DNA from: Mycobacterium sp. Root265
GTDB taxonomy: Bacteria; Actinomycetota; Actinomycetes; Mycobacteriales; Mycobacteriaceae
Assembly: GCF_001428895.1 (NCBI RefSeq)
Contig: NZ_LMJA01000022.1
Location: 271,916 to 335,915, forward strand
Length of the DNA: 64,000 nt
Reading direction: 5' to 3'
Below are positions 1 through 64,000 of this stretch, in pieces. Both the position numbers and the translations under genes were made by a program. The notes beneath the pieces are model-generated. The model did no database searches. It was not told the origin of the DNA and was given only the letters and a program-made list of their open reading frames with translations. Position 1 is the first letter of the stretch. Each line of letters starts with the position of its first letter.

Positions 1-6
1 GAGCCG

Positions 7-597
7 CTACACGGGTCCGGGGTCGTGGCGGTCTGAGCGGGACCGCAGATTGTTGCGCACCGCCGGCCATTCGATGTCCAGGATCGAATAGACCACGGTG
101 TCGCGGCGCGACCCGTCGGCCAGCAACTGGTGGCTGCGCAGGATGCCGTCGAGCTTGGCGCCCAGGCGCTCGATCGCGGCCCGGCTGGTCGAGTTGAAGA
201 AGTGGGTGCGGAACTCGACGGCCACACAGCCGAGCACCTCGAAAGCGTGCGTCAGCAACAGCAGTTTGGCTTCGGTGTTCACCCCGGTCCGCCGGGCCGT
301 GGCGGCATACCAGGTGGCGCCGATCTCGAGACGCCGGTTGGGTCCGTCGATGTTCAGGTAGCTCGTCGACCCGATCACGGTGCCGTCCAGGGTGCGCACC
401 ACGAAGGTGAAGACGCTCGGGTCGGCCAGCCTGGTCTGCACCCATTCGGCGGCGGTGTCCGGTGTCGGCACCTTGGTGAACCACAGGTCCCCGGTGTCCG
501 CGGCGGCCGCCGCGATCTCGGCGGCGTGCCCGGCCTGCAGTGGTTCCAGCGTGACCCAGCGCTGCCCGGTCAGCACCACCGGCTCCACGAAGCTCAT
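7..597 (-). CDS. GNAT family N-acetyltransferase (RimJ/RimL type)
   Basis: A 196-residue protein that begins MSFVEPVVL and reads as a GNAT fold of the RimJ/RimL (Acetyltransf_3) type, predicted to move an acetyl group from acetyl-CoA to an amine. The central stretch with GSTSYLNID, then LEIGATWY and the TEAKLLLLTHAFE helix, is where this family builds its acetyl-CoA site. The start at 597 is chosen because its ATG overlaps the TGA of the upstream membrane-protein gene (ATGA, bases 594-597), so the two are probably co-translated. The reading frame stays open upstream of 597, but that extension is arginine-rich and lies antisense-like across the neighbour, so I exclude it. The substrate cannot be told from the sequence. 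Confidence 0.85.
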   Translation of the reverse strand: MSFVEPVVLTGQRWVTLEPLQAGHAAEIAAAAADTGDLWFTKVPTPDTAAEWVQTRLADPSVFTFVVRTLDGTVIGSTSYLNIDGPNRRLEIGATWYAATARRTGVNTEAKLLLLTHAFEVLGCVAVEFRTHFFNSTSRAAIERLGAKLDGILRSHQLLADGSRRDTVVYSILDIEWPAVRNNLRSRSDRHDPGPV

Positions 598-1028
598 CGC
601 TGCGCCCCGGTCTGCGCCCAGGCGACCACCATCGCCAGCACGGACAGCACGATGGCCAGTATCGTCATCGCCGCGGCCAGGTACATGCCGTACCCGGCGG
701 CCACCGGCGCCTGCACGTACAGCCGGAAGTACCAGCCGATCAGTGCGGCCACGATCATCGAAACCGCCAGTGCCGCAGACGATGCCAGCCGCGCCGACAG
801 CTGCCGGGCGGCCATCGCGGCGGCCACGATCAGCGTCGCCGCCAGCAGCACAATCAGCTGGCCGACCCCGAAGCCCGGCGGCGGCACCCCGATGGCGCCG
901 ACCTTGCCGCCGATCGCGTTGGCCCGACCGCCGCCGTCGGCGGAGGTGGTCAGCCACGGCAACCAGGCACTCACCGCCAGGACCAGCGCGCACAACGCAA
1001 CCAGCCAGCCGGGACGCAATCGAGCCAT
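594..1028 (-). CDS. Four-helix integral membrane protein, unknown function
   Basis: A 144-residue hydrophobic protein with about four predicted membrane helices: the N-terminal WLVALCALVLAVSAWL segment, then LIVLLAATLIVAAAMAA, a third around SAALAVSMIVAALIGW, and a C-terminal helix near MTILAIVLSVLAMVVAW. A short loop after helix one is rich in glycine and carries GGGRANAIGGKVGAIG. No catalytic motif is visible and I do not recognise a named family beyond small mycobacterial membrane proteins. It is the first gene of a two-gene leftward unit; its stop overlaps the start of the acetyltransferase. It is divergent from the cupin gene at 1071, with about 40 bases between the starts. Confidence 0.75.
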   Translation of the reverse strand: MARLRPGWLVALCALVLAVSAWLPWLTTSADGGGRANAIGGKVGAIGVPPPGFGVGQLIVLLAATLIVAAAMAARQLSARLASSAALAVSMIVAALIGWYFRLYVQAPVAAGYGMYLAAAMTILAIVLSVLAMVVAWAQTGAQR

Positions 1029-1070
1029 GCGCCTCAGGTTATCGGGTCGCGCTGCGTACCCTGGGTCCCC

Positions 1071-1511
1071 ATGACGGAACTACCCGAATGGGCCCGCCAG
1101 CTCGACCTGTCCCCGCACCCCGAAGGGGGCTGGTACCGCGAAACCTGGCGCAGTGAGCTGACGTTCCCGCAGTCGGCGCTCCCGTCGGATTACACCGGAC
1201 CGCGGCGCGCCGGAACGGCCATCCTGTTCCTGCTGATGCCCGGCCAGCAATCGGCCTGGCACACCGTGCGCAGCGCCGAGCTGTGGCTGCACCACCGGGG
1301 CAGCCCGCTGCTTCTGGAGGTCGGCCGCGAACAGGACTCGGCGCACACCGTGGTGCTGGGACCCGATATCGCCGCCGGCGAGCAGCCGCAGTCGGTGGTG
1401 CCGCCCGGGCACTGGCAGCGGGCCCGCCCCCGTGACGACGAGCCGGCGCTGGTCAGTTGTGTGGTGGTGCCGGGTTTCGACTTCGCCGACTTCGCGCTGA
1501 GCGCCGGTTAG
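1071..1511 (+). CDS. Cupin_5 (DUF985) family protein
   Basis: A 146-residue single-domain protein of the DUF985/Cupin_5 family. The diagnostic opening LxLxPHPEGGWYRETWRS (residues about 11-28) and the later SAWHTVRSAELWLHHRG segment are both present. The fold is a beta barrel, and the histidines of the second segment would line the pocket. Family members are about 140-170 residues, so the length is normal. The biochemical role of most members is unknown, so no reaction is assigned. The gene stands alone and converges on the Rv0910-like gene. Confidence 0.85.
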   Translation: MTELPEWARQLDLSPHPEGGWYRETWRSELTFPQSALPSDYTGPRRAGTAILFLLMPGQQSAWHTVRSAELWLHHRGSPLLLEVGREQDSAHTVVLGPDIAAGEQPQSVVPPGHWQRARPRDDEPALVSCVVVPGFDFADFALSAG

Positions 1512-1543
1512 TACCGCAGTGCCGTAACGGAATTCACCGCAGC

Positions 1544-1975
1544 CTAGGAGAAGACCTTCTTGAACTGGTCCAGCGACTGCCGGATGTCACTCTTGAGCGC
1601 CCCGGCGACCACCATCCCGATCGGGCCGAACAACGCGGGCCCGCCCAGGTGGATGTCCAGCTGCACGGAGGCACCGTCGGCGACGGGCTTGACCCGGGCG
1701 ATCAGCTTGATCTTGACCCCGCCGACGCCGTTTCCGTTGAGCGTCATCGACTCCGGCGGCTTGTAGTTGACGATGGTCCAGTGCACGCGGTTGAGCATGC
1801 CCTTGACCTCGACGATCGACTCGATCTCGGTGCCCTTGTCCAGCGTCTCGGGCAGCGCCGAGCGCCACATCTTGTGGATGCTCAGCCACTCCTTGAACCG
1901 GGACAGGTCCGAGGCCGCTTCCCACGCCTGCTCCGGCGACAACGGGACGTCGACGGAGACGGAAAGCTTCGCCAC
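1544..1975 (-). CDS. SRPBCC/START-like protein, Rv0910-type toxin
   Basis: A 143-residue SRPBCC (START/Bet v1-like) protein. It opens with KLSVSVDVPLSPEQAWEAASDLSRFKEW, the usual first strand and helix of this fold, and ends in a long C-terminal helix (SDIRQSLDQFKKVF). It lies two bases downstream of the Rv0909-type gene in the same order as M. tuberculosis Rv0909-Rv0910, a pair reported as antitoxin and toxin. The toxin role is therefore inherited from family and context; the fold itself normally binds a small hydrophobic ligand. It is the last gene of the leftward operon that starts at echA6. Confidence 0.8.
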   Translation of the reverse strand: MAKLSVSVDVPLSPEQAWEAASDLSRFKEWLSIHKMWRSALPETLDKGTEIESIVEVKGMLNRVHWTIVNYKPPESMTLNGNGVGGVKIKLIARVKPVADGASVQLDIHLGGPALFGPIGMVVAGALKSDIRQSLDQFKKVFS

Positions 1976-1977
1976 CC

Positions 1978-2229
1978 TTAGGAGGCCGGCGGGGCCGTCG
2001 GCGGCTCGTTGGCCGGCGGTACCTGGCCCGACTGCTGGGTCGGAGGCACCTGCGGGCCACCGGCCTGGTCGCGGGCGGCCTTCTTGGCGGCGTCCTGCAC
2101 CTTGTCCACGTGCTGGGCGTATTTGCCCTGTGTCTTCTTGTCGACCAGGTCACCGGCCTTGTCGATCACGGTGTCGACCTTGTCGGCGTTCTTCGCCACC
2201 AGACCTTTGATCTTGTTCAAGAAACTCAT
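1978..2229 (-). CDS. Rv0909-type antitoxin (MT0933 antitoxin family)
   Basis: An 83-residue soluble, highly charged protein that begins MSFLNKIKGLVAKNADKV and continues with the repeated pattern of short amphipathic helices VDTVIDKAGDLVDKKTQGKY, typical of the MT0933-like antitoxin family. The C-terminal third is proline- and alanine-rich and probably disordered. It sits nine bases downstream of ctpE and two bases upstream of the SRPBCC partner, so it should be translated just before the toxin, as in most toxin-antitoxin modules. The antitoxin role is inferred from the M. tuberculosis pair. Confidence 0.82.
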   Translation of the reverse strand: MSFLNKIKGLVAKNADKVDTVIDKAGDLVDKKTQGKYAQHVDKVQDAAKKAARDQAGGPQVPPTQQSGQVPPANEPPTAPPAS

Positions 2230-2238
2230 GACCCAACC

Positions 2239-4611
2239 CTAGCGCCAGAGCCGGCGGGGTTCACCGGACAATCGGCCCTCCACCCACCAGGCCACCTCGA
2301 TGATCACCGCCGCCACCGCACCGATGACCAGCCCCATCGAGGTCAGCCCGAGATTGGACGGGTCGAGCAGGAACGTCTCCTGGGCCAGCGGAATGGAGAA
2401 GATCACCACATAGGCCAGCGCGGACACCGCGACCAGCGCGATCCGCCACCACTCGTAGGGGCGGGCCACCACCGCCAGCACCCACACCGAGGCCACCAGC
2501 AGGGTGATCAGCGCCGTGGTGGAGGCCTGCGTCTGCTCGACATCGGTGGCGCCGCGGCCCTGATAGGCCAGCAGGTAGGAGATGAACGTGCTCAGCCCGA
2601 CGACGACGCCTGCGGGCAGCGCGGAGGTCATCACCCGTCGCACGAAACCGGGGCGGGCCCGTTCGGAGTTCGGCGCCAGCGACAGGATGAACGCCGGGAT
2701 GCCGATGGTGAACCAGGCCGCGATGGTGACGTGGATCGGCTGGAACGGATACAGCAGCGGATCGGACCCGAACAGCTTGGCCGACAACCCGCCGATGCCG
2801 ACCAGCGCGGCCAGCAGCACCGAGTACACCGTCTTGGTGAGGAACAGGTTGGAGACCCGCTCGATATTGCCGATCACCCGGCGGCCCTCGCCCACCACAT
2901 GCGGCAGCGTCGCGAACTTGTTGTCCAGCAACACGATCTGGGCCACCGCGCGGGATGCGGAGCTGCCCGATCCCATCGCCACGCCGATATCGGCGTCCTT
3001 GAGGGCCAGCACATCGTTGACGCCGTCACCGGTCATCGCCACCGTATGCCCACGGGACTGCAGGGCGTGCACCATGGCCCGTTTCTGGTCCGGGCGCACC
3101 CGGCCGAAGGTGGTGTACTGGTCGACGGCACTGGCGAGCTCGTCAGCAGTCTCGGGGAGTTGGCGGGCATCGAGCGTCTCACCGTGCAGGCCGAGCGTCC
3201 CGGCCACCGCACCCACCGATTTGGCGTTGTCCCCGGAGATCACCTTGACCGTGACCTGCTGGGAGGCAAAATAATCCAGCGTGTCGCGGGCATCCGGGCG
3301 TACCCGCTGTTCCAGCACGACGAGCGCGGCCGGGGTGACGGTGCCGGGTGCGTCCGGTGCATCGACCGAGTGCTCGCACGATCCCAGCAGCAGCACCCGC
3401 AGGCCCTGCGCGCCGATCCGCTCGGCCTCCTCGGCCTCCGGCGAGGCCGGGTCGAGCAGCACATCGGGGGCGCCGATCACCCAGTTGCCGTGCTCGCCGT
3501 AGGACGCGCCGCTCCACTTGGTGGCCGACTTGAACGGCGCCGACGCGGTGGCCGTCCAGCCCGGTGCGGTGTCATAGGCCTCGGCGATGGCCGCCATGCT
3601 GGCGTTGGGCCGGGCGTCGTCGGCGGCCAGCTGGGCCAGCACCGTGGAGCAGTCGATGTCATGCAGCGCCTTGAGTTCGGACAGCCGCATACCGTTCTCG
3701 GTCAGCGTGCCGGTCTTGTCCGCGCACACCACATCGACACGGGCCAGGCCCTCGATGGCGGGCAGTTCCTGCACCAGGCACTGGCGCTGCCCGAGTCGCA
3801 CCACGCCGACGGCGAACGCGATGGACGTCATCAGCACCAGGCCCTCGGGCACCATCGGCACCAGCGCACCGACCATCCGCAGCACAGACTCCCGCCAGCC
3901 GGCGTCGGTGGTGAACAGCTGGGTGTAGATGATCAGGGCGCCGGCCGGCCACAGCAGGTAGGTGATGAACTGCAGGATCTTGTTGATGCCGCTGCGCAGT
4001 TCGGATTTCACCAGGGTGAACTTGCTGGCCTCCTCGGCGAGCTGGGCGGCGTAGGCCTCCCGCCCGACCTTGGTGGCCCGGTAGGCACCTGAGCCGGCGA
4101 CGACGAAGCTGCCCGACATCACCGTGTCACCGGGATCCTTGGCCATCGCGTCGGCCTCGCCGGTCAGCAGCGACTCGTCGACCTCAAGGTTGTTCTCCTC
4201 CAGCACTTCCCCGTCGACGGTGATCTGGTCGCCGGGGCCCACTTCGATGACATCGCCGAGCACCACCTCACTGGGTGCGAGCGCTCGCGTCCCGGACTGC
4301 CTGCGCACCACGGGTTTGGCCTGCCCGACGATGGCCAGCTTGTCCAGGGTCTGCTTGGCGCGTAGTTCCTGGATGATGCCGATCGCGCTGTTGGCGACGA
4401 TCAGAAGGCCGAACAGCCCGTTGATCAGTGAGCCGGTGGCCACCACGATGGCGAACAGCACACCGAGGATCGCGTTGATGCGGGTGAACACGTTGGCGCG
4501 CACGATCTCCGAGACGCTGCGCGCTGCCCGGGTCGGCACGTCATTGGTCTGGCCGTCGGCCACCCGCTGGGCGACCTCGGCATCGGACAGCCCGGTGATC
4601 GTCGTCGTCAC
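2239..4611 (-). CDS. ctpE: P-type cation-transporting ATPase CtpE
   Basis: A 790-residue P-type ATPase. Visible motifs are the actuator TGE at residues 150-152, the membrane PEGL motif near 255-258, the phosphorylation site DKTGTLT starting at D298, and the hinge [21 protein letters not shown] in the second half. PEGL, rather than the CPC of heavy-metal pumps, fits the calcium/manganese-like branch, and CtpE of mycobacteria has been tied to calcium uptake. About ten membrane helices are expected, six of them in the C-terminal third. Its GTG start overlaps the stop of the serine-hydrolase gene by four bases. Neighbours match M. tuberculosis Rv0907-Rv0908-Rv0909. Confidence 0.93.
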
Positions 4612-6188
4612 TTGAAGAACACCCCGTTGTGGTTGTCGTCGAAGTACTCCAGCGTCAACTTCACGCCGTCGAAGGTGGCCTTGGAAATCGTTCCCGGGGG
4701 CGCGTTCTCGGTGACGAACTCGAAGGTGAAGACGTCGCCGTCCCAGTGCGTCAGCTCCACGTCCAGCTTGGGCCCGAGCACCAGGCGCAGCCGGCCGTCG
4801 CGTTCGGTGATCCGCGCGGGTCCCCAGAATTCGTTGTCGTAGGTGCCAGTGTAGGTCGACAATGCCGCTGCCGGTACCGGTTTGGCCGGGGGCTGCTGCC
4901 CGACCAGCGAACCGACCGGGTCACTCATCGGCAGCAGCCGGGAGCTGTACAGCTCGTACCACGGTTCCCGGACCTGGCCGAACTGCACCAGATCGGCGAA
5001 GGATGCGGTCAGCGCCTCGGGCACCCCCGACGGCGTGGCGTTGGTCAGTGCGACGATCGCGACATCGGCCGACGGCAGCAGCAGGATGTTGGTCCCGGCC
5101 CCCAATTCGAAGGCGCCGGAGTGGCTGATCTCGGTGCGCGCCCCCGATGTGGAGCCGACGTTGAAGCCGAACCCGTAGAAGCCGGACCGCATCGCCGGTT
5201 CGGTCCCCCGACTGGACACGACCTGCGGGGTCAGCGCGGGCAGCAGAGCGTCGGCCTCGACGATCTGCTTGCCGTCGTGGTTTCCGTTGGCCAGCACCAT
5301 GGAAAGCCACCGGGTCATATCGTTGACCGACGAACTCGCCCCGCCCGCCGGGCCTTCGGCGTCCGCGTTGCGCACGTAGGCCGGGTCGAAACCCTGCGCC
5401 GTCCGGATGTGCCCGACGGCGCGGTTCGGCCGGCGTTCGTAATCGGCGAACCGGTAGCTGGTGGCGGCCATCCCGAGCGGACCGAACAGCACGTCATCGG
5501 CGAGCGCCTCCCAGGGCTTACCCGCGCCGACGGCGACCGCCTCGGCACCGGCGGTGAAGCCGAAGTTGGTGTACGCATAGGAGATTCGGAACGGATCGAG
5601 CGGCAGCTGGCGAAGCTTCTCCAGCACGGCGCGCCGGTCGTAGCCGATGTCCTCCAGGATGTCCCCGGCGTGGTCGGGTAAACCGGAGCGGTGCGACATC
5701 AGATCACCGACGCTGACCATCGGGGTGACGGCGGGGTCCGACAGCGCGAACCACGGCAGTTTGGACACCACCGGGGTGTCCCATTCGATGGCGTCCGCAC
5801 CGACCTGCTGGGCGACCACCGTCGAGGCCAGCGACTTCGACACCGACGCCAGCTGGAACACCGTGTCGGGGTCCACCGGTTCACCGGTCTTGACATTCTT
5901 GACGCCGAAGCCTTTGGCGTACACGGTCTTTCCGCCGTGCACGACGGCGACCGCCATCCCGGGGACGCCGGACTTCGACATCAGGTCCGCAGCGATACCG
6001 TCGAGCTGCGCGACGGCATTGTCCACCGCGTTCTCCGGCAGCGGCCCTGACGGCACCAGCGGCGGCGGTACCGGATCGGCCGGCGCCGCAGCAGGAGGCG
6101 GGGGCGGGTCAGCCGGTTGCGCTGTGTTCGAAGCCCCGCAACCAGCCAACAGCACAACCGCCGCGGCGACGCTCAAGATCAGTCTCAC
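4608..6188 (-). CDS. Serine beta-lactamase-like lipoprotein (Rv0907-like)
   Basis: A 526-residue penicillin-binding-protein/beta-lactamase-class-C fold hydrolase. The N-terminus has a signal peptide and lipobox ending LLAGC, placing a lipidated cysteine at residue 17, followed by a proline-rich linker. The catalytic SxxK is S115-V-S-K118 and the YxN is Y206-T-N208. A C-terminal domain of about 100 residues (from roughly 420) is a small beta-barrel often found in esterase-type members. The protein should be anchored outside the membrane. Whether it acts on beta-lactams, peptides or esters cannot be decided here. It lies between the Rv0906-like gene (18 bases away) and ctpE (four-base overlap). 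Confidence 0.88.
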
Positions 6189-6206
6189 GGCGTCAACGCT
6201 ATCGGG

Positions 6207-7301
6207 TCAGTCCCGCCACCATGGGTTGATCGTGGATGCACTGACCAGCTCACCCGGTTTCGGCGTCGCCACCGGTACCCCTTCGGCGGCGGCGGCCTTC
6301 AGCATCCGCTCCACCGGCTCCGACCACGGGTGCGGGGCCAGCCGGAACGTCGCCCAGTGGATCGGCACCAGCAGCCCGGTGTCGGTGACGTCGCGGTGCG
6401 CGCGCACCGCCTCCTCCGGGTTCATGTGGATGTCCGGCCAGCCCGGGTGGTACGCGCCGATCGGCATGAGGGTCAGGTCGAACGGCCCGTAGGCGTCCCC
6501 GATCCCGGCGAACCCGGCGGTGTACCCGGTGTCACCACCGAAGAACACGCGGTGTTGCGGGCCGATCACCGCCCAGGACGACCACAGCGTCACATTGCGG
6601 GTCAGGAAGCGGCCGGAGAAATGCCGGGCCGGGGTGCACACCAGGCGGATCGATCCGAGTTCGGCGCCCTCATCCCAGTCCAGTTCGACGATCCGCTCCG
6701 CCGGCAGACCCCAGGTACGCAGGTGCGCACCGATGCCGAGGGGCACGTAGAACTTGGCGCGCTGCGTGCGGGCCAGCGCCTTGATGGTGTCGATGTCGAG
6801 ATGGTCGTAATGGTCGTGGCTGATGATCACCGCATCGATGGCGGGCAGCTCGTCGAGTTCGGCGGGCACCGGGTGCAGGCGCTGCGGCCCGATGACCCGG
6901 GACGGCGAGCACCGCTGGCTCCACACCGGGTCGGCCAGCACCCGGTAGCCGTCGACCTCGATGAGCGCCGAAGAGTGGCCGTACCAGGTGACGGCCAGAT
7001 CCGCGGGCGCGGTGTCGAGGGCCGGGCGGACCAGCGGGATCTCCCGGGGCGGGCGCTGCTGCTGACCGCCGGTCAGGATGTCGCGCACCAGCGCGAACTG
7101 ATCGGCTCGGGTGAGCTGCGCCGGCGAGGCCGGTTCCCGGTTGACGAAGACGCCGCCGTCATAGTTCGGCGACTTCTTGGCCTCCGGGCCGATGTCGACG
7201 GCGCCGAGCGCGGACGGCGCGCCCTGCACCGCCCGCAGCACCCAGCCGCCGGCGACCACTGCCGCGGTACCGCCCAGCAACCGGGCCGCCTGCGCGAACA
7301 T
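6207..7301 (-). CDS. Metallo-beta-lactamase fold hydrolase (Rv0906/NAPE-PLD-like)
   Basis: A 364-residue protein with an N-terminal hydrophobic segment (about residues 7-25, an anchor or signal peptide) and a metallo-beta-lactamase fold of the UlaG/NAPE-PLD-like branch. The metal motif HxHxDH is H162-D-H-Y-D166-H167. Further metal ligands are likely in TPARHFSGR, GGDTGYT and the late IHWATF. This branch includes N-acylphosphatidylethanolamine phospholipases, so a lipid phosphodiester substrate is possible but unproven. The start at 7301 is chosen because its ATG shares one base with the echA6 TGA (TGATG); the open frame upstream of 7301 would run inside echA6. Confidence 0.9.
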   Translation of the reverse strand: MFAQAARLLGGTAAVVAGGWVLRAVQGAPSALGAVDIGPEAKKSPNYDGGVFVNREPASPAQLTRADQFALVRDILTGGQQQRPPREIPLVRPALDTAPADLAVTWYGHSSALIEVDGYRVLADPVWSQRCSPSRVIGPQRLHPVPAELDELPAIDAVIISHDHYDHLDIDTIKALARTQRAKFYVPLGIGAHLRTWGLPAERIVELDWDEGAELGSIRLVCTPARHFSGRFLTRNVTLWSSWAVIGPQHRVFFGGDTGYTAGFAGIGDAYGPFDLTLMPIGAYHPGWPDIHMNPEEAVRAHRDVTDTGLLVPIHWATFRLAPHPWSEPVERMLKAAAAEGVPVATPKPGELVSASTINPWWRD

Positions 7302-8035
7302 CAGGCGCCGAAGAAGTTCGGTGCGCGCTTCTCGATCCGGGCGACCTGGGCTTCGATCACGTCCGGGCTGGCCCAGGCCTTCTCGAAGCCCTCCTTGTGG
7401 GCCGGCCACGGTTCCTCGTAGGCGCCGTCATCGTTGAGAACCCGCTTGGAGTGCGCGACCGAGAGCGGTGCGAAACCGGCGATCTCGGCGGCCCATGCCT
7501 GCGCTGCGGCGAGGTCGCCGACCCGGTTGACCATTCCGGTCTGCGCCGCGGTGTCGAGGTCGAGGCGCTCGGCAGCGATCAGCATGGCGCGGGCCCGGCC
7601 GTGCCCGACCAGGGACACCAGCCGGCGGATCGACCAGTTGTCGAGCGCCAAACCGTACTTGGCGATCGGGAACTGGAAGTAGGTGCCCGCGGCGGCGACC
7701 CGCAAGTCGCAGATCATCGACAGGATGACCCCGGCCCCGATCGCCGGGCCGTTCAGCGCCGCGACGACGGGCACCGGGCTGGCATCGATGGCCAGGTTCA
7801 ACGCGGTGATCTTGTCCGGCAGTTCCTGCGCCACGCCCTCGGCGTCGGACAGATCGGCGCCGGCGCTGAACACCGAACCCTGCCCGGTCAGCACGATGGC
7901 GCGGGCATCGGAGACGGCGGCTTTCTCGATCTCTTCGCGCAGGCCGTCGACGAGTGCGGCGTTGAGCGCGTTGCGGCGCTCAGGGCGCTGCATTTCCAGG
8001 GTGACGACGTTGCCGTCGCGGGTCACTCCAATCAT
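7301..8035 (-). CDS. echA6: Enoyl-CoA hydratase-like acyl-CoA-binding protein EchA6
   Basis: A 244-residue crotonase-fold protein beginning [16 protein letters not shown], matching the length of M. tuberculosis EchA6. The acyl-CoA oxyanion-hole loops SAGADL and the GPAIGAG segment are present. The two glutamates that do chemistry in true enoyl hydratases are not where expected ([11 protein letters not shown] in place of the usual GGxxE segment). That agrees with EchA6 acting as a non-catalytic carrier of fatty acyl-CoA for mycolic acid synthesis. Start 8035 gives the family N-terminus. It heads the leftward operon and diverges from accD3. Confidence 0.9.
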
Positions 8036-8061
8036 GGACCCCAGCCTATTAGCCTTCTCGT
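8036..8061. promoter_or_regulatory. Divergent leaderless promoter pair between echA6 and accD3
   Basis: Only 26 bases separate the echA6 ATG from the accD3 GTG. A TANNNT -10 hexamer faces each gene. TAGCCT at 8050-8055 is six bases before the accD3 GTG. On the other strand TAGGCT (8048-8043) is seven bases before the echA6 ATG. With that spacing, transcription would start at or next to the start codons, so both mRNAs would be leaderless, which is common in mycobacteria. This is read from the sequence; no start-site data were available. Confidence 0.6.
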
Positions 8062-9516
8062 GTGAGCAGCGCGCTGGCACTACGTGATGCCGTCCTGGAC
8101 GAGGGGTCCTTCCGCAGTTGGGACAGCGCACCCCTGCAGGTTGCCCAGTCCGATTCCTACCGCGCGGAACTGGCCGCGGCCGCCGAGAAATCGGGTCTGG
8201 ACGAATCGGTACTGACCGGCGAGGGCACCGTCCATGGGCGGCGGGTGGCCGTGCTGGCCTGCGAGTTCGACTTCCTGGCCGGCTCGATCGGGGTGGCCGC
8301 CGCCGAGCGGATCACCGCCGCGATCACCCGGGCCACCGCCGAGCGGTTGCCGTTGCTGGCCTCCCCCGCATCCGGGGGCACCCGCATGCAGGAGGGCACC
8401 GTCGCCTTCCTGCAGATGGTGAAGATTGCGGCCGCCGTCGAACTGCACAAGCGCGAACATCTGCCCTACATCGTGTATCTGCGCCACCCCACCACCGGCG
8501 GGGTGTTCGCGTCCTGGGGTTCGCTCGGGCACGTCACCGCCGCCGAGCCCGGTGCGCTGATCGGCTTCCTCGGCCCCCGGGTGTACGAGCACCTCTACGG
8601 CGAGAAGTTCCCGCCCGGGGTGCAGACCGCGGAGAACCTGTACCGGCACGGCGTCATCGACGGGGTGGTGCCGCTGGAGGCGCTGCGCTCGGTGCTCAAC
8701 CGCACACTGGCGGTGATCCTCGATCCGCCCGGCCCGCCGCCGCCGGCACCTGAACTCACCGAGATCGCCGACATCCCGGCCTGGGATTCGGTGCTGGCCT
8801 CCCGGCGGCCCGACCGTCCCGGCGCCGAGTACGTGCTGCGGCACGGCACGACGGACCCGGTGGTGCTCTCCGCGACCAACACCAGTTCCGGTCAGACGCT
8901 GCTGGCGCTTGCCCGGTTCGGCGGCCAGCCCGCGGTGGTGCTGGGTCAGCGCCGGCTCGGCATGCTGGGCCCCGAGGCGTTGCGCGAGGCACGCCGCGGG
9001 ATGGCGCTGGCCGGCGGTCTGCGGTTGCCGCTGGTGTCGTTCATCGACACCGCCGGCCCGGCGCTGTCCGTGGACGCCGAGCAGGACGGCCTGGCCGGTG
9101 AGATCGCGCGCTGCCTGGCCGAATTGGTGACACTCGAGGTCCCGACGGTGTCGGTGCTGCTCGGTCAGGGCAGCGGCGGCCCGGCGCTGGCGATGGTGCC
9201 CGCCGACCGGGTGCTGGCCGCCCAGCACGGCTGGCTGGCGCCGCTGCCGCCGGAAGGGGCCAGCGCGATCGTGTTCCGTGATACCGATCATGCGCCGGAA
9301 TTGTCTGCCGCCCAAGGGATCCGGTCAGCGGATCTGCTGCGCAACGGGATCGTCGACGCCATCGTCCCCGAACTCGACGACGCCGCCGACGAACCGATGG
9401 CCTTCACCGCACGGCTGTCGGCGTCCATCGCCGACGAGCTCTACCGGCTGCGCGCCATGTCCGACATCGAGCGGGTCGGCACCCGGCTACACCGTTACCG
9501 GCGCATCGGGCTGTAG
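8062..9516 (+). CDS. accD3: Acetyl/propionyl-CoA carboxylase beta subunit AccD3
   Basis: A 484-residue carboxyltransferase subunit with two crotonase-like halves. The N-terminal half carries the acyl-CoA region [12 protein letters not shown] and the C-terminal half the biotin-side region [11 protein letters not shown]. It lacks a biotinyl domain, so it must work with separate biotin carboxylase/carrier subunits elsewhere in the genome. It is a little shorter than the common 510-550-residue AccD proteins, as AccD3 is in M. tuberculosis. The GTG start at 8062 has no leader. Its 3' end overlaps the convergent histidine-kinase gene by 22 bases. A role in lipid precursor supply fits its divergence from echA6. 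Confidence 0.88.
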
Positions 9517-10988
9517 GCGGGCGCCTCGACGGTGGGGATGCGGATGCTGAAAGTTGTTCGGCCCGAACCTGACTGAGCATCGATGGTGCCGCCGTGCGCC
9601 TCCACGATGGACGACACGATGGACAGGCCGAGACCGAAACTGCCCGCCTCCCGGGACCGCGACTTGTCGGCGCGCACGAACCGTTCGAACAGGTGCGGCA
9701 GCAGCTCGGCCTCGATACCGGGTCCGTCATCGGCAACGCTGAGCTGCACATGCGCCGGACCGGTGACGATCGCGGTCCGCACGGTGGTGCCCTCCGGGGT
9801 GTGCACCCGGGCGTTGGACAGCAGGTTCGCAACCGTCTGATGCAGCCGGGCCCGGTCGCCGAGCACCCACACCGGATGGTCGGGCACGTCGACCAGCCAG
9901 CGGTGCGACGGTGCGGACACCGCGGCGTCGTTGACGGCGTCGACCACGAGTTCGGAGAGGTCGACCTCCGTCCGTTCCAGGTCCTGACCTTCGTCGAGGC
10001 GGGCCAGCAACAGCAGGTCGGCGACCAGTGTGGTCATCCGGCTCGCCTCCCCCTCGATCCGGGCCAGCGCGTACTCGGTCATCGTCGGCAGCGCTGCGCT
10101 GTCCTGCCTGGTCAGCTCCGCGTACCCGTGGATGGCCGCCAGCGGGGTGCGCAGCTCGTGGCTGGCGTCGGTGATGAACTGCCGCATCCGTCGGTCGGAC
10201 GCGGCGACATCGGACAGTGCGTGTTCGACGTGATCGAGCAGGGAGTTCAGGGTGGCGCCGACCAGGCCGACCTCGGTGCGCGGATCGGTGTCACCGGCGG
10301 GTACCCGCGGGGTGATGGCGTGGTTGTCGCGGTCCAGCGGCAGCGCCGCCACCTCCGCGGCGGTCGCCGACACCCGGTTCAGCGGGCGCAGCGCGAACCG
10401 CACGACGGCCAGCGTGCTCAGCGCGGTGACCACCAGCGCCAGCAGTGTCATCGCCGAGACCACCGCCGTCTCGCGGATCATCGCGTCCCAGGCCGGGGTC
10501 CGTGACACCCCGGTGACCAGGACCTCGTTCCCGTCACCGGGTCGACCGACCATGCGGTACCAGCCCAGACCGGGTAGCTCGACGCTGCGGGGCTGCGGGT
10601 CGACCCACGACATCTCGGCGATCGTGCGCACCGCATCCGGCGGCGCCTGCTCGGCATCGCCGTCGCCGAAGTGTGCCGAATCGACGGCCTGCCCACCCTG
10701 GATCAGGACGACGACGTTGCCCGGCGCCTGCCCGATCAAATTGATCAGGGGCTTCATGGCACCCGGTGCGGGCAGCTGACCGTTGGGGCCCGGGGTGCTG
10801 CGGTACTTGATCACCGAACTGACACAGCCCTGCGCCGCGCCGGCCAGTTGGGCGTCGATGATGCCCAGCACCGAGGACCGCAGCGTCACCACCGATGCCG
10901 CCCCAATGGTCGCCATCGCGAGCATCACCACGACCGAGACGCCGACCACCAGCTGCTTGAGCAGGGTCCAGCTGCGCCAGCTGCGCAT
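9495..10988 (-). CDS. Two-component sensor histidine kinase
   Basis: A 497-residue membrane kinase. It has a first membrane helix at about residues 13-35, an extracellular sensor of about 140 residues, a second helix at about 172-195 (AVVSAMTLLALVVTALSTLAVV), and a HAMP linker. The H-box ASHELRTPLAAIHGY places the phosphorylated histidine at 277. The N-box NLLSNARVHT and the glycine boxes DDGPGI and GLGLSIV follow. The ATG at 10988 shares one base with the regulator stop (TGATG). The pairing with a PhoP/TcrX-like regulator resembles TcrXY or TrcRS, but I cannot name it. This is a second system, separate from prrAB at 31.2 kb. Confidence 0.9.
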   Translation of the reverse strand: MRSWRSWTLLKQLVVGVSVVVMLAMATIGAASVVTLRSSVLGIIDAQLAGAAQGCVSSVIKYRSTPGPNGQLPAPGAMKPLINLIGQAPGNVVVLIQGGQAVDSAHFGDGDAEQAPPDAVRTIAEMSWVDPQPRSVELPGLGWYRMVGRPGDGNEVLVTGVSRTPAWDAMIRETAVVSAMTLLALVVTALSTLAVVRFALRPLNRVSATAAEVAALPLDRDNHAITPRVPAGDTDPRTEVGLVGATLNSLLDHVEHALSDVAASDRRMRQFITDASHELRTPLAAIHGYAELTRQDSAALPTMTEYALARIEGEASRMTTLVADLLLLARLDEGQDLERTEVDLSELVVDAVNDAAVSAPSHRWLVDVPDHPVWVLGDRARLHQTVANLLSNARVHTPEGTTVRTAIVTGPAHVQLSVADDGPGIEAELLPHLFERFVRADKSRSREAGSFGLGLSIVSSIVEAHGGTIDAQSGSGRTTFSIRIPTVEAPAYSPMRR

Positions 10989-11755
10989 CACGGCGCGGCG
11001 CGCAGCAGGTAGCCCACACCGCGCACGGTGTGGATCATCGGTTCGCGGTCGGTATCGAGCTTCTTGCGCAGGTAGGACACGTACAGATCGACGATGCTGG
11101 TCTTCCCCCCGAAGTCGTAGTCCCACACGTGTTGCAGTATCTCGTTGCGGCCCAATGCCCGTCGCGGATTGCGCATCATGAACCGCAGCAGGTCGAACTC
11201 GGTGGAGGTCAGGGCCACCGGCTCGCCACCGCGGGTCACCGCACGGCTGGCCACATCGAGGGAAAGGTCACCGACGGTCAGCGATTCGTCCTCGGCCGGT
11301 GTCAGATAGGCGGTGCGCCGCAGCAATCCGCGTAGCCGTGCGACCAGTTCTTCGAGCGAGAACGGTTTGGTCATGTAATCGTCGCCGCCGGCGGTCAGCC
11401 CGTTGACCCGGTCGGCCACCGAGTCGCGGGCGGTGAGGAACAGCGTCGGGGTGTAGGTGTCGGATTCGCGGATCTGGGCGAGCACGCCGAGGCCGTCGGT
11501 ATCGGGCAGCATGATGTCCAGAACCAGCAGATCAGGGGTGGCGGCGCGGTACTTGGCCACCGCTTCGGCGGCGTCGTGGGCGACGTCGATCTCCCAGCCC
11601 TCGTACTGCAGGGCCATCCTGATCAGATTGGTCAGCGCGCGTTCGTCATCGACGAGCAACACCCTGATCGGTGAGCCGTCGGCGCGGTACATCCGGGGCA
11701 GCTGCCCGAGGATGGCGCGGCGCGGCCCCTGGCCATCGGTCGGTGCGGACGTCAC
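10988..11755 (-). CDS. OmpR/PhoB-family response regulator (PhoP/TcrX-like)
   Basis: A receiver domain (VLLVDDERALTN, phospho-acceptor in LLVLDIMLPD, switch residue in LFLTARD, lysine in TKPFSLEE) followed by a winged-helix DNA-binding domain ending IHTVRGVGYLL. The FGGKTSIVDLYVSYLRKK recognition region is of PhoP/TcrX type. The start is uncertain. I use the GTG at 11755 (255 residues, VTSAPTDGQ), but an internal ATG about 66 bases downstream (MYRADGSP) is also possible, and the frame stays open upstream. It is first in the operon with the sensor kinase and divergent from the DoxX gene. Confidence 0.85.
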   Translation of the reverse strand: MTSAPTDGQGPRRAILGQLPRMYRADGSPIRVLLVDDERALTNLIRMALQYEGWEIDVAHDAAEAVAKYRAATPDLLVLDIMLPDTDGLGVLAQIRESDTYTPTLFLTARDSVADRVNGLTAGGDDYMTKPFSLEELVARLRGLLRRTAYLTPAEDESLTVGDLSLDVASRAVTRGGEPVALTSTEFDLLRFMMRNPRRALGRNEILQHVWDYDFGGKTSIVDLYVSYLRKKLDTDREPMIHTVRGVGYLLRAAP

Positions 11756-11888
11756 CGGACCATTGTCGCCGCTGCCTGTCGCGCGGTCACCCACTCCGAC
11801 ATTTGAATCGTCTATGAGAGTCGCGTCCGGTGCCCGTCCGGCCAGAAGACTTGGCCCTATCCGACATCCCACGAAAGGGTCGAACATC

Positions 11889-12299
11889 ATGTCCACCTCC
11901 ACCGCCCGCTCGACATCGACGGTCGACACCCGCCTGTCGTCGAACTCCGGTGTCGCGCTCGGCATCTTCCGCATCCTCGTCGGGCTGATGTTCGCGATGC
12001 ACGGGACAGCGAAACTGTTCGCGTTCCCCAGCGGCTCCCCGGTGACGTTCGGCGCCTGGCCGGCCTGGTGGGCCGGCGTGCTCGAGATCGTCCTCGGCCT
12101 GCTCATCACGGTGGGCCTGGCGACCAGGGTGGCAGCGTTCATCGCTTCCGGCATGATGGCGGTCGCCTACTTCTGGCGGCATTTCCCGGATGGCTTCTGG
12201 CCCATCGACAACGGTGGTGAGAGCGCGGTGCTGTACTGCTTCATCTTCCTGCTGCTGGTCTTCGTCGGCCCCGGGTCGCTCGCGGTGTCCCGCCGCTAA
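11889..12299 (+). CDS. DoxX family membrane protein, copy 1
   Basis: A 136-residue DoxX-family protein with four membrane helices and the family signature GIFRILVGLMFAMHGTAKLF. The second half holds VAYFWRHFPDGFWPIDNGGE. DoxX proteins have been tied to oxidative-stress complexes in mycobacteria, but the activity is not settled. The ATG at 11889 is preceded by a purine-rich GAAAGGG at a suitable distance. The first 20 residues are Ser/Thr-rich. It is the first of two tandem paralogues; the second lies 75 bases downstream. Confidence 0.88.
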   Translation: MSTSTARSTSTVDTRLSSNSGVALGIFRILVGLMFAMHGTAKLFAFPSGSPVTFGAWPAWWAGVLEIVLGLLITVGLATRVAAFIASGMMAVAYFWRHFPDGFWPIDNGGESAVLYCFIFLLLVFVGPGSLAVSRR

Positions 12300-12374
12300 T
12301 TGACTGAAGCGCAATATCTCTGAGCGCTGGATGTAGCCACCACTTTCCGGTACACGCGTGCCAACATCTGACGC

Positions 12375-12782
12375 ATGGCCACATCCACCATTGCCAACGT
12401 CGCACACTTCAAGGACCCGCTGACCTCCAGAGTGCCCACCGCGCTGGGCGTCTTCCGCATCCTGGTGGGCCTGATGTACGCCATGCACGGCACCGTCAAA
12501 CTGTTCGGCGTTCCCAGCGGTTCGACGGTGGCGTTCGGCGCCTGGCCGGGCTGGTGGGCGGCGGTGCTGGAAGTGGTGTTCGGGCTGCTCATCGCGGCCG
12601 GTGTGCTGACCCGCGTGGCGGCGTTCATCTCCTCGGGCGTGATGGCGGTCGCCTATTTCTGGAAACACTTCCCGGACGGCTTCTGGCCCATCGACAACGG
12701 TGGAGAGACCGCGGCGCTGTACAGCTTCATCTTCGCGCTGCTGGTGTTCACCGGCCCGGGTGCGCTGGCGCTGCGCCGCTAG
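12375..12782 (+). CDS. DoxX family membrane protein, copy 2
   Basis: A 135-residue paralogue of the preceding gene. It shares near-identical blocks such as LGVFRILVGLMYAMHGTVKL, TFGAWP/AFGAWP and FPDGFWPIDNGGE, so the two arose by tandem duplication. Four membrane helices are expected. Its N-terminus (MATSTIANVAHFKDP) differs from copy 1. Its stop codon overlaps the stop of the convergent YhgE/Pip gene by four bases. I see no clear ribosome-binding site in front of the ATG. Confidence 0.87.
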   Translation: MATSTIANVAHFKDPLTSRVPTALGVFRILVGLMYAMHGTVKLFGVPSGSTVAFGAWPGWWAAVLEVVFGLLIAAGVLTRVAAFISSGVMAVAYFWKHFPDGFWPIDNGGETAALYSFIFALLVFTGPGALALRR

Positions 12783-14785
12783 ACCTCGATCGGCGGGTTC
12801 AACCTCTCCATCGTGTACTGCCGGTCGCGGCGCGCCGCCCACGAACTGGCGGCCAGCGCCGCGATGAGCAGCCCACCGAGTACCGCGATCGCCACCACCA
12901 TCCGGGAGTCGAACCCGCCTGCGATGGTCTGCCGTAAACCGTTGACGGCGTAGGTCATCGGGTCGAACGGATGCAGTATCTGGAAGGGTTTGGCCGTGGT
13001 CTCCACCGGATAGATGCCGCCCGCCGATACCAGTTGCAGCATCAGGAACGCCAGCGTCACGACCCGTCCCACCGACACCCCGAACAACGCGTTGAACGCC
13101 TGGATGATGGCCAGGAACGTGGCACCGATCAGCAGCAGGAACGCCACCGTCGCCAGCGGGTACCTGGCCTGCAGGCCGACCCCGAAGTGCACCACCACAT
13201 ACATCACCGAGACCTGGCAGACGACGATCAACAGCGCGGGCCAGTAGGATGCCAGCACCACCCGCAGGGCACCGAGGCCGTGCACGATCGGTCGGGACTG
13301 CATGGGCTTCAACAACATCCAGATGATGAGCGCCCCGATGAACAATGCCAGCGGCAGGAAGAACGGGGCGAACCCGGTGCCGAAGGTGGCGGCCGGGTTG
13401 TCGGTCTGCAACTCCAGGCTGACGGGCGCGGCCAAGGTTCGGGCGACGTCGGTGCGCTGCTGCGGCGTCCAGTTCGGTACCTGCGCCGAGCCCTCCTTGA
13501 GCTTGCTGGCCAACTCGGCACTGCCGTCGGCCAGTTTCTGCGTGCCATCGGCCAGTTGCGTTGCCCCATCGGATAACTGACCGCCACCGTTGGCCAGTTG
13601 CACCAGGCCGCTGTTGAGCTGATGCGCACCGGTGTCGAGCCGGTCCACCCCGTCCTTCAGGGCGGCGACATCGCTGCGCAGGCCACCGTTGAGCGCCCGG
13701 GTGATGAACACCCGCAGCTTGCTGTTCGGGTCCCCGAGTTCCCCTTCCAGCCGGGACGCGCTGTCGCGCAGCCGGATCAGTCCGTCGTCGGTGGCCGGGT
13801 CGATACCGTTGGTCCGCAGCAGCCGCTGCGCCCCGGCCAGTACATCGCCGGCATGGCGCACCGTCGGGTCCGGGTTGGTCTGCAGCAAGCCGAGTGCCTG
13901 ATCGACGATGGCCGCGGCCTGCACCTGATCGATGTTCAGCGCGGCGATCCGGTCGGTGGTGGATCGCACTGCGCCGCTGAGACGCTGCGCCAGCAGACCG
14001 ACCTCGTCGGGATCGAGTTGCAGACCGCCCACCCGGTCCAGCATCTCCAACAACGGCCCGGTGGCCGAGTCCACCCGGGTGGCCAGTTGCCGGGTACCGG
14101 CCATCAGCTGAGCCGAGCCGTCGCGCGCCACAACGAGTCCGGCGGTCAACTGGTCTGCACCCGAAGCCAGCCGCTGCGCGCCGTCGTTGGCCTCGGCATT
14201 GCCGGACGCCAGTTGCTGCGCGCCGTCGGCGGCCTTCACCAGTCCGTCACCGGCGTCGGTCAGCCCGGTCAGCACCGTCTCCAGGGTGCGTTGCCCGATG
14301 CTCGCGTTGACCTGGTTGATCACCTCTCGGGCGGCGTTCTGCCCGATGATCGACCCCAGGTAGTTGTTGGCGTCGTTGAATTTGAAGTCGATGCGCGCCT
14401 GCTGCGGCGAGTCGCCGGACGGCGAGGCGACATCGGCGCTGAAGTCCTGCGGCAGCGTCACCGAGAAGTAGTACTTGCCGCTGCTCACCCCGTCGGCGGC
14501 CTCGGTGGCCGAGACCTGATGCAGTTGCAGCTGACCCGACTGCACCAGAGCGTCGGCCACCTGTGCACCGGCGTCCAGTTTCTTGCCGTCGACGACGGTG
14601 CCGGTGTCCTCGTTGACCAGCGCCACCGGCACCTTGTTCACCGCGTCGAACGGATTCCAGAACGCCCACAGATACATGGCGCCGTACAGCAGCGGCATCA
14701 GCACAACCGTGACCAGTGCGATGCGCGGCATCGCGCCACGGGAGAATCGTTTCAGGTCGGTACCCAGCGACATTCCGGCAAGCAT
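12779..14785 (-). CDS. YhgE/Pip-type ABC-2 membrane protein
   Basis: A 668-residue membrane protein of the YhgE/Pip (ABC-2 permease-like) family. One membrane helix lies near residues 20-40 (ALVTVVLMPLLYGAMYLWAF). An extracytoplasmic region of about 400 residues follows, with repeated heptad-like segments (GAHQLNSGLVQLANG, GATQLADGTQKLADG) that should form coiled coils or beta-helix turns. Five more helices lie in the last 200 residues. Family members include phage-infection protein Pip and ESX/MmpL-like envelope proteins, and the substrate is unknown. It lies two bases after the ATPase-like gene, with GGAGA ahead of the ATG at 14785. An alternative ATG lies at 14773. Confidence 0.88.
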   Translation of the reverse strand: MLAGMSLGTDLKRFSRGAMPRIALVTVVLMPLLYGAMYLWAFWNPFDAVNKVPVALVNEDTGTVVDGKKLDAGAQVADALVQSGQLQLHQVSATEAADGVSSGKYYFSVTLPQDFSADVASPSGDSPQQARIDFKFNDANNYLGSIIGQNAAREVINQVNASIGQRTLETVLTGLTDAGDGLVKAADGAQQLASGNAEANDGAQRLASGADQLTAGLVVARDGSAQLMAGTRQLATRVDSATGPLLEMLDRVGGLQLDPDEVGLLAQRLSGAVRSTTDRIAALNIDQVQAAAIVDQALGLLQTNPDPTVRHAGDVLAGAQRLLRTNGIDPATDDGLIRLRDSASRLEGELGDPNSKLRVFITRALNGGLRSDVAALKDGVDRLDTGAHQLNSGLVQLANGGGQLSDGATQLADGTQKLADGSAELASKLKEGSAQVPNWTPQQRTDVARTLAAPVSLELQTDNPAATFGTGFAPFFLPLALFIGALIIWMLLKPMQSRPIVHGLGALRVVLASYWPALLIVVCQVSVMYVVVHFGVGLQARYPLATVAFLLLIGATFLAIIQAFNALFGVSVGRVVTLAFLMLQLVSAGGIYPVETTAKPFQILHPFDPMTYAVNGLRQTIAGGFDSRMVVAIAVLGGLLIAALAASSWAARRDRQYTMERLNPPIEV

Positions 14786-14787
14786 GG

Positions 14788-15453
14788 CTAGTTCTCCACT
14801 CTGATGTCGGCGCGAGCTCCGGGAACGGGGTTGGCGGATGTGGTGATCACCGTCTGGTTCTCCCCCAAGGCGTTGAGCCGCTCCAGCACGACGGCGCGGT
14901 TGCCGTCATCGGTGATGCCGTCCAGGTCGCCGACCACCAGCAGCGGCGGTGTCCCGGTGTTGGCCAGCGCAATCCGCAACAACACCTGCGCGAGTTCGCC
15001 GAGCTGGTCGAAGTACGCACCCAGCTCCGGCAGCGCGACATCGCCGAAGGTGCTACCGCAGATATCGGCGAGATCGGTCTGGGAGGCCGGCCCGATGAAC
15101 CGGTACCACGGTGCATCCCAACGCATCTGCTCGGTGATGAGGTCGCGGACGGTGACGGACTCGGCGATCTTGTCGAGCTGGTCGATATTGGCCAGCGCCG
15201 ACACCGCGAAGATCTTGCGGGCGTCGGAACGGCCGAACACCGTCACCGTGCCCGATATCGGTCGCATCCGCCCCGCAAGGGTCAGCAGCAGTGCGGTGCG
15301 CCCGGTGCCGGCCGGATGGATCAGCGCGGTCACCCCGCCGGCGTCGACGTCCAGATCGATGGGGCCGTACACCGGGCCCCACGGCCCGCGCATGGTGATG
15401 GCGCGGGCGCTGACCGCCGGTTCGGGTTCGGGTTCAGAAACTGCGGCTGACAC
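14788..15453 (-). CDS. Degenerate ABC-transporter ATPase-like subunit
   Basis: A 221-residue protein with the length and order of an ABC nucleotide-binding domain, but with eroded motifs. The Walker A region reads HPAGTGRTALL, so the usual first glycine is histidine and the invariant lysine is arginine. No LSGGQ signature is visible; the expected place reads QLGELAQVLLRIAL. The Walker B-like strand PLLVVGDLDGI lacks the catalytic glutamate. It is the upstream partner of the YhgE/Pip protein and probably docks on it. Whether it still hydrolyses ATP is doubtful. The first 15 residues (EPEPEP) are acidic and low-complexity. Confidence 0.8.
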   Translation of the reverse strand: MSAAVSEPEPEPAVSARAITMRGPWGPVYGPIDLDVDAGGVTALIHPAGTGRTALLLTLAGRMRPISGTVTVFGRSDARKIFAVSALANIDQLDKIAESVTVRDLITEQMRWDAPWYRFIGPASQTDLADICGSTFGDVALPELGAYFDQLGELAQVLLRIALANTGTPPLLVVGDLDGITDDGNRAVVLERLNALGENQTVITTSANPVPGARADIRVEN

Positions 15454-15501
15454 CGCCCAATCTCAGCACAGCTTTCAGCCGAAGTTCAGGTACCCGCCGA
15501 A

Positions 15502-16356
15502 CTATCCCAACAGAGCGGCCGTGCGCATCCAGATGAGCGCCAGAAAGATCACGAGCACGGTGCCCGCGGTGGCCCACTGAACCAAATTTCGATGGGCGCG
15601 TGGCGCATAGACGAAGCCGGAGGCGACCAAAGCTCCTGTGATCAGACCGCCGAGGTGGCCCTGCCAGCTGATTGCGCCCGTACCCAACAACGGACCTACG
15701 AAGGTGAACGCAACGTTGAGCGCGATCAGGCCGATCATCCAGCGCACATCGAGGTTGAGCCGGCGCGACACCACGAAAATCGCACCGAACAATCCGAACA
15801 CCGCCCCTGAAGCTCCGAGCGTGGGTGTGTCGATTGGGGTTAGCAGGTAGACCAGCACCGACCCGCCGAGCGCGCTGAGCCCGTACAGCGCACCGAACCG
15901 CACCCGCCCCAACAGCCGTTCCAGCGAGGGACCGATGACGTAGAGCGCATACATGTTGAACAGGATGTGCACGATGCCGCCATGTAGGAACGCCGACGTC
16001 ACCAGACGGTAGTACTGGTCCCCTCCGGCTATGGCCCGCGGCCACAGAACGAATTCGTTGTAGACCCAGCCCGAGGCCATCTGCAGCACGAACATCACCA
16101 CGTTGATCGCGATCAGCGTGTAGGTCACCAGCGGCTTGTCGGTGGCCGCCTTGCCACCGAAGCGGCCCTGCGTCGGCCGGACGGTGGCGGCGCCCGCCGC
16201 CACACACTCGGGGCACTGGTGGCCCACCGCGGCCGAAATCATGCAGTCCCCGCAGATGTAGCGCCCGCAGCGGGTGCACTGCACGTAGGTCTGGCGACCG
16301 GGATGGCGGTAACAGACCGGGGCGGCCTGCGGGGGCACCTGCGGCGGGTAGCTCAT
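15502..16356 (-). CDS. Rhomboid intramembrane serine protease with N-terminal zinc finger
   Basis: A 284-residue protein. Residues about 10-55 hold a B-box-like zinc finger (C-x2-H...C-x2-C...C-x2-C...C-x2-C pattern in CYRHPGR, CTRCGRYICGDC and CPEC). Six or seven membrane helices follow. The catalytic serine is in GASGAVFG and the partner histidine in GHLGGL, both normal for active rhomboids, and HILFNMYAL is the conserved helix-two histidine/asparagine motif. It resembles the mycobacterial Rv0110 type. It should cleave membrane proteins within the bilayer; substrates are unknown. A longer overlapping frame on the same strand is an arginine-rich shadow. Confidence 0.9.
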   Translation of the reverse strand: MSYPPQVPPQAAPVCYRHPGRQTYVQCTRCGRYICGDCMISAAVGHQCPECVAAGAATVRPTQGRFGGKAATDKPLVTYTLIAINVVMFVLQMASGWVYNEFVLWPRAIAGGDQYYRLVTSAFLHGGIVHILFNMYALYVIGPSLERLLGRVRFGALYGLSALGGSVLVYLLTPIDTPTLGASGAVFGLFGAIFVVSRRLNLDVRWMIGLIALNVAFTFVGPLLGTGAISWQGHLGGLITGALVASGFVYAPRAHRNLVQWATAGTVLVIFLALIWMRTAALLG

Positions 16357-16377
16357 GCGTCCATTCTGGCCGATGCC

Positions 16378-16767
16378 TCAGACCAGTCCGGCCGCACGGC
16401 GTCGGGTCAGCACCCACAACACCGTGGCGGCGATGACGGCCTCGGCCAGTGAGACCGTGGTGGCCAGTCCCATCAGCGTGCTCATCGACTCGGCCGGCGG
16501 ACCGGCGACGGCCGGTTGTCCGCCGTGCCGGTGACCGGGTAGCGACAGGTGCGCGGCGACCATGGCCAGGCTCATCACCCCGACCACACACCAGATCCGA
16601 AGTGAGCCGGCACGCCACAGTTCATACCCGCAGAACAGGCAGACCGATGCCATGGCCGCGATCAGCACGGCCAGCGCGGCGCTGCTCGCGTGGCCGAGCA
16701 TCGTCAGGTGCAGCACGGCCGAGAGCACAGCGAGCACCGCACAGAGCCGCCGCCCGCACAGTGCCAT
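16378..16767 (-). CDS. Small four-helix membrane protein, unknown function
   Basis: A 129-residue hydrophobic protein with about four membrane helices. A histidine/glycine loop (HLSLPGHRHGGQP) lies between helices three and four. The C-terminus (TRRRAAGLV) is positively charged, as expected on the cytoplasmic side. I do not recognise a named family; DUF5134-like or similar mycobacterial membrane proteins are possible. It lies 21 bases upstream of the rhomboid gene on the same strand, so the two may be co-transcribed. Confidence 0.7.
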   Translation of the reverse strand: MALCGRRLCAVLAVLSAVLHLTMLGHASSAALAVLIAAMASVCLFCGYELWRAGSLRIWCVVGVMSLAMVAAHLSLPGHRHGGQPAVAGPPAESMSTLMGLATTVSLAEAVIAATVLWVLTRRRAAGLV

Positions 16768-16815
16768 GTATCAACTCTTCCAGCAGTGCGGCCTGCGCGC
16801 AGCGGGAACGACGGT

Positions 16816-18423
16816 TCACAGACCGAGGATCTGCACGCTCTCCTCACGCATCTGCACCTTGCGGATCTTGCCGGTGACGGTCATCGGGAACTCGTCGACC
16901 AGGTGCACGTACCGCGGGATCTTGTAGTGCGCGAGCCGGCCCTTCGCGAACTCGCGGACGGTCTCGACATCCAGCGGTTCGGCGCCGGGTTTCATCTTGA
17001 TCCAGACGCAGATCTCTTCGCCGTACTTGGCGTCGGGCACCCCGATCACCTGGGCGTCCTCGATCCCGGGATGGCTGTACAGAAACTCCTCGACCTCACG
17101 GGGATAGACGTTCTCGCCGCCGCGGATCACCATGTCCTTGATGCGCCCGACGATGGTGCAGTAGCCGTCCTCGCGCATCACGGCGAGGTCCCCGGTGTGC
17201 ATCCAGCCGTCCTCGTCGATCGCCTCGGCGGTCTTCTCGGGATCTTCCCAGTAGCCGAGCATCACCGAATAGCCCTTGGTGCAGAACTCGCCGGGCTGCC
17301 CGCGTTCCACGATCGCGCCGGTGTCGGGGTCGACGATCTTCACCTCGACGTGCGGGTGCGCGCGGCCGATGGTCGCGGTGCGCCGTTCCAGATCGTCGTC
17401 GTGCAGGGTCTGGCACGACACCGGCGAGGTCTCGGTCATGCCGTAGGCGATGGCCACCTCGGCCATGTGCATGTCGTTGATGCAGCGCTTCATCACCTCG
17501 ATCGGGCAGACCGCGCCGGCCATGACGCCGGTCCGCAGACTCGACAGGTCACGCTCGGGAAAACTCGGGTGGTTCTGCATGGCGATGAACATGGTCGGCA
17601 CCCCATAGACGCCGGTACAGCGTTCGGCCTCAATGGTTTCCAGCGTGACGCCGGGTTCGAAGCCGGGTGCCGGGATCACCATGGTCACACCGTGTGTGGT
17701 GCAGCCCAGGTTGCCCATCACCATGCCGAAGCAATGGTAGAACGGCACCGGGATGCACAGCCGATCGCCCGGTTTGAGGTTGATGCCCTCGGTGACGAAG
17801 AAGCCGTTGTTGAGGATGTTGCGGTGCGACAGCGTCGCGCCCTTCGGGAAACCCGTTGTGCCCGAGGTGTACTGGATATTGATCGGGTCGGTGTTGACCA
17901 GCGTGGCCTGCCGGTCCCGCAGCTCACTTTCCGGGACCGCGGCGGCCCGCAGCGCCGCCCAGTCCTCGGTACCCAGGAAGATCACCTCGGTCAGGGTGGG
18001 CGCCTCGGTGCGCACCTCGCCGACCATGGCGACATAGTCCGATGTCTTGAATTCGGTGGCCGAGATGAGCATCCGCACGCCCGACTGGTCGAGCACGTAG
18101 CCCAGTTCATGGGTGCGGTAGGCCGGGTTGATGTTGACCAGGATGGCGCCGATCTTGGCCGTCGCGTACTGCACGACGGTCCACTCGGCACGGTTGGGCG
18201 ACCAGATACCCACCCGGTCACCCTTGGCGATGCCGCGGGCCAGCAATCCTCGTGCCACCACATCGATCTCGTCGTTGAGTTCGCGGTAGGTCCAGCGCAA
18301 CCCCTGCGCGACATCGACGAGTGCCTCGGTGTCTGGGTGCTCGGCCGCGGTGCGCTCGAAGTTCGCACCGATGGTGTCCTCGATGATCGGGACCTCGGTG
18401 GGCCCGGCGTCATAACTCTTCAT
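16816..18423 (-). CDS. AMP-binding acyl-CoA synthetase (FadD35-like)
   Basis: A 535-residue adenylate-forming enzyme. The P-loop-like AMP motif is [18 protein letters not shown] (around residue 180), the substrate/AMP motif is YGMTETSP, and the C-terminal hinge [30 protein letters not shown] is intact. The catalytic lysine lies in [13 protein letters not shown] near the end. It should activate a carboxylic acid with ATP and CoA; the medium/short-chain fatty acid range is plausible. It resembles FadD35-type enzymes of mycobacteria, but I do not assign the name. It follows the other synthetase gene by three bases, so both belong to one leftward operon. Confidence 0.9.
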
Positions 18424-18426
18424 CGC

Positions 18427-20112
18427 TCAGTCCACCAGATCCTCGTAGCGGTGCTCGGTGTCGATCGGAGTACCCGACCGGTGCGCTTCATCCTCTCGCG
18501 TGCGCAGTTCGACGCGCCGGATCTTGCCGGAAATGGTTTTGGGCAGTTCGAAGAACTCGACACGGCGCACCTTCAGGTACGGGGCGAGGTGATCGCGGGC
18601 GTACTCCATGATGGCGCGGGCGGTCTCGGAGTCGGCGGCCCAGCCGTCAGCAAGTGCCACATAGGCTTTCGGGATCGCCAGCCGGGTGTCGTGGGGTTGC
18701 GGGACGATGGCGGCCTCCACCACCGCGGGGTGCTCGATCAGCACGCTCTCCAGCTCGAACGGCGAGACCTTGTAGTCACTCGACTTGAAGACATCGTCGG
18801 TGCGGCCGATGTAGGTGATGTACCCGTCGGCGTCCCGGCTGGCGACGTCTCCGGTGTGGTAATAGCCGCCGTGCATCACCGCGTCGTTGCGTTTCTGGTC
18901 GCCGAGGTAACCGGTCATCAGATTCACCGGGCGGGTGGCCAGGTCCAGGCAGATCTCGCCCTCGTCGGCGAGTTCCCCGGTGAGCGGGTCGACAAGCACC
19001 ACCGGGACGCCGGGCATCGGGCGGCCCATCGAGCCGGCCTTGACGGGCTGGCCGGGGGTGTTGCCGACCTGCAAGGTGGTCTCGGTCTGGCCGAAGCCGT
19101 CGCGGATGGTCAGCCCCCACGCACGTTCGACGGCGGAGATGACCTCGGGGTTGAGCGGTTCACCGGCGCCCAGGATCTCCCGCAGCCCTTCGGGTTTGGC
19201 GCCCAGGTCGGACTGGATGAGCATCCGCCACACCGTCGGCGGCGCGCAGAAGGTGTTGACGCCGGCACGCCGGATCTGGTGCAGCAGTTTCTGGGCGTCG
19301 AAGCGGGCGTAGTTGTATACGAAGATCGTCGCCTCGGCGATCCACGGCGCGAAGAAGCAACTCCAGGCGTGCTTGGCCCAGCCGGGTGAGCTGATGGCCA
19401 GGTGCACATCGCCGGGAGTGACCCCGATCCAGGCCATCGTGGACATGTGGCCCACCGGGTAGGACACCTGGGAGTGCTCGACGAGTTTGGGCCGGCTGGT
19501 GGTGCCGGAGGTGAAGTACACCAGCAGCGGATCCGAGACATCGGTGACGGTCTCGAAGCGGTGCGGGGCGACGTCGTAGGCGTCGGCGTAGCGGCGCCAC
19601 CCGGAATGGTCCCCCACCGCGATGCGGACGTAGTCGCCGGCCACCTCGTCGAACTTCGGGGCGTCGGCGGCGTTGGCGATGACGAACCTGGCGCCGCCGC
19701 GGTCGATGCGGTCCGCCAGATCGGCGGGCCCCAGCGCGCCGGTCGTCGGCATGACCACCGCGCCCAGTTTGGCCACCGCGAGCATGGCCTCCCACAGCTC
19801 GACCTGGTTGCCGAGCATGACCAGCACCCGGTCGCCCTTGCCGACGCCCAGACCCTGCAGCCAGGAGGCGACCCGGTCGGAACGCTGAGACATCTCGGCG
19901 AAGCTCACCGTGGTCTCGGTGCCGTCCTCCTCGACGATCCACAGCGCCGGACGGTCGTTGCCCGCGGCGATGACGTCGAACCAGTCGATGGCCCAGTTGA
20001 AGGTTCCGGTGATCTCGGGCCAGGCGAAGGTGCCGACCGCCTTGTCATAGTCGCTGATCACGGCCACAAGGTGGTCGCGGGCGGCGCGATACCGATCGGT
20101 GTTGGTGCTCAT
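18427..20112 (-). CDS. AMP-binding acyl-CoA synthetase (ACSM/acetoacetate-type)
   Basis: A 561-residue adenylate-forming enzyme of the acetyl/medium-chain acyl-CoA synthetase branch. Motifs are VYFTSGTTSRPKLVEHS, the aromatic ISSPGWAKHAWSCFFAPW stretch typical of this branch, DGFGQTETT, and the hinge YHTGDVASRDADGYITYIGRTDDVFKSSDYKVSP. The catalytic lysine is in TISGKIRRVEL near the C-terminus. The N-terminal 60 residues (FNWAIDWFDVIAAGNDRPAL) are like those of ACSM proteins. It starts 59 bases from the divergent LuxR regulator, which may control this operon. Confidence 0.9.
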   Translation of the reverse strand: MSTNTDRYRAARDHLVAVISDYDKAVGTFAWPEITGTFNWAIDWFDVIAAGNDRPALWIVEEDGTETTVSFAEMSQRSDRVASWLQGLGVGKGDRVLVMLGNQVELWEAMLAVAKLGAVVMPTTGALGPADLADRIDRGGARFVIANAADAPKFDEVAGDYVRIAVGDHSGWRRYADAYDVAPHRFETVTDVSDPLLVYFTSGTTSRPKLVEHSQVSYPVGHMSTMAWIGVTPGDVHLAISSPGWAKHAWSCFFAPWIAEATIFVYNYARFDAQKLLHQIRRAGVNTFCAPPTVWRMLIQSDLGAKPEGLREILGAGEPLNPEVISAVERAWGLTIRDGFGQTETTLQVGNTPGQPVKAGSMGRPMPGVPVVLVDPLTGELADEGEICLDLATRPVNLMTGYLGDQKRNDAVMHGGYYHTGDVASRDADGYITYIGRTDDVFKSSDYKVSPFELESVLIEHPAVVEAAIVPQPHDTRLAIPKAYVALADGWAADSETARAIMEYARDHLAPYLKVRRVEFFELPKTISGKIRRVELRTREDEAHRSGTPIDTEHRYEDLVD

Positions 20113-20171
20113 GGCGACTAGGATCTACGTCACACTCACCTGCCCGCTACCCCCGAAAGAGGGGAACCACC

Positions 20172-20984
20172 GTGCCAGCCCTGCTGAGGCCCCGCGATAC
20201 CGACGCGGTGCGCGCCGAGTTGCGCCGGGTTGCGGTCGAGGGCGGGGTCCCGGTGCTGTTCGGCGGCGAAGTGCAGGGCGACGCGCTGCTGCTCAGCGAG
20301 TTCGTCGGGACCCGGACCGGGCTGCTGCGCGGTCTGGTGGTGCGCTCGAATTCCGGGCTCGGCGGGGCCAGCATGGTCGAGGGCCGGCCGCTGTCGGTGG
20401 CCGATTACCGCAATGCCTCGACCATCACCCACGACTACGACGCCCCGGTGCTGTCGGAGGGCATCCGTTCGGTGCTGGCGGTGCCGGTGATCGTGGACGG
20501 TGTGCCGCGGGCCATGCTGTACGGCGCCTACCGGTCCGGGGCGCCGTTCGGGGGCCGGGCCGCCGATCTGATGGTCGGCTCCAGTCGGCGGCTGGCCGAC
20601 GAGCTGCGCATCCGCGACGAGGTGGACCGTCGACTGCGCCTGCGGGAGGCGCAGCAGACCGGGACGGCCAACCCGGAGACCATCCGCGAGGTGTACGCCG
20701 GGCTGCGCACGCTGGCTTCTCACGCCAATGCCGACACCGGCGCCGAACTGCACCGGCTGGCCGACCTGCTGTCCGCGCCGTCCGAGGACGTCCACCTGAC
20801 GCCGCGGGAGCTCGACGTGCTGGCCCAGATCGCACTGGGCTGCACCAATGCCGAAGCCGCCGAGCGACTTTCACTCAAGACCGAGACGGTGAAGAGCTAT
20901 CTGCGCAGTGCCGCAGCGAAACTGGGGACTCGGACCCGCCATGAATCGGTGTCCCGGGCCCGGCGGGCCCGGCTGATTCCGTGA
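20172..20984 (+). CDS. GAF-LuxR transcriptional regulator
   Basis: A 270-residue regulator. The N-terminal two thirds form a GAF-like sensor (GLGGASMVEGRPLSVADY, then SEGIRSVLAVPVIVDGVPRAMLYGAYR), and the last 65 residues are a LuxR/GerE helix-turn-helix (LTPRELDVLAQIALGCTNAE, then LKTETVKSYLRSAAAKLG). The GTG start at 20172 has a good ribosome site (AGAGGGG) eight bases ahead. This GAF-LuxR type is often found next to acyl-CoA synthetase or amino-acid/short-chain acid catabolic genes, so control of the divergent synthetase operon is likely. The ligand is unknown. Confidence 0.88.
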   Translation: MPALLRPRDTDAVRAELRRVAVEGGVPVLFGGEVQGDALLLSEFVGTRTGLLRGLVVRSNSGLGGASMVEGRPLSVADYRNASTITHDYDAPVLSEGIRSVLAVPVIVDGVPRAMLYGAYRSGAPFGGRAADLMVGSSRRLADELRIRDEVDRRLRLREAQQTGTANPETIREVYAGLRTLASHANADTGAELHRLADLLSAPSEDVHLTPRELDVLAQIALGCTNAEAAERLSLKTETVKSYLRSAAAKLGTRTRHESVSRARRARLIP

Positions 20985-20989
20985 CCGAA

Positions 20990-23900
20990 ACCCCTGAGTC
21001 GGAATGATGCCAGCGGCCACAGTAAGAGAGAGCATCAGCTATGTTGCCGACGCGGCCCGCGTGACACAATCGACGGCACATATGGCTGGCGACACATTGA
21101 AGCTCAGCCCCACCCAATAAGATCGCGTAATGGTATTGAGCGGTGGGCTCGCGGACAAGGTCGGGAACCGCTTTGAGGATCGCTGGACCGTACGCTGCGC
21201 ATTCGATGTTCTCGAAGATCGCGCTGAAGCCATCTGCCTCGAACCATCAGGCCCAGAAAACGACAAGGTCGAGTTCTGGGTTCGATATCCCGACAAGGTC
21301 GAGTATCACCAATGCAAGCGCCAACGAACGCGCGAGGGCGTGTGGACATTGCCGCTGCTCAGCGCCGCAGGCGTGCTGTCAGCATTCCTCACTAAGCTCA
21401 AAGAACCAGAAGCACACTGCGTGTTCGCGTCTACTCACGCGACCGATGCCCTAGGTGAACTCTGCGATCGCGCACGAGGCGCACATTCACTCACCGAGTT
21501 TGTAGACGTCGCGCTGGGACCAAAAGAATGGCAGACGAAGTTCGCGAAGCTCCGCACATCTTGGGACGATCTTGATGTAGAGACTGCCTTCCAAGCGCTT
21601 CGCCGCGTGCGAGTCAACACGATCGGTGAAGATGAACTAAAGGCCATGAACCGATTATTTGCCGAGTTGACTATGGCCGGCGACATCGAGAAATCAGTGC
21701 CGACTCTGACTGACATCCTCCGTGACAAAGCAGGACAGTACCTCACCGCCAATGACCTGTGGCGCGCACTGCGTCGTGCTGGATACGAACCGAACCCGAT
21801 GCGGAGCGGGCGAACGCTGGCGCCCAGAATTAATGATGCAAACAAGCGGTTCCGTCGCTCACGGGAAGATACGTTGATTAGCGGAAGTCTGATCGAACGA
21901 GCTGAAGCGCGACAGATTCGGGAGTTGATAACCGACAATTCAGTAATAGTTGTGAGCGGGGACGCCGGAACTGGGAAGAGCGACACACTCCTGCAGTTCG
22001 TTCGAGATCTCGATACCGACGGCATCGCCCACCTCGTTTTCCGACTCGATCGCCACACGCCTGCGGTCCTTCCGAACGAGCTCGGTGCCGAAATGGGTCT
22101 GCCCGCGTCCCCAGTCGCATCGCTTATGGCGCACTCGAAGCGCGAGATCGGTGTACTGGTAATCGATCAGCTCGACATCGTGAGCTCGACTTCTGGACGT
22201 AGCCCAATATTCTTCGAATGCGTCAAGGAGATGCTCGAGACTGCCTCTGCTATGCCGAACCTCAGGGTGGTGCTTTCATGTCGGACCTTCGATTCAACAA
22301 ACGACCCTCGGTTGAGGCGACTCGTCTCGTCCGAGCACACGAAGTTAGTCACCATAGGGTCGCTGGCGAAAGCAGATGTCCATACCACCATCGAGGGATT
22401 CGGATTCGATGCGCAACAGCTCACCGCCGTGCAGAGTCAAATGTTCTCCGTACCTTTGCATCTCGCTCTACTAGCTGAAGTTGCGCCAGCATTGCGCGAT
22501 GAGTCGGAAGTACTCAGCCTGGCTGAGCCAAAGGATCTGTTCCAAGCTTTCTGGACTCACAAACACAGAGAGATCCAACATCGTCTAGGCCGAGAACCGG
22601 CATGGACCCAAGTCTTCGATGCGCTAGTCGACTATATGAGCGACAATCAAGTCCTGCGGGCGCCAGCTGCAATCGCAGATCAATGGTCGTCAGACCTCAG
22701 CGAAATGACATCGAGCCACGTTGTTACCCGAGACGGCAACCACATCGCGTTCTTTCACGAGTCGTTCTTTGACTATGTCTTCGCACGGCGATTCACGAGC
22801 CGCCAGTACACCGTTGCCGACTTACTCACCGCCGACCAAGGCCTCTTTCGGCGCGCCCAGGTCCGCCAAATCCTCGCCTACAACCGAGGGCTCACACCGC
22901 AATATAGCGAGGACCTCAAGTACTTGCTCACTGCAGCGCCTGTGCGCTTCCACTTACGCGATGTCGTCCTAGCTTGGCTTGCGCGTGTGTCGCCAACAGC
23001 AGAGGAGTGGACTCTCGTGCGCCCGTTCCTTGAAGACGCTGGGTCGCCGCTGTTTGCGAGAGCATGGCGAACAGTAGCTACGCCAAACTGGTTCGCACAT
23101 CTGGATGATTCTGGACTCCTCACGGACTGCCTACACAGCGACGACGAATCCCGAGTCAATCTTGCCCTTCGAGCGCTCGCATGTGGCGATGGCAAGTTCC
23201 TAGACCGGGCTGTCGAGTTGCTCGAACCCCTTGTCCACGAGTCGGACCTGTGGTCGACACGTCTAATCTGGCTTCTCCAGCAAGTAGACCTCACCTCCCA
23301 CCGACCATCGTTCGATCTACTCCTTGAACTACTTGATTCCGGCAAGCTCGGCGCGACGGGATTTGCAGACCGCGAGTTCTGGCGCCTACACGACAAACTT
23401 CCTGTGGCTAAACCTGATTGGGCCAACCAGCTGCTCGGTCGCTATCTGGCGGAACGTATAGCTGCCGCTGGTGCGTATGGACCGCGTAGCCCTATTGACA
23501 CGACTGCCGAACTAATACCCCGCCAGAACCAGCTTCGCGACTTCATCATTCTCGCTGCGACGAGGCGGCCGGATTCATTCATACGCAATGTGTGGCCTGA
23601 AATTGTGCGAATTGCAGAGTCAACCATGTTCGCTGAACGAGATGATGGTGGCCGTCTCCGCCCCGACCACATATGGCCATTCAACGGGTCGACCGACCAT
23701 CGGGGCGACTTTCGACAGGAGTTGCTCGCGGGGGCTGAGATCGCTTTCGCGGAGCTAGGGCGTGAAAGCCCTGATCAGCTATTGGATCTAGCTAATTCTA
23801 TGTCTGCGACGCCATCGGAGACAGTCGTCCATGTGCTCTTCGCTGGGTTTGCGGCAAACCCAGCGACGCTCGCTGACCAAGTTATTCGCTTGCTGGGCGC

Positions 23901-25865
23901 GCATCCGAACTGGCTGCAGGTGAGCTGGTCTACTGGACATGCTTGGGGTGCCAGAAGGCTAATCGCAGCGATCACACCCTTTGCATCGTCCGGTGCGCTC
24001 GAGCAGCTCACTGCTCAGTTGCTCGACTACTACCCTTTGCTCGAGCGTTCACCCAAAGCCTACCGTGAATTCGGATTGACACAGTTCACCCTGCTCGGCG
24101 GTATCCCGCCTGAATACCGGAGCCCTGGCGTTACGAAGCGGTTCGCCGAATGGCAGCGCAAGTTTGGCGTTCAAGACTTGCTCGAACCTACGGGAGTGCA
24201 CGGCGGATTTGTTCAGTCTCCGCTCGCATCAACGGCTATTGATCGAATGTCAGACACTAATTGGCGCGGCGCAATAGCTCGCTACAACGGAGACGACACA
24301 ACTTTCCAAAACAGCGAGGGAACCCTTGTCGGCGGAGCCCTCCAACTGGCCAACCAACTTGAGGCCGCCGCAAAAGCTTCGCCCCGACGATTTGCCAATC
24401 TCGCTCTCACGCTTCCCGATTCCACCGATGTCCGCTATTTTAACGCGATTCTTCGCGGCGTGGCGGGCTGCGAGACTCCGCTTCCTACGGGGCTCATTGA
24501 GGAACTCTTAACCCGATGCCACACCCTTCCCGACCGTCCCTGCGGCATGTACATCGCGACTCCACTGCTCCGATCCGAGGAACTGCAGATCTCGGAATCG
24601 ATGTGCGATCTGATCATCGAGTACGCGATGAACGATCCCGATCCTGGTGATGATGGATTCAGAGTCGCGGCGGACAACATCGATGAAAACCTGCTCTACC
24701 GTGGGCTCAACTCGGTCCGCGGGGCGATCTCCGAAGTTATCGCCCGATTGATCTCTCAGGACGCTAGGAACATTGATCCTCTCATGCCAGCCGTGCTCAG
24801 CCTGGTCAGCGACAGAGACATGGGCGTGCGATCTCTCGCAGCACGTTGTGTGATATCGCTGGAGCACTGGGAATCTAGCAACGCTGTTCTGGCATTTGAG
24901 AAGCTGGTTGACGGTTGCACTGACCATCTTCTGGCGACGCGCTACGTGTACGAGATATTGCGTGCACGCATCGTCAGTAGACCTAGTTCGGCGCGAACAG
25001 TTATCGACCGAATGGCTCGATCCGAGGTCGGCGAAGTCCAGATGCACGGGGCAATGCTGAACACGTTGGCCGCCCTGTTGGATGGACGCGCAGCCGACCT
25101 CGCGACCGCGGGAGTAAGCGGTACTGAATACCAGCGCCTCGGCGCTGCAAAGGTTTACGCCGCAAATCGCATTGGGACACGGTTTGCCGAGCAGTGCGCA
25201 GAACCCCTTGTCCTGCTGCTTAATGACGGATCGCAACTGGTCCGTGATGCGGCAGCAGCAGTGATCACTGATTTCAGTGAAGTGGAGGTAGACGAGTACA
25301 GGTCAGTCGTCGAAGCCCTCATCAGTACCCGAGCTGCTGATGAACATTGGGACGATCTTATCCTCATGGTGGGTGAATCCATCGCATCTGCACCAGATCT
25401 CGCGCTCATGATCTGCGAGAAGATACTCCTCGACACGACTGACGACCTGAGATCTTTGCAGCACCCAGACCTCGTCAGCCTAATTCTGCTACGGGTGTCC
25501 ATTGATTTCACTGGCGATACACGAACTCGCGCACTGGATTTGATCGATCTACTTCTGCAGTATGAGATTCGCTCAACGGAGCGTGCTCTCGTACTCCACG
25601 ATCGCGGATTGGAATAGCCAGCCCCACGACTGATTTGATGGTCCGATCTGCAACACGGCTTCGACTTCGCGCGAGCTCGCCTTGGCATAGATCCTTCCAT
25701 GCTGTCCGACCGGTCACGGATTGCGCCCCGGCAAACGTCAGTAACTGACTCGGTTAGGTCCGAGAGCAATTTCCGCATGATCGGCGAGATGCTGACGGAA
25801 AGTTCATCAATCACCTTATTCGCACTGGCATAGCACAAAACTCAGGACTTGATTAGCACTCGCCA
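20990..25865. other. AT-richer genomic island carrying one large defence-like gene
   Basis: Between the LuxR gene and the nitrilase gene the base composition changes visibly. Runs such as attttaacgcgattctt and codons ending in A or T are common, while genes on both sides use almost only G or C at third positions. The change starts just after 20984 and ends close to 25865, where the nitrilase reading frame begins. The segment holds one gene, a 145-base leader and a 252-base tail without a convincing gene. No integrase, transposase or tRNA is present. The bounds are judged by eye. Confidence 0.7.
21130..25617 (+). CDS. Cap4/DUF4297-like nuclease-STAND NTPase, candidate Avs-type antiphage protein
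   Basis: A 1495-residue protein unlike its neighbours in base usage. Residues 1-210 resemble the Cap4/DUF4297 PD-(D/E)xK nuclease. GGLADKVGNRFEDRW opens the fold, acidic residues E38 and D45 precede EYHQCK, and Q61/K63 fill the QxK positions of that family. Residues about 250-450 are a STAND-type P-loop module: Walker A GDAGTGKS at 277-284, Walker B VLVIDQLD at 342-349, an RVVLSCR sensor strand near 379-385, and a VPLHLALL motif near 441. Residues about 460-1495 are leucine-rich helices of HEAT/armadillo or TPR type, the likely target sensor. Nuclease-STAND-repeat is the plan of Avs antiphage proteins. The ATG at 21130 is the only start, since a stop lies 12 bases upstream. The defence role is inferred. 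Confidence 0.82.
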   Translation: MVLSGGLADKVGNRFEDRWTVRCAFDVLEDRAEAICLEPSGPENDKVEFWVRYPDKVEYHQCKRQRTREGVWTLPLLSAAGVLSAFLTKLKEPEAHCVFASTHATDALGELCDRARGAHSLTEFVDVALGPKEWQTKFAKLRTSWDDLDVETAFQALRRVRVNTIGEDELKAMNRLFAELTMAGDIEKSVPTLTDILRDKAGQYLTANDLWRALRRAGYEPNPMRSGRTLAPRINDANKRFRRSREDTLISGSLIERAEARQIRELITDNSVIVVSGDAGTGKSDTLLQFVRDLDTDGIAHLVFRLDRHTPAVLPNELGAEMGLPASPVASLMAHSKREIGVLVIDQLDIVSSTSGRSPIFFECVKEMLETASAMPNLRVVLSCRTFDSTNDPRLRRLVSSEHTKLVTIGSLAKADVHTTIEGFGFDAQQLTAVQSQMFSVPLHLALLAEVAPALRDESEVLSLAEPKDLFQAFWTHKHREIQHRLGREPAWTQVFDALVDYMSDNQVLRAPAAIADQWSSDLSEMTSSHVVTRDGNHIAFFHESFFDYVFARRFTSRQYTVADLLTADQGLFRRAQVRQILAYNRGLTPQYSEDLKYLLTAAPVRFHLRDVVLAWLARVSPTAEEWTLVRPFLEDAGSPLFARAWRTVATPNWFAHLDDSGLLTDCLHSDDESRVNLALRALACGDGKFLDRAVELLEPLVHESDLWSTRLIWLLQQVDLTSHRPSFDLLLELLDSGKLGATGFADREFWRLHDKLPVAKPDWANQLLGRYLAERIAAAGAYGPRSPIDTTAELIPRQNQLRDFIILAATRRPDSFIRNVWPEIVRIAESTMFAERDDGGRLRPDHIWPFNGSTDHRGDFRQELLAGAEIAFAELGRESPDQLLDLANSMSATPSETVVHVLFAGFAANPATLADQVIRLLGAHPNWLQVSWSTGHAWGARRLIAAITPFASSGALEQLTAQLLDYYPLLERSPKAYREFGLTQFTLLGGIPPEYRSPGVTKRFAEWQRKFGVQDLLEPTGVHGGFVQSPLASTAIDRMSDTNWRGAIARYNGDDTTFQNSEGTLVGGALQLANQLEAAAKASPRRFANLALTLPDSTDVRYFNAILRGVAGCETPLPTGLIEELLTRCHTLPDRPCGMYIATPLLRSEELQISESMCDLIIEYAMNDPDPGDDGFRVAADNIDENLLYRGLNSVRGAISEVIARLISQDARNIDPLMPAVLSLVSDRDMGVRSLAARCVISLEHWESSNAVLAFEKLVDGCTDHLLATRYVYEILRARIVSRPSSARTVIDRMARSEVGEVQMHGAMLNTLAALLDGRAADLATAGVSGTEYQRLGAAKVYAANRIGTRFAEQCAEPLVLLLNDGSQLVRDAAAAVITDFSEVEVDEYRSVVEALISTRAADEHWDDLILMVGESIASAPDLALMICEKILLDTTDDLRSLQHPDLVSLILLRVSIDFTGDTRTRALDLIDLLLQYEIRSTERALVLHDRGLE

Positions 25866-25869
25866 TTCC
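25618..25869. other. 252-base island tail without a supported gene
   Basis: This stretch shares the lower GC of the preceding gene. On the minus strand an open frame starts at ATG 25838 and runs into the back of the STAND gene. Its first 38 residues (KVIDELSVSISPIMRKLLSDL...) could form a helix, but the rest is low-complexity antisense, so I read it at most as a gene remnant. No terminator hairpin or integrase site is evident. Confidence 0.5.
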
Positions 25870-26655
25870 CTAGTACAACTCCGGGCGCCGGTCGGCGAAC
25901 ACATCATTGTTGGCGCCCAGGGTCTTGCTCGGGTCGATGCTCACCACCGCCGACGCGACACCATCCGAGTCGGGCGTCGCGACGATCCAGCCGTCGCGGT
26001 CGATGACCGCCGTGCCGCCGGTCCACTGCACACCACGCTCGGTGCCATGCCGGTCGGCGATCGCGGTCGGCAGGCGCGAAGCGCGCGCGGCGGCCATGGC
26101 CTGGATGGTCTCGGGCGCATGCTCGCCGGCCGGCCGCTCCGCCCGCGGCCAGTTCACCGGTAGCGCAAGCACTTCGGCGCCGGCCAGCGCCAACCGCCGT
26201 GGCACTTCCGGGAATTCGATGTCATAGCAGATCGCGACGCCGAGCCGGCCGATCGGCGTGTCCAGTACCAGCCCCGCCTCGTCACCGAGGCTGAAGAACC
26301 GGTACTCCTCGTCCCACAGATGCGCCTTGCGGTAGCAGCCCAGCGTGCCGGTGCGGTCGAACACCAACGCCGAGTTGAACAACTGCTCGCCCACCCGTTC
26401 GCAGAATCCGATCACCGCCACCGCGCCGTCGGGAACATCACCGGCCAGCGCCGTCAGCCGCGGATCGTCCACGGCCATCGACAGCGCACGGGCCTCGTCG
26501 ATGTCGTGGAAGACGTACCCGCTGGTGGCCAACTCCGGCAGTACAATCAGCCCCGGCTCGGAGGCCCGTAGCGCGGCCCGCGTAGCGGCGAAATTGTGTT
26601 CCTCGTCGCCGAACTCGATCGGTAACGCGACAGATGACACCCGAAGAAGACTCAC
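25870..26655 (-). CDS. Carbon-nitrogen hydrolase (nitrilase superfamily)
   Basis: A 261-residue nitrilase-superfamily enzyme with the full catalytic triad: glutamate in VLPELATSGY, lysine in CYRKAHLWDEE, cysteine in GVAICYDIEFPE. It should cleave a C-N bond in an amide, nitrile or N-carbamoyl compound; the length and motif spacing fit an amidase rather than a true nitrilase. The GTG start at 26655 overlaps the stop of the upstream ABC gene by four bases (GTGA), so it is the third gene of the ABC exporter operon. A link to metabolising what that transporter handles is possible but not shown. Confidence 0.9.
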   Translation of the reverse strand: MSLLRVSSVALPIEFGDEEHNFAATRAALRASEPGLIVLPELATSGYVFHDIDEARALSMAVDDPRLTALAGDVPDGAVAVIGFCERVGEQLFNSALVFDRTGTLGCYRKAHLWDEEYRFFSLGDEAGLVLDTPIGRLGVAICYDIEFPEVPRRLALAGAEVLALPVNWPRAERPAGEHAPETIQAMAAARASRLPTAIADRHGTERGVQWTGGTAVIDRDGWIVATPDSDGVASAVVSIDPSKTLGANNDVFADRRPELY

Positions 26656-28472
26656 GCCAGCGACTCGACCCAGGCTCGGTGCAGCGCGGCGAACCGGCCG
26701 TCCCTGCTGATCAATTCGGCCGGCGGCCCGTCCTCGACCACCTCGCCGTGTTCGAGCACCAGCACCCGGTCGGCGATCTGCACGGTGGACAGGCGGTGCG
26801 CGATCACCACGGCGGTGCGGTCGGCAAGGACGGTGGCCAGCGCGCGCTGCACCATCCGCTCGCTCGGGACGTCCAGCGATGAGGTCGCCTCGTCGAGGAT
26901 CAGCACCGCCGGGTCGGCAAGGAACGCCCGGGCGAACGCGATGAGCTGACGCTGCCCGGCCGAGAGCCGGCCGCCACGCTTGGCGACGCTGGTCAGATAC
27001 CCCTCGGGCAGCGCGTCGATGAACCGGTCCGCGCCGACCGCGATCGCCGCCTCGCGGACTTCCGCGTCGGTCGCCGACGGCCTGCCGAACCGGATGTTGT
27101 CGGCGACGGTGCCCTCGAACATGAAGTTCTCCTGCGTCACCATCACCACATGCGAGCGCAGATCGGCTTGGGCCATATCGCGAAGATCGGTGCCGTCCAG
27201 CGTCACCGACCCGCTGACCGGGTCGTAGAACCGGGCCAGCAGTTTGACGATGGTGGTCTTGCCCGCGCCGGTGGTGCCGACCAGCGCCACGGTCTGCCCG
27301 GCCGGGATGTCCAGTGTGAGCGACGGCAGCACAGGACGATCCGGCACATACGAGAAGTGCACATCATCGAAGGTGATGTGGCCCTTCACGTCCTGCAGCC
27401 GCACCGGATGCGCCGGGTCCTCGATGTCGGGATCCTCGTCGAGCACACCGGCGATCTTCTCCAGCGCCGCCGACGCGGACTGGAAGGTGTTGAAGAACTG
27501 CGAGATCTCCTGCATGGGTTCGAAGAAGATGCGCAGATACAGCAGGAAAGCGGTCAGGGTGCCCAGCGTCATCTGGTCTTCGAGCACCAGGTAGCCGCCG
27601 TAGAGCAGCACCGCGCCGGTGGTGAGGTTGCCGGTCAGCCGCACCGCCGGCATGAAGACCGCCAGCAGTTTGAAGGCCCGCTCGTTGATCGACTTGTACT
27701 GGTCGGCAACGTCTTCGAAGATCTCCTGGTTGCGGGGTTCGCGGCGGTAGGCCTGCACCGCCTTGATGCCCGTCATGGTCTCGACGAACTGCACGATCAC
27801 CAGCGCCGCGGCCTCACGCACCTTCAGGTAGGTGCGCGAGGACTCGCTGCGGAACCACAGCGTCAGACCCACCAGGATGGGGAACGCGCACAGGCACGCC
27901 AGCCCGAGCCGCCAGTCCAGCACGATCAGCAGCACGGCGGTGCCGAACATGGTCAGCACCGCGGTGATCAGACCGTCGAACCCGGTGGCCAGCATGTCCT
28001 GGATGGCGTCGACATCGTTGGTGGACCGGGCCACCACCCGGCCCGAGGTGTAGCGGTCGTGGAAGGCCACGTCGAGGCGCTGGAAGTGGCGGAACAGCCT
28101 GCGGCGCAGCTCGATCAGGATCTCCTGGCCGATCCGTCCGGACCGGCGCAGGAAGTACAGCCGGCTGGTGGCCTGCAGCAACACCACGCCGCACAGCACT
28201 GCCAGGATCAGGAACAGTTCCCGCGCGGTGCCGCCGGCGACGATCGGCGGGATGCCGTGGTCGATTCCGCGCTGCACCAGCAGCGGCACCGACAGCCGGG
28301 CCGCGTTCTCCAGCACGACGACCACGGCGAGCACCGCGACCACCGACTTGTAGGGCCGCAGCAGCGATCCCAGCAGGGTGCGGGCCTCCCGGCGTCGGGA
28401 GATCGACTCGTCGATGGGCAGGTTCTCGTCGTCGGCCGAGACGGCCTTGCCGCGCCAGTCCGTGGTGCTCAC
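26652..28472 (-). CDS. ABC exporter subunit, membrane and ATPase fused (Rv1272c-like)
   Basis: A 606-residue type IV ABC half-transporter: six membrane helices in about residues 30-330, then an ATPase domain with Walker A GTTGAGKTTIV, signature LSAGQRQL and Walker B AVLILDEATSSLD. The Walker B glutamate is present, so this subunit carries the catalytic site. It starts with GTG inside the stop of the preceding ABC gene (four-base overlap), as expected for two halves of a heterodimer. The pair resembles mycobacterial Rv1273c-Rv1272c, for which lipid or fatty-acid transport has been proposed. Substrate and direction cannot be told from sequence. Confidence 0.9.
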   Translation of the reverse strand: MSTTDWRGKAVSADDENLPIDESISRRREARTLLGSLLRPYKSVVAVLAVVVVLENAARLSVPLLVQRGIDHGIPPIVAGGTARELFLILAVLCGVVLLQATSRLYFLRRSGRIGQEILIELRRRLFRHFQRLDVAFHDRYTSGRVVARSTNDVDAIQDMLATGFDGLITAVLTMFGTAVLLIVLDWRLGLACLCAFPILVGLTLWFRSESSRTYLKVREAAALVIVQFVETMTGIKAVQAYRREPRNQEIFEDVADQYKSINERAFKLLAVFMPAVRLTGNLTTGAVLLYGGYLVLEDQMTLGTLTAFLLYLRIFFEPMQEISQFFNTFQSASAALEKIAGVLDEDPDIEDPAHPVRLQDVKGHITFDDVHFSYVPDRPVLPSLTLDIPAGQTVALVGTTGAGKTTIVKLLARFYDPVSGSVTLDGTDLRDMAQADLRSHVVMVTQENFMFEGTVADNIRFGRPSATDAEVREAAIAVGADRFIDALPEGYLTSVAKRGGRLSAGQRQLIAFARAFLADPAVLILDEATSSLDVPSERMVQRALATVLADRTAVVIAHRLSTVQIADRVLVLEHGEVVEDGPPAELISRDGRFAALHRAWVESLA

Positions 28473-30271
28473 TGGCCTGCCTCCGCCAACTCTTCGTCGG
28501 CGGCCAGCAGATACCGGTATTCCGGCGCGTCGGCCAGCAGCTCGGCGTGCGTACCCACCCGGGTGACGGTTGCCCCAGAAGAACCAACCCTGTCGAGCAG
28601 GGCGACCCGGTCGGCGAGCAGCACCGTCGAGGCGCGGTGGGCCACCACGATGCCGGTGACATCACGCAGCACCCGGCCCAGCGCCTCGGTGACCTCGGCC
28701 TCGGTGTGCACGTCGAGCGCCGACAGGGTGTCGTCGAGCACCAGGATCCGCGGGTCGGCGATGATGGCGCGGGCCAGCGAAAGGCGTTGGCGCTGACCAC
28801 CGGACAGGCTCATGCCCTGCTCGCCGATGCGGGTGTCCAGACCGAACGGCAGCTCGTAGACGAACTCGGCGGCGGCCACGCCGATGGCCTCGGCCAGTTG
28901 CTCCTCGGTCGCGTCCGGATTGCCCAGGCGCAGGTTCTCCGCGACCGACATGGAGAACAGCGTCGGGTCCTCGAAGGCGGTGGCCACGGTGTGGCGCAAC
29001 GCGGGCAGCGACAGCTCACGGATGTCGGTGCCGTCGACCAGGATCGCGCCCTCGCTGACATCGTGCAGCCGGGACAGCAGCGCCGCCAGCACGGATTTGC
29101 CGGATCCGGTCGCACCGACCAGGGCGACGGTCTCCCCGGACTCCACGGCGAGGTTCACGTGCCGCAGCGCCCAGTCGTCGCTGTCCGGGAAGCGGAACCC
29201 GACGTCGACGAGTTCCAGCCGGCCGCCGCGGGGCGCCTGGCCCTCCGGTCCGTCGCTGATCGTGCGGGGCTCGTCGAAGATCTCGACGACGCGGTTGGCC
29301 GCCGTCATCGACTCCTGCGTCATCGACAGCAGGAACCCCAGTGACGCGATCGGCCACACCAGCGACAGCATCATGGTGATGAACGCGACCAGGGTGCCCA
29401 TGGTGACCAGGCCGTGGCCGGCGGCATACGCACCGAATCCGAGCACGATGATCAGCGTGATGTTGGGGATGACCTCCAGCAGCGTCCAGAACTTGGCGGA
29501 CACCCCGACCTTTCGGACCTCGGTGTCGAACAGGCCGGTGACCCGCTCGTCGAAGCCGCGGTAGGCATGGTCCTCGCGGCCGAAGGACTTGATGACCCGC
29601 AGCCCGAGCGCGGATTCCTCGACGTGGGTGGCGACGTTGCCCGCCTGGTCCTGGGACTGCCGGGACAGCAGGGTGAACTGCCGCTGGAAGTGCAGGATCG
29701 TCAGGGTGATCGGCACGATGGCCACCACCACGACGACGCCGAGTGGCCAGTACATCGCCAGCAGGATGGTCGTCACCACGATGATCTGCACGATGTTGAG
29801 CATCAGGAACAGCAGCCCGAAGGACAGGAACTGCCGGATGGCGCTGAGATCGTTCATCACCCGCGACAGCAGCTGCCCGGACTGCCAGTTGCCGTGGAAA
29901 GACATGGGCAGGATCTGCAGCCGCGCGTAGAGATCCTTGCGGATGTCGGCCTCGACGCCCATCGTCGCGCGCGCCACCAGCCAGCGCCGGATGAACCACA
30001 GCACCGCTTCCATGACGAGCAGCGCGGTGGCCGCCAGACCCAGCGTCCACAGGCCCGCGGAGTCCTTCTCGCGCACCGGTCCGTCGATGACGGCCTTGGT
30101 GAGCAGCGGCACCGACACGGTGGCGGCCAGGCTGACGAACGCCGCCACCACCATCGCGATCCAGCGGACCCGGTAGGGCTTCAGGTACGGCAGCAGCCGC
30201 AGGATGTCCGAGGACGACCTGATGCGCCGCGGTGGCGGCGCGATCGCCGGCACCGATCGCAGTCCAGACAT
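28469..30271 (-). CDS. ABC exporter subunit with degenerate Walker B (Rv1273c-like)
   Basis: A 600-residue half-transporter with six membrane helices and an ATPase domain: Walker A GATGSGKSVL, signature LSGGQRQRL, Walker B ILVLDDTLSALD. The catalytic glutamate after the Walker B aspartate is itself aspartate (DD in place of DE), the classic sign of the inactive half in heterodimeric exporters. The start is set at ATG 30271 (MSGLRSVPAIAPPPRR) because a strong ribosome site, GGGGAGGTGG, lies just upstream. The longer open frame before it lacks the family look. It is the first gene of the ABC-ABC-nitrilase operon. Confidence 0.9.
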   Translation of the reverse strand: MSGLRSVPAIAPPPRRIRSSSDILRLLPYLKPYRVRWIAMVVAAFVSLAATVSVPLLTKAVIDGPVREKDSAGLWTLGLAATALLVMEAVLWFIRRWLVARATMGVEADIRKDLYARLQILPMSFHGNWQSGQLLSRVMNDLSAIRQFLSFGLLFLMLNIVQIIVVTTILLAMYWPLGVVVVVAIVPITLTILHFQRQFTLLSRQSQDQAGNVATHVEESALGLRVIKSFGREDHAYRGFDERVTGLFDTEVRKVGVSAKFWTLLEVIPNITLIIVLGFGAYAAGHGLVTMGTLVAFITMMLSLVWPIASLGFLLSMTQESMTAANRVVEIFDEPRTISDGPEGQAPRGGRLELVDVGFRFPDSDDWALRHVNLAVESGETVALVGATGSGKSVLAALLSRLHDVSEGAILVDGTDIRELSLPALRHTVATAFEDPTLFSMSVAENLRLGNPDATEEQLAEAIGVAAAEFVYELPFGLDTRIGEQGMSLSGGQRQRLSLARAIIADPRILVLDDTLSALDVHTEAEVTEALGRVLRDVTGIVVAHRASTVLLADRVALLDRVGSSGATVTRVGTHAELLADAPEYRYLLAADEELAEAGQ

Positions 30272-30374
30272 GCGCAACCACCTCCCCTTGATTTCTAGCG
30301 CATCACACCGACATCCCCCGACATCAAATGTTCCCACGGGCGCCAACCGATTAACTGACCGTAGAACCTCAACA

Positions 30375-31169
30375 ATGGATGAGGTCAAATGTTTCCCCTT
30401 CCGGCCGAGGGGCTACCTCGAAGGCGTGCAGGCCGAGGCGTTGGGAAACCTGGAAGTCTGGGAACGACGAGCCGAGTGGCCACTAGCTGCGGTGGCGCTG
30501 ATCTTTCTCATCACTTACGCCGTCGACGTCCTCGCTCAGCCCAGCGGACCAGCGGCGGAGATCGTCATTTGGACGTCCTGGCTGGTGTTCGCCATCGACT
30601 ACGCAGTCAGGCTGAGCCTGGCCCCCGACCGATGGCATTGGTTCCGCAGCCACCTGTTGGACCTGTCGATCGTCGCGCTGCCGCTGCTCAGGCCGCTACG
30701 GCTGGTGCGGTTGCTGATCCTGATCCAGGTGTTGCAGCGGGCTGCAGGCAGCGCGATCCGCGGCAAGGTGGTGCTCTACACGGTGTCAGGCGCCGTGTTG
30801 CTGGTGTTGGTGGCCTCGCTGGCCGTCCTGGACGCCGAACGCGCAGCGCCGGGGGCGCACGTCACCGACTTCGGCGAGGCGCTGTGGTGGTCGGTGACCA
30901 CCATCACCACCGTCGGTTACGGCGATCTGACTCCGGTCACGACAACCGGCCGGGTGATAGCCGTGCTGTTGATGATCGGCGGCATCACGCTGGTCGGCTC
31001 GATCACCGCGACCCTGGCCTCCTGGATCGTCGAGCGCGTCTCCGATGACCGGGCCGCCGACCACGCAGTGACGACCGGACACATTCGTGAGGTCCTCGAC
31101 GAGATCGAGAAGTTGCGGGCCGAAGTACGGCGGCTCAGTGCCGCGCCGCGCGACAACACCGACGCTTAA
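30375..31169 (+). CDS. Voltage-gated-type potassium channel
   Basis: A 264-residue ion channel. Four hydrophobic segments at about residues 35-140 form a voltage-sensor-like unit; the fourth ([17 protein letters not shown]) carries spaced arginines. The pore follows, with selectivity filter TTVGYGD and flanking helices at about 145-170 and 205-225. The C-terminal 40 residues ([19 protein letters not shown]) should form a coiled coil. The TVGYGD filter selects potassium. Start 30375 is the first ATG giving the family N-terminus; no strong ribosome site is visible. It lies 46 bases upstream of prrA, so the genes may be co-transcribed. Confidence 0.87.
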
Positions 31170-31215
31170 CCCAGCATCCCCCAGCCTGCGACGGCTATCA
31201 GGCAGTATTGGCGTC

Positions 31216-31920
31216 ATGGAAAGTGGTGCCTCGGTCTCGCCTCGGGTTCTCGTCGTCGACGACGATCCCGACGTACTCGCCTCGCTAGAACGTGGCTTGC
31301 GGCTGTCCGGGTTCGAGGTGTCCACCGCCGTCGACGGCGCCGAAGCGTTGCGCAGCGCCACCGAGACCCGCCCGGACGCGATCGTCCTGGACATCAACAT
31401 GCCGGTGCTGGACGGTGTCAGCGTGGTCACCGCGCTGCGCGCCATGGACAACGACGTGCCGGTCTGCGTGCTGTCGGCACGCACCAGCGTCGACGACCGG
31501 GTCGCCGGCCTGGAGGCCGGCGCCGACGACTATCTGGTGAAGCCGTTCGTGCTGCAGGAGCTGGTGGCCCGGGTCAAGGCGCTGCTGCGGCGACGGGGTT
31601 CGACCGCGACGTTCTCCTCGGAGACCATTTCGGTGGGCCCGCTGGAGGTCGACATCCCCGGCCGTCGCGCCCGGGTCAACGGCACCGACGTCGACCTGAC
31701 CAAGCGTGAGTTCGACCTGCTGGCCGTGCTGGCCGAGCACAAGACCGCGGTGCTGTCCCGGGCTCAGCTGCTCGAGCTGGTCTGGGGCTACGACTTCGCC
31801 GCCGACACCAACGTGGTCGACGTGTTCATCGGCTACCTGCGCCGCAAGCTCGAAGCCAACGGCGCACCCCGGCTGCTGCACACCGTGCGCGGTGTGGGCT
31901 TCGTGCTGCGGACCCAGTAG
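31216..31920 (+). CDS. prrA: Response regulator PrrA
   Basis: A 234-residue OmpR-family regulator. The receiver opens with [20 protein letters not shown], the phospho-aspartate lies in [14 protein letters not shown], and the lysine in [13 protein letters not shown]. The winged helix ends [13 protein letters not shown]. Segments such as [20 protein letters not shown] are characteristic of mycobacterial PrrA, an essential regulator linked to respiration, nitrogen and early intracellular adaptation. The length agrees with the M. tuberculosis protein. The ATG at 31216 gives the expected N-terminus [12 protein letters not shown]. prrB begins 15 bases after its stop. Confidence 0.95.
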
Positions 31921-31934
31921 TCCAGACTGTCGCC

Positions 31935-33293
31935 GTGGACCTGAACGACCGGCTGTACCGCGCGCTCGGCCTACCCAAGCGCATCCTGTCGCTGCGCACC
32001 ATCGTGGTGGCCGCGGCGCTCGGCGTGGTCGCCACCGTCATCATCATCGGCACCTGGGTGTGGATCGGCATCACCAACGAGCAGTACAGCCAGCTGGACC
32101 GCAGGCTCGATTCGATCAGCAGCCTCGGTGATGTCAGCTCGCTGCTCAGCAGCGCCATGAAAGTCGACGCCGACGCCCCGGAGGGCGATCCCGACCTGGT
32201 GCGGACCGCGCGCATCGGCGGCGCCACCGTGTCGATTCCGGCCGATGTGGTGCTGCCGGAGTTCCCGGACGGTTTCCAGACCACCACCATCAACGGCACC
32301 GAGTACCGGGTCCGGACGTTCACCGCAGGCCAGGCCTCCATTGCGCTCGGCGCGACACTCACCGACACCGAACGCCAGATCAACTCCCAGCACCGCCGGG
32401 TGCTGATCATCAGCGGCGGTGTCATCGGCGGCACCCTGGTGGTCGGCTGGGTCATCTCGGCGGTCATGATCACCCCGTTCCGCCGGCTCGCCCAGCAGGC
32501 CCGTGCCATCAACGCGCAGTCCAATCCGGACGAGGTCAATGTGCGCGGGGTGTGGGAGGCCAGCGAGATCGGCGAGGCCGTGGAAGGCATGCTGGCCCGC
32601 ATCGGCGATGAGCAGCAGCGCACCAAGGCCGCGCTGGAGTCGGCACGCGATTTCGCCGCGGTCGCCTCCCATGAGCTGCGCACCCCGCTGACCGCGATGC
32701 GGACCAACCTCGAAGTGCTCGCCACCCTGGACATGCCCGACGAACAGCGCGTCGAGGTACTCGGCGATGTCATCCGCACCCAGTCCCGCATCGAGGCCAC
32801 CCTCTCGGCCCTGGAACGGCTGGCCCAGGGCCAGCTGTCCACCTCCGATGACCACGCACCGGTCGATCTGACCGAACTGCTGGACCGGGCGGCCCACGAC
32901 GCCATGCGGGTGTATCCGGAGCTGGACGTCTCCCTGGTGCCCGCACCGACGGTGCTGATCCTCGGCCTGGCCGCCGGCCTGCGGTTGGCGGTCGACAATG
33001 CGATCGCCAATGCGGTCAAACACGGCGATGCGAGCCGGGTTCAGCTGTCGGCGGTGAGTTCGCGCGAAGGTGTGGAGATCGCGGTCGACGACGACGGCTG
33101 CGGGATACCCGAAGAGGAACGCACCAAGGTGTTCGAGCGGTTCTCCCGCGGTTCCACGGCGTCGCATTCCGGTTCGGGCCTCGGCCTCGCCCTGGTGGCC
33201 CAGCAGGCCGAACTCCACGGTGGCACAGCCTCGTTGGAGGCCAGTCCGCTGGGCGGGACACGCCTGCTACTGAAGCTGCCGGGCCCGCATTAG
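31935..33293 (+). CDS. prrB: Sensor histidine kinase PrrB
   Basis: A 452-residue membrane kinase: helix one at about residues 22-45, an extracellular loop of about 110 residues, helix two near 155-175 (VLIISGGVIGGTLVVGWVIS), then a HAMP region. The H-box is ASHELRTPLTAMRTNLEV, the N-box DNAIANAVKHG, and the glycine boxes DDDGCGIP and GSGLGLALV. It starts with GTG (VDLNDRLYRALGL). It partners PrrA. Its stop codon overlaps the stop of the convergent arfC gene by four bases, so the Prr and Arf units meet tail to tail with no spacer. Confidence 0.94.
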   Translation: MDLNDRLYRALGLPKRILSLRTIVVAAALGVVATVIIIGTWVWIGITNEQYSQLDRRLDSISSLGDVSSLLSSAMKVDADAPEGDPDLVRTARIGGATVSIPADVVLPEFPDGFQTTTINGTEYRVRTFTAGQASIALGATLTDTERQINSQHRRVLIISGGVIGGTLVVGWVISAVMITPFRRLAQQARAINAQSNPDEVNVRGVWEASEIGEAVEGMLARIGDEQQRTKAALESARDFAAVASHELRTPLTAMRTNLEVLATLDMPDEQRVEVLGDVIRTQSRIEATLSALERLAQGQLSTSDDHAPVDLTELLDRAAHDAMRVYPELDVSLVPAPTVLILGLAAGLRLAVDNAIANAVKHGDASRVQLSAVSSREGVEIAVDDDGCGIPEEERTKVFERFSRGSTASHSGSGLGLALVAQQAELHGGTASLEASPLGGTRLLLKLPGPH

Positions 33294-33370
33294 GGCGTCC
33301 TGCGCAGGGTGAAGGCCAGCGTCACCACGACGCCGAGGAAGAACGACAGCGCCAGCAGGGTCAGGCTCAC
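33290..33370 (-). CDS. arfC: Very short ArfC-like membrane peptide
   Basis: A 26-residue open frame starting with GTG: VSLTLLALSFFLGVVVTLAF then TLRRTP. It is one membrane helix with a positive tail. The GTG overlaps the arfB stop by four bases (GTGA at 33367-33370), strong evidence that it is translated. It matches the start of ArfC of M. tuberculosis (hydrophobic WLAGLAFTLGM-type helix), but that protein goes on for well over 100 residues and this one stops at the helix. Its TAA at 33292-33290 overlaps the prrB stop on the other strand. Confidence 0.7.
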   Translation of the reverse strand: MSLTLLALSFFLGVVVTLAFTLRRTP

Positions 33371-33483
33371 GACGTCTCCTCTTCAGCGGCCGGCTTGACC
33401 AGCAGCACGGTCGCTCCCCAGGCCACCGCCGATCCCAGCACGAACGCCAGCAGGTACCAGAACCACTGCATCACGAATTCCAC
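33367..33483 (-). CDS. arfB: Small membrane protein ArfB
   Basis: A 38-residue protein beginning GTG (VEFVMQWFWYLLAFVLGSAV). It has one membrane helix, then a short tail VKPAAEEETS. It closely follows the pattern of M. tuberculosis ArfB (FVIQWSCYLLAFLGGSAVAW, from memory). The gene begins 10 bases after the arfA stop and its TGA is overlapped by the arfC GTG, keeping the arfABC order. An internal ATG four codons in is a less likely start because the VEFV residues are part of the family N-terminus. Confidence 0.8.
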   Translation of the reverse strand: MEFVMQWFWYLLAFVLGSAVAWGATVLLVKPAAEEETS

Positions 33484-33493
33484 GCAGTCCCCC

Positions 33494-34453
33494 TCAGCTG
33501 ACCGTGATCTCGATACGCCGGTTCTGCTCCCGGCCCGACTCGCTGTCATTGCTCGCGACCGGCTCGGCCGCACCGACCCCCTCAGAAGTCACCAGTCGCG
33601 GGCGCACCCCCCGCGAAATGAGGGCGTCGGCAACAGCTTTCGCCCGGCTGGCACTGACCGAGAGATTGACGGAATCCGAGCCCGCGTCATCGGAGTGACC
33701 GGTGACCGACACCCTGGCATCCGGGCACGCCTGCAACTCGTCGGCCAGTTGGGCGAGCAGCGGTGCCGAACTGTCGGACACCCGCAATCCGTTGGCGTCG
33801 AACTGGATCGGGGTACGGAGCAGACCGGAGACGCTCTGTTGCAGATCCGCGCAGTCACCGGTCAGGCCCGGACTCGTCGGTGCCTGCGGCGGCGCGAGAC
33901 CGGGCGTGATGACCGCGATGTCATCGACCACCGCCAGGTCCGGCCACGCGGACTGCACCGCGTCCTCCACACCGGTGGCGACCGCCTCCGACGGGGCGGT
34001 CCCGGTGAGGACGATATCGCCGCCCTCGATGCTGAACCCGAAGTCCGGCAGCGCCGCGGCGGCGGTCAGCACCGGATCCAGCCCCGCAAGGTCGGTGGCG
34101 GTGATACCGCCGATGACGGTCAGCAGATCGATGACATCGGTGCCCGGTAACAGCGTCCGGGTCCGGTCCAGAGCAAACGTCCGGGACAGCTCGTCGGGCA
34201 CCTGACCGCTGAGCACGACGTCATCGCCGCTGCGCTGCAACGACAGCGGCGCCATCAGCACGGTGGCACGCGCACCGTCGCTGCGGGCCAGGGTGGTCTG
34301 TGTGCTGATCTCGGTGAGCGGCAGCGAATCGTCGGCCTGATTCCACCCGCCCGACCCGATCAGCGCGAGGCCCAGCGGCACCGCGATGAGCGCCGCGAGC
34401 CAACCCGCGCCCGGCGGGCGCCGGTGGAAGCGGCTCGCGCCGGGCGTGGGCAT
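33494..34453 (-). CDS. arfA: OmpATb/ArfA envelope protein
   Basis: A 319-residue protein. It has a proline-rich cytoplasmic start, one membrane helix at about residues 18-36 (WLAALIAVPLGLALIGSGG), a central BON-like region of two repeats (SGQVPDELSRT..., then GDIVLTGTAPSEAVATGVED) and a C-terminal OmpA-like domain from about 205 with VSVTGHSDDAGSD and SASRAKAVADALISRGV, ending NRRIEITVS. The OmpA-like part should bind peptidoglycan. M. tuberculosis OmpATb (about 326 residues) has the same plan and with ArfB/ArfC supports rapid ammonia release at acid pH. The first gene of arfABC. Confidence 0.92.
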   Translation of the reverse strand: MPTPGASRFHRRPPGAGWLAALIAVPLGLALIGSGGWNQADDSLPLTEISTQTTLARSDGARATVLMAPLSLQRSGDDVVLSGQVPDELSRTFALDRTRTLLPGTDVIDLLTVIGGITATDLAGLDPVLTAAAALPDFGFSIEGGDIVLTGTAPSEAVATGVEDAVQSAWPDLAVVDDIAVITPGLAPPQAPTSPGLTGDCADLQQSVSGLLRTPIQFDANGLRVSDSSAPLLAQLADELQACPDARVSVTGHSDDAGSDSVNLSVSASRAKAVADALISRGVRPRLVTSEGVGAAEPVASNDSESGREQNRRIEITVS

Positions 34454-34470
34454 CGTCAGGGTCGCCTGGC

Positions 34471-34833
34471 TCAGCGAGCTGCCAGCAGGTCGATCACGAA
34501 TATGAGCGTCTTACCGGACAACTGGTGTCCGCCACCGGCCGGGCCGTAGGCCAGCTCCGGCGGGATGGTGAGCTTGCGGCGGCCGCCGACACGCATACCG
34601 GGGATACCGTCCTGCCAGCCCTGGATGAGACCGCGCAGCGGGAACGAGATCGCCTCACCGCGGTTCCACGAGCTGTCGAATTCTTCACCGGTGTCGTACT
34701 CGACGCCCAGGTAATGCACCTGCACGGTGCCGCCCGGCACCGCCTCGGTGCCGTCGCCGATCGTCACGTCTTCGATGACCAGTTCGCTGGGTGCGGGGCC
34801 ATCGGGAAATTCAATCTCGGGTTTCGTTGCCAC
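34471..34833 (-). CDS. FKBP-type peptidyl-prolyl isomerase
   Basis: A 120-residue single FKBP domain without a signal peptide, so cytoplasmic. The conserved stretches GGTVQVHYLGVEYDTGEEFDSS, FPLRGLIQGWQDGIPGMRVGGRR and IPPELAYGPAGGG are all present, including the aromatic and aspartate residues of the active site. It should catalyse cis-trans isomerisation of proline bonds. It starts with GTG. A TACGGT hexamer eight bases upstream would fit a leaderless promoter. It is divergent from the FAD oxidoreductase gene, 32 bases away, and 17 bases upstream of arfA on the same strand. Confidence 0.92.
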   Translation of the reverse strand: MATKPEIEFPDGPAPSELVIEDVTIGDGTEAVPGGTVQVHYLGVEYDTGEEFDSSWNRGEAISFPLRGLIQGWQDGIPGMRVGGRRKLTIPPELAYGPAGGGHQLSGKTLIFVIDLLAAR

Positions 34834-34865
34834 GGTTTCATACCGTAGTCGGGCAAACTGGTTTT

Positions 34866-36422
34866 GTGGCCCCAGACCAAGACATCGTCATCGTCGGAGG
34901 TGGGCACAACGGTCTCGTCGCGGCGGCGTACCTGGCCCGAGCGGGCCGGCGGGTCACGCTGCTGGAGCGCCTGGACCATGTCGGCGGCGCCGCGGTGTCC
35001 GCGCATGCCTTCGACGGCGTGGACGCCCGGTTGTCCCGGTACTCCTACCTGGTGAGCCTGTTACCCCGCCGCATCATCGAGGATCTCGGCGCCCGGTTCC
35101 GGTTGGCCCGTCGCCGCTACTCGTCCTACACGCCGGATCCGGCCAACCGCGGCGCCACCGGTTTGTTGATCGGCCCGCGAAACACCTTCGCGGCCATCGG
35201 CGCGGCCGGTGACGAGGCACGGTTCAACGAGTTCTACCGGCGCGCCCGGGTGGTGACCGGCGCGGTGTGGCCGACGCTGATGGCGCCGCTGAGTACCCGC
35301 AACACCCTGCACAACCGGGTGCTGGCCGCCGGCGATCCGGCCGCGGCCGCCGCCTGGCAGGCGCTGATCGAGACACCCATCGGGCACACCGTGGCCGACG
35401 CGGTGCGCAGCGACCTGGTGCGCGGGGTGATGGCCACCGACGCGCTGATCGGGACCTTCGCCGCCACCGACGATCCGTCACTGGTGCAGAACATCTGCTT
35501 CCTGTATCACCTGCTGGGCGGGGGCACCGGCGACTGGGACGTGCCGGTCGGCGGGATGGGCGCGGTGACCGGTGCGTTGAGCGCGGCCGCCTGCGGTTTC
35601 GGCGCCGAGATCATCACCGGCGCCGAGGTATACGCCATCAGCCCGGACGGTGACGTCAGCTTCCGCACCCGCGACGGTGAGCACACCATCCACGGCAGGC
35701 ACGTGCTGGCCGGCGTGACGCCCGCGGTGCTGGCCCGCCTGCTCGGTGAGCCGGAGCCGACGGTCGCGCCGGGCTCCCAGATCAAGGTCAACCTGATGCT
35801 GAAAAGGCTGCCCCGGCTGCGCGATCAGTGGGTCGGCGCGGAGCAGGCCTTTGCCGGGACCTTCCACATCAACGAGACGCTGCGCCAGCTGGACAGCGCC
35901 TATGCCGCCGCGGCATCGGGCGCGATTCCCGATCCGCTGCCGTGTGAGGTCTACTGCCACTCGCTGACCGATCCCAGCATCCTGTCCGAGCCGTTGCGCC
36001 GCAGTGGCGCCCATACGCTGACCGTGTTCGGGCTGCACACCCCGCATGGCCTGCTCGCGGATCTGGATCCGGACACCGCGCGCATCAAACTCGCTGCGGC
36101 GGCGCTGCATTCGCTGAACTCGGTACTGGCCGAGCCGATCCAGGATGTCGTGATGCACGATCCGGACGGCAGGCCGTGTGTGGAGGCCAAGACCACCACC
36201 GATCTGGAGAATGCCCTGGGCATGACCGCAGGCAACATCTTCCACGGTGCGCTGGGCTGGCCGTTCGCCGAAGAGGACGAAGAACTCGACACCCCGGCGC
36301 GACGCTGGGGTGTGGCCACCGACCACGACGCGATCATGTTGTGCGGTTCGGGAGCCCGCCGCGGCGGCGCGGTGTCCGGTATCGGCGGACACAATGCGGC
36401 GATGGCTGTGCTGGAGAGTTGA
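34866..36422 (+). CDS. FAD-dependent phytoene-desaturase-like oxidoreductase (Rv0897c-like)
   Basis: A 518-residue NAD(P)/FAD oxidoreductase of the phytoene dehydrogenase/NAD-binding_8 type. The dinucleotide fold is at the N-terminus, IVIVGGGHNGLVAAAYLARAG followed by TLLERLDHVGGAA, and the C-terminal FAD motif is the LCGSGARRGGAVSGIGGHNAA segment. No membrane segments are evident. The position next to the FKBP and arf genes matches M. tuberculosis Rv0897c. GTG 34866 is chosen because it starts right before the dinucleotide fold; an open extension upstream overlaps the FKBP gene and is rejected. The substrate is unknown; carotenoid genes are not seen nearby. Confidence 0.88.
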   Translation: MAPDQDIVIVGGGHNGLVAAAYLARAGRRVTLLERLDHVGGAAVSAHAFDGVDARLSRYSYLVSLLPRRIIEDLGARFRLARRRYSSYTPDPANRGATGLLIGPRNTFAAIGAAGDEARFNEFYRRARVVTGAVWPTLMAPLSTRNTLHNRVLAAGDPAAAAAWQALIETPIGHTVADAVRSDLVRGVMATDALIGTFAATDDPSLVQNICFLYHLLGGGTGDWDVPVGGMGAVTGALSAAACGFGAEIITGAEVYAISPDGDVSFRTRDGEHTIHGRHVLAGVTPAVLARLLGEPEPTVAPGSQIKVNLMLKRLPRLRDQWVGAEQAFAGTFHINETLRQLDSAYAAAASGAIPDPLPCEVYCHSLTDPSILSEPLRRSGAHTLTVFGLHTPHGLLADLDPDTARIKLAAAALHSLNSVLAEPIQDVVMHDPDGRPCVEAKTTTDLENALGMTAGNIFHGALGWPFAEEDEELDTPARRWGVATDHDAIMLCGSGARRGGAVSGIGGHNAAMAVLES

Positions 36423-36456
36423 CGGCGGGGCGGAGCGCAGCGACTCGGGGAATGTC

Positions 36457-36867
36457 TCAGTTCAACTTGCGCAGAAGTTCTTGCAGCGCAATCAGTTCAG
36501 CCTCGCTCAGGGCAGCGACGGCAGCCGGCGCGGGATCCTCGACCGCGTCGATTCGGGCGACGAGTTCGCGGCCCAGGTCGGTGATCGACACCGTCTTGGA
36601 CCGCCGGTTGCTCGGGTCGATCTGGCGGACCACCAGACCGCGCTCCTCCAGATCGTTGACGGCGACGGTGGCGGCGGGGGCATCCATGGTGGCCGCGTCG
36701 GCCACGCCCTTGACCGTCATCGGCGCGGCCGCGAGCCGCTTCAGCACGCGGATGCGGCTGAACGGCAGACCGGACTGCTCGACAACCGCACGCTTCCAGC
36801 CGTCACGGTTGCCGTGCACCACCGAGGCCATCAGCCGCCACACCTGACCGGCGAGATCATCGGACAT
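36457..36867 (-). CDS. MarR family transcriptional regulator
   Basis: A 136-residue MarR-type winged-helix protein. The recognition helix region MTVKGVADAATMDAPAATVAVNDLEERGLV is followed by the wing DPSNRRSKTVSITDLG, whose RRSK and TDLG residues are diagnostic. It lies downstream of the MFS gene with an 11-base overlap, so one transcript carries both. Such a regulator usually represses its own efflux operon and is released by the drug or phenolic compound exported. The inverted repeat at 38312-38332 in front of the operon is the likely operator. Confidence 0.9.
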   Translation of the reverse strand: MSDDLAGQVWRLMASVVHGNRDGWKRAVVEQSGLPFSRIRVLKRLAAAPMTVKGVADAATMDAPAATVAVNDLEERGLVVRQIDPSNRRSKTVSITDLGRELVARIDAVEDPAPAAVAALSEAELIALQELLRKLN

Positions 36868-38302
36868 CGGCGGCCGCCTTCGGGCCTTCGATGAGCGGGG
36901 CGAGTCTGCGCGCGGACTCCACGGCCCGCGGTGATGTCGACACGAAGCCCAGCACCGCGATCACCACGCCGAGGACCACGCACACCAGCCACAGCGGGCG
37001 CGCCGAGGCAGCGAAGTCCCCGGTGCCGGCCAGCGCCGCGCCGGCGACCGAACCGCACAGGGCCACACCGATACTGACGCCGATCTGGCGGCTGGTGCTG
37101 GTCACCGCGGAGGCGGCGCCGGCCCGGTCCAGTGGCATCCCGCTGACCGCCGCGTTGGTGATGGGCGCATTGACCATCGAGAAGCCGATACCGAAGACGG
37201 CGAACACCGTCATCAGCGCCCACACCGGGGCGGACTCCGGCAGCAGCGCCAGCACCGTCGAGGCCACCGCGATCATCACCCCGGACACCAGCAGCGACGG
37301 CCGGGCCCCGTAGCGGCCCACGAGCCGACCCGACAGCGGCGAGAACACCAGCGCGCCGACCGCGATGGGCAGGTAGATCAGTCCGGTCTGGACGGCCGAA
37401 TATCCGCGCGCACCCTGCAGATACAGCGACATCATGAACAGCAGCGCACCCCAGGAGGCGAATGCGCAGATGGCGATCACGGTCGCCGAGGCAAACGGCA
37501 CGCTGCGGAAGAATCGCAGGTCGATGAACGGATCGGCGCGCCGCGACTCGTAGCGCAGGAAGGCTGCGAAGGTCAGCACCGCCACCGCGCCCGCGCCGAT
37601 GACCCGCCCGTTGTCCCAGCCCAGCGCGGGGCCCTCGATGAGGGTGAAGACCGCACCGAACAGGAACACCACCGCCAGCATCTGGCCGACCGGGTCGATG
37701 TTGCGCATGGTCGCCGATCGGGTCTCCGGCACGAAGATCGCCGTCAGCACGATGGCCGCCAGGCAGATCGGGAGGTTGATCCAGAACACCGCCCGCCAGC
37801 TGATCAGGTGGATGAGCAGGCCGCCGACCGTGGGGCCGAGCGCCATGGAGATCCCGACGACCGCGCCCCAGATGCCGATGGCCCGGGCGCGTTCGACCGG
37901 TCCGGTGAACACCTGCGAGATGATGGACAGCGCCACCGGATTGAGCATCGAGCCGCCGATGGCCTGCAGGAACCGCGCCGCGATCAGGGCATCGATACCC
38001 GGGGCGAGGCTGCACAACAGCGAGCCGATCGCGAAGATCAGCAGCCCGGCCTGGAACACCCGGCGCCGGCCGAAGCGGTCGCCCATGGCGCCGGAGAGCA
38101 TCAGCAGCGAGGCGAGCACCAGGGTGTAGACGTCGATGACCCATTGCAGCTGGGATGCCGTGGCACCCAGGTCGGTGCGGATCGACGGGATCGCGACGTT
38201 GACGATGGTGGCGTCCATCGAGACGATCAGCAAACTCAGACAACAGGACGCGAGGACAATCGCCTTACGCCGTGGAGTCAGCGTGCTGATGGTGTCATTC
38301 AC
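36857..38302 (-). CDS. MFS multidrug transporter, DHA2 (EmrB/QacA) family
   Basis: A 481-residue transporter with about 14 predicted membrane helices, the count of the DHA2 branch. Motif A in the loop after helix two is [14 protein letters not shown], and motif C appears as [16 protein letters not shown]. It should export drugs or other small organic molecules in exchange for protons. It starts with GTG ([14 protein letters not shown]), ten bases from the inverted repeat. It is first of two genes; the marR-type gene overlaps its end. The signature set fits EmrB/QacA-like pumps but the substrate is unknown. Confidence 0.9.
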
Positions 38303-38311
38303 ACAACTATT

Positions 38312-38332
38312 GTGAAACTACAACTGTTTCAC
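38312..38332. promoter_or_regulatory. Candidate MarR operator, inverted repeat
   Basis: GTGAAAC (38312-38318) and GTTTCAC (38326-38332) form a perfect seven-base inverted repeat with a seven-base centre, TACAACT. A related half, ACAACTATTGTG, lies directly beside it towards the gene, so the site may be double. It begins ten bases upstream of the GTG of the MFS-MarR operon, where a repressor would block RNA polymerase. The size and AT-rich centre suit MarR-family dimers. The assignment to this MarR protein is an inference from position. Confidence 0.6.
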
Positions 38333-38343
38333 GGCAATGCCGA

Positions 38344-38373
38344 GGGCAGTGAGATATCTCTCTGCTCCTGCCC
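38344..38373. terminator. Weak hairpin downstream of gltA2
   Basis: GGGCAG (38344-38349) can pair with CTGCCC (38368-38373), and the loop holds a perfect ten-base palindrome GAGATATCTC (38351-38360). It sits just past the gltA2 stop, so it could end that transcript or separate it from the MFS promoter region. There is no U-tract, so termination is uncertain. Confidence 0.3.
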
Positions 38374-38389
38374 GCCGTACCCCAAGGAG

Positions 38390-39691
38390 TCAGCGGCCGC
38401 CGAGGTCGACGTAGTCGCGCTCGGTGTAGCCGGTGTAGATCTGGCGCGGACGGCCGATCTTGCCGGGCTCGGAATGCATCTCCCGCCAGTGCGCGATCCA
38501 ACCGGGCAGCCGGCCGAGCGCGAACAGCACGGTGAACATGCGGGTCGGGAAGCCCATCGCCCGGTAGATGACGCCGGTGTAGTAGTCGACGTTCGGGTAG
38601 AGCTTGCGCTCCACGAAGAAGTCGTCGGTCAGCGCGATCTCTTCGAGCTGCTTGGCGATGTCGAGCAGTTCGTCCTCGACGCCCAGCTTGGCCAGGATCT
38701 TGTCGGCCTGCTCCTTGACGATGCGCGCCCGCGGGTCGTAGTTCTTGTAGACCCGGTGCCCGAAGCCCATCAGCTTCACGCCGTCCTCGCGGTTCTTGAC
38801 CTTGCGGACGAACTCCTTGACGTCACCGTCGGAGTCGCGGATCTTGGCCAGCATCTCCAGCACGGCCTGGTTGGCGCCGCCGTGCAGCGGGCCCCACAGC
38901 GCGTTGATGCCACCGGAGATCGAGGTGAACAGGTTGGCCTGCGAGGACCCGACCAGCCGCACCGTCGAGGTCGAGCAGTTCTGCTCGTGATCGGCGTGCA
39001 GGATGAGCAGCATGTCCAGGGCGCGGACGATCTCGGGGTCGACCTCGTAGGGCTCGGCCGGGAAGCCGAACGTCATGCGCAGGAAGTTCTCCACCAGCGT
39101 CAGCGAGTTGTCCGGGTACAGGAAGGGCTGGCCCTCGGACTTCTTGTAGGCATACGCGGCGATGGTGGGCAGCTTGGCCAGCAGCCGGATCGTCGACAGC
39201 TCGACCTGCTTGTTGTCCAGCGGGTCCAGCGAGTCCTGGTAGTAGGCGCTCAGCGCGTTGACCGCCGAGGACAGCACCGGCATGGGGTGCGCGTTGCGCG
39301 GGAACCCGTCGAAGAAGCGCTTGAGATCCTCGTGCAGCAGGGTGTGCCGCTGGATCTGGTTGGTGAACGAGGCGAGCTCATCGGAGGTCGGCAGCTCACC
39401 GTAAATCAGCAGGTAGCTGACCTCGATGAAGGTCGACTTCTCCGCGAGCTGCTCGATCGGGATGCCGCGGTAGCGCAGGATGCCGGCGTCACCGTCGATG
39501 TAGGTGATCGCACTCTTGGTCGACGAGGTGTTGACGAAACCGCCGTCGAACGTCGTGTAACCGGTCTTGGCCAGCAGAGGGCCGAGTGCGATGCCGTCCG
39601 ATCCCTCGGTGGCGTGCACGATCTCCAGATCCAGGGAGCCGCCCGGATAGGACAGGGTGGCTTTCTCGTCAGGGCTGGAGTTGTCGGCCAC
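38390..39691 (-). CDS. gltA2: Citrate synthase GltA2
   Basis: A 433-residue type II (hexameric-type) citrate synthase for the first step of the TCA cycle. Active-site stretches are the [10 protein letters not shown] segment, [13 protein letters not shown] and the [15 protein letters not shown] block; an N-terminal beta domain ([20 protein letters not shown]) marks the large Gram-negative-like/actinobacterial form. The GTG at 39691 ([13 protein letters not shown]) is preferred over an ATG nine codons further upstream because AGAAGGGG sits just ahead of it and the length then fits M. tuberculosis GltA2 (431). A second citrate synthase, CitA, lies 2.2 kb away. Confidence 0.94.
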
Positions 39692-39763
39692 TGGAACCCC
39701 TTCTCTGGGCGTCGGCATGGGTGAGGCGACCGGAGGCCGTCTCTTGATACTGGACGGTAGTCG

Positions 39764-40459
39764 CTAACAATCCGGCGCGCTTGCGGGGGGTTCCCCGGCG
39801 GGCGGATCGGTCGCCTGCAGGGCCGAGGACCACGGCCGCCACGTCAGGGTCAACGTCTCATAGGCCGCCGAGATGCGCGCAGCAACGATCTCCGGCTCGA
39901 TGGCCGGGTGGCCGGGTGTGCCCAGCCCCCGGGTGGCGGCGTTCATGAGGGAGGTCCAGACCTCCAGCACCATGTGCACCGCGTCGTGGTCGCGGGGCAG
40001 ACCCATCCGCTTGGCCACCGCGATGACCGTGGGGAACTGTTCGGCCTGCTGGCGGTACGGGATGTTGGTCACCGCGAGGCTCGCCGAGGAGTTCACGATC
40101 CGGATCAGCGCGGCCATCTGGTGAAAGATCGGCGTCGGCCTGCCGTCCCGGCCGGGCTGCACGGCCTTGAGGTGGGCCCGCAGCATCGCCTCGTACTCGT
40201 TGATGTCGGTGGGCAGCCGTTCCAGCTCGTCGGCGACGAAGGCGGCGGTGCCCTCGATGATGGCGAAGATCACTGCTTCCTTGGTCGGGAAGTACCGGCT
40301 GAAGGTGCGCGGCGACACGTCCGCGGCGGCGGCGATCTGTTCGACGGTGGTGTTGTCGAACCCCTGCCGCTCGCACAGTTCGGCCGCGGTCTGGATCAGC
40401 GTGATGCGGGTCCGCAGCTTCTTGCGCTCCCGAAGGCCGCTCGGTGGGCGCTCAGACAT
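39764..40459 (-). CDS. TetR family regulator, copy A
   Basis: A 231-residue TetR protein. The helix-turn-helix is in residues about 15-60: TLIQTAAELCERQGFDNTTVEQIAAAADVSPRTFSRYFPTKE by parts. The C-terminal ligand domain is variable, and its last 20 residues (proline-rich) look disordered. It shares the opening GLRERKKLRTR and the overall plan with the gene just upstream, so the two are tandem paralogues. Its start lies inside the end of that gene (eight-base overlap). Targets are not evident; neither gltA2 nor pdxH is an obvious candidate. Confidence 0.88.
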   Translation of the reverse strand: MSERPPSGLRERKKLRTRITLIQTAAELCERQGFDNTTVEQIAAAADVSPRTFSRYFPTKEAVIFAIIEGTAAFVADELERLPTDINEYEAMLRAHLKAVQPGRDGRPTPIFHQMAALIRIVNSSASLAVTNIPYRQQAEQFPTVIAVAKRMGLPRDHDAVHMVLEVWTSLMNAATRGLGTPGHPAIEPEIVAARISAAYETLTLTWRPWSSALQATDPPAGEPPASAPDC

Positions 40460-41144
40460 TCGCCGGAATATCGTCGCCTGCTGTCTGTTGCCCGGGACTG
40501 GCGGCGAAGATCTGACCGGCGAAGCCGGCGACCTGTTCGCACGCTCCGTTGAGACGCTCGATCATCAACAGCGGACCCAGTGGCATCCCGTCGGAGTCCT
40601 CCACCAGATCACCGCACGCGGCGATGATGATGGCGGAGAAGACCGAAAGTCCGAGCAATAATTGACGGTCATCCTGTTCGACGCCCATCAACTCGGCCAT
40701 AGCGGCCAGCACGGCGGGTGATTTGAAATCAAACGCGCTCTGCCGCAGGGCATTTGCGCCATTGATCACGCGCAGGGTGAGCACCACGCGATCACTGGTG
40801 AAGCCGCCGATCTGCCCGGCCGCGGACTTGGTGAGCACCGCGATATGGGCGGCCCGCAACGCCTCGATCGGGCCGATACCGCGCGGCAGACGAGCCACCT
40901 CGGCGGCGATCTCATGAGAGAGATCCTCCAGCAAGGTGAGGAAGACGGCCTCTTTGGTGGCGAAGTACCGGCTGTAGGTGCGCGGTGAGACTTCGGCCAC
41001 CGCCGCGATCTGGTCGACGGTCGTCTGCTCGTACCCGTGACGCAGGCACAGTTCCAGCGCCGCGTCGATCAATATCGCCCGGGTGCGTAGCTTTTTTCGT
41101 TCGCGCAAACCGAGATCGGTTTCCCTGTTCGCTGCGCCCACCAA
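40452..41144 (-). CDS. TetR family regulator, copy B
   Basis: A 230-residue TetR protein with the DNA-binding helices AILIDAALELCLRHGYEQ and TVDQIAAVAEVSPRTYSRYF at residues about 20-62. The ligand domain ends with a flexible AASPGQQTAGDDIPANV tail. It is the upstream member of a tandem pair of related regulators. The paralogous N-terminal GLRERKKLRTR is shared with copy A, but the ligand domains differ clearly, so the two likely sense different molecules. It ends 37 bases from pdxH, both on the minus strand. Confidence 0.88.
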   Translation of the reverse strand: MVGAANRETDLGLRERKKLRTRAILIDAALELCLRHGYEQTTVDQIAAVAEVSPRTYSRYFATKEAVFLTLLEDLSHEIAAEVARLPRGIGPIEALRAAHIAVLTKSAAGQIGGFTSDRVVLTLRVINGANALRQSAFDFKSPAVLAAMAELMGVEQDDRQLLLGLSVFSAIIIAACGDLVEDSDGMPLGPLLMIERLNGACEQVAGFAGQIFAASPGQQTAGDDIPANV

Positions 41145-41181
41145 GGAATCCTAACCCGACCACCTGAGAGACCGCCGGAGG

Positions 41182-41841
41182 TTACGGTTGAAGACGTTCC
41201 ACCGCACCGTCCGCGGGGGTGACCCGAATCCTGTTATGTACGCGGTTTTCCCGGCCCTGCCAGAATTCGACGACCTCGGGGGCGATCAGGTACCCACCCC
41301 AATTGGACGGCACCGGAACGGCTTCGACGTCGGCGAACCGGGCCGTGACGTCGGCGAGTTGGCCGAGTAGCGCGGCGCGGGACGCGATCGGCGCGGACTG
41401 CCGCGATGCCCACGCGCCAAGCTGTGACCCGCGCGGACGTTTGGACCAGTAGTCGGCGGTCGCCTCCGCCGGTACCCGGATCACCGGGCCGCGTATATGA
41501 ATCTGACGGCCCAGTCCGTACCAGGGGAAGGTCGCAGAGGCATACGGCCGTATTGCCAACTGCTCCCCCTTGGCGGAGTCGTAGTTCGTATAGAAGGTGA
41601 TCCCCTCCTCGCCGGCGCTCTTGCACAAGACCGTGCGCGTCACCGGCCTGCCCTGCGCGTCGACGGTGCCGACCACCATCGCGTTGGGCTCGGACAGCCC
41701 GGCCGCATGGGCCTCGCCCATCCATCGGTTGAACAACGCCAGCCATCCGTCGGCCACCCAGTCGACGTCGAGATCCGCGCTGCCGTCCTTCTCGACCGAC
41801 CCGTATTCGGCTCGCATCCGCGCGAGCTGTTCCGGTTCCAT
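41182..41841 (-). CDS. pdxH: Pyridoxamine 5'-phosphate oxidase PdxH
   Basis: A 219-residue flavin enzyme that oxidises pyridoxamine or pyridoxine 5'-phosphate to pyridoxal phosphate. Visible motifs are [27 protein letters not shown] (FMN binding, read in parts), the [14 protein letters not shown] block, and the C-terminal [17 protein letters not shown] signature. The ATG at 41841 ([14 protein letters not shown]) matches the family start; an ATG 18 codons upstream would leave only the citA start region. It is divergent from citA with 54 bases between the starts. PLP is the cofactor of SerC, also in the window. Confidence 0.92.
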
Positions 41842-41895
41842 TGGCAGAACGGTACGCGCGCGGCGGCGGCTGCGGACGAGTGCGAGAATCGCCAT

Positions 41896-43023
41896 ATGAC
41901 GGAGCTGTCATCGGTGCCGAAGGATTTCGTTCCCGGACTCGCAGGGGTGGTGGCGTTCACCACCGAGATCGCCGAGCCGGACAAGGACGGCGGCGCGCTG
42001 CGCTACCGCGGCGTCGACATCGAGGACCTGGTGGACCGCAGAGTCACGTTCGGCGAGGTCTGGGGATTGCTGGTCGACGGCGACTTCGACCACGGGCTGC
42101 CACCGGCCGAACCGTTCCCGCTGCCGATCCACTCCGGGGATGTCCGGGTGGACGTCCAGGCCGGGCTGGCCATGCTGGCTCCCATCTGGGGGTACGCGCC
42201 GATCCTCGACATCGACGACGCGACCGCCCGCGATCAGCTCGCCCGCGCGTCGGCGATGGCGCTGTCCTATGTGGCCCAATCCGCCCGCGGGATCTATCGG
42301 CCCGCCGTCCCGCAGCGCTCCATCGATGAATGCGCCACCGTGACGGCACGTTTCATGACCCGGTGGCAGGGCGACCCGGATCCCCGGCATGTCGAGGCCA
42401 TCGACGCCTACTGGGTGACCGCCGCCGAGCACGGGATGAACGCCTCGACCTTCACCGCCCGCGTCATCGCCTCCACCGGCGCCGATGTGGCGGCGGCACT
42501 GTCCGGCGCGGTCGGCGCGATGAGTGGGCCACTGCACGGTGGCGCGCCGGCCCGGGTGCTGCCGATGCTCGACGAAGCCGAACGCAGCGGTGACGCCCGG
42601 GCCGTGGTGAAGGGCATCCTCGATCGCAACGACAAGCTGATGGGCTTCGGCCACCGCGTGTACCGGTCCGAGGACCCCCGGGCCCGGGTGTTGCGCGCGA
42701 CGGCGCAGCGCCTCGGGGTGCCCCGGTATGAGGTGGCGGCAGCCTTCGAGCAGGCCGCGCTCGCCGAACTGCGCGAGCGACGGCCCGACCGCGCCATCGA
42801 GACCAATGTGGAGTTCTGGGCCGCAGTCATCCTGGATTTCGCCCAGGTGCCGCCCAAGATGATGCCCGCCATGTTCACCTGCGGACGGACCGCGGGCTGG
42901 TGTGCACACATCCTGGAGCAGAAACGACTGGGCAAGCTGGTGCGCCCGTCGGCCGTGTACGTCGGGCCGGAACCGCGCTCCCCGGAGTCGGTGACCGGTT
43001 GGGACCGCATCGCGACATCATGA
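41896..43023 (+). CDS. citA: Citrate synthase 2 (CitA)
   Basis: A 375-residue short-form citrate/methylcitrate-type synthase. Active-site segments are [20 protein letters not shown] (by parts), [19 protein letters not shown] and the later [19 protein letters not shown]. It lacks the N-terminal beta domain of GltA2. Length and sequence match M. tuberculosis CitA (373). Whether it prefers acetyl-CoA or propionyl-CoA cannot be told. Its stop overlaps the ATG of the following DinB/mycothiol-isomerase-like gene (ATGA). Confidence 0.92.
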
Positions 43024-43628
43024 CCGCCTCGGTATTCGCTTCGGCCGCTGCGGCTTTCGCGCGTCTGGTGCGGGCGATACCCGAAACGGCCTGGGACGGT
43101 CCGGGCTTGGGCGATTGGGATATGCGCGCGCTCGTCGGGCACACCTCACGCTCACTCATCACCGTCAGCGAGTATCTTCGCACACCGGCCGACCACGAGG
43201 ACGTAGACGACGCCGTGGCCTATTACGTGTGGGTTCGTGAGTTCACCACATCCGCCGGGGCCGAGGCCATCAACGAACGCGGCCGCCAGGCCGGGCGTGA
43301 TCTCGGCGACGATCCGGTTGCCACCGTGGACCGCCTCGTCGCCCGGGCACTCGCCGACGTCGAGAATGCCGGCGACCCGGTGATCAGCGTGATCGGCGGG
43401 CTGGGCATCCGGCTGTCGCACTACCTGCAGACCCGGGTCTTCGAGCTGACGGTGCACGGCCTGGACATCGCGCGGGCGGCCGGCCTCGAATTCGACCTGC
43501 CCACCGATGCCGTGGAGCAGGCCGCGGTGCTGGCCACCCGGGTCGCCGTCCAGCTGGGTCAGGGCGAAGCGGTGCTGACGGCGCTGACCGGCCGATCCGC
43601 CCTGCCGCCCGGATACTCGGTGGTCTGA
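43020..43628 (+). CDS. Mycothiol-dependent maleylpyruvate isomerase-like (DinB-fold) protein
   Basis: A 202-residue protein of the TIGR03083/MDMPI_N group, a four-helix DinB-like bundle common in actinobacteria. The opening FARLVRAIPETAWDGPGLGDWDMRALVGHTSRS, read in parts, carries the conserved W-x-x-R-x-L-x-x-H that begins the metal site, and the FELTVHGLDIARAAG segment gives the later histidine. Known members use mycothiol to isomerise or conjugate small molecules; the substrate here is unknown. It is translationally coupled to citA by an ATGA overlap, and its last 70 bases overlap the convergent P450 gene. Confidence 0.85.
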   Translation: MTASVFASAAAAFARLVRAIPETAWDGPGLGDWDMRALVGHTSRSLITVSEYLRTPADHEDVDDAVAYYVWVREFTTSAGAEAINERGRQAGRDLGDDPVATVDRLVARALADVENAGDPVISVIGGLGIRLSHYLQTRVFELTVHGLDIARAAGLEFDLPTDAVEQAAVLATRVAVQLGQGEAVLTALTGRSALPPGYSVV

Positions 43629-44962
43629 GCGCGCCGCCAGGTGACCGATGCCCAGATCGGTCCGCCCGCCACCATGGTGAACGGTGTGGCCACCGGGAAT
43701 TCGGGTTCTTCGGAACGTATCTCGGCTCGGCGCACGATGGTGGCCAGCGCCAGTGTGGCCTCCAGCATCGCGAAGTGGTCACCGATGCAGGACCGCGGCC
43801 CGGCACCGAAAGGCAGATACTGCCAACGGTTCAGGCGTTTGGCTGCCTCGGGCCGGAACCGGTCCGGGTCGAAGTCCAGGGGCCGGTCCCACAACTGCGG
43901 ATCCCGGTGCAGCGCATAGATTCCGCACAGCAGCAGCGTGCCCGCCTTGACCCGGTGGCCGTCGACGACCATGTCGCGCATCGCGCGTCGCGCCGTTCCG
44001 GGCGCCGGTGGGCACAGCCGCAGTGACTCCTTCAACACCTGGACGGTGTAGCCCAGATCGGCGACATCGTCGGGCGTCAACTCACGGTCCTCCAGTTCGG
44101 CCACCTCGGCGCGCACCGTCTCCTGGATCTGCGGGTTGCGACCCAGCTGCCACAGGGCATACGTCAGCGTGGTGGCGGTGGTGTCATGACCGGCGGCGAT
44201 GAAGACGATGAGTTCATCGCGAATCTCAGCCTCGGTCAACCCTTTTCCGGTCTCCGGGTCCTTCGCCGCCAGCAGTGCACGCACCAGCGGAGCATCCAGT
44301 CCGGGGTCGGCCCGGCAGGCGTCCAGCACGTCGGCGGCGAGCTTGCGCAGGGCCGCACTGGCGGCGCGGGCACGCGCGCGGGCCGGTGTCGGCAACCAGT
44401 GCGGGCTGCGGATCGGCGACGTCGCGCGATCGGCGACGTAGGTGAGTGCCACCCGCAGCGGTTCGTCGATGAGATCCGCCCGGTGGTCCAGGTCGATGCC
44501 CAGCACCGAACGGCCCAGCGCCCGCATCGTCAGGTGCCGGCATTCCACGTCGAGGTCGATGCGTTCGCCCTCTCGCCATGAGTCCACCACCGCATGCGCG
44601 GCCTGCGCCATGTGCCCGCCGAAGGTCTGCACATGTTTCTTGGTGAACACCGGCTGCAGGGCGCGACGGCGCGGCAGCCACTCGTCGTGCATGAGATCGA
44701 ACAGGTTGCCGCCGAGGACATGCCGCATCTCGCTGTGCATCATCGTCTTGTCCACGCAGCTGTCCGGCTGACCGAGCACATCGTGTGCGCCCTGCGGTGA
44801 GGTGGCCACCACGATGTCGGGCATCAGCCAGCGCGGAGCGAGTCGCAGCCGGGTCAACGGACCGCCGGTGTCCCGGAAGACCTCGAAGCCGGTGTTGAAG
44901 GACCGCAGCGTCTTGACCTGATCGCGGTAGGACATCGGGTTGAGCGGCACCAAGGGGAGCAT
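43559..44962 (-). CDS. Cytochrome P450
   Basis: A 467-residue soluble-type P450. The I-helix oxygen motif is IAAGHDTTATT, the K-helix ExxR is KESLRL, and the heme loop is FGAGPRSCIGDH, with the cysteine ligating iron. The N-terminus has no membrane anchor. The plan (MLPLVPLNPMSYRDQVKTL) resembles CYP132/CYP102-type fatty-acid-like P450s of mycobacteria, though I do not assign a family number. A ferredoxin or reductase partner is needed; FprB is at 48.5 kb, but a dedicated partner is not adjacent. The last 70 bases run antisense through the end of the DinB-like gene. Confidence 0.92.
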   Translation of the reverse strand: MLPLVPLNPMSYRDQVKTLRSFNTGFEVFRDTGGPLTRLRLAPRWLMPDIVVATSPQGAHDVLGQPDSCVDKTMMHSEMRHVLGGNLFDLMHDEWLPRRRALQPVFTKKHVQTFGGHMAQAAHAVVDSWREGERIDLDVECRHLTMRALGRSVLGIDLDHRADLIDEPLRVALTYVADRATSPIRSPHWLPTPARARARAASAALRKLAADVLDACRADPGLDAPLVRALLAAKDPETGKGLTEAEIRDELIVFIAAGHDTTATTLTYALWQLGRNPQIQETVRAEVAELEDRELTPDDVADLGYTVQVLKESLRLCPPAPGTARRAMRDMVVDGHRVKAGTLLLCGIYALHRDPQLWDRPLDFDPDRFRPEAAKRLNRWQYLPFGAGPRSCIGDHFAMLEATLALATIVRRAEIRSEEPEFPVATPFTMVAGGPIWASVTWRRAQTTEYPGGRADRPVSAVSTASP

Positions 44963-45093
44963 GTAAGTAGCGTCGCCGCCCGGCCGGACCGGCCATAGCG
45001 TAGCCGGCTACCTGCATTCGCCGGTGACGCGATGAGAACCGGAGACTCTTCCGGTCTATAGATCGTCAGTTGCCCGAGATCAGGAGAAACATC

Positions 45094-45546
45094 ATGGCCA
45101 TCGAAGTCACCCCCGCCGTCATCCCGCACCTCGTCGTCGACGACGGCGCCGGAGCCATCGATTTCTACGTCAAGGCTTTCGGCGCCACCGAACTGGGCCG
45201 GATGCCCGGGCCGGACGGCCGCCTGGTGCACGGCGCCGTGCAGATCAACGGATCCACCGTGATGCTGGCCGACGACTTCCCGGAGTACTGCGACGGGCAG
45301 TCGGAGAGCCCGAAGTCGCTCGGCGGGACGCCGGTCACCATTCACCTCGTCGTCACCGACGTCGACGCATCGTTCGCCCGAGCCGTCGAGGCCGGCGCCG
45401 AGGTGGTGATGGAGGTCGGGGACATGTTCTGGGGTGACCGCTACGGCGTCGTGCGTGACCCGTTCGGCCACAAGTGGTCACTGGGGCAGCCGGTTCGTGA
45501 GGTCAGCGACGAGGATCTGCAGAAGGCTATGCAGGAATTCCCGTGA
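45094..45546 (+). CDS. VOC/glyoxalase family protein (Rv0887c-like)
   Basis: A 150-residue vicinal-oxygen-chelate protein. The first repeat opens TPAVIPHLVVDDGAGAIDFYVKAFGATE and the second begins around VTIHLVVTDVDASFARAVEAGAE, each giving metal ligands. The end FGHKWSLGQPV is typical of the YdhG/PhnB-like branch. The ATG at 45094 has a good AGGAG eight bases before it; an ATG 8 codons upstream lacks one. M. tuberculosis Rv0887c is about 152 residues and also lies near citA, which supports the match. The specific reaction is unknown. Its 3' end overlaps the convergent GH1 gene by 20 bases. Confidence 0.88.
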   Translation: MAIEVTPAVIPHLVVDDGAGAIDFYVKAFGATELGRMPGPDGRLVHGAVQINGSTVMLADDFPEYCDGQSESPKSLGGTPVTIHLVVTDVDASFARAVEAGAEVVMEVGDMFWGDRYGVVRDPFGHKWSLGQPVREVSDEDLQKAMQEFP

Positions 45547-48013
45547 CGGCCCCCGGCACATAGAGCTCCAACAAGTCCGTCGGCAGCGCGTTCGCGCCGG
45601 TGATCTGGCTGATCGCCGAGATGCTGGCGGGCTTGGGGGTGCGCTCCAGCTCGGGGGTGCTGGGGTCGGAGCCGTACAGGCCGAACTGCAGGTGGTATCC
45701 CTCCGACCATTCCAGGTTGTCGACGAAGGACCAGTAGGTGTAGCCGCGGATGTCGGTGCCGTGCGCCAGCAGGTCCTGGACGACCGCGACGTGGTTGACG
45801 ATGTAGGACGGCCGCTTGGTGTCGTCGTCGTCGGCGACGCCGTTCTCGGTGATCCACAGCGGTTTGCCGTAGGACGCAGCGACTTCCAGCACCTCGCGGA
45901 AGCCGCCCGGGTCGATGGGCTGGTTGAAATCGCTGCACGTCTGCGAGGACGGCTCGCACCGGAACGGGATCCCCTGCAGGAAATTGAAGCCCGGCAGCGG
46001 CGCGAAACCGAAGCCGCCCATGGGCTGCGTGCCGTAGTACTGCACGCCCAGGAAGTCGACCTTGTCGGCGAAGCCGGGACGGATCTCGTCGGCGGTCTTC
46101 TTGCCGTCGAAGTTCGCGTCGATCCAGCCGTCGATGACCGCGTTGGGGAACCACTGGTTGAACACCTTGTTCCAGGCGTCCGCGGCAGCCACGTCCTGCG
46201 GGTTCAGCGGATTGGCCGGCCGCGCGGGAACCATGTTGTTGGCGAACCCGACAAAGGCGTCGTCGTCCCATGTGTGGATCGCGTCGTAGGCAGCGACGTG
46301 CCCCTTGGCCTCGTTGGTGACGAAGCGGGCGGCCAGATCGGGGCGCAGCACGCCCGGCGGCCAGCTCGGCACCAGCCCGGGAATCGCCAGGAACTCCGTC
46401 ATCACCGGCGGGAAGGGCTCGTTGAGCGTCACCCAGTTGTCCACCTGGTCGCCGTAGGTCCAGGCCAGGAACGCGGCGTACTTCTCGAACTCGACGGGGG
46501 TCTGCTCCGACAGCCAGCCCGCGGCGGGAGCGGGCAGCCCCAGCTGGATGAGCGGGCGTGCGGTGATCGGATCGTGCACCCACAGCGGCAGGGTGAAGTG
46601 GTTGACGGTGACCAACGGCTCCAGCCCGTGGGCGCGCAGCGCGTCGAAGACGGCACGGTAGTGCGCCACCTCGACCGGGTTCGCCAATGCCTGCAGGGCC
46701 TGCAGATCGGCCAGGCTCACCCCGCCACCCTCGTCCGTGATGTCGATGCCCGCAGTCGAATTCGGGAAGATCCGGCTCCACTCGATGGACATCCGGAAGG
46801 TGTTCATGCCGAGTTCTTCCTTGGCCAGCGCGGCGTCGGAGTCGTAGGACACGTAGGTGCCGGGTCCGTTCTCCGGGACGCCGTTGGTCAAGCCGAGCAG
46901 CTGGTTGAGCGGGTGGTGCACCCACTTGTACCAATCGGAGTTCGGGTCGATCGGCGATCCGGGACCGCCTTCGGCCTGGAATCCGGCATGCGCGACACCC
47001 CAATGGAAATCGTCGGGGAAGGACAGGTCCACACCTTCCACCGGGTCGACGTTCACGGTGATGGTGCGGGCCACCCCGTGCCCGCCGCCGGGGCGGATCA
47101 GGTCGCCCAGGATGGGAACGTGCTGCAGGAAACCGAGCGGGCCGTGCCAGTGCACGCCGGCCCGTTGGTCGTCGACCACCACGGTGAAGCTGTCGGTGCC
47201 GCCCGTCGCGGCCATGGCGTTCGTCGGCCGGTAGATGAAATCGCCTGTGCTCTGGTCGATCTGAACCACGCCGCCGTTGAGTGGGCGGCCGATCACGGTG
47301 TACTTCAGCGGGTCGCCGTCGGGATCGAAGGCGCCGACATTGCCGAGCGCCTGACCGGTGGTGGTCTGCGTCGTCTCACCGGAGTACTCGATCTTCGGTG
47401 AGCCGTTGAACAATTCGCGGCGCACCCAGGCCAGCACCGCCCACACCGAGGGCGGGCCGACGGGCCCGGCGGGCAGGCCCGCGGCGAACGGGCTCAGCAC
47501 CGCGCCGACCAGACTCTTGACCACATTGGCCACGTACCGGACCGCGGTGACCGGGTTGGGCAGGGTCGATGTCCATTTCACCGGAGCGGCCGCCGTGGCC
47601 GCCACCGGGGCGACGGCCGCGGCCACCGGCGCCGCGGTCTGCACCTGAGCCCGGGCCGGGGCGCTCGGGATGTCGGACGTGCCGTTGTCCTCGGGTCCGG
47701 TGTCGTCGGCGACGTCGGCCTCTTCGTTCTCCGGTACGTCCGGTGTGACGCCGGTCAGGCGCGGCGAGGTCAGTCCGCCGCGCGCGGTGGTCTGCGCCTG
47801 CCGGACGGTGCGGGGCGCGACGCGGCGTTCGGGTTTCGTGACCTCGGGCTTCGGCTCGGTCTCCGCCTCGGGTGCGGAGGCCTGCCCCGCGCCTTGTTCA
47901 GTGCCCTGTTCGGCGCCCGGCGTCTCGGCCAACGCCAGACCCGGATATCCCAACCCGGTCGCCGACCAGATGCCGACCACCACTGCCACGCCCGCGACCC
48001 GACCACTACGCAT
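45527..48013 (-). CDS. Secreted modular GH1 beta-glycosidase
   Basis: An 828-residue protein. It has a signal peptide of about 28 residues, then an Ala/Pro/Glu-rich low-complexity stretch to about 160. A VCBS/cadherin-like module follows at about 205-330 (QALGNVGAFDPDGDPLKYTVIG, TGDFIYRPTNA, DSFTVVVDD). The rest is a family 1 glycoside hydrolase. Acid/base E532 is in TLNEP and nucleophile E723 in ITENG. The YTYWSFVDNLEWSEGY segment supplies the substrate-binding tryptophan and glutamate. GH1 enzymes act on beta-glucosides and related sugars. A secreted, Ig-module-bearing form is unusual; normal members are cytosolic and about 450 residues. Confidence 0.88.
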   Translation of the reverse strand: MRSGRVAGVAVVVGIWSATGLGYPGLALAETPGAEQGTEQGAGQASAPEAETEPKPEVTKPERRVAPRTVRQAQTTARGGLTSPRLTGVTPDVPENEEADVADDTGPEDNGTSDIPSAPARAQVQTAAPVAAAVAPVAATAAAPVKWTSTLPNPVTAVRYVANVVKSLVGAVLSPFAAGLPAGPVGPPSVWAVLAWVRRELFNGSPKIEYSGETTQTTTGQALGNVGAFDPDGDPLKYTVIGRPLNGGVVQIDQSTGDFIYRPTNAMAATGGTDSFTVVVDDQRAGVHWHGPLGFLQHVPILGDLIRPGGGHGVARTITVNVDPVEGVDLSFPDDFHWGVAHAGFQAEGGPGSPIDPNSDWYKWVHHPLNQLLGLTNGVPENGPGTYVSYDSDAALAKEELGMNTFRMSIEWSRIFPNSTAGIDITDEGGGVSLADLQALQALANPVEVAHYRAVFDALRAHGLEPLVTVNHFTLPLWVHDPITARPLIQLGLPAPAAGWLSEQTPVEFEKYAAFLAWTYGDQVDNWVTLNEPFPPVMTEFLAIPGLVPSWPPGVLRPDLAARFVTNEAKGHVAAYDAIHTWDDDAFVGFANNMVPARPANPLNPQDVAAADAWNKVFNQWFPNAVIDGWIDANFDGKKTADEIRPGFADKVDFLGVQYYGTQPMGGFGFAPLPGFNFLQGIPFRCEPSSQTCSDFNQPIDPGGFREVLEVAASYGKPLWITENGVADDDDTKRPSYIVNHVAVVQDLLAHGTDIRGYTYWSFVDNLEWSEGYHLQFGLYGSDPSTPELERTPKPASISAISQITGANALPTDLLELYVPGAVTGIPA

Positions 48014-48094
48014 TCATTTCGTATACACGCTGCGCTGCGGCGATATCCCGGAATTCACATCTCACGTTCCGCACCCGATCGTCGTCTACCGGGT

Positions 48095-48520
48095 ATGACT
48101 GCAACCATCGAGACCGGGAATCTGTTGCGCGGGATGTACGCCGCCGAGCGCGACTATCTGGCCGCGGGCGGACCCGGAACGGGCAACTTCGGCATCCTGG
48201 CGCCGTTCTTCTCCCCGGACGTCGTCCTTCATCAGGCGCGGGCGCTCCCCTACGGCGGGGTGTGGCGCGGACACCGCGGTATGGAACGGTTCTTCATGGC
48301 GATGAGCCGCACCTGGTCCGATTTCGAGATGGTCGAGCAGAAGTTTCTCGCGACGACCGACACCGCCGTGGTCCTCACCCGGGTCGAGGCCCGCGCCCGA
48401 TCGACCGGACGGAACGTGAGCTTCCCGATCCTGCAGACCCTGCGGATGGTTGACGGACGCATCGCCGAGGTGCGCCCGTTCTACTGGGACACCGCGGCGA
48501 TCGTCGCCGTCCTGGATTAG
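48095..48520 (+). CDS. SnoaL-like/NTF2-fold protein
   Basis: A 141-residue NTF2-like (SnoaL/ketosteroid-isomerase-related) protein. Typical features are the early helix NLLRGMYAAERDYLAAG, the PFFSPDVVLHQARALPYGGVWRGHRGMERFF block and the closing LQTLRMVDGRIAEVRPFYWDTAAI. Members act as isomerases, hydrolases or binding proteins, and the residues seen do not decide which. The ATG at 48095 is used; the preceding bases lack a strong ribosome site. It is divergent from the GH1 gene, and its stop overlaps the convergent fprB stop by four bases. Confidence 0.85.
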   Translation: MTATIETGNLLRGMYAAERDYLAAGGPGTGNFGILAPFFSPDVVLHQARALPYGGVWRGHRGMERFFMAMSRTWSDFEMVEQKFLATTDTAVVLTRVEARARSTGRNVSFPILQTLRMVDGRIAEVRPFYWDTAAIVAVLD

Positions 48521-50163
48521 CGGCGCAGGCCCGCCAGCAGCCGTTTGTGCGCGGGCGGTCGCGGCGCCGTCGCGGCAGCCGCGAGCATGTCCGCGATATC
48601 GACGAACTTGTCCCGCGGACGCTGTCCGCCACCGCGCGCGATCTCGGCGGCGTCGATAGCGCGCCAGCCCGCGGCGTCAACGACCGCGGGCTGGCGGCTT
48701 CGGACCAGCTTGTCCAGCGCCGCCGGCTTGTGGGCCGGGTCGCCGAGCTGTCCTCGGTTGTAGTCCTCCACCAGATTGCGCACCGTCTCGGCCGCGCACG
48801 ACTTGTTGGTGCCGATGAAACCGGTCGGGCCGCGTTTGATCCAGCCCGCCACATACGCACCGGCGGCGTCGAGCACCCGGCCACCGTCATTGGGCACCAC
48901 CGCCGCCACCTCGTCGAACGGCAGATCGGCAATTGCCTTGCCGCGGTAGCCGATCGAAGTGAGCACCATGCCGGCGTCCAGCGTCCCGGCGTCCGCGAAC
49001 TCGATACCGGTGATCCGCTCGTCGCCGAGCAGACGCTGTGGGGTGAGCTGGTAGGCCAACCGGATGCGCGGCCGGGTGATCGGCGCGGAGGCGTCGCCCA
49101 GCTTGGTCAGGATCTCCAGCTTGTTGCGGGTGAGCCGATCCTCGACGGTGGCGAGATCGGCGACGACCCGCTGATGATCCGCGGCGTCGAGCACCACATC
49201 GCAGGTGGAGGTCAGTCCGATCAGCTCGGGCAGCGTGAACGCCGAGAACTCTGGGCCGCGCCGCGCCGCGATCACCACTTCCTGCACCTTCGAGTCCCTC
49301 AGCGCGGCAAGCGCGTGATCGGCGATATCCGTGCGCGCCAAGGTATCCGGATCCGAGGTGAGGATGCGCGCCACGTCGAAAGCGACGTTGCCGTTGCCGA
49401 TGATGACGACCCGCTCGTGGCCGAGGTCCACCGGCAGATCCACGAAATCGGGGTGCCCGTTGAACCAGGCCACCACCTCGGTCGCAGTGGCGCTGCCCGG
49501 CAGACCCATGCCCGCGATGTCGAGTCGACGGTCATTGGGCGCGCCGACTGCGTAGAGCACCGCGTGGTGATGTTCCAGCAGATCGGCATGGCTCAGGTGC
49601 TTGCCCACTTCGACGTTGAGGAAGGCCGTGAACCCGTCATGCTCGGACACCCGGTCGAAGAGACGCGTGACCCGCTTGGTGCTCTGATGATCGGGCGCCA
49701 CCCCGGCACGGACCAAACCGTAAGGCGTGGGCAGCTTCTCGAAGACGCTCACCCGGACCCCTCGCTGGGTGAGCAGTTCGTCGGCGGCGTACATCGCCGC
49801 GGGCCCCGAGCCGACGATCGCGACCCGCAACGGTCCACCGGGGCGCGGTGACACCATCGGGGCGGGCAGCACGGGGGCCAGTTTGGAGGTCGGCGGCAGC
49901 TTGCCTTCCCGCTTCGGATAGAACGCCGCATTGAGTTCGACGAACGGCAGCTGTTTTTCGGTCAGCTTGGTATCCGCGGAGATCGCGCCCACCGGACAGG
50001 CGCTGACGCAGGCACCGCAGTCGACGCAGGCATCGGGATCGATGAACAGCATCTCGGCGGTGGCGAAGCCCGGCTCATCCGGTGAGGGATGAATGCAGTT
50101 GACCGGACACGCATAGACACAGGACCCGTCGCTGCAACACGACTGGGTGATGACGTGTGGCAT
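48517..50163 (-). CDS. fprB: Ferredoxin--NADP reductase FprB
   Basis: A 548-residue fusion. The first 65 residues are a seven-iron or 4Fe-4S ferredoxin with two cysteine clusters, CCSDGSCVYACPVNC and CVDCGACVSACP. The rest is a glutathione-reductase-like ferredoxin/adrenodoxin reductase with GSGPAAMYAADELL for FAD, PTPYGLVRAGVAPDHQ and GNGNVAFDVARIL for NADP(H). It should transfer electrons between NADPH and ferredoxins, possibly serving P450s such as the one at 43.6 kb. M. tuberculosis FprB (Rv0886) has the same plan and the same neighbours. It follows the diiron oxygenase gene by four bases. Confidence 0.94.
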   Translation of the reverse strand: MPHVITQSCCSDGSCVYACPVNCIHPSPDEPGFATAEMLFIDPDACVDCGACVSACPVGAISADTKLTEKQLPFVELNAAFYPKREGKLPPTSKLAPVLPAPMVSPRPGGPLRVAIVGSGPAAMYAADELLTQRGVRVSVFEKLPTPYGLVRAGVAPDHQSTKRVTRLFDRVSEHDGFTAFLNVEVGKHLSHADLLEHHHAVLYAVGAPNDRRLDIAGMGLPGSATATEVVAWFNGHPDFVDLPVDLGHERVVIIGNGNVAFDVARILTSDPDTLARTDIADHALAALRDSKVQEVVIAARRGPEFSAFTLPELIGLTSTCDVVLDAADHQRVVADLATVEDRLTRNKLEILTKLGDASAPITRPRIRLAYQLTPQRLLGDERITGIEFADAGTLDAGMVLTSIGYRGKAIADLPFDEVAAVVPNDGGRVLDAAGAYVAGWIKRGPTGFIGTNKSCAAETVRNLVEDYNRGQLGDPAHKPAALDKLVRSRQPAVVDAAGWRAIDAAEIARGGGQRPRDKFVDIADMLAAAATAPRPPAHKRLLAGLRR

Positions 50164-50167
50164 GGCC

Positions 50168-51199
50168 TTACGACGCGACCGACACCAGGTGCTCGCGCTG
50201 CGGCTCGCTGCGGTAGCGGGCCGGCGGGCCGTCGATCTTGCAGATCTTCCACACCAGCTTGGCGATCGGGTTCATCAGGCCGGTGTCGTAGCTCAGCATG
50301 CGCACATCGGAGAACATGTTGCGCAGGAACATCTGTGACTCGGGAGCCTTGAAGAAGATCTCCTTGCGCACCGAACGCGGGATGTCGAATTCCTTCCAGA
50401 ACTCGCGCGGGGGCACCACGATCGCCGAACACAGGATGCGCATGGTCAACGGCACGAAGATCGAGAGCATCCAGCGCTGGCGACGGCGCAGGGTCGGCAC
50501 CCGCTTGTGCAGGTACTGGTGCGCGAACGAGATGTGCCGCGCTTCCTCGGCGACGTGAATCGCCATGACCCGCTCCATGATCGGGTGCAGGGCCTTGCCC
50601 TCGCGGAGCACGTTCTTCTGGGTGTGGTCGATGGGCTCCTCGCCGGCGAGTACGCCGAAGAAGAACGGGATCGGGAACGGTCCGGCGGCCAGCGGGATGA
50701 TCGGCTGCACCCACTTGAGCATCTTGGGCATGCCGGGGACGTCCACGCCCATCCGGTTGACCATCTCCTGGAACATCAGGGTGTGGTTGCACTCTTCGAC
50801 CGACTCGTGCAGGCAGTACCGGTATTCCGGTGAGCCGTTCGGTACCCAGAACGAGTACTCCATGAGGCCGCGGATCAGGATGTTCTCGAAGTGCAGGCCC
50901 ACCTTGGCGACGTTGGCCTGGCGCCACATGCCGATTTCGATCTGACGCTCGACCGGCTGCGCCTGGTACCAGGCGTGGCCACCGATCGGGTCGGTGTCCG
51001 GAAGGATCCAGCGCTCATCGTTGGGGGTCACGGCGAACTCCGGGGAATCCCACTCGATGTCCTGGTACGGGTTGAAACTGCGCCGCACGGACCCCTCCGA
51101 CAGCGTTGTCAGCATGTCTGTGTACTGAGCGTCGTCGCGAACTTCCATATTGCGACGCCAACGTCGGATCACACGTGTCTTGGCTTCTTTGACAGCCAT
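50168..51199 (-). CDS. AurF-like diiron oxygenase (Rv0885-like)
   Basis: A 343-residue, all-helical protein of the para-aminobenzoate N-oxygenase (AurF) family. Iron ligands are in the helices HFENILIRG, ESVEECNHTLMFQEM and HVAEEARHISFAHQ, the E-x6-H/E-x2-H pattern of a ferritin-like diiron centre. Such enzymes oxygenate aromatic amines or fatty-acyl substrates; mycobacterial members have no proven substrate. The ATG at 51199 is chosen since GGAGG is placed eight bases ahead of it; an ATG 15 bases upstream has none. FprB, four bases downstream, is an obvious electron donor, so the two probably form a functional pair. Confidence 0.9.
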   Translation of the reverse strand: MAVKEAKTRVIRRWRRNMEVRDDAQYTDMLTTLSEGSVRRSFNPYQDIEWDSPEFAVTPNDERWILPDTDPIGGHAWYQAQPVERQIEIGMWRQANVAKVGLHFENILIRGLMEYSFWVPNGSPEYRYCLHESVEECNHTLMFQEMVNRMGVDVPGMPKMLKWVQPIIPLAAGPFPIPFFFGVLAGEEPIDHTQKNVLREGKALHPIMERVMAIHVAEEARHISFAHQYLHKRVPTLRRRQRWMLSIFVPLTMRILCSAIVVPPREFWKEFDIPRSVRKEIFFKAPESQMFLRNMFSDVRMLSYDTGLMNPIAKLVWKICKIDGPPARYRSEPQREHLVSVAS

Positions 51200-51320
51200 T
51201 CGGGGGGCCTCCATGCCTACCGTGAGATTTACATTCGGTTGCTCGATGTCTAAGGACAGTACCCGCGGTACCAGATTCTAACCAGGGCCTTTTCCGAGGT
51301 GTGGCCCAGCGGCGTTATCC

Positions 51321-51343
51321 AGGTCACATGTGACTCAGGTCAC
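51321..51343. promoter_or_regulatory. Palindrome and direct repeat in the Rv0885/SPFH intergenic region
   Basis: GTCACATGTGAC at 51323-51334 is a perfect 12-base palindrome. AGGTCAC occurs at 51321-51327 and again at 51337-51343, 16 bases apart, so the same half-site is present at least twice in the same direction. This lies between the divergent AurF-like and SPFH genes, a natural place for a shared operator. The protein that binds is unknown. Confidence 0.5.
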
Positions 51344-51401
51344 GCAAGAATGTGGCTCAGTCGGCAAAAGTGACATCTATCTGGCTAAAATCTGGCCGTC
51401 A

Positions 51402-51426
51402 CTGTCAGCGACGTCATCGCTGACAG
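51402..51426. promoter_or_regulatory. Perfect 10-base inverted repeat before the SPFH gene
   Basis: CTGTCAGCGA (51402-51411) and TCGCTGACAG (51417-51426) are exact reverse complements around the five-base centre CGTCA. The repeat ends 17 bases before the ATG, just ahead of the purine-rich GGAGGCGGGGA. It could be an operator or, if transcribed, a stable hairpin that affects translation. This is the strongest symmetric element in the right half apart from the one at 56305. Confidence 0.6.
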
Positions 51427-51443
51427 CTCGGAGGCGGGGAGCC

Positions 51444-53571
<2,128 letters not shown>

Positions 53572-53633
53572 GTCCTGCGTGTCTGCACGGTAACGGGCGG
53601 ATAACAAAGTAGGGTGCGCGGTGGAGGTGCACT

Positions 53634-54575
53634 ATGCGGGAACTCAAGGTCGTCGGGCTCGACGTGGACGGCAAGCGGCTCATCTGCGAGGCCCCCGACT
53701 CCGGTGACAATTTCGCCATTCGTGTCGACAACCGTCTGCGGGCCGCCGTGCGCGGCGACAAGGCCACCTCCAATCAAACCGAGATCGAGGTCGAGGTGAG
53801 CTCAGGCTTGCGTCCCAAGGAGATCCAGTCCCGCATTCGTGCGGGCGCTTCGGTGGAGCAGGTCGCCGCACTGGCCGGTGAGGACATCGACCGGATCCGG
53901 CGGTTCGCCAGCCCGGTGCTGCTGGAGCGTTCCCGCGCGGCCGAGCTGGCCACCGCGGCGCATCCGGTGCTTGCCGACGGCCCGTCGGTACTGACGCTGC
54001 TGGAGACGATCACCACCGCCCTGATCTCCCGCGGCCTGGACCCGAGCGCGACCAACTGGGATGCCTGGCGCAATGAGGATGGCCGCTGGACGGTCCAGCT
54101 GGCCTGGAAGGCCGGCAAGTCCGATCTGCAGGCCCACTTCCGGTTCACGCCCGGCTCGCATGGCGGCACGGTCGTCGCGTTCGATGACAGTGCGTCCGAG
54201 CTGATCGACCCGAGCTTCGCCCGGCCGCTGCGCCCGGTGGCCGCGGTCGCTCAACTCGACTTCGAAGTGGCGCCGGTCGCCGTTCATGCCCCCGTTTACC
54301 CGTCCCAGGTCCCGGTCCACCCGTCCCAGGTGGTGCTGCCGCCGCAGGCCCCTGCGCCGGTGGCCGCCGCACCGGTAACCGCCCCGGTCGCTCCCCCGGC
54401 CCCGCCATCTCCCGCGCCCGCACCTCAGGCCACTCCCGCTCCGGCTACCGCCGGCGCCGAAGCCGAGGCGGACGAGGAGCCGGCACCGAAGCCGCGCCGC
54501 GCCCGTAAGGCCAAGCCGTCTGTCCCCGCGTGGGAAGACGTCCTGCTGGGCGTGCGTTCCGGCACCCAGCGCTGA
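53634..54575 (+). CDS. sepH: Cell-division regulator SepH (DUF3071)
   Basis: A 313-residue protein. The N-terminal 170 residues are the DUF3071 domain (MRELKVVGLDVDGKRLICEA, then SSGLRPKEIQSRIRAGASVEQVAALAGED, in parts), whose helix-turn-helix-like part is conserved. A linker rich in proline, alanine and valine (PVHPSQVVLPPQAPAPVAA) and a basic tail (KPRRARKAKPSVPAWEDVLLG) follow. SepH of Streptomyces binds FtsZ and promotes its assembly; M. tuberculosis Rv0883c is the counterpart next to serC. GGAGGTGCACT ahead of the ATG supports this start. Confidence 0.9.
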   Translation: MRELKVVGLDVDGKRLICEAPDSGDNFAIRVDNRLRAAVRGDKATSNQTEIEVEVSSGLRPKEIQSRIRAGASVEQVAALAGEDIDRIRRFASPVLLERSRAAELATAAHPVLADGPSVLTLLETITTALISRGLDPSATNWDAWRNEDGRWTVQLAWKAGKSDLQAHFRFTPGSHGGTVVAFDDSASELIDPSFARPLRPVAAVAQLDFEVAPVAVHAPVYPSQVPVHPSQVVLPPQAPAPVAAAPVTAPVAPPAPPSPAPAPQATPAPATAGAEAEADEEPAPKPRRARKAKPSVPAWEDVLLGVRSGTQR

Positions 54576-54595
54576 GCCGCTCTTAGCGCCGCCCT

Positions 54596-56116
54596 TCAAA
54601 AGGGCGGGTCGCTGTTGTTCTCAATGAGTTCTGCTGCGTTGCGCTGCCGCTCGGCTTTGATCCTTTGTGCACGATCCTGCGCGCGGGTGCGTTTTCTGAC
54701 CGGCATCCTGCTATCGCGGTTGGTGTCGTTGATGAGGGTGATGGCGCGTTTTCGTGGGATGGGGGTCTCGATGTTCCAGTGCGGGAACATGATTGCTGCG
54801 CCGGGGGCCTTGGTGTAGGTGTGCCCGGTGGGTGCTGACCATTGGATGCGGCCATCGGGTTTCGCTGCCGGTTCCCAACCACAGAACGTCTTGATCAGAT
54901 GGTGCAGACGGCACAGTGGTGCCAGGTTGCCCGGGTGGGTGGCCCCGGCGGGCCACGGAGTCAGATGGTCGAGGTCACAGCGGTGCGCGGCCCGGTTGCA
55001 GCCCGGGAAGCTGCACGTCATGGCGCGCATCCGGACGAACGCGGTCAGTGCGGTCGAGGGCCGGTATTGGCGTTCGGCCGGCAGATCCGCGCACTCGGAG
55101 AGCGGCTTCACTTTGGCGCCGGTCGCGACGAGTTCGGCCAGCATGGCGGCGGGGATGATGGCGCCGTCGAGCATCACCCCGGGGCTGGGATTGCAGGCCG
55201 CGGGTGGGGTGTTGGCCGCGGGTTCGGCGCGGGCCGCAGGTTCGGCGGGCTCGTCGGGTTCGGATTCGGCTGCCGGAGTCTGCTGCTCTTTCTCCGGCGC
55301 AGTCTCGGTCTCGGCGGGCGCCGTTTCCGGGGTGGCCGCGGTGCCCGGGCTGGTGTGCCGCGGAGACTCTTGACCGGCGGAGGGCACCTGGTCGGTCAGC
55401 ACATAGATGGTCACTGCGCCCGAGCGCGGATCTTTCCCGCCGCCCTCACAACCAGCACCCCCACACGCGCACGCCAGCCGCTCCAGTTGCGGACCCACCG
55501 CACCCAACGCGGCCAACGCCGCAGCACGCAGCTCGCCCCGCGCACGGGGATCATTCGGGCAGACGGTGTCGGCCAGGTCGTTGAGGCGCTGTTCGAGGAT
55601 CTTCTTGTCGGTGACACGCAGCCGACCCCAGAACGAGGACACCCCATTGGGGTCGTCCTTGTCGTCGAACTCCACGTGAAGATCTTTCGCGTTGCGCTTG
55701 GAGCGCACGACGGCTTCGGGGTCGAATTTCTCCACCCACAGATCGATCGCGCCGATCAACTGTTTCTCCGAATGCGCCCCGTACTCGCCCGCTTCGCCGG
55801 CGATGGCGGTATCGATCAGCACGAGCGCGTCGTCGTCGACGACCTGGTGGGTGCGCCAGGTGATCGCATCGATCACCGCCATCGAGATCGCACCCTTCCC
55901 AAATAGTGCGGCGGTGCGGGGCAGCCGGTCGCGTAGGGCCTGGGCGATGCGCATCTGCTTGGACGCCGCGTGGGTGTTCAGATTGCAAGCCGCCGCCACC
56001 GCGGCCTGAGCCCACGCCCAACCATCGATGACCTGATGGGCGATCACGTCGTCCTCGTCATCGCACTGGCGGGCCACCACCTCACCGATGAACGCCAACC
56101 GCGCCGCGGCAGCCAT
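54596..56116 (-). CDS. DUF222/HNH endonuclease (13E12 family), 5' end probably frameshifted
   Basis: The open frame encodes 506 residues of a 13E12-repeat protein. The DUF222 domain fills the first 220 residues. A Pro/Glu/Ala-rich linker follows (about 235-300). A C-terminal HNH nuclease has CSFPGCNRAAHRCDLDHLTPW and NLAPLCRLHHLIK. At the 5' end the natural start looks lost. A frame beginning ATG 56195 gives MFEVLDRAALAGLSDEALIS-AVT, the usual family N-terminus, then shifts frame near 56125, where bases continue CTG GAG GCG ATG GCT (LEAMA) in this frame. The ATG at 56116 may thus be an internal methionine. These genes are multi-copy in mycobacteria; function unknown. Confidence 0.8.
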   Translation of the reverse strand: MAAAARLAFIGEVVARQCDDEDDVIAHQVIDGWAWAQAAVAAACNLNTHAASKQMRIAQALRDRLPRTAALFGKGAISMAVIDAITWRTHQVVDDDALVLIDTAIAGEAGEYGAHSEKQLIGAIDLWVEKFDPEAVVRSKRNAKDLHVEFDDKDDPNGVSSFWGRLRVTDKKILEQRLNDLADTVCPNDPRARGELRAAALAALGAVGPQLERLACACGGAGCEGGGKDPRSGAVTIYVLTDQVPSAGQESPRHTSPGTAATPETAPAETETAPEKEQQTPAAESEPDEPAEPAARAEPAANTPPAACNPSPGVMLDGAIIPAAMLAELVATGAKVKPLSECADLPAERQYRPSTALTAFVRMRAMTCSFPGCNRAAHRCDLDHLTPWPAGATHPGNLAPLCRLHHLIKTFCGWEPAAKPDGRIQWSAPTGHTYTKAPGAAIMFPHWNIETPIPRKRAITLINDTNRDSRMPVRKRTRAQDRAQRIKAERQRNAAELIENNSDPPF

Positions 56117-56256
56117 CGCCTCCAGCAGTCACCGCCGAGATGAGCGCCTCATCGCTCAACCCGGCGAGTGCGGCCCGATCCAAGACTTCGAACATACGTG
56201 CGAGTGTAATGAAGGGGTACGACAAGTCCCCCGAACCGACATCCGGGCACGAAAAA

Positions 56257-56276
56257 GGGAAGGCCTTCGCCTTCCC
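56257..56276 (-). terminator. Hairpin with T-tract on the minus strand
   Basis: GGGAAGGC (56257-56264) pairs with GCCTTCCC (56269-56276) around CTTC, an eight-base stem. On the minus strand the stem is followed by TTTTTC (56256-56251), the look of an intrinsic terminator. Oddly, it lies upstream of the minus-strand 13E12 gene rather than after a gene, so it would block antisense readthrough from the right. On the plus strand the hairpin is followed by ACTCTCAATTT, weaker as a terminator. Confidence 0.45.
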
Positions 56277-56299
56277 ACTCTCAATTTATAGCGCACCCC

Positions 56300-56332
56300 G
56301 GGGCTTGCGGCAAGACCCGGGTCATGCCGCAA
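56300..56332 (+). promoter_or_regulatory. Candidate rifamycin-associated element and overlapping palindrome
   Basis: GGGGCTTGCGGCAAGACCC at 56300-56318 is a 19-base inverted repeat: the two nine-base arms around a central G pair at eight of nine positions. The core CTTGC-G-GCAAG agrees with the rifamycin-associated element as I remember it from Streptomyces and related actinobacteria; the exact consensus must be checked. A second palindrome overlaps it: TTGCGGCA, A, GACCCGGGTC, A, TGCCGCAA (56305-56332), symmetric at 26 of 28 bases. A TTTATAG -10-like hexamer region lies just upstream near 56285-56291, so the element sits in the early promoter/leader of the glycosyltransferase operon. Confidence 0.65.
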
Positions 56333-56377
56333 AATCGCTCGCCTGAAAGAAAATTCACCACACCAGGGGGCCACACA

Positions 56378-57559
56378 ATGCGAGTTCTGCTGTACACGTT
56401 CGGGTCGCGCGGGGACGTCGAGCCACTGCTGGCGCTGGCGCTCGAACTGCACAAGCACGGCGCCGACGCCCTTATCTGCGCGCCGCCGGACTTCACCGAT
56501 CTGCTCGAGGCGGCGGGGGTGCCGATGGTGCCGACCGGACCCTCGGTGCGCGAGCTGGTGCACGTCCAGAAGGCCACCCATAAGGACGCGCCTGCACTCG
56601 CCGCAGCATTGGTGGCCGGCCAGTTCGAGTTGCTCGATACCGCCACGGAATGCGACGCCATCGTCGCGACCGGTTTGATGCCTGCCGGGATGCGCTCCAT
56701 CGCCGAACTGCTCCACGTGCCCTACCGATGCGTCATGTTCACCCCGCAGGTGCTGCCGTCTCCGGACTACCGCCCGCTGCCGCGGCCGGGGAAACCGTTT
56801 CCCGATGGTGAGACCGACAACCGGGTGCTGTGGGATCTGGACGCCGAGAAGATCCAGGTGCTCTACGGCCCCGCGCTGAACGACAATCGGACAGCGAGAG
56901 GCCTGGAACCGGTGGACAACGTCCGAGACCACACGTTCACCGAATCCCCCTGGCTCGCGTCCGACCCGGTGCTGAGCCCGCTACACGCCCACCCCGGCTT
57001 CGACGTCGTGCAGACCGGCGCCTGGATCGTGCCCGATGAGCGCCCGCTACCACCCGATCTGCAGGCGTTCCTCGACGCCGGCCCGCCGCCGGTGTTCGTC
57101 GGCTTCGGCAGCGTGACCGCACCCGAGGAGGCCGCCCAGGTGGCCATCGAGGCGATCCGGGCCCATGGCCACCGGGTGCTGATCGGCAGCGGATGGGCGG
57201 GCCTGAGCACGGCCGATCCCGACAGTTTCGTCATTGGCGAGGTCAACCAGCAGGCACTTTTCCCGCGGGTGGCGGCGGTGATACACCACGGCGGCGCGGG
57301 CACCACGACAACCGCGGCGCGGGCCGGAGCACCGCAGGTGGTGGTTCCGCAGATCGTCGATCAGCCCTACTGGGCGGGCCGGGTCGCCGACCTGGGCATC
57401 GGGGTGGCGCACTACGACCCGACGCCGACCGTCCATTCACTCGCGGAGGCGCTTAGGCTGGTACTGACCCCCGAGACCCACACCAGAGCGATCGCCGTGG
57501 CCGGCACCATTCGCACCGACGGGGCGGCAAGGGCCGCAAAGATGCTGCTGAACGCGTGA
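56378..57559 (+). CDS. GT1 glycosyltransferase, candidate rifamycin glycosyltransferase (Rgt-like)
   Basis: A 393-residue UDP/NDP-sugar glycosyltransferase of family GT1 (GT-B fold). The start MRVLLYTFGSRGDVEPLLAL binds the acceptor side, and the C-terminal donor motif HHGGAGTTTTAARAGAPQ begins at residue 303 followed by PQIVDQPYWAGRV. The same fold is used by glycopeptidolipid rhamnosyltransferases and by Rgt enzymes that glycosylate and inactivate rifamycin. With a RAE-like element 45 bases upstream and a HelD-type gene directly downstream, the rifamycin role is the better guess. AGGGGG lies eight bases before the ATG at 56378. Confidence 0.8.
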   Translation: MRVLLYTFGSRGDVEPLLALALELHKHGADALICAPPDFTDLLEAAGVPMVPTGPSVRELVHVQKATHKDAPALAAALVAGQFELLDTATECDAIVATGLMPAGMRSIAELLHVPYRCVMFTPQVLPSPDYRPLPRPGKPFPDGETDNRVLWDLDAEKIQVLYGPALNDNRTARGLEPVDNVRDHTFTESPWLASDPVLSPLHAHPGFDVVQTGAWIVPDERPLPPDLQAFLDAGPPPVFVGFGSVTAPEEAAQVAIEAIRAHGHRVLIGSGWAGLSTADPDSFVIGEVNQQALFPRVAAVIHHGGAGTTTTAARAGAPQVVVPQIVDQPYWAGRVADLGIGVAHYDPTPTVHSLAEALRLVLTPETHTRAIAVAGTIRTDGAARAAKMLLNA

Positions 57560-57588
57560 ACCAGAACTTACGAAACAACAAGGGGCAC

Positions 57589-59772
57589 ATGACAACCCAG
57601 GACTACCAGGCAGAACTAGAGGCCGAGCGCGGGTACGTGGCCGCGCTGTATGACCGGCTGGATGGCGAACGGGCGCGCGCCAAGGACCGCTATTCCGCGG
57701 CGCTCAAGGGCGATATCGACAAACAGGACGGGTCCACCCTGGTCAACCGCGACGCCGACGTGCGTGCGCTGGGCAAAGAGGTCAGCAGGCTCGACGTGGC
57801 CGACAGTGGACTGTGCTTCGGCCAACTCGAGAGCATCGAAGGTGAGCGGTCCTACATCGGGCGGCTCGGGTTGTTCGACAACGAGAACGACTACGAGCCG
57901 CTGCTACTGGACTGGCGGGCACCGGCGGCCCGGGCGTTCTATGTGGCCACCGCCGCCAGCCCGGAGAACATGCGGCGCAGGCGCCAGTTCCACACCCGCG
58001 GGCGCAAGGTCCTCGACTTCACTGATGAGGTGCTGGGCCGTCCCGACGCCGGTGAGCGCGGCGACGCCGCCCTGCTGGCGGCCGTCAACGCACCGCGCAC
58101 CGAGGGCATGAGCGATATCGTCGCGACGATCCAGGCCGAGCAGGACGAGATCATCCGGCTCGATCAATCCGGGGTGCTCGTCATCGAGGGCGGCCCGGGC
58201 ACCGGCAAGACAGTGGTGGCGCTGCACCGGGTGGCCTACCTGCTGTACACCCAGCGCGAGCGGATGGAGCGGCACGGCGTGCTGGTCATCGGCCCCAGCC
58301 CGGCGTTTCTCAACCACGTCGGCCGGGTGCTGCCCTCACTCGGTGAGACCAATGTCGTGTTCATGACCACCGGCGACCTCGTGCCGGGGCTGCACACCAC
58401 CGCCGAGGATGCCCCGGATGCCGCGCGGGCCAAGGGTTCCCTGAAGATGCTCGACGTCCTCAAGGCCGCCGTCGCCGACCGTCAGCGCACCCCGGAGGAT
58501 CCGCTGCCGATCAAGCTGGCCGACGTCACCGTGGAGATCAACGCCGAGGCCGCCGCCTGGGCGATCCAGGAGGCACGCGAGGCGGGGCTGCCGCACAACG
58601 ACGCCCGGGCGGTGTTCACCGATGTCATCACCTGGGTGCTCACCGAACGCGCGATCGCGCGAATCGGCAAGGGCTGGTTGACCCGTGACGACAAGCAGGC
58701 CTGGGAGCATCTGCGCGCCGAACTGCTCGATGAGCTCGAAGATCACGATGCCTTCAAGGCTGCGCTGGACGAACTGTGGCCGGAACTGACACCGGAATCG
58801 CTGCTGGGTGCCCTCTACGAATCCCCCGAACGACTCAAGGCCGCCGGTGCCGACGAGTCGTTGTGGCGACAGGACGGGCGGGCCTGGACGGTGTCGGACG
58901 TCCCGCTGCTCGACGAGCTGGTGGATCTGCTCGGCGGGATCAAACCCGATGCGAACGCCGAGAAGGAACGCCAGGAGGAAGCCGCGTACGCCGCGGGCGT
59001 GCTGGATCTGATGGTGGCCCGCGAGGACCTGATGGACGATGAGGACCATCTGATCGCCGCGGATCTCATCGACGCCGAGGAGCTGGCCGACAGGTTCATC
59101 GAGCAGGACAACCGCGAACTGGCCGAACGCGCAGCCGCGGACCGGGATTGGACCTACCGCCACGTGGTGGTCGACGAGGCCCAGGAACTCTCGGAGATGG
59201 ATTGGCGGGTGTTGATGCGGCGCTGCCCTGCGCGATCCTTCACCATCGTCGGCGACCTGGCGCAACGTCGTTCCGAAGCGGGTGCACGGTCCTGGGACAC
59301 CATGCTGGCGCCGTATGTGAAGAAGCGCTGGGTGTATCGGCCGCTGACGGTGAACTACCGCACCCCGGCGGAGATCATGGCCGTCGCCGCCGCGGTGCTC
59401 GCCGAGTTCGCGCCAGGTATCCAGCCACCGGAATCGGTACGCTCGTGCGGCGTGCAGCCGTGGTCGAGGAAGGTGAGCGAAGACGAACTCGACACGGCGA
59501 TCAAGGAATTCGTCGAGGACGAGGCGACCCGCGAGGGCACCAGCGTGGTGATCGGCCCGCCCGGGGTGCCCGGCACGGTGCCGGCCGCACTGACCAAGGG
59601 ACTGGAGTTCGACGCCGTGCTGGTGGTTGCCCCGGAGCGGATCATCGCCGACGGCCCACGCGGGGCGGCCGAACTCTATGTCGCCCTGACCCGCGCCACC
59701 CAGCGTCTGGGCGTGTTGCACCACGGTGATCTGCCGCCGTCACTGAAAGGGCTTGACCTGAATGAAGGTTGA
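57589..59772 (+). CDS. helR: HelD/HelR-type RNA polymerase-associated ATPase
   Basis: A 727-residue protein of the class II HelD family, a superfamily 1 helicase relative. The N-terminal 60 residues are a charged coiled coil (the arm that enters the RNA polymerase secondary channel in HelD). The ATPase motifs are GGPGTGKT at 201-208 and VVDEAQELS later, then GDLAQRRS and, near the end, LTKGLEFDAVLVVAPE. HelD removes polymerase from DNA; the HelR subgroup also releases bound rifamycin. The start is set at 57589 (AAGGGG five bases ahead); a GTG at 57556 overlaps the previous stop but lacks a site. HelR rather than housekeeping HelD is inferred from the element upstream. Confidence 0.82.
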   Translation: MTTQDYQAELEAERGYVAALYDRLDGERARAKDRYSAALKGDIDKQDGSTLVNRDADVRALGKEVSRLDVADSGLCFGQLESIEGERSYIGRLGLFDNENDYEPLLLDWRAPAARAFYVATAASPENMRRRRQFHTRGRKVLDFTDEVLGRPDAGERGDAALLAAVNAPRTEGMSDIVATIQAEQDEIIRLDQSGVLVIEGGPGTGKTVVALHRVAYLLYTQRERMERHGVLVIGPSPAFLNHVGRVLPSLGETNVVFMTTGDLVPGLHTTAEDAPDAARAKGSLKMLDVLKAAVADRQRTPEDPLPIKLADVTVEINAEAAAWAIQEAREAGLPHNDARAVFTDVITWVLTERAIARIGKGWLTRDDKQAWEHLRAELLDELEDHDAFKAALDELWPELTPESLLGALYESPERLKAAGADESLWRQDGRAWTVSDVPLLDELVDLLGGIKPDANAEKERQEEAAYAAGVLDLMVAREDLMDDEDHLIAADLIDAEELADRFIEQDNRELAERAAADRDWTYRHVVVDEAQELSEMDWRVLMRRCPARSFTIVGDLAQRRSEAGARSWDTMLAPYVKKRWVYRPLTVNYRTPAEIMAVAAAVLAEFAPGIQPPESVRSCGVQPWSRKVSEDELDTAIKEFVEDEATREGTSVVIGPPGVPGTVPAALTKGLEFDAVLVVAPERIIADGPRGAAELYVALTRATQRLGVLHHGDLPPSLKGLDLNEG

Positions 59773-59790
59773 GGTTCTACCGTCCGACCC

Positions 59791-60576
59791 ATGAGTGCGA
59801 TCGGGCTGGCCAGCAGCAATCCGTACACCGATGACGCGGCCGTCGTCGCCGAGGAGGCGCGGCAGGCGCAGGACCTCGGGTACGCCACCTTGTGGCGGTC
59901 CGGCGACCTGCCGATGATCGCGGCGGCGGTGCGCGCCACCAGCACCATTCCGGTTGCCACCGGGATCATCTCGGTATCGCGGGTGCCGGCCGCCGACGTC
60001 ATCGCCCTGCACGGCGACCTGGAACCGGGCCGGTTCGTGGTGGGAATCGGTGGTGCGCACGGTCCGCGGCCACTGGAGACCATCGGCGGTTATCTGGACG
60101 AACTGGATGCGGCCGGCATCCGCGCCGGAGTACTGGCCGCGCTCGGGCCGAACATGCTGGCGCTGGCACGTGAGCGTGCCGGCGGCGCGTACCCCTACTT
60201 GGTGACGCCCGAGTATGTGGCGCAGGCCCGAGAACAACTCGGGGCAGACCGCACCCTGGCGGTGCTGCAGATGGTGATCCCGCTGACCGATCGCGACGAT
60301 GTGCGCCGGGCGGCATCCGGGCCACTGGAGTTCCTGGCCTGGAAACCGGGCGGGTACCGCCGAAACCTGTTGCGCCAGGGCTTCACCGAGGCCGATATCG
60401 ATCAGGTGAGTGACCGGCTGCTCGACGGCATCACCGCCTGGGGTGAACCGCAGCGCATCGCCGAACGTGTCGCCGAATACCACGCGGCCGGTGCCGATCA
60501 GGTCGTGCTGCGCATCGTCGGTGCGGACGATATCGCCTTGTGGCGGACGAAAATCGCTGCGATGCTGCTGAATTAA
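59791..60576 (+). CDS. LLM-class F420-dependent oxidoreductase
   Basis: A 261-residue luciferase-like (LLM) TIM-barrel protein. It has the expected early strands IGLASSNPYTDDAAVV, the TSTIPVATGIISVSRVPAAD block and HGDLEPGRFVVGIGGAHG; no flavin-domain insert is present. Mycobacterial members use F420 or FMN; the substrate is unknown. A TACCGT hexamer seven bases before the ATG could be a leaderless promoter. It lies 18 bases after helR and may be co-transcribed with it. Its end overlaps the convergent membrane-protein gene by four bases. Confidence 0.85.
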   Translation: MSAIGLASSNPYTDDAAVVAEEARQAQDLGYATLWRSGDLPMIAAAVRATSTIPVATGIISVSRVPAADVIALHGDLEPGRFVVGIGGAHGPRPLETIGGYLDELDAAGIRAGVLAALGPNMLALARERAGGAYPYLVTPEYVAQAREQLGADRTLAVLQMVIPLTDRDDVRRAASGPLEFLAWKPGGYRRNLLRQGFTEADIDQVSDRLLDGITAWGEPQRIAERVAEYHAAGADQVVLRIVGADDIALWRTKIAAMLLN

Positions 60577-60842
60577 GAAAAAGCGAGGGCCAGCGCGACC
60601 ACCCAGCCGACCGCCACACCGACCCCGGATCCCCACACGAACCACCGCCAGACCGGTAACTTGCGCCAGCCCCACACTGTGGGCGCCAGCCCTCCGACGG
60701 CGACCAGGTTCAGGCCCACCGCCAGCAGCGGGTGGATACTGATCAACCCGCGGCTGAGCACCACGATCGCCACGCCCACCACCGCGGCCACGAAGGCCGC
60801 GACCGTCAGGCCGGTGCCCCAGGGTGTGTCGGCTTCGGTCAC
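60573..60842 (-). CDS. Small membrane protein (Rv0882-like)
   Basis: An 89-residue protein with three membrane helices (LTVAAFVAAVVGVAIVVLS, LLAVGLNLVAVGGLAP, FVWGSGVGVAVGWVVALAL). It starts with GTG inside the stop of the SpoU methylase gene (GTGA overlap), the same order as M. tuberculosis Rv0881-Rv0882. Function unknown. No motif beyond the helices is visible. Confidence 0.78.
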   Translation of the reverse strand: MTEADTPWGTGLTVAAFVAAVVGVAIVVLSRGLISIHPLLAVGLNLVAVGGLAPTVWGWRKLPVWRWFVWGSGVGVAVGWVVALALAFS

Positions 60843-61654
60843 GGGTCCAACCTAGCGCGCTCATAGAACGCGAGTGCGGCGGCGGTCGCGACGTTCAGCG
60901 AATCGGTGCCCCGCGACATCGGGATGCGCACCCGCACATCGGCGGACCGCATGGTGTGCTCCTTCAGGCCCGGCCCCTCGGCACCGACCATCATCGCCAC
61001 CTTGTCCCCCGCCAGGTCGGCCATCGCCGACGCCAGCGTCGGCGCCTCCGGATTGGGCGTCATCGCCAACACCCGGAAGCCCTTGCCGCGCAACACCACA
61101 AGATCCTCGGGCCAGGATGTCGCCCACGCGTAGGGCACCAGCAGGGCGTGCCCCATCGAGACCCGCACCGCGCGCCGGTACAGCGGGTCCGCGCAACCGA
61201 CACCGAACAGCACGCCGTCCACGCCCAGCCCGGCGGCATTGCGGAAGATCGACCCGAGGTTCTCGTGGTCGTTGACGCCCTCGAGCACCGCGACGGTGCG
61301 CGCATCCGCAATCACCTCGTCGACGGTCAACTCGCCCGGTCGCGGCGCGGCCGCCAGCACGCCGCGGTTGAGGTGAAATCCCACCGCGGCGGCCATCACC
61401 TCCGCAGTGGCCCGGTAGAACGAGACGTCGACGCCGGCCAGGTCCTCGGTCAGCTCCGCCAGCCTGCGGTCGGTGCCCAGCAGTGCGCGCGGACGGAACC
61501 GGGAGGCCAGCATGCGCTGCACCACCAGCACCCCCTCGGCGATCACCAGGCCCTTGCCGCTCGGCAGATCGGGACGTCGGTCGACGCTGTTGAGATCGCG
61601 GAAATCGTCGAGGCGCGGGTCGGCGGGATCCTCGATATCGACTATGTGGGCCAG
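60839..61654 (-). CDS. SpoU/TrmH-family RNA methyltransferase (Rv0881-like)
   Basis: A knotted SPOUT methyltransferase. Family motifs are VLEGVNDHENLGSIFRNAAG, MVGAEGPGL and the closing IPMSRGTDSLNVATAAALAFYE. The N-terminal substrate domain starts with a conserved-looking stretch, VDIEDPADPRLDDFRDLN, but the first standard start (GTG 61546, VIAEGVLV) would cut it off. No ATG, GTG or TTG precedes it in frame, so I extend to the CTG at 61654 (LAHIVDIEDP), which has GAAGG about eight bases ahead. The start is therefore uncertain. It should 2'-O-methylate a ribose in rRNA or tRNA. It overlaps the downstream small membrane gene by four bases. Confidence 0.85.
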   Translation of the reverse strand: MAHIVDIEDPADPRLDDFRDLNSVDRRPDLPSGKGLVIAEGVLVVQRMLASRFRPRALLGTDRRLAELTEDLAGVDVSFYRATAEVMAAAVGFHLNRGVLAAAPRPGELTVDEVIADARTVAVLEGVNDHENLGSIFRNAAGLGVDGVLFGVGCADPLYRRAVRVSMGHALLVPYAWATSWPEDLVVLRGKGFRVLAMTPNPEAPTLASAMADLAGDKVAMMVGAEGPGLKEHTMRSADVRVRIPMSRGTDSLNVATAAALAFYERARLDP

Positions 61655-61655
61655 T

Positions 61656-62090
61656 TCAGGCGCCTTCGTCCACGATGGCCAGCATCAGGTCCGCGGCGGC
61701 AACCAGGGTGGCTCGCTCCTCGGCGGTCAGCTGGGCCAGCCGCTGGGACAGCCACTCCCGGCTGGCCCGGCGCTCGGCCTCGATCAGATCGACGCCGGCA
61801 GCAGACACCGACACCAGCACCTGCCGGCCGTCATCGGGATGCGCGGTGCGGTCGACGAACCCGAGATCCACCAGCGAGGCGATCACCCTGGTCATCGACG
61901 GCGGACGCACCCGCTCGCGCGCGGCCAGCGCGCCGGGGGTCATCGGACCCTCCTTGAACACCGTGGCCAGCGCCGACAGCTGGGTCAGCGAGACGGGCGA
62001 ATCGGGGCGACGGAACCGCAGCTGACGGGCCAGCCGCACCACGGCCAACGACAGATCGCTCGGTAACCGGGCATCCACGTCGTCAGTCAC
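61656..62090 (-). CDS. MarR family regulator (Rv0880-like)
   Basis: A 144-residue MarR protein. The DNA-binding part [31 protein letters not shown], in parts, and the wing [16 protein letters not shown] are conserved, and the C-terminal helices give dimerisation. It matches M. tuberculosis Rv0880 in length and position. GTG 62090 ([12 protein letters not shown]) is preferred over the open frame upstream, which is arginine-rich. TATTGT eight bases before the GTG would fit a leaderless promoter. It is upstream of the SpoU methylase, one base apart, and divergent from the DUF2530 gene. Confidence 0.9.
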
Positions 62091-62134
62091 AGGTCCGAAC
62101 AATACCCAGCGGCCATCGGCTAGGTTGACATGCG

Positions 62135-62386
62135 ATGACCGCGAACCCGTCGCCCGAGCCGCCTGCGCTGCCCGCGCGGCTGCTCGAACCGGCACCGGTG
62201 ATCGTCGTGATCGCCATCGGCTGGCTGATCGCCGTGGTGCTGGCGTTCACCGTTCCCGGCCTGCACGACTGGCGGCCGATCACGCTGGCCGGACTGGGCG
62301 TCGGGCTGCTCGGCACCTCCATTTTCCTGCTGCAGCGCCGCTCCGCCCGTCGCGGTGATCGCGGTGCCCAGCAGGGTCTGACCTGA
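62135..62386 (+). CDS. DUF2530 membrane protein (Rv0879c-like)
   Basis: An 83-residue protein with two membrane helices ([20 protein letters not shown] and [18 protein letters not shown]) and a basic tail ([10 protein letters not shown]). This is the DUF2530 pattern of actinobacteria; function unknown. The ATG at 62135 is preceded by TAGGTT eight bases upstream, so the mRNA may be leaderless. It is divergent from the MarR gene, with about 44 bases between the starts. Confidence 0.83.
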
Positions 62387-62402
62387 AGACCTGAGGAGAA
62401 CC

Positions 62403-62858
62403 ATGGGAGCCCCGCTACTGCAGGCGAAGATCGATATCGCCGCCCCGCCCGCCGAAGTCTGGGCGCTGATCTCGGATCTGACGAAGATGCCGCAGTGGAG
62501 CCCGCAGTGCCGGTCCATGAAGGTGCTCGGCCCGATGCGGGTGGGCGCCAAGACACTGAACTTCAACCGGCGCGGCCGGATGTTCTGGCCGACGACGTCC
62601 ACCGTCACCGAGATCGATCCGGAGCGCGCGCTCACCTTCCGGGTGGCGGCCAACGGCACCGAATGGAGCTTCGAACTGGAGCCGATCGAGGGTGGCACCC
62701 GGGTGGTGGAGAGCCGCCGCGCCCCCAACGGGGTCAAGAAGATGTCCAGCGCGGTGGTGAACGTGGCGTTCGGCGGGGTGCCCAGCTTCGAGGACGAACT
62801 CGTCGACGGCATGAACGAGACGCTCAGCCGTATCAAGGCCGCCGCTGAGCGCGGCTAG
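62403..62858 (+). CDS. SRPBCC (START-like) family protein
   Basis: A 151-residue SRPBCC-fold protein. The opening KIDIAAPPAEVWALISDLTKMPQWSP, the core TFRVAANGTEWSFELEPIEGGTRV and the final helix ELVDGMNETLSRIKAAAE mark the polyketide-cyclase/Bet v1-like group. A hydrophobic pocket for a small ligand is expected. TGAGGAG lies just before the ATG. It is a distant relative of the Rv0910-like gene at 1.5 kb. Its stop overlaps the convergent DUF3027 gene by four bases. Confidence 0.87.
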   Translation: MGAPLLQAKIDIAAPPAEVWALISDLTKMPQWSPQCRSMKVLGPMRVGAKTLNFNRRGRMFWPTTSTVTEIDPERALTFRVAANGTEWSFELEPIEGGTRVVESRRAPNGVKKMSSAVVNVAFGGVPSFEDELVDGMNETLSRIKAAAERG

Positions 62859-63640
62859 GTGTTCAGGTCGAGCACGCCGTCGTCATACGGCACGTAGAGC
62901 GGCGAACCGGTGCCCGCGGGCACCGGGGTGTCCGAATGGGCGCCACAACCGTAATCGCATTCCACGACGTGCCCGTCGGCGGACAATTCGTTGCAGCAGA
63001 CCCCGAACAGGGTGCCCAGCGATCCGGACAGCGGAACGTAGAAACCGCAATCGCGGCACGTCCGGCGGGTGGCACGGGCCATGGCCGAGGCCGGACCGAA
63101 CTCACTCTCGTGCCAGCGTTCGGCGGCGTCGAGGCGGCCTTCCAGACTGAGCACCCGGCGGCGGCCCAGCCCGACCTCACCGGCCAGCTCGTCGAGTTCG
63201 GGATCGCCGCTGGACATGTGACCCGGCACCAGGCGCGGGTCATCCGGCGGGGTGGCCAGCAGGTCACCGGGGCCGAGGTCACCCGGCTGGACACGCTCAT
63301 CCCAGGGCACCCACTGCGGCGCCAGCAGCGCCGTCGGGCCCGGGACCAGCACTGCTTCGCTGACGGTCACATGGTCGGTACCTGGATAGCCGGCCACCAC
63401 GACCGCCCACTGCCAGCCTTGATAACCGGGCAGCACGGCCAGGAAGCGGTGGGTGGCCGCGGTCTGATCGTCGAACACCGCACCGAGGTACTCGCCGACG
63501 CTGTCGGGGCCGCTGAGTTCCTCGACAGCGCTGCGGGCGGTATCGACGGCGCCCATCAACAGGGCCTCCAGTGCCGGCGGCCGCTCTTGCGGCAGCTCGA
63601 TATCCGGGGCCTGCTCGGTCACTTCCGTCATGCTGTCCAT
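62855..63640 (-). CDS. DUF3027 protein (Rv0877-like)
   Basis: A 261-residue cytosolic protein of the DUF3027 group found in actinobacteria. The middle contains a FLAVLPGYQGWQWAVVVAGYPG block and many acidic and proline residues. The C-terminal third has a cysteine cluster, CRDCGFY, CCNEL and CDYGCGAHSD, likely a zinc-binding ribbon. M. tuberculosis Rv0877 has about 262 residues. ATG 63640 (MDSMTEVTEQ) is used; MTEV at 63631 is also possible, while the open frame upstream looks antisense. Function unknown. Confidence 0.85.
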   Translation of the reverse strand: MDSMTEVTEQAPDIELPQERPPALEALLMGAVDTARSAVEELSGPDSVGEYLGAVFDDQTAATHRFLAVLPGYQGWQWAVVVAGYPGTDHVTVSEAVLVPGPTALLAPQWVPWDERVQPGDLGPGDLLATPPDDPRLVPGHMSSGDPELDELAGEVGLGRRRVLSLEGRLDAAERWHESEFGPASAMARATRRTCRDCGFYVPLSGSLGTLFGVCCNELSADGHVVECDYGCGAHSDTPVPAGTGSPLYVPYDDGVLDLNT

Positions 63641-63727
63641 CGGTGTCCATATTGCCTGACCATGCGCGCCAGAGCCACACCGGAGGCCTGCACACCGTGG
63701 CCGCCGGTTTGAGGGACAATCGACAAC

Positions 63728-64000
63728 GTGTCTTCCCGGGATCCCCGCTACTACCCGCCGCGGCCTCCGTCCGGCGATGAGCACCCCGGCATGGCCAACT
63801 ATCCGAGCGACGGTGAGATGCCCCGACGGGGGCCGCACCGGGAGCAGACCCCGAGCGCGAACCGCTGGTTGCCGCCCCTGGACGACAACGACGCGAACCG
63901 GCGCCGCACCGATCCCCCACCCCGGGCCGGCGCGGCCGCGGGTGAGCGTGTCACCGTCACCCGCGCGGCTGCCCAGCGCAGCCGGGAGATGGGTTCCAAG
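63728..64000 (+). CDS. N-terminus of Rv0876c-like membrane transporter, cut by the window edge
   Basis: Ninety-one codons from GTG 63728 to the end of the window. The sequence is hydrophilic and proline/arginine-rich (SSRDPRYYPPRPPSGDEHPG) and ends GERVTVTRAAAQRSREMGSK, which resembles the cytoplasmic start of Rv0876c, an MFS-like membrane protein. The helices expected in that protein lie beyond 64000, so the call rests on this short N-terminus and on the neighbours. The gene is divergent from the DUF3027 gene, with 87 bases between the starts. Confidence 0.6.
   Translation, partial: MSSRDPRYYPPRPPSGDEHPGMANYPSDGEMPRRGPHREQTPSANRWLPPLDDNDANRRRTDPPPRAGAAAGERVTVTRAAAQRSREMGSK

What the first reader, a model, noticed from the sequence alone, without database searches (positions are those of the whole stretch)
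56300..59772. RAE-glycosyltransferase-HelR cluster: predicted rifamycin-induced resistance operon
Seen: a 19-base inverted repeat GGGGCTTGCGGCAAGACCC in front of a GT1 glycosyltransferase and a HelD-type ATPase on one strand, with 29 bases between the genes. Known: rifamycin-associated elements drive rifamycin-inactivating enzymes and HelR in actinobacteria; Rgt enzymes glycosylate rifamycin; HelR frees polymerase from rifamycin. Inference: both drug inactivation and target rescue are under one element here. Having both on one transcript in a mycobacterium would be notable.
Basis: partly seen in the sequence, partly recalled or inferred. Interest (0 to 1): 0.85.

Follow-up and report, generated by a model that had tools for sequence, protein, structure and literature searches.

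The report
Rifamycin resistance operon and its promoter
A mycobacterium carries a predicted two-gene rifamycin defence, one enzyme to disable the drug and one to pull it off RNA polymerase, behind a known drug-response switch whose DNA looks like a two-way promoter, which would suggest how the switch senses the drug.

Summary
A perfect 19-bp rifamycin-associated element (RAE; the only exact one in the 6.67-Mb genome) lies 59 bp before a GT1 glycosyltransferase, followed 29 bp later by a class II HelD/HelR. The glycosyltransferase falls in a tree with RAE-linked glycosyltransferases, away from the genome's own paralogs; its best NCBIfam model is Rgt, below the curated cut-off. HelR keeps the rifampicin-displacing loop. 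The pairing is notable, not unique: 9 of 47 glycosyltransferase places in 248 Mycobacterium genomes have helR directly downstream (one as an in-frame fusion), as do 7 of 24 places read outside the genus.

Following the element gave more. Across 152 RAE places in three phyla the 19-mer is the centre of a ~95-bp unit: a forward -10, an exactly symmetric reverse-strand TANNNT (149 of 150; 29 of 31 held-out loci) and, in many loci including this one, a hairpin plus U-tract starting at the predicted first base of the reverse transcript. I propose a bidirectional promoter whose reverse arm is a self-terminating decoy, so that RNA polymerase itself could sense rifamycin. Transcription was not measured; a published reading places a forward promoter in the same block, and the conserved palindrome also suits a bound protein.

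The parts
56300..56318 (.). RAE, 19-bp palindrome; centre 56309
   Evidence: exact match, single in genome; flanks match other RAE places
56305..56310 (+). predicted forward -35 (TTGCGG), inside the RAE
   Evidence: position and 19-nt spacer to 56330; a review places the -35 of helD promoter 2 in the RAE (PMC10719064)
56330..56335 (+). predicted forward -10 (CAAAAT), start site about 56342
   Evidence: YANNNT at this place in 136 of 150 RAE places and 31 of 31 held-out ones
56308..56313 (-). predicted reverse -35 (TTGCCG), overlapping the forward one
   Evidence: palindrome symmetry; inference
56283..56288 (-). predicted reverse -10 (TAAATT), same distance from the palindrome centre as the forward -10
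   Evidence: TANNNT here in 149 of 150 RAE places and 29 of 31 held-out ones
56252..56276 (-). terminator-like hairpin (56276-56257) and T5 tail, beginning at predicted reverse +1 (56276)
   Evidence: -16.7 kcal/mol, z -3.1; position conserved across many loci
56378..57559 (+). GT1 glycosyltransferase, Rgt-like
   Evidence: NF000354 460.9 bits, best model but below its 800 cut-off; tree
57589..59772 (+). class II HelD / HelR
   Evidence: NF041465 1362 bits (cut-off 1051), NF041258 1354 (1100); 6yxu, residues 1-723; only HelD found in the genome

Best explanation
Positions 56250-59772 are a rifamycin-resistance operon. Rifamycin raises transcription from the forward promoter whose -35 lies in the RAE; one mRNA then makes a glycosyltransferase that probably inactivates the drug and HelR that removes drug-stalled RNA polymerase and displaces the drug. 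Shown by sequence: the RAE, the gene order, protein families, conserved flanks and conserved order in relatives. Inferred: co-transcription, induction and substrate. The RAE is the middle of a larger conserved unit with symmetric -10-like elements and, here, a terminator-like hairpin on the reverse side; a likely working of that unit is a bidirectional promoter whose reverse arm makes only a ~25-28-nt self-terminating RNA (inferred, much less sure than the operon itself; see the section on the most novel reading).
For: Exact RAE, single in genome. Of 152 RAE places, 147 had a downstream ORF called, and 136 of these fall in five clusters whose representatives or members are HelR, rifampin-monooxygenase-like, Arr, Rgt-like and Rph (the monooxygenase representative is below its rif_monoox cut-off, 458 of 800). 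Rgt-like tree placement. HelR family and loop. Nine mycobacterial genomes have the two genes adjacent on one strand, all nine with an RAE of 0-1 mismatch upstream. G202 has both as one open frame without a stop between them, which argues that they act together. Outside the genus 7 of 24 loci read show the same order.
Against: No expression or enzyme data. The Rgt equivalog cut-off is not met. The genome also has an arr gene without an RAE within about 1.5 kb, so the operon need not be the main defence. Fourteen mycobacterial GTs without an RAE nest among the RAE-linked ones, so a GT of this family need not act on rifamycin. One relative (G200, HelR 89% identical) keeps helR with only a GT remnant and no RAE, so the GT is dispensable there; 3 of 14 other mycobacterial helR loci read have no RAE either.
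Confidence: 0.82

Rival explanations
1. An unknown rifamycin-responsive protein binds the RAE palindrome as a dimer and activates (or de-represses) the forward promoter; the symmetric flanks are secondary.
For: In GT loci fetched by protein, not by the RAE pattern, the upstream sequence either has the whole 19-mer at 0-1 mismatch (37 of 57; 30 exact) or nothing closer than 4: more than a -35 needs, outer GGG/CCC arms included. A review and a research paper raise an unknown regulator (section 9 of PMC10719064; section 50 of PMC12802891).
Against: It does not explain the reverse TANNNT in 149 of 150 loci at exactly the mirror distance of the forward -10, nor the hairpin that begins at predicted reverse +1. 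RAE places with rifamycin genes also occur in Chloroflexota and Pseudomonadota records, so the protein would have to be there too.
Confidence: 0.45
2. The upstream block is a second forward promoter (P1), as annotated for helD of M. smegmatis, and the hairpin is a separate terminator or a DNA site.
For: A review reports mapped P1 and P2 start sites for M. smegmatis helD, P1 about 20 bp before the RAE (PMC10719064). A forward YANNNT at -18 fits 143 of 150 loci and one at -24 fits 83; the latter would start about 12 bp before the RAE.
Against: A forward -10 at -18 starts about 6 bp before the RAE, not 20, leaves A at -12 (149 of 150) unexplained and has TTG at a fitting -35 in at most 2 of 150 (not tested for -24). 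The hairpin is at a fixed distance in loci with different upstream ORFs.
Confidence: 0.3
3. The glycosyltransferase works on a cell-envelope glycolipid and only happens to be next to helR.
For: Closest solved structures are glycopeptide glycosyltransferases GtfA/B/D; the genome has eight further matches of the family.
Against: Tree, RAE linkage in many genera, fusion with HelR, and only 29-36% identity to the genome's own paralogs.
Confidence: 0.08

Closest known systems
RAE-linked rifamycin resistance genes of actinomycetes (rgt, rox, rph, arr, helR)
   Same: 19-bp RAE, gene families
   Different: two mechanisms in one operon here; the review passages that I saw name the genes one by one
HelR MAB_3189c / HelD MSMEG_2174
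   Same: near full-length relative of M. smegmatis HelD, loop kept
   Different: there the RAE region directly precedes helD (PMC10719064); here a glycosyltransferase gene lies between
Rgt rifamycin glycosyltransferase (NF000354)
   Same: best NCBIfam model, tree of RAE-linked enzymes
   Different: below the model's cut-off; substrate untested
Bacillus subtilis helD dual-promoter rifampicin alarm (PMC12802891)
   Same: two opposed promoters; 19-bp spacers in its antisense promoters (noted there) and in both RAE promoters as read here
   Different: convergent in Bacillus, divergent with a shared -35 in the RAE; no experiment on the RAE
Bidirectional promoters of E. coli (PMC12825309)
   Same: one symmetric site, polymerase bound one way blocks the other
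   Different: those share the -10; here the -35 region is shared

Membership tests
RAE | 19-bp palindrome before a rifamycin-resistance gene | tested here: met
RAE | rifampicin induction | not testable with these tools
   needs transcripts
class II HelD / HelR | curated model cut-off | tested here: met
   1362 of 1051 and 1354 of 1100 bits
class II HelD / HelR | primary-channel loop with acidic tip | tested here: met
   DLMDDEDHL kept
class II HelD / HelR | protects RNA polymerase from rifampicin | not testable with these tools
   biochemistry
Rgt | NF000354 equivalog cut-off 800 | tested here: not met
   460.9 bits; so filed as Rgt-like only
Rgt | groups with RAE-linked GTs, apart from glycolipid-type GTs | tested here: inconclusive
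   met as far as tested, but the other side is only 4 unnamed paralogs of the own genome, and neither a named Rgt nor a named glycopeptidolipid enzyme was in the tree
bidirectional promoter | -10 elements on both strands at mirror positions | tested here: met
bidirectional promoter | transcripts in both directions | not testable with these tools
   needs 5'-end mapping

The most novel reading that the evidence does not exclude
The RAE is not just a regulator's operator but the shared -35 of a symmetric, bidirectional promoter. The reverse arm has the better -10 (T at -12 in 149 of 150, against C there in 136 of 150 for the forward arm) and in many loci ends at once in a hairpin that is nearly the whole transcript, so it is a decoy: polymerase firing backwards keeps the forward promoter shut. 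Sub-lethal rifamycin stops productive reverse firing and tips occupancy to the forward promoter, so RNA polymerase, the drug's target, is itself the sensor and no dedicated regulator is needed.
Probability: 0.33. Interest if true: 0.88.

Novelty: new variant of a known kind. Interest (0 to 1): 0.68.

Why it matters
Rifamycins are front-line drugs (recalled), and how actinobacteria sense them through the RAE is called unresolved in a 2026 paper (PMC12802891, section 50). The conserved ~95-bp architecture gives a concrete, falsifiable answer. The operon, and above all the natural glycosyltransferase-HelR fusion, suggests that drug inactivation and target rescue are selected as one unit, also in mycobacteria.

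Tried and rejected
Glycolipid reading of the GT: set aside on tree and context. Reverse -10 at 17-nt spacing (TATAAA in this window): set aside because the 19-nt hexamer TANNNT is the near-invariant one across loci. Covariation on a MAFFT alignment of 29 chosen hairpins: no use, loop lengths differ and the 3' arms fall out of register. Instead each 5' arm was matched to its own and to other loci's 3' sides in the 66 loci with the best folding: 51 of 66 do better with their own, mean 7.94 against 7.08; for 31 distinct arms 7.60 against 6.89, and the window clade's own arm (9 nt, longer than its 8-bp stem) does worse, 6.0 against 6.86. The loci are related, so the p-value of 3e-8 is not to be taken at face value, and covariation would not tell an RNA hairpin from a DNA dyad. 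A third operon gene (59791-60576, luciferase-like): rejected as core, found after helR in 3 of 8 relatives read. The consensus promoter scan found no sigma-70 site on either strand; its rules allow 16-18-nt spacers only. M. smegmatis DNA, for which helD start sites are published, was not identified among the genomes held, and I did not search for it by name, so P1 could not be placed.

Papers: PMC10719064 passages and section 9; PMC12802891 passages and sections 47 and 50; PMC11464796, PMC12825309, PMC13246000, PMC7283461 passages; PMC13214531 abstract and outline; PMC7749165 looked up, none of my words found; PMC10194278 search listing only. Spanogiannopoulos 2012 and 2014, Hurst-Hess 2022 and Surette 2022 are not held, so an earlier description there of the extended RAE, the operon or the fusion cannot be excluded. 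Searches on print.
Full report
Observation. The 19-mer is a perfect GGGNCTTGCNGCAAGNCCC palindrome and the only exact one in the genome, G000, 6.67 Mb in 30 contigs. Of 248 Mycobacterium genomes 143 have an exact match; the reversed pattern matches in 1.

The genes. The GT (393 aa) has NF000354 'rifamycin-inactivating glycosyltransferase Rgt' as its best NCBIfam model, 460.9 bits against a cut-off of 800; one paralog of the same genome gets 114. Five RAE-linked GTs of Streptomyces and Pseudonocardiaceae score 478-673, also below 800; two mycobacterial GTs without an RAE score 502 and 450, so the score does not separate RAE-linked from other members. In a tree of 45 GTs the window's enzyme lies with 15 other mycobacterial RAE-linked GTs (99/99); four paralogs of its own genome fall outside, on long branches, one beside an SfLAP gene. 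The 14 mycobacterial GTs without an RAE form one clade (100/99) nested among the RAE-linked ones, so they probably lost the element. HelR passes two curated HelD/HelR models, is the only HelD found in the genome, and aligns with M. smegmatis HelD (6yxu) over residues 1-723, with the DLMDDEDHL loop (D482, D483 and D485 in M. smegmatis numbering) and the DEAQ motif kept. D485 is reported to clash with rifampicin (passage of PMC11464796).

How common. In 248 Mycobacterium genomes, 46 have a GT at E<=1e-100 (47 places) and 140 have HelR at E<=1e-150. In 9 of the 47 places HelR follows on the same strand: G000, G096, G187, G198, G121, G034, G178, G070, G202; each has an RAE with 0 or 1 mismatch upstream. 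Of 33 of the 47 places read for an RAE, 17 have one and 16 do not, the best in those being 4 to 7 mismatches. Eight genomes have RAE-GT with helR elsewhere (G033, G039, G065, G066, G079, G081, G144, G171); seven of those helR loci were read and each has its own RAE at 0-1 mismatch. In G202 the GT and HelR are one open frame, and its GT branches with Streptomyces and Pseudonocardiaceae enzymes (100/98), away from the window's clade, so the coupling probably arose more than once. G200 has a GT remnant before helR and no RAE within 4 mismatches in the stretch read. In 394 genomes of the class, 24 of 29 GT places outside the genus were read, with 1.5 kb on either side: 20 have an RAE (0-1 mismatch) and 7 have HelR downstream on the same strand. 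A named case is Streptomyces sp. ISL-98 (L061). So the operon is a mycobacterial case of a recurrent actinomycete arrangement.

The element. I took the exact RAE pattern places in the loci then held (160 distinct) and scored their flanks with a matrix made from 69 places oriented by a downstream GT or HelR gene. 152 score +0.8 or more and 8 score -59 or less; of the 8, seven look like chance matches in other phyla, and one (L132, Mesorhizobium) does precede a rifampin-monooxygenase-like gene and is not counted. Orientation and matrix come from the same kind of data, so conservation is somewhat favoured; the 69 gene-oriented places alone already show A-17, T-13, A-12 at 69 of 69. 114 places come from 112 named loci in 3 phyla (108 Actinomycetota, 4 Chloroflexota, 2 Pseudomonadota) and 23 families; the other 38 are unnamed mycobacterial genomes. 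Downstream ORFs of 136 of 147 fall into five clusters, HelR 44, Rox-like 40, Arr 24, Rgt-like 20, Rph 8, named through representatives or members.

Numbering from the first RAE base as 0 (centre 9), two things stand out in the 150 places without N. On the forward strand YANNNT at 30-35 occurs in 136; on the reverse strand TANNNT from -12 to -17 occurs in 149; both lie 21-26 bp from the centre, each with a 19-nt spacer to a TTG inside the palindrome. Median occurrence over all positions scanned is 0. The first base of the forward hexamer is C in 136, that of the reverse is T in 149. A held-out set fetched by protein, not by the RAE, and not used for the matrix gives reverse TANNNT in 19 of 20 class-wide GT loci and 10 of 11 mycobacterial helR loci, and forward YANNNT in 31 of 31. 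Against the reading: a forward hexamer at -18 also fits 143 places and one at -24 fits 83, so the block can be read as a forward promoter; the -18 reading leaves A-12 unexplained and has a TTG at a fitting distance in at most 2 of 150.

Six bases after the reverse -10, at -24, a hairpin starts in many loci. Mean folding energy of 26-nt reverse-strand windows, taken at even starts from -4 to -64, is lowest there: -10.0 kcal/mol at -24, -9.0 at -22, -7.1 at -20 and at -26, -6.0 at -28, and -1.3 to -5.6 at the others; letter shuffles of the -24 windows give -5.2, and 88 of 150 reach -8. The best perfect stem begins at the first base in 56 of 151, the next most frequent offset in 8, and 27 have no stem of five pairs. 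Held-out loci: -11.5 against -5.9 shuffled (14 of 20 reach -8) and -7.7 against -3.9 (5 of 11). In the 66 loci that fold best the reverse strand is T-rich after the hairpin (0.36-0.53 at -43 to -59, 0.11-0.29 at -60 to -69). In the window it is a terminator-like site, 56276-56257 with TTTTT, -16.7 kcal/mol, z -3.1. It is not universal: of the 66, 24 are among 44 HelR places, 14 of 40 Rox-like, 11 of 20 Rgt-like, 7 of 8 Rph, but only 2 of 24 Arr, most of these Arr places being mycobacterial.

Working hypothesis. Reverse and forward promoter share the palindromic -35, so polymerase can sit only one way. The reverse arm has the better -10 and, where the hairpin is present, a product that ends at once, which suggests that its occupancy, not its RNA, matters. 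In Bacillus subtilis a strong antisense promoter with a 19-bp spacer keeps helD low until rifampicin relieves it, an effect also seen, more weakly, in vitro (PMC12802891, passages and sections 47 and 50). In E. coli bidirectional promoters, strong firing in one direction represses the other, though at basal levels no competition was seen (PMC12825309, passages). By analogy the RAE could be an RNA-polymerase-based sensor. A unit with hairpin, both -10 elements and RAE before arr in a Xanthomonadaceae MAG (L065) would suit a self-contained device; MAG contamination is possible. Against it stand the conserved palindrome (0-1 mismatch or nothing), which suits a bound protein, and the published P1. 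How rifampicin would tip a mutually exclusive pair is not derived here.

Verdict. The operon reading stands (on its own a new member of a known kind, likely functional). The extended, symmetric RAE is the part that may be new; I found no description of it in the papers that I could search, but the primary RAE and HelR papers were not held.

Noticed in passing
L193 845-4162 (G202:C9): In-frame fusion of an Rgt-like glycosyltransferase and HelR behind an RAE with an upstream inverted repeat.
   Followed up: partly
L065, L071, L132; L057, L070: RAE before arr, a rifampin-monooxygenase-like gene or rph in Pseudomonadota (L065, L071, L132) and Chloroflexota (L057, L070) records.
   Followed up: partly
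L026 116-1794 (Actinoplanes aureus): RAE before an MFS efflux-type transporter.
   Followed up: no
G000:C2:111309-111605 (L212): An arr gene without an RAE within about 1.5 kb in the window's genome.
   Followed up: partly
window 59791-60576: Luciferase-like gene 18 bp after helR; found after helR in only 3 of 8 relatives read.
   Followed up: yes
L192 / L245 (G200): Decayed GT remnant before helR; no RAE found.
   Followed up: partly
L178-L191: Mycobacterial GTs without RAE nested among RAE-linked ones; L190 sits beside a thymidylate synthase gene and L180 beside a dihydroorotate dehydrogenase gene.
   Followed up: partly
L235 (G061): A 4-mismatch RAE-like sequence 59 bp before a GT of the clade without RAE, possibly a decayed element.
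   Followed up: no
L042, L087: helR and rgt divergent around one RAE (Pseudonocardia xinjiangensis) or two RAEs (Streptomyces sp. PKU-EA00015).
   Followed up: no
L197, L199, L200 (G011, G040, G133): Mycobacterial helR loci with no RAE within 4 mismatches in the stretch read.
   Followed up: no
window 54596-56116: DUF222 ORF on the other strand upstream of the operon; matched beside it in 6 of 8 relatives read, a fragment in a seventh.
   Followed up: no
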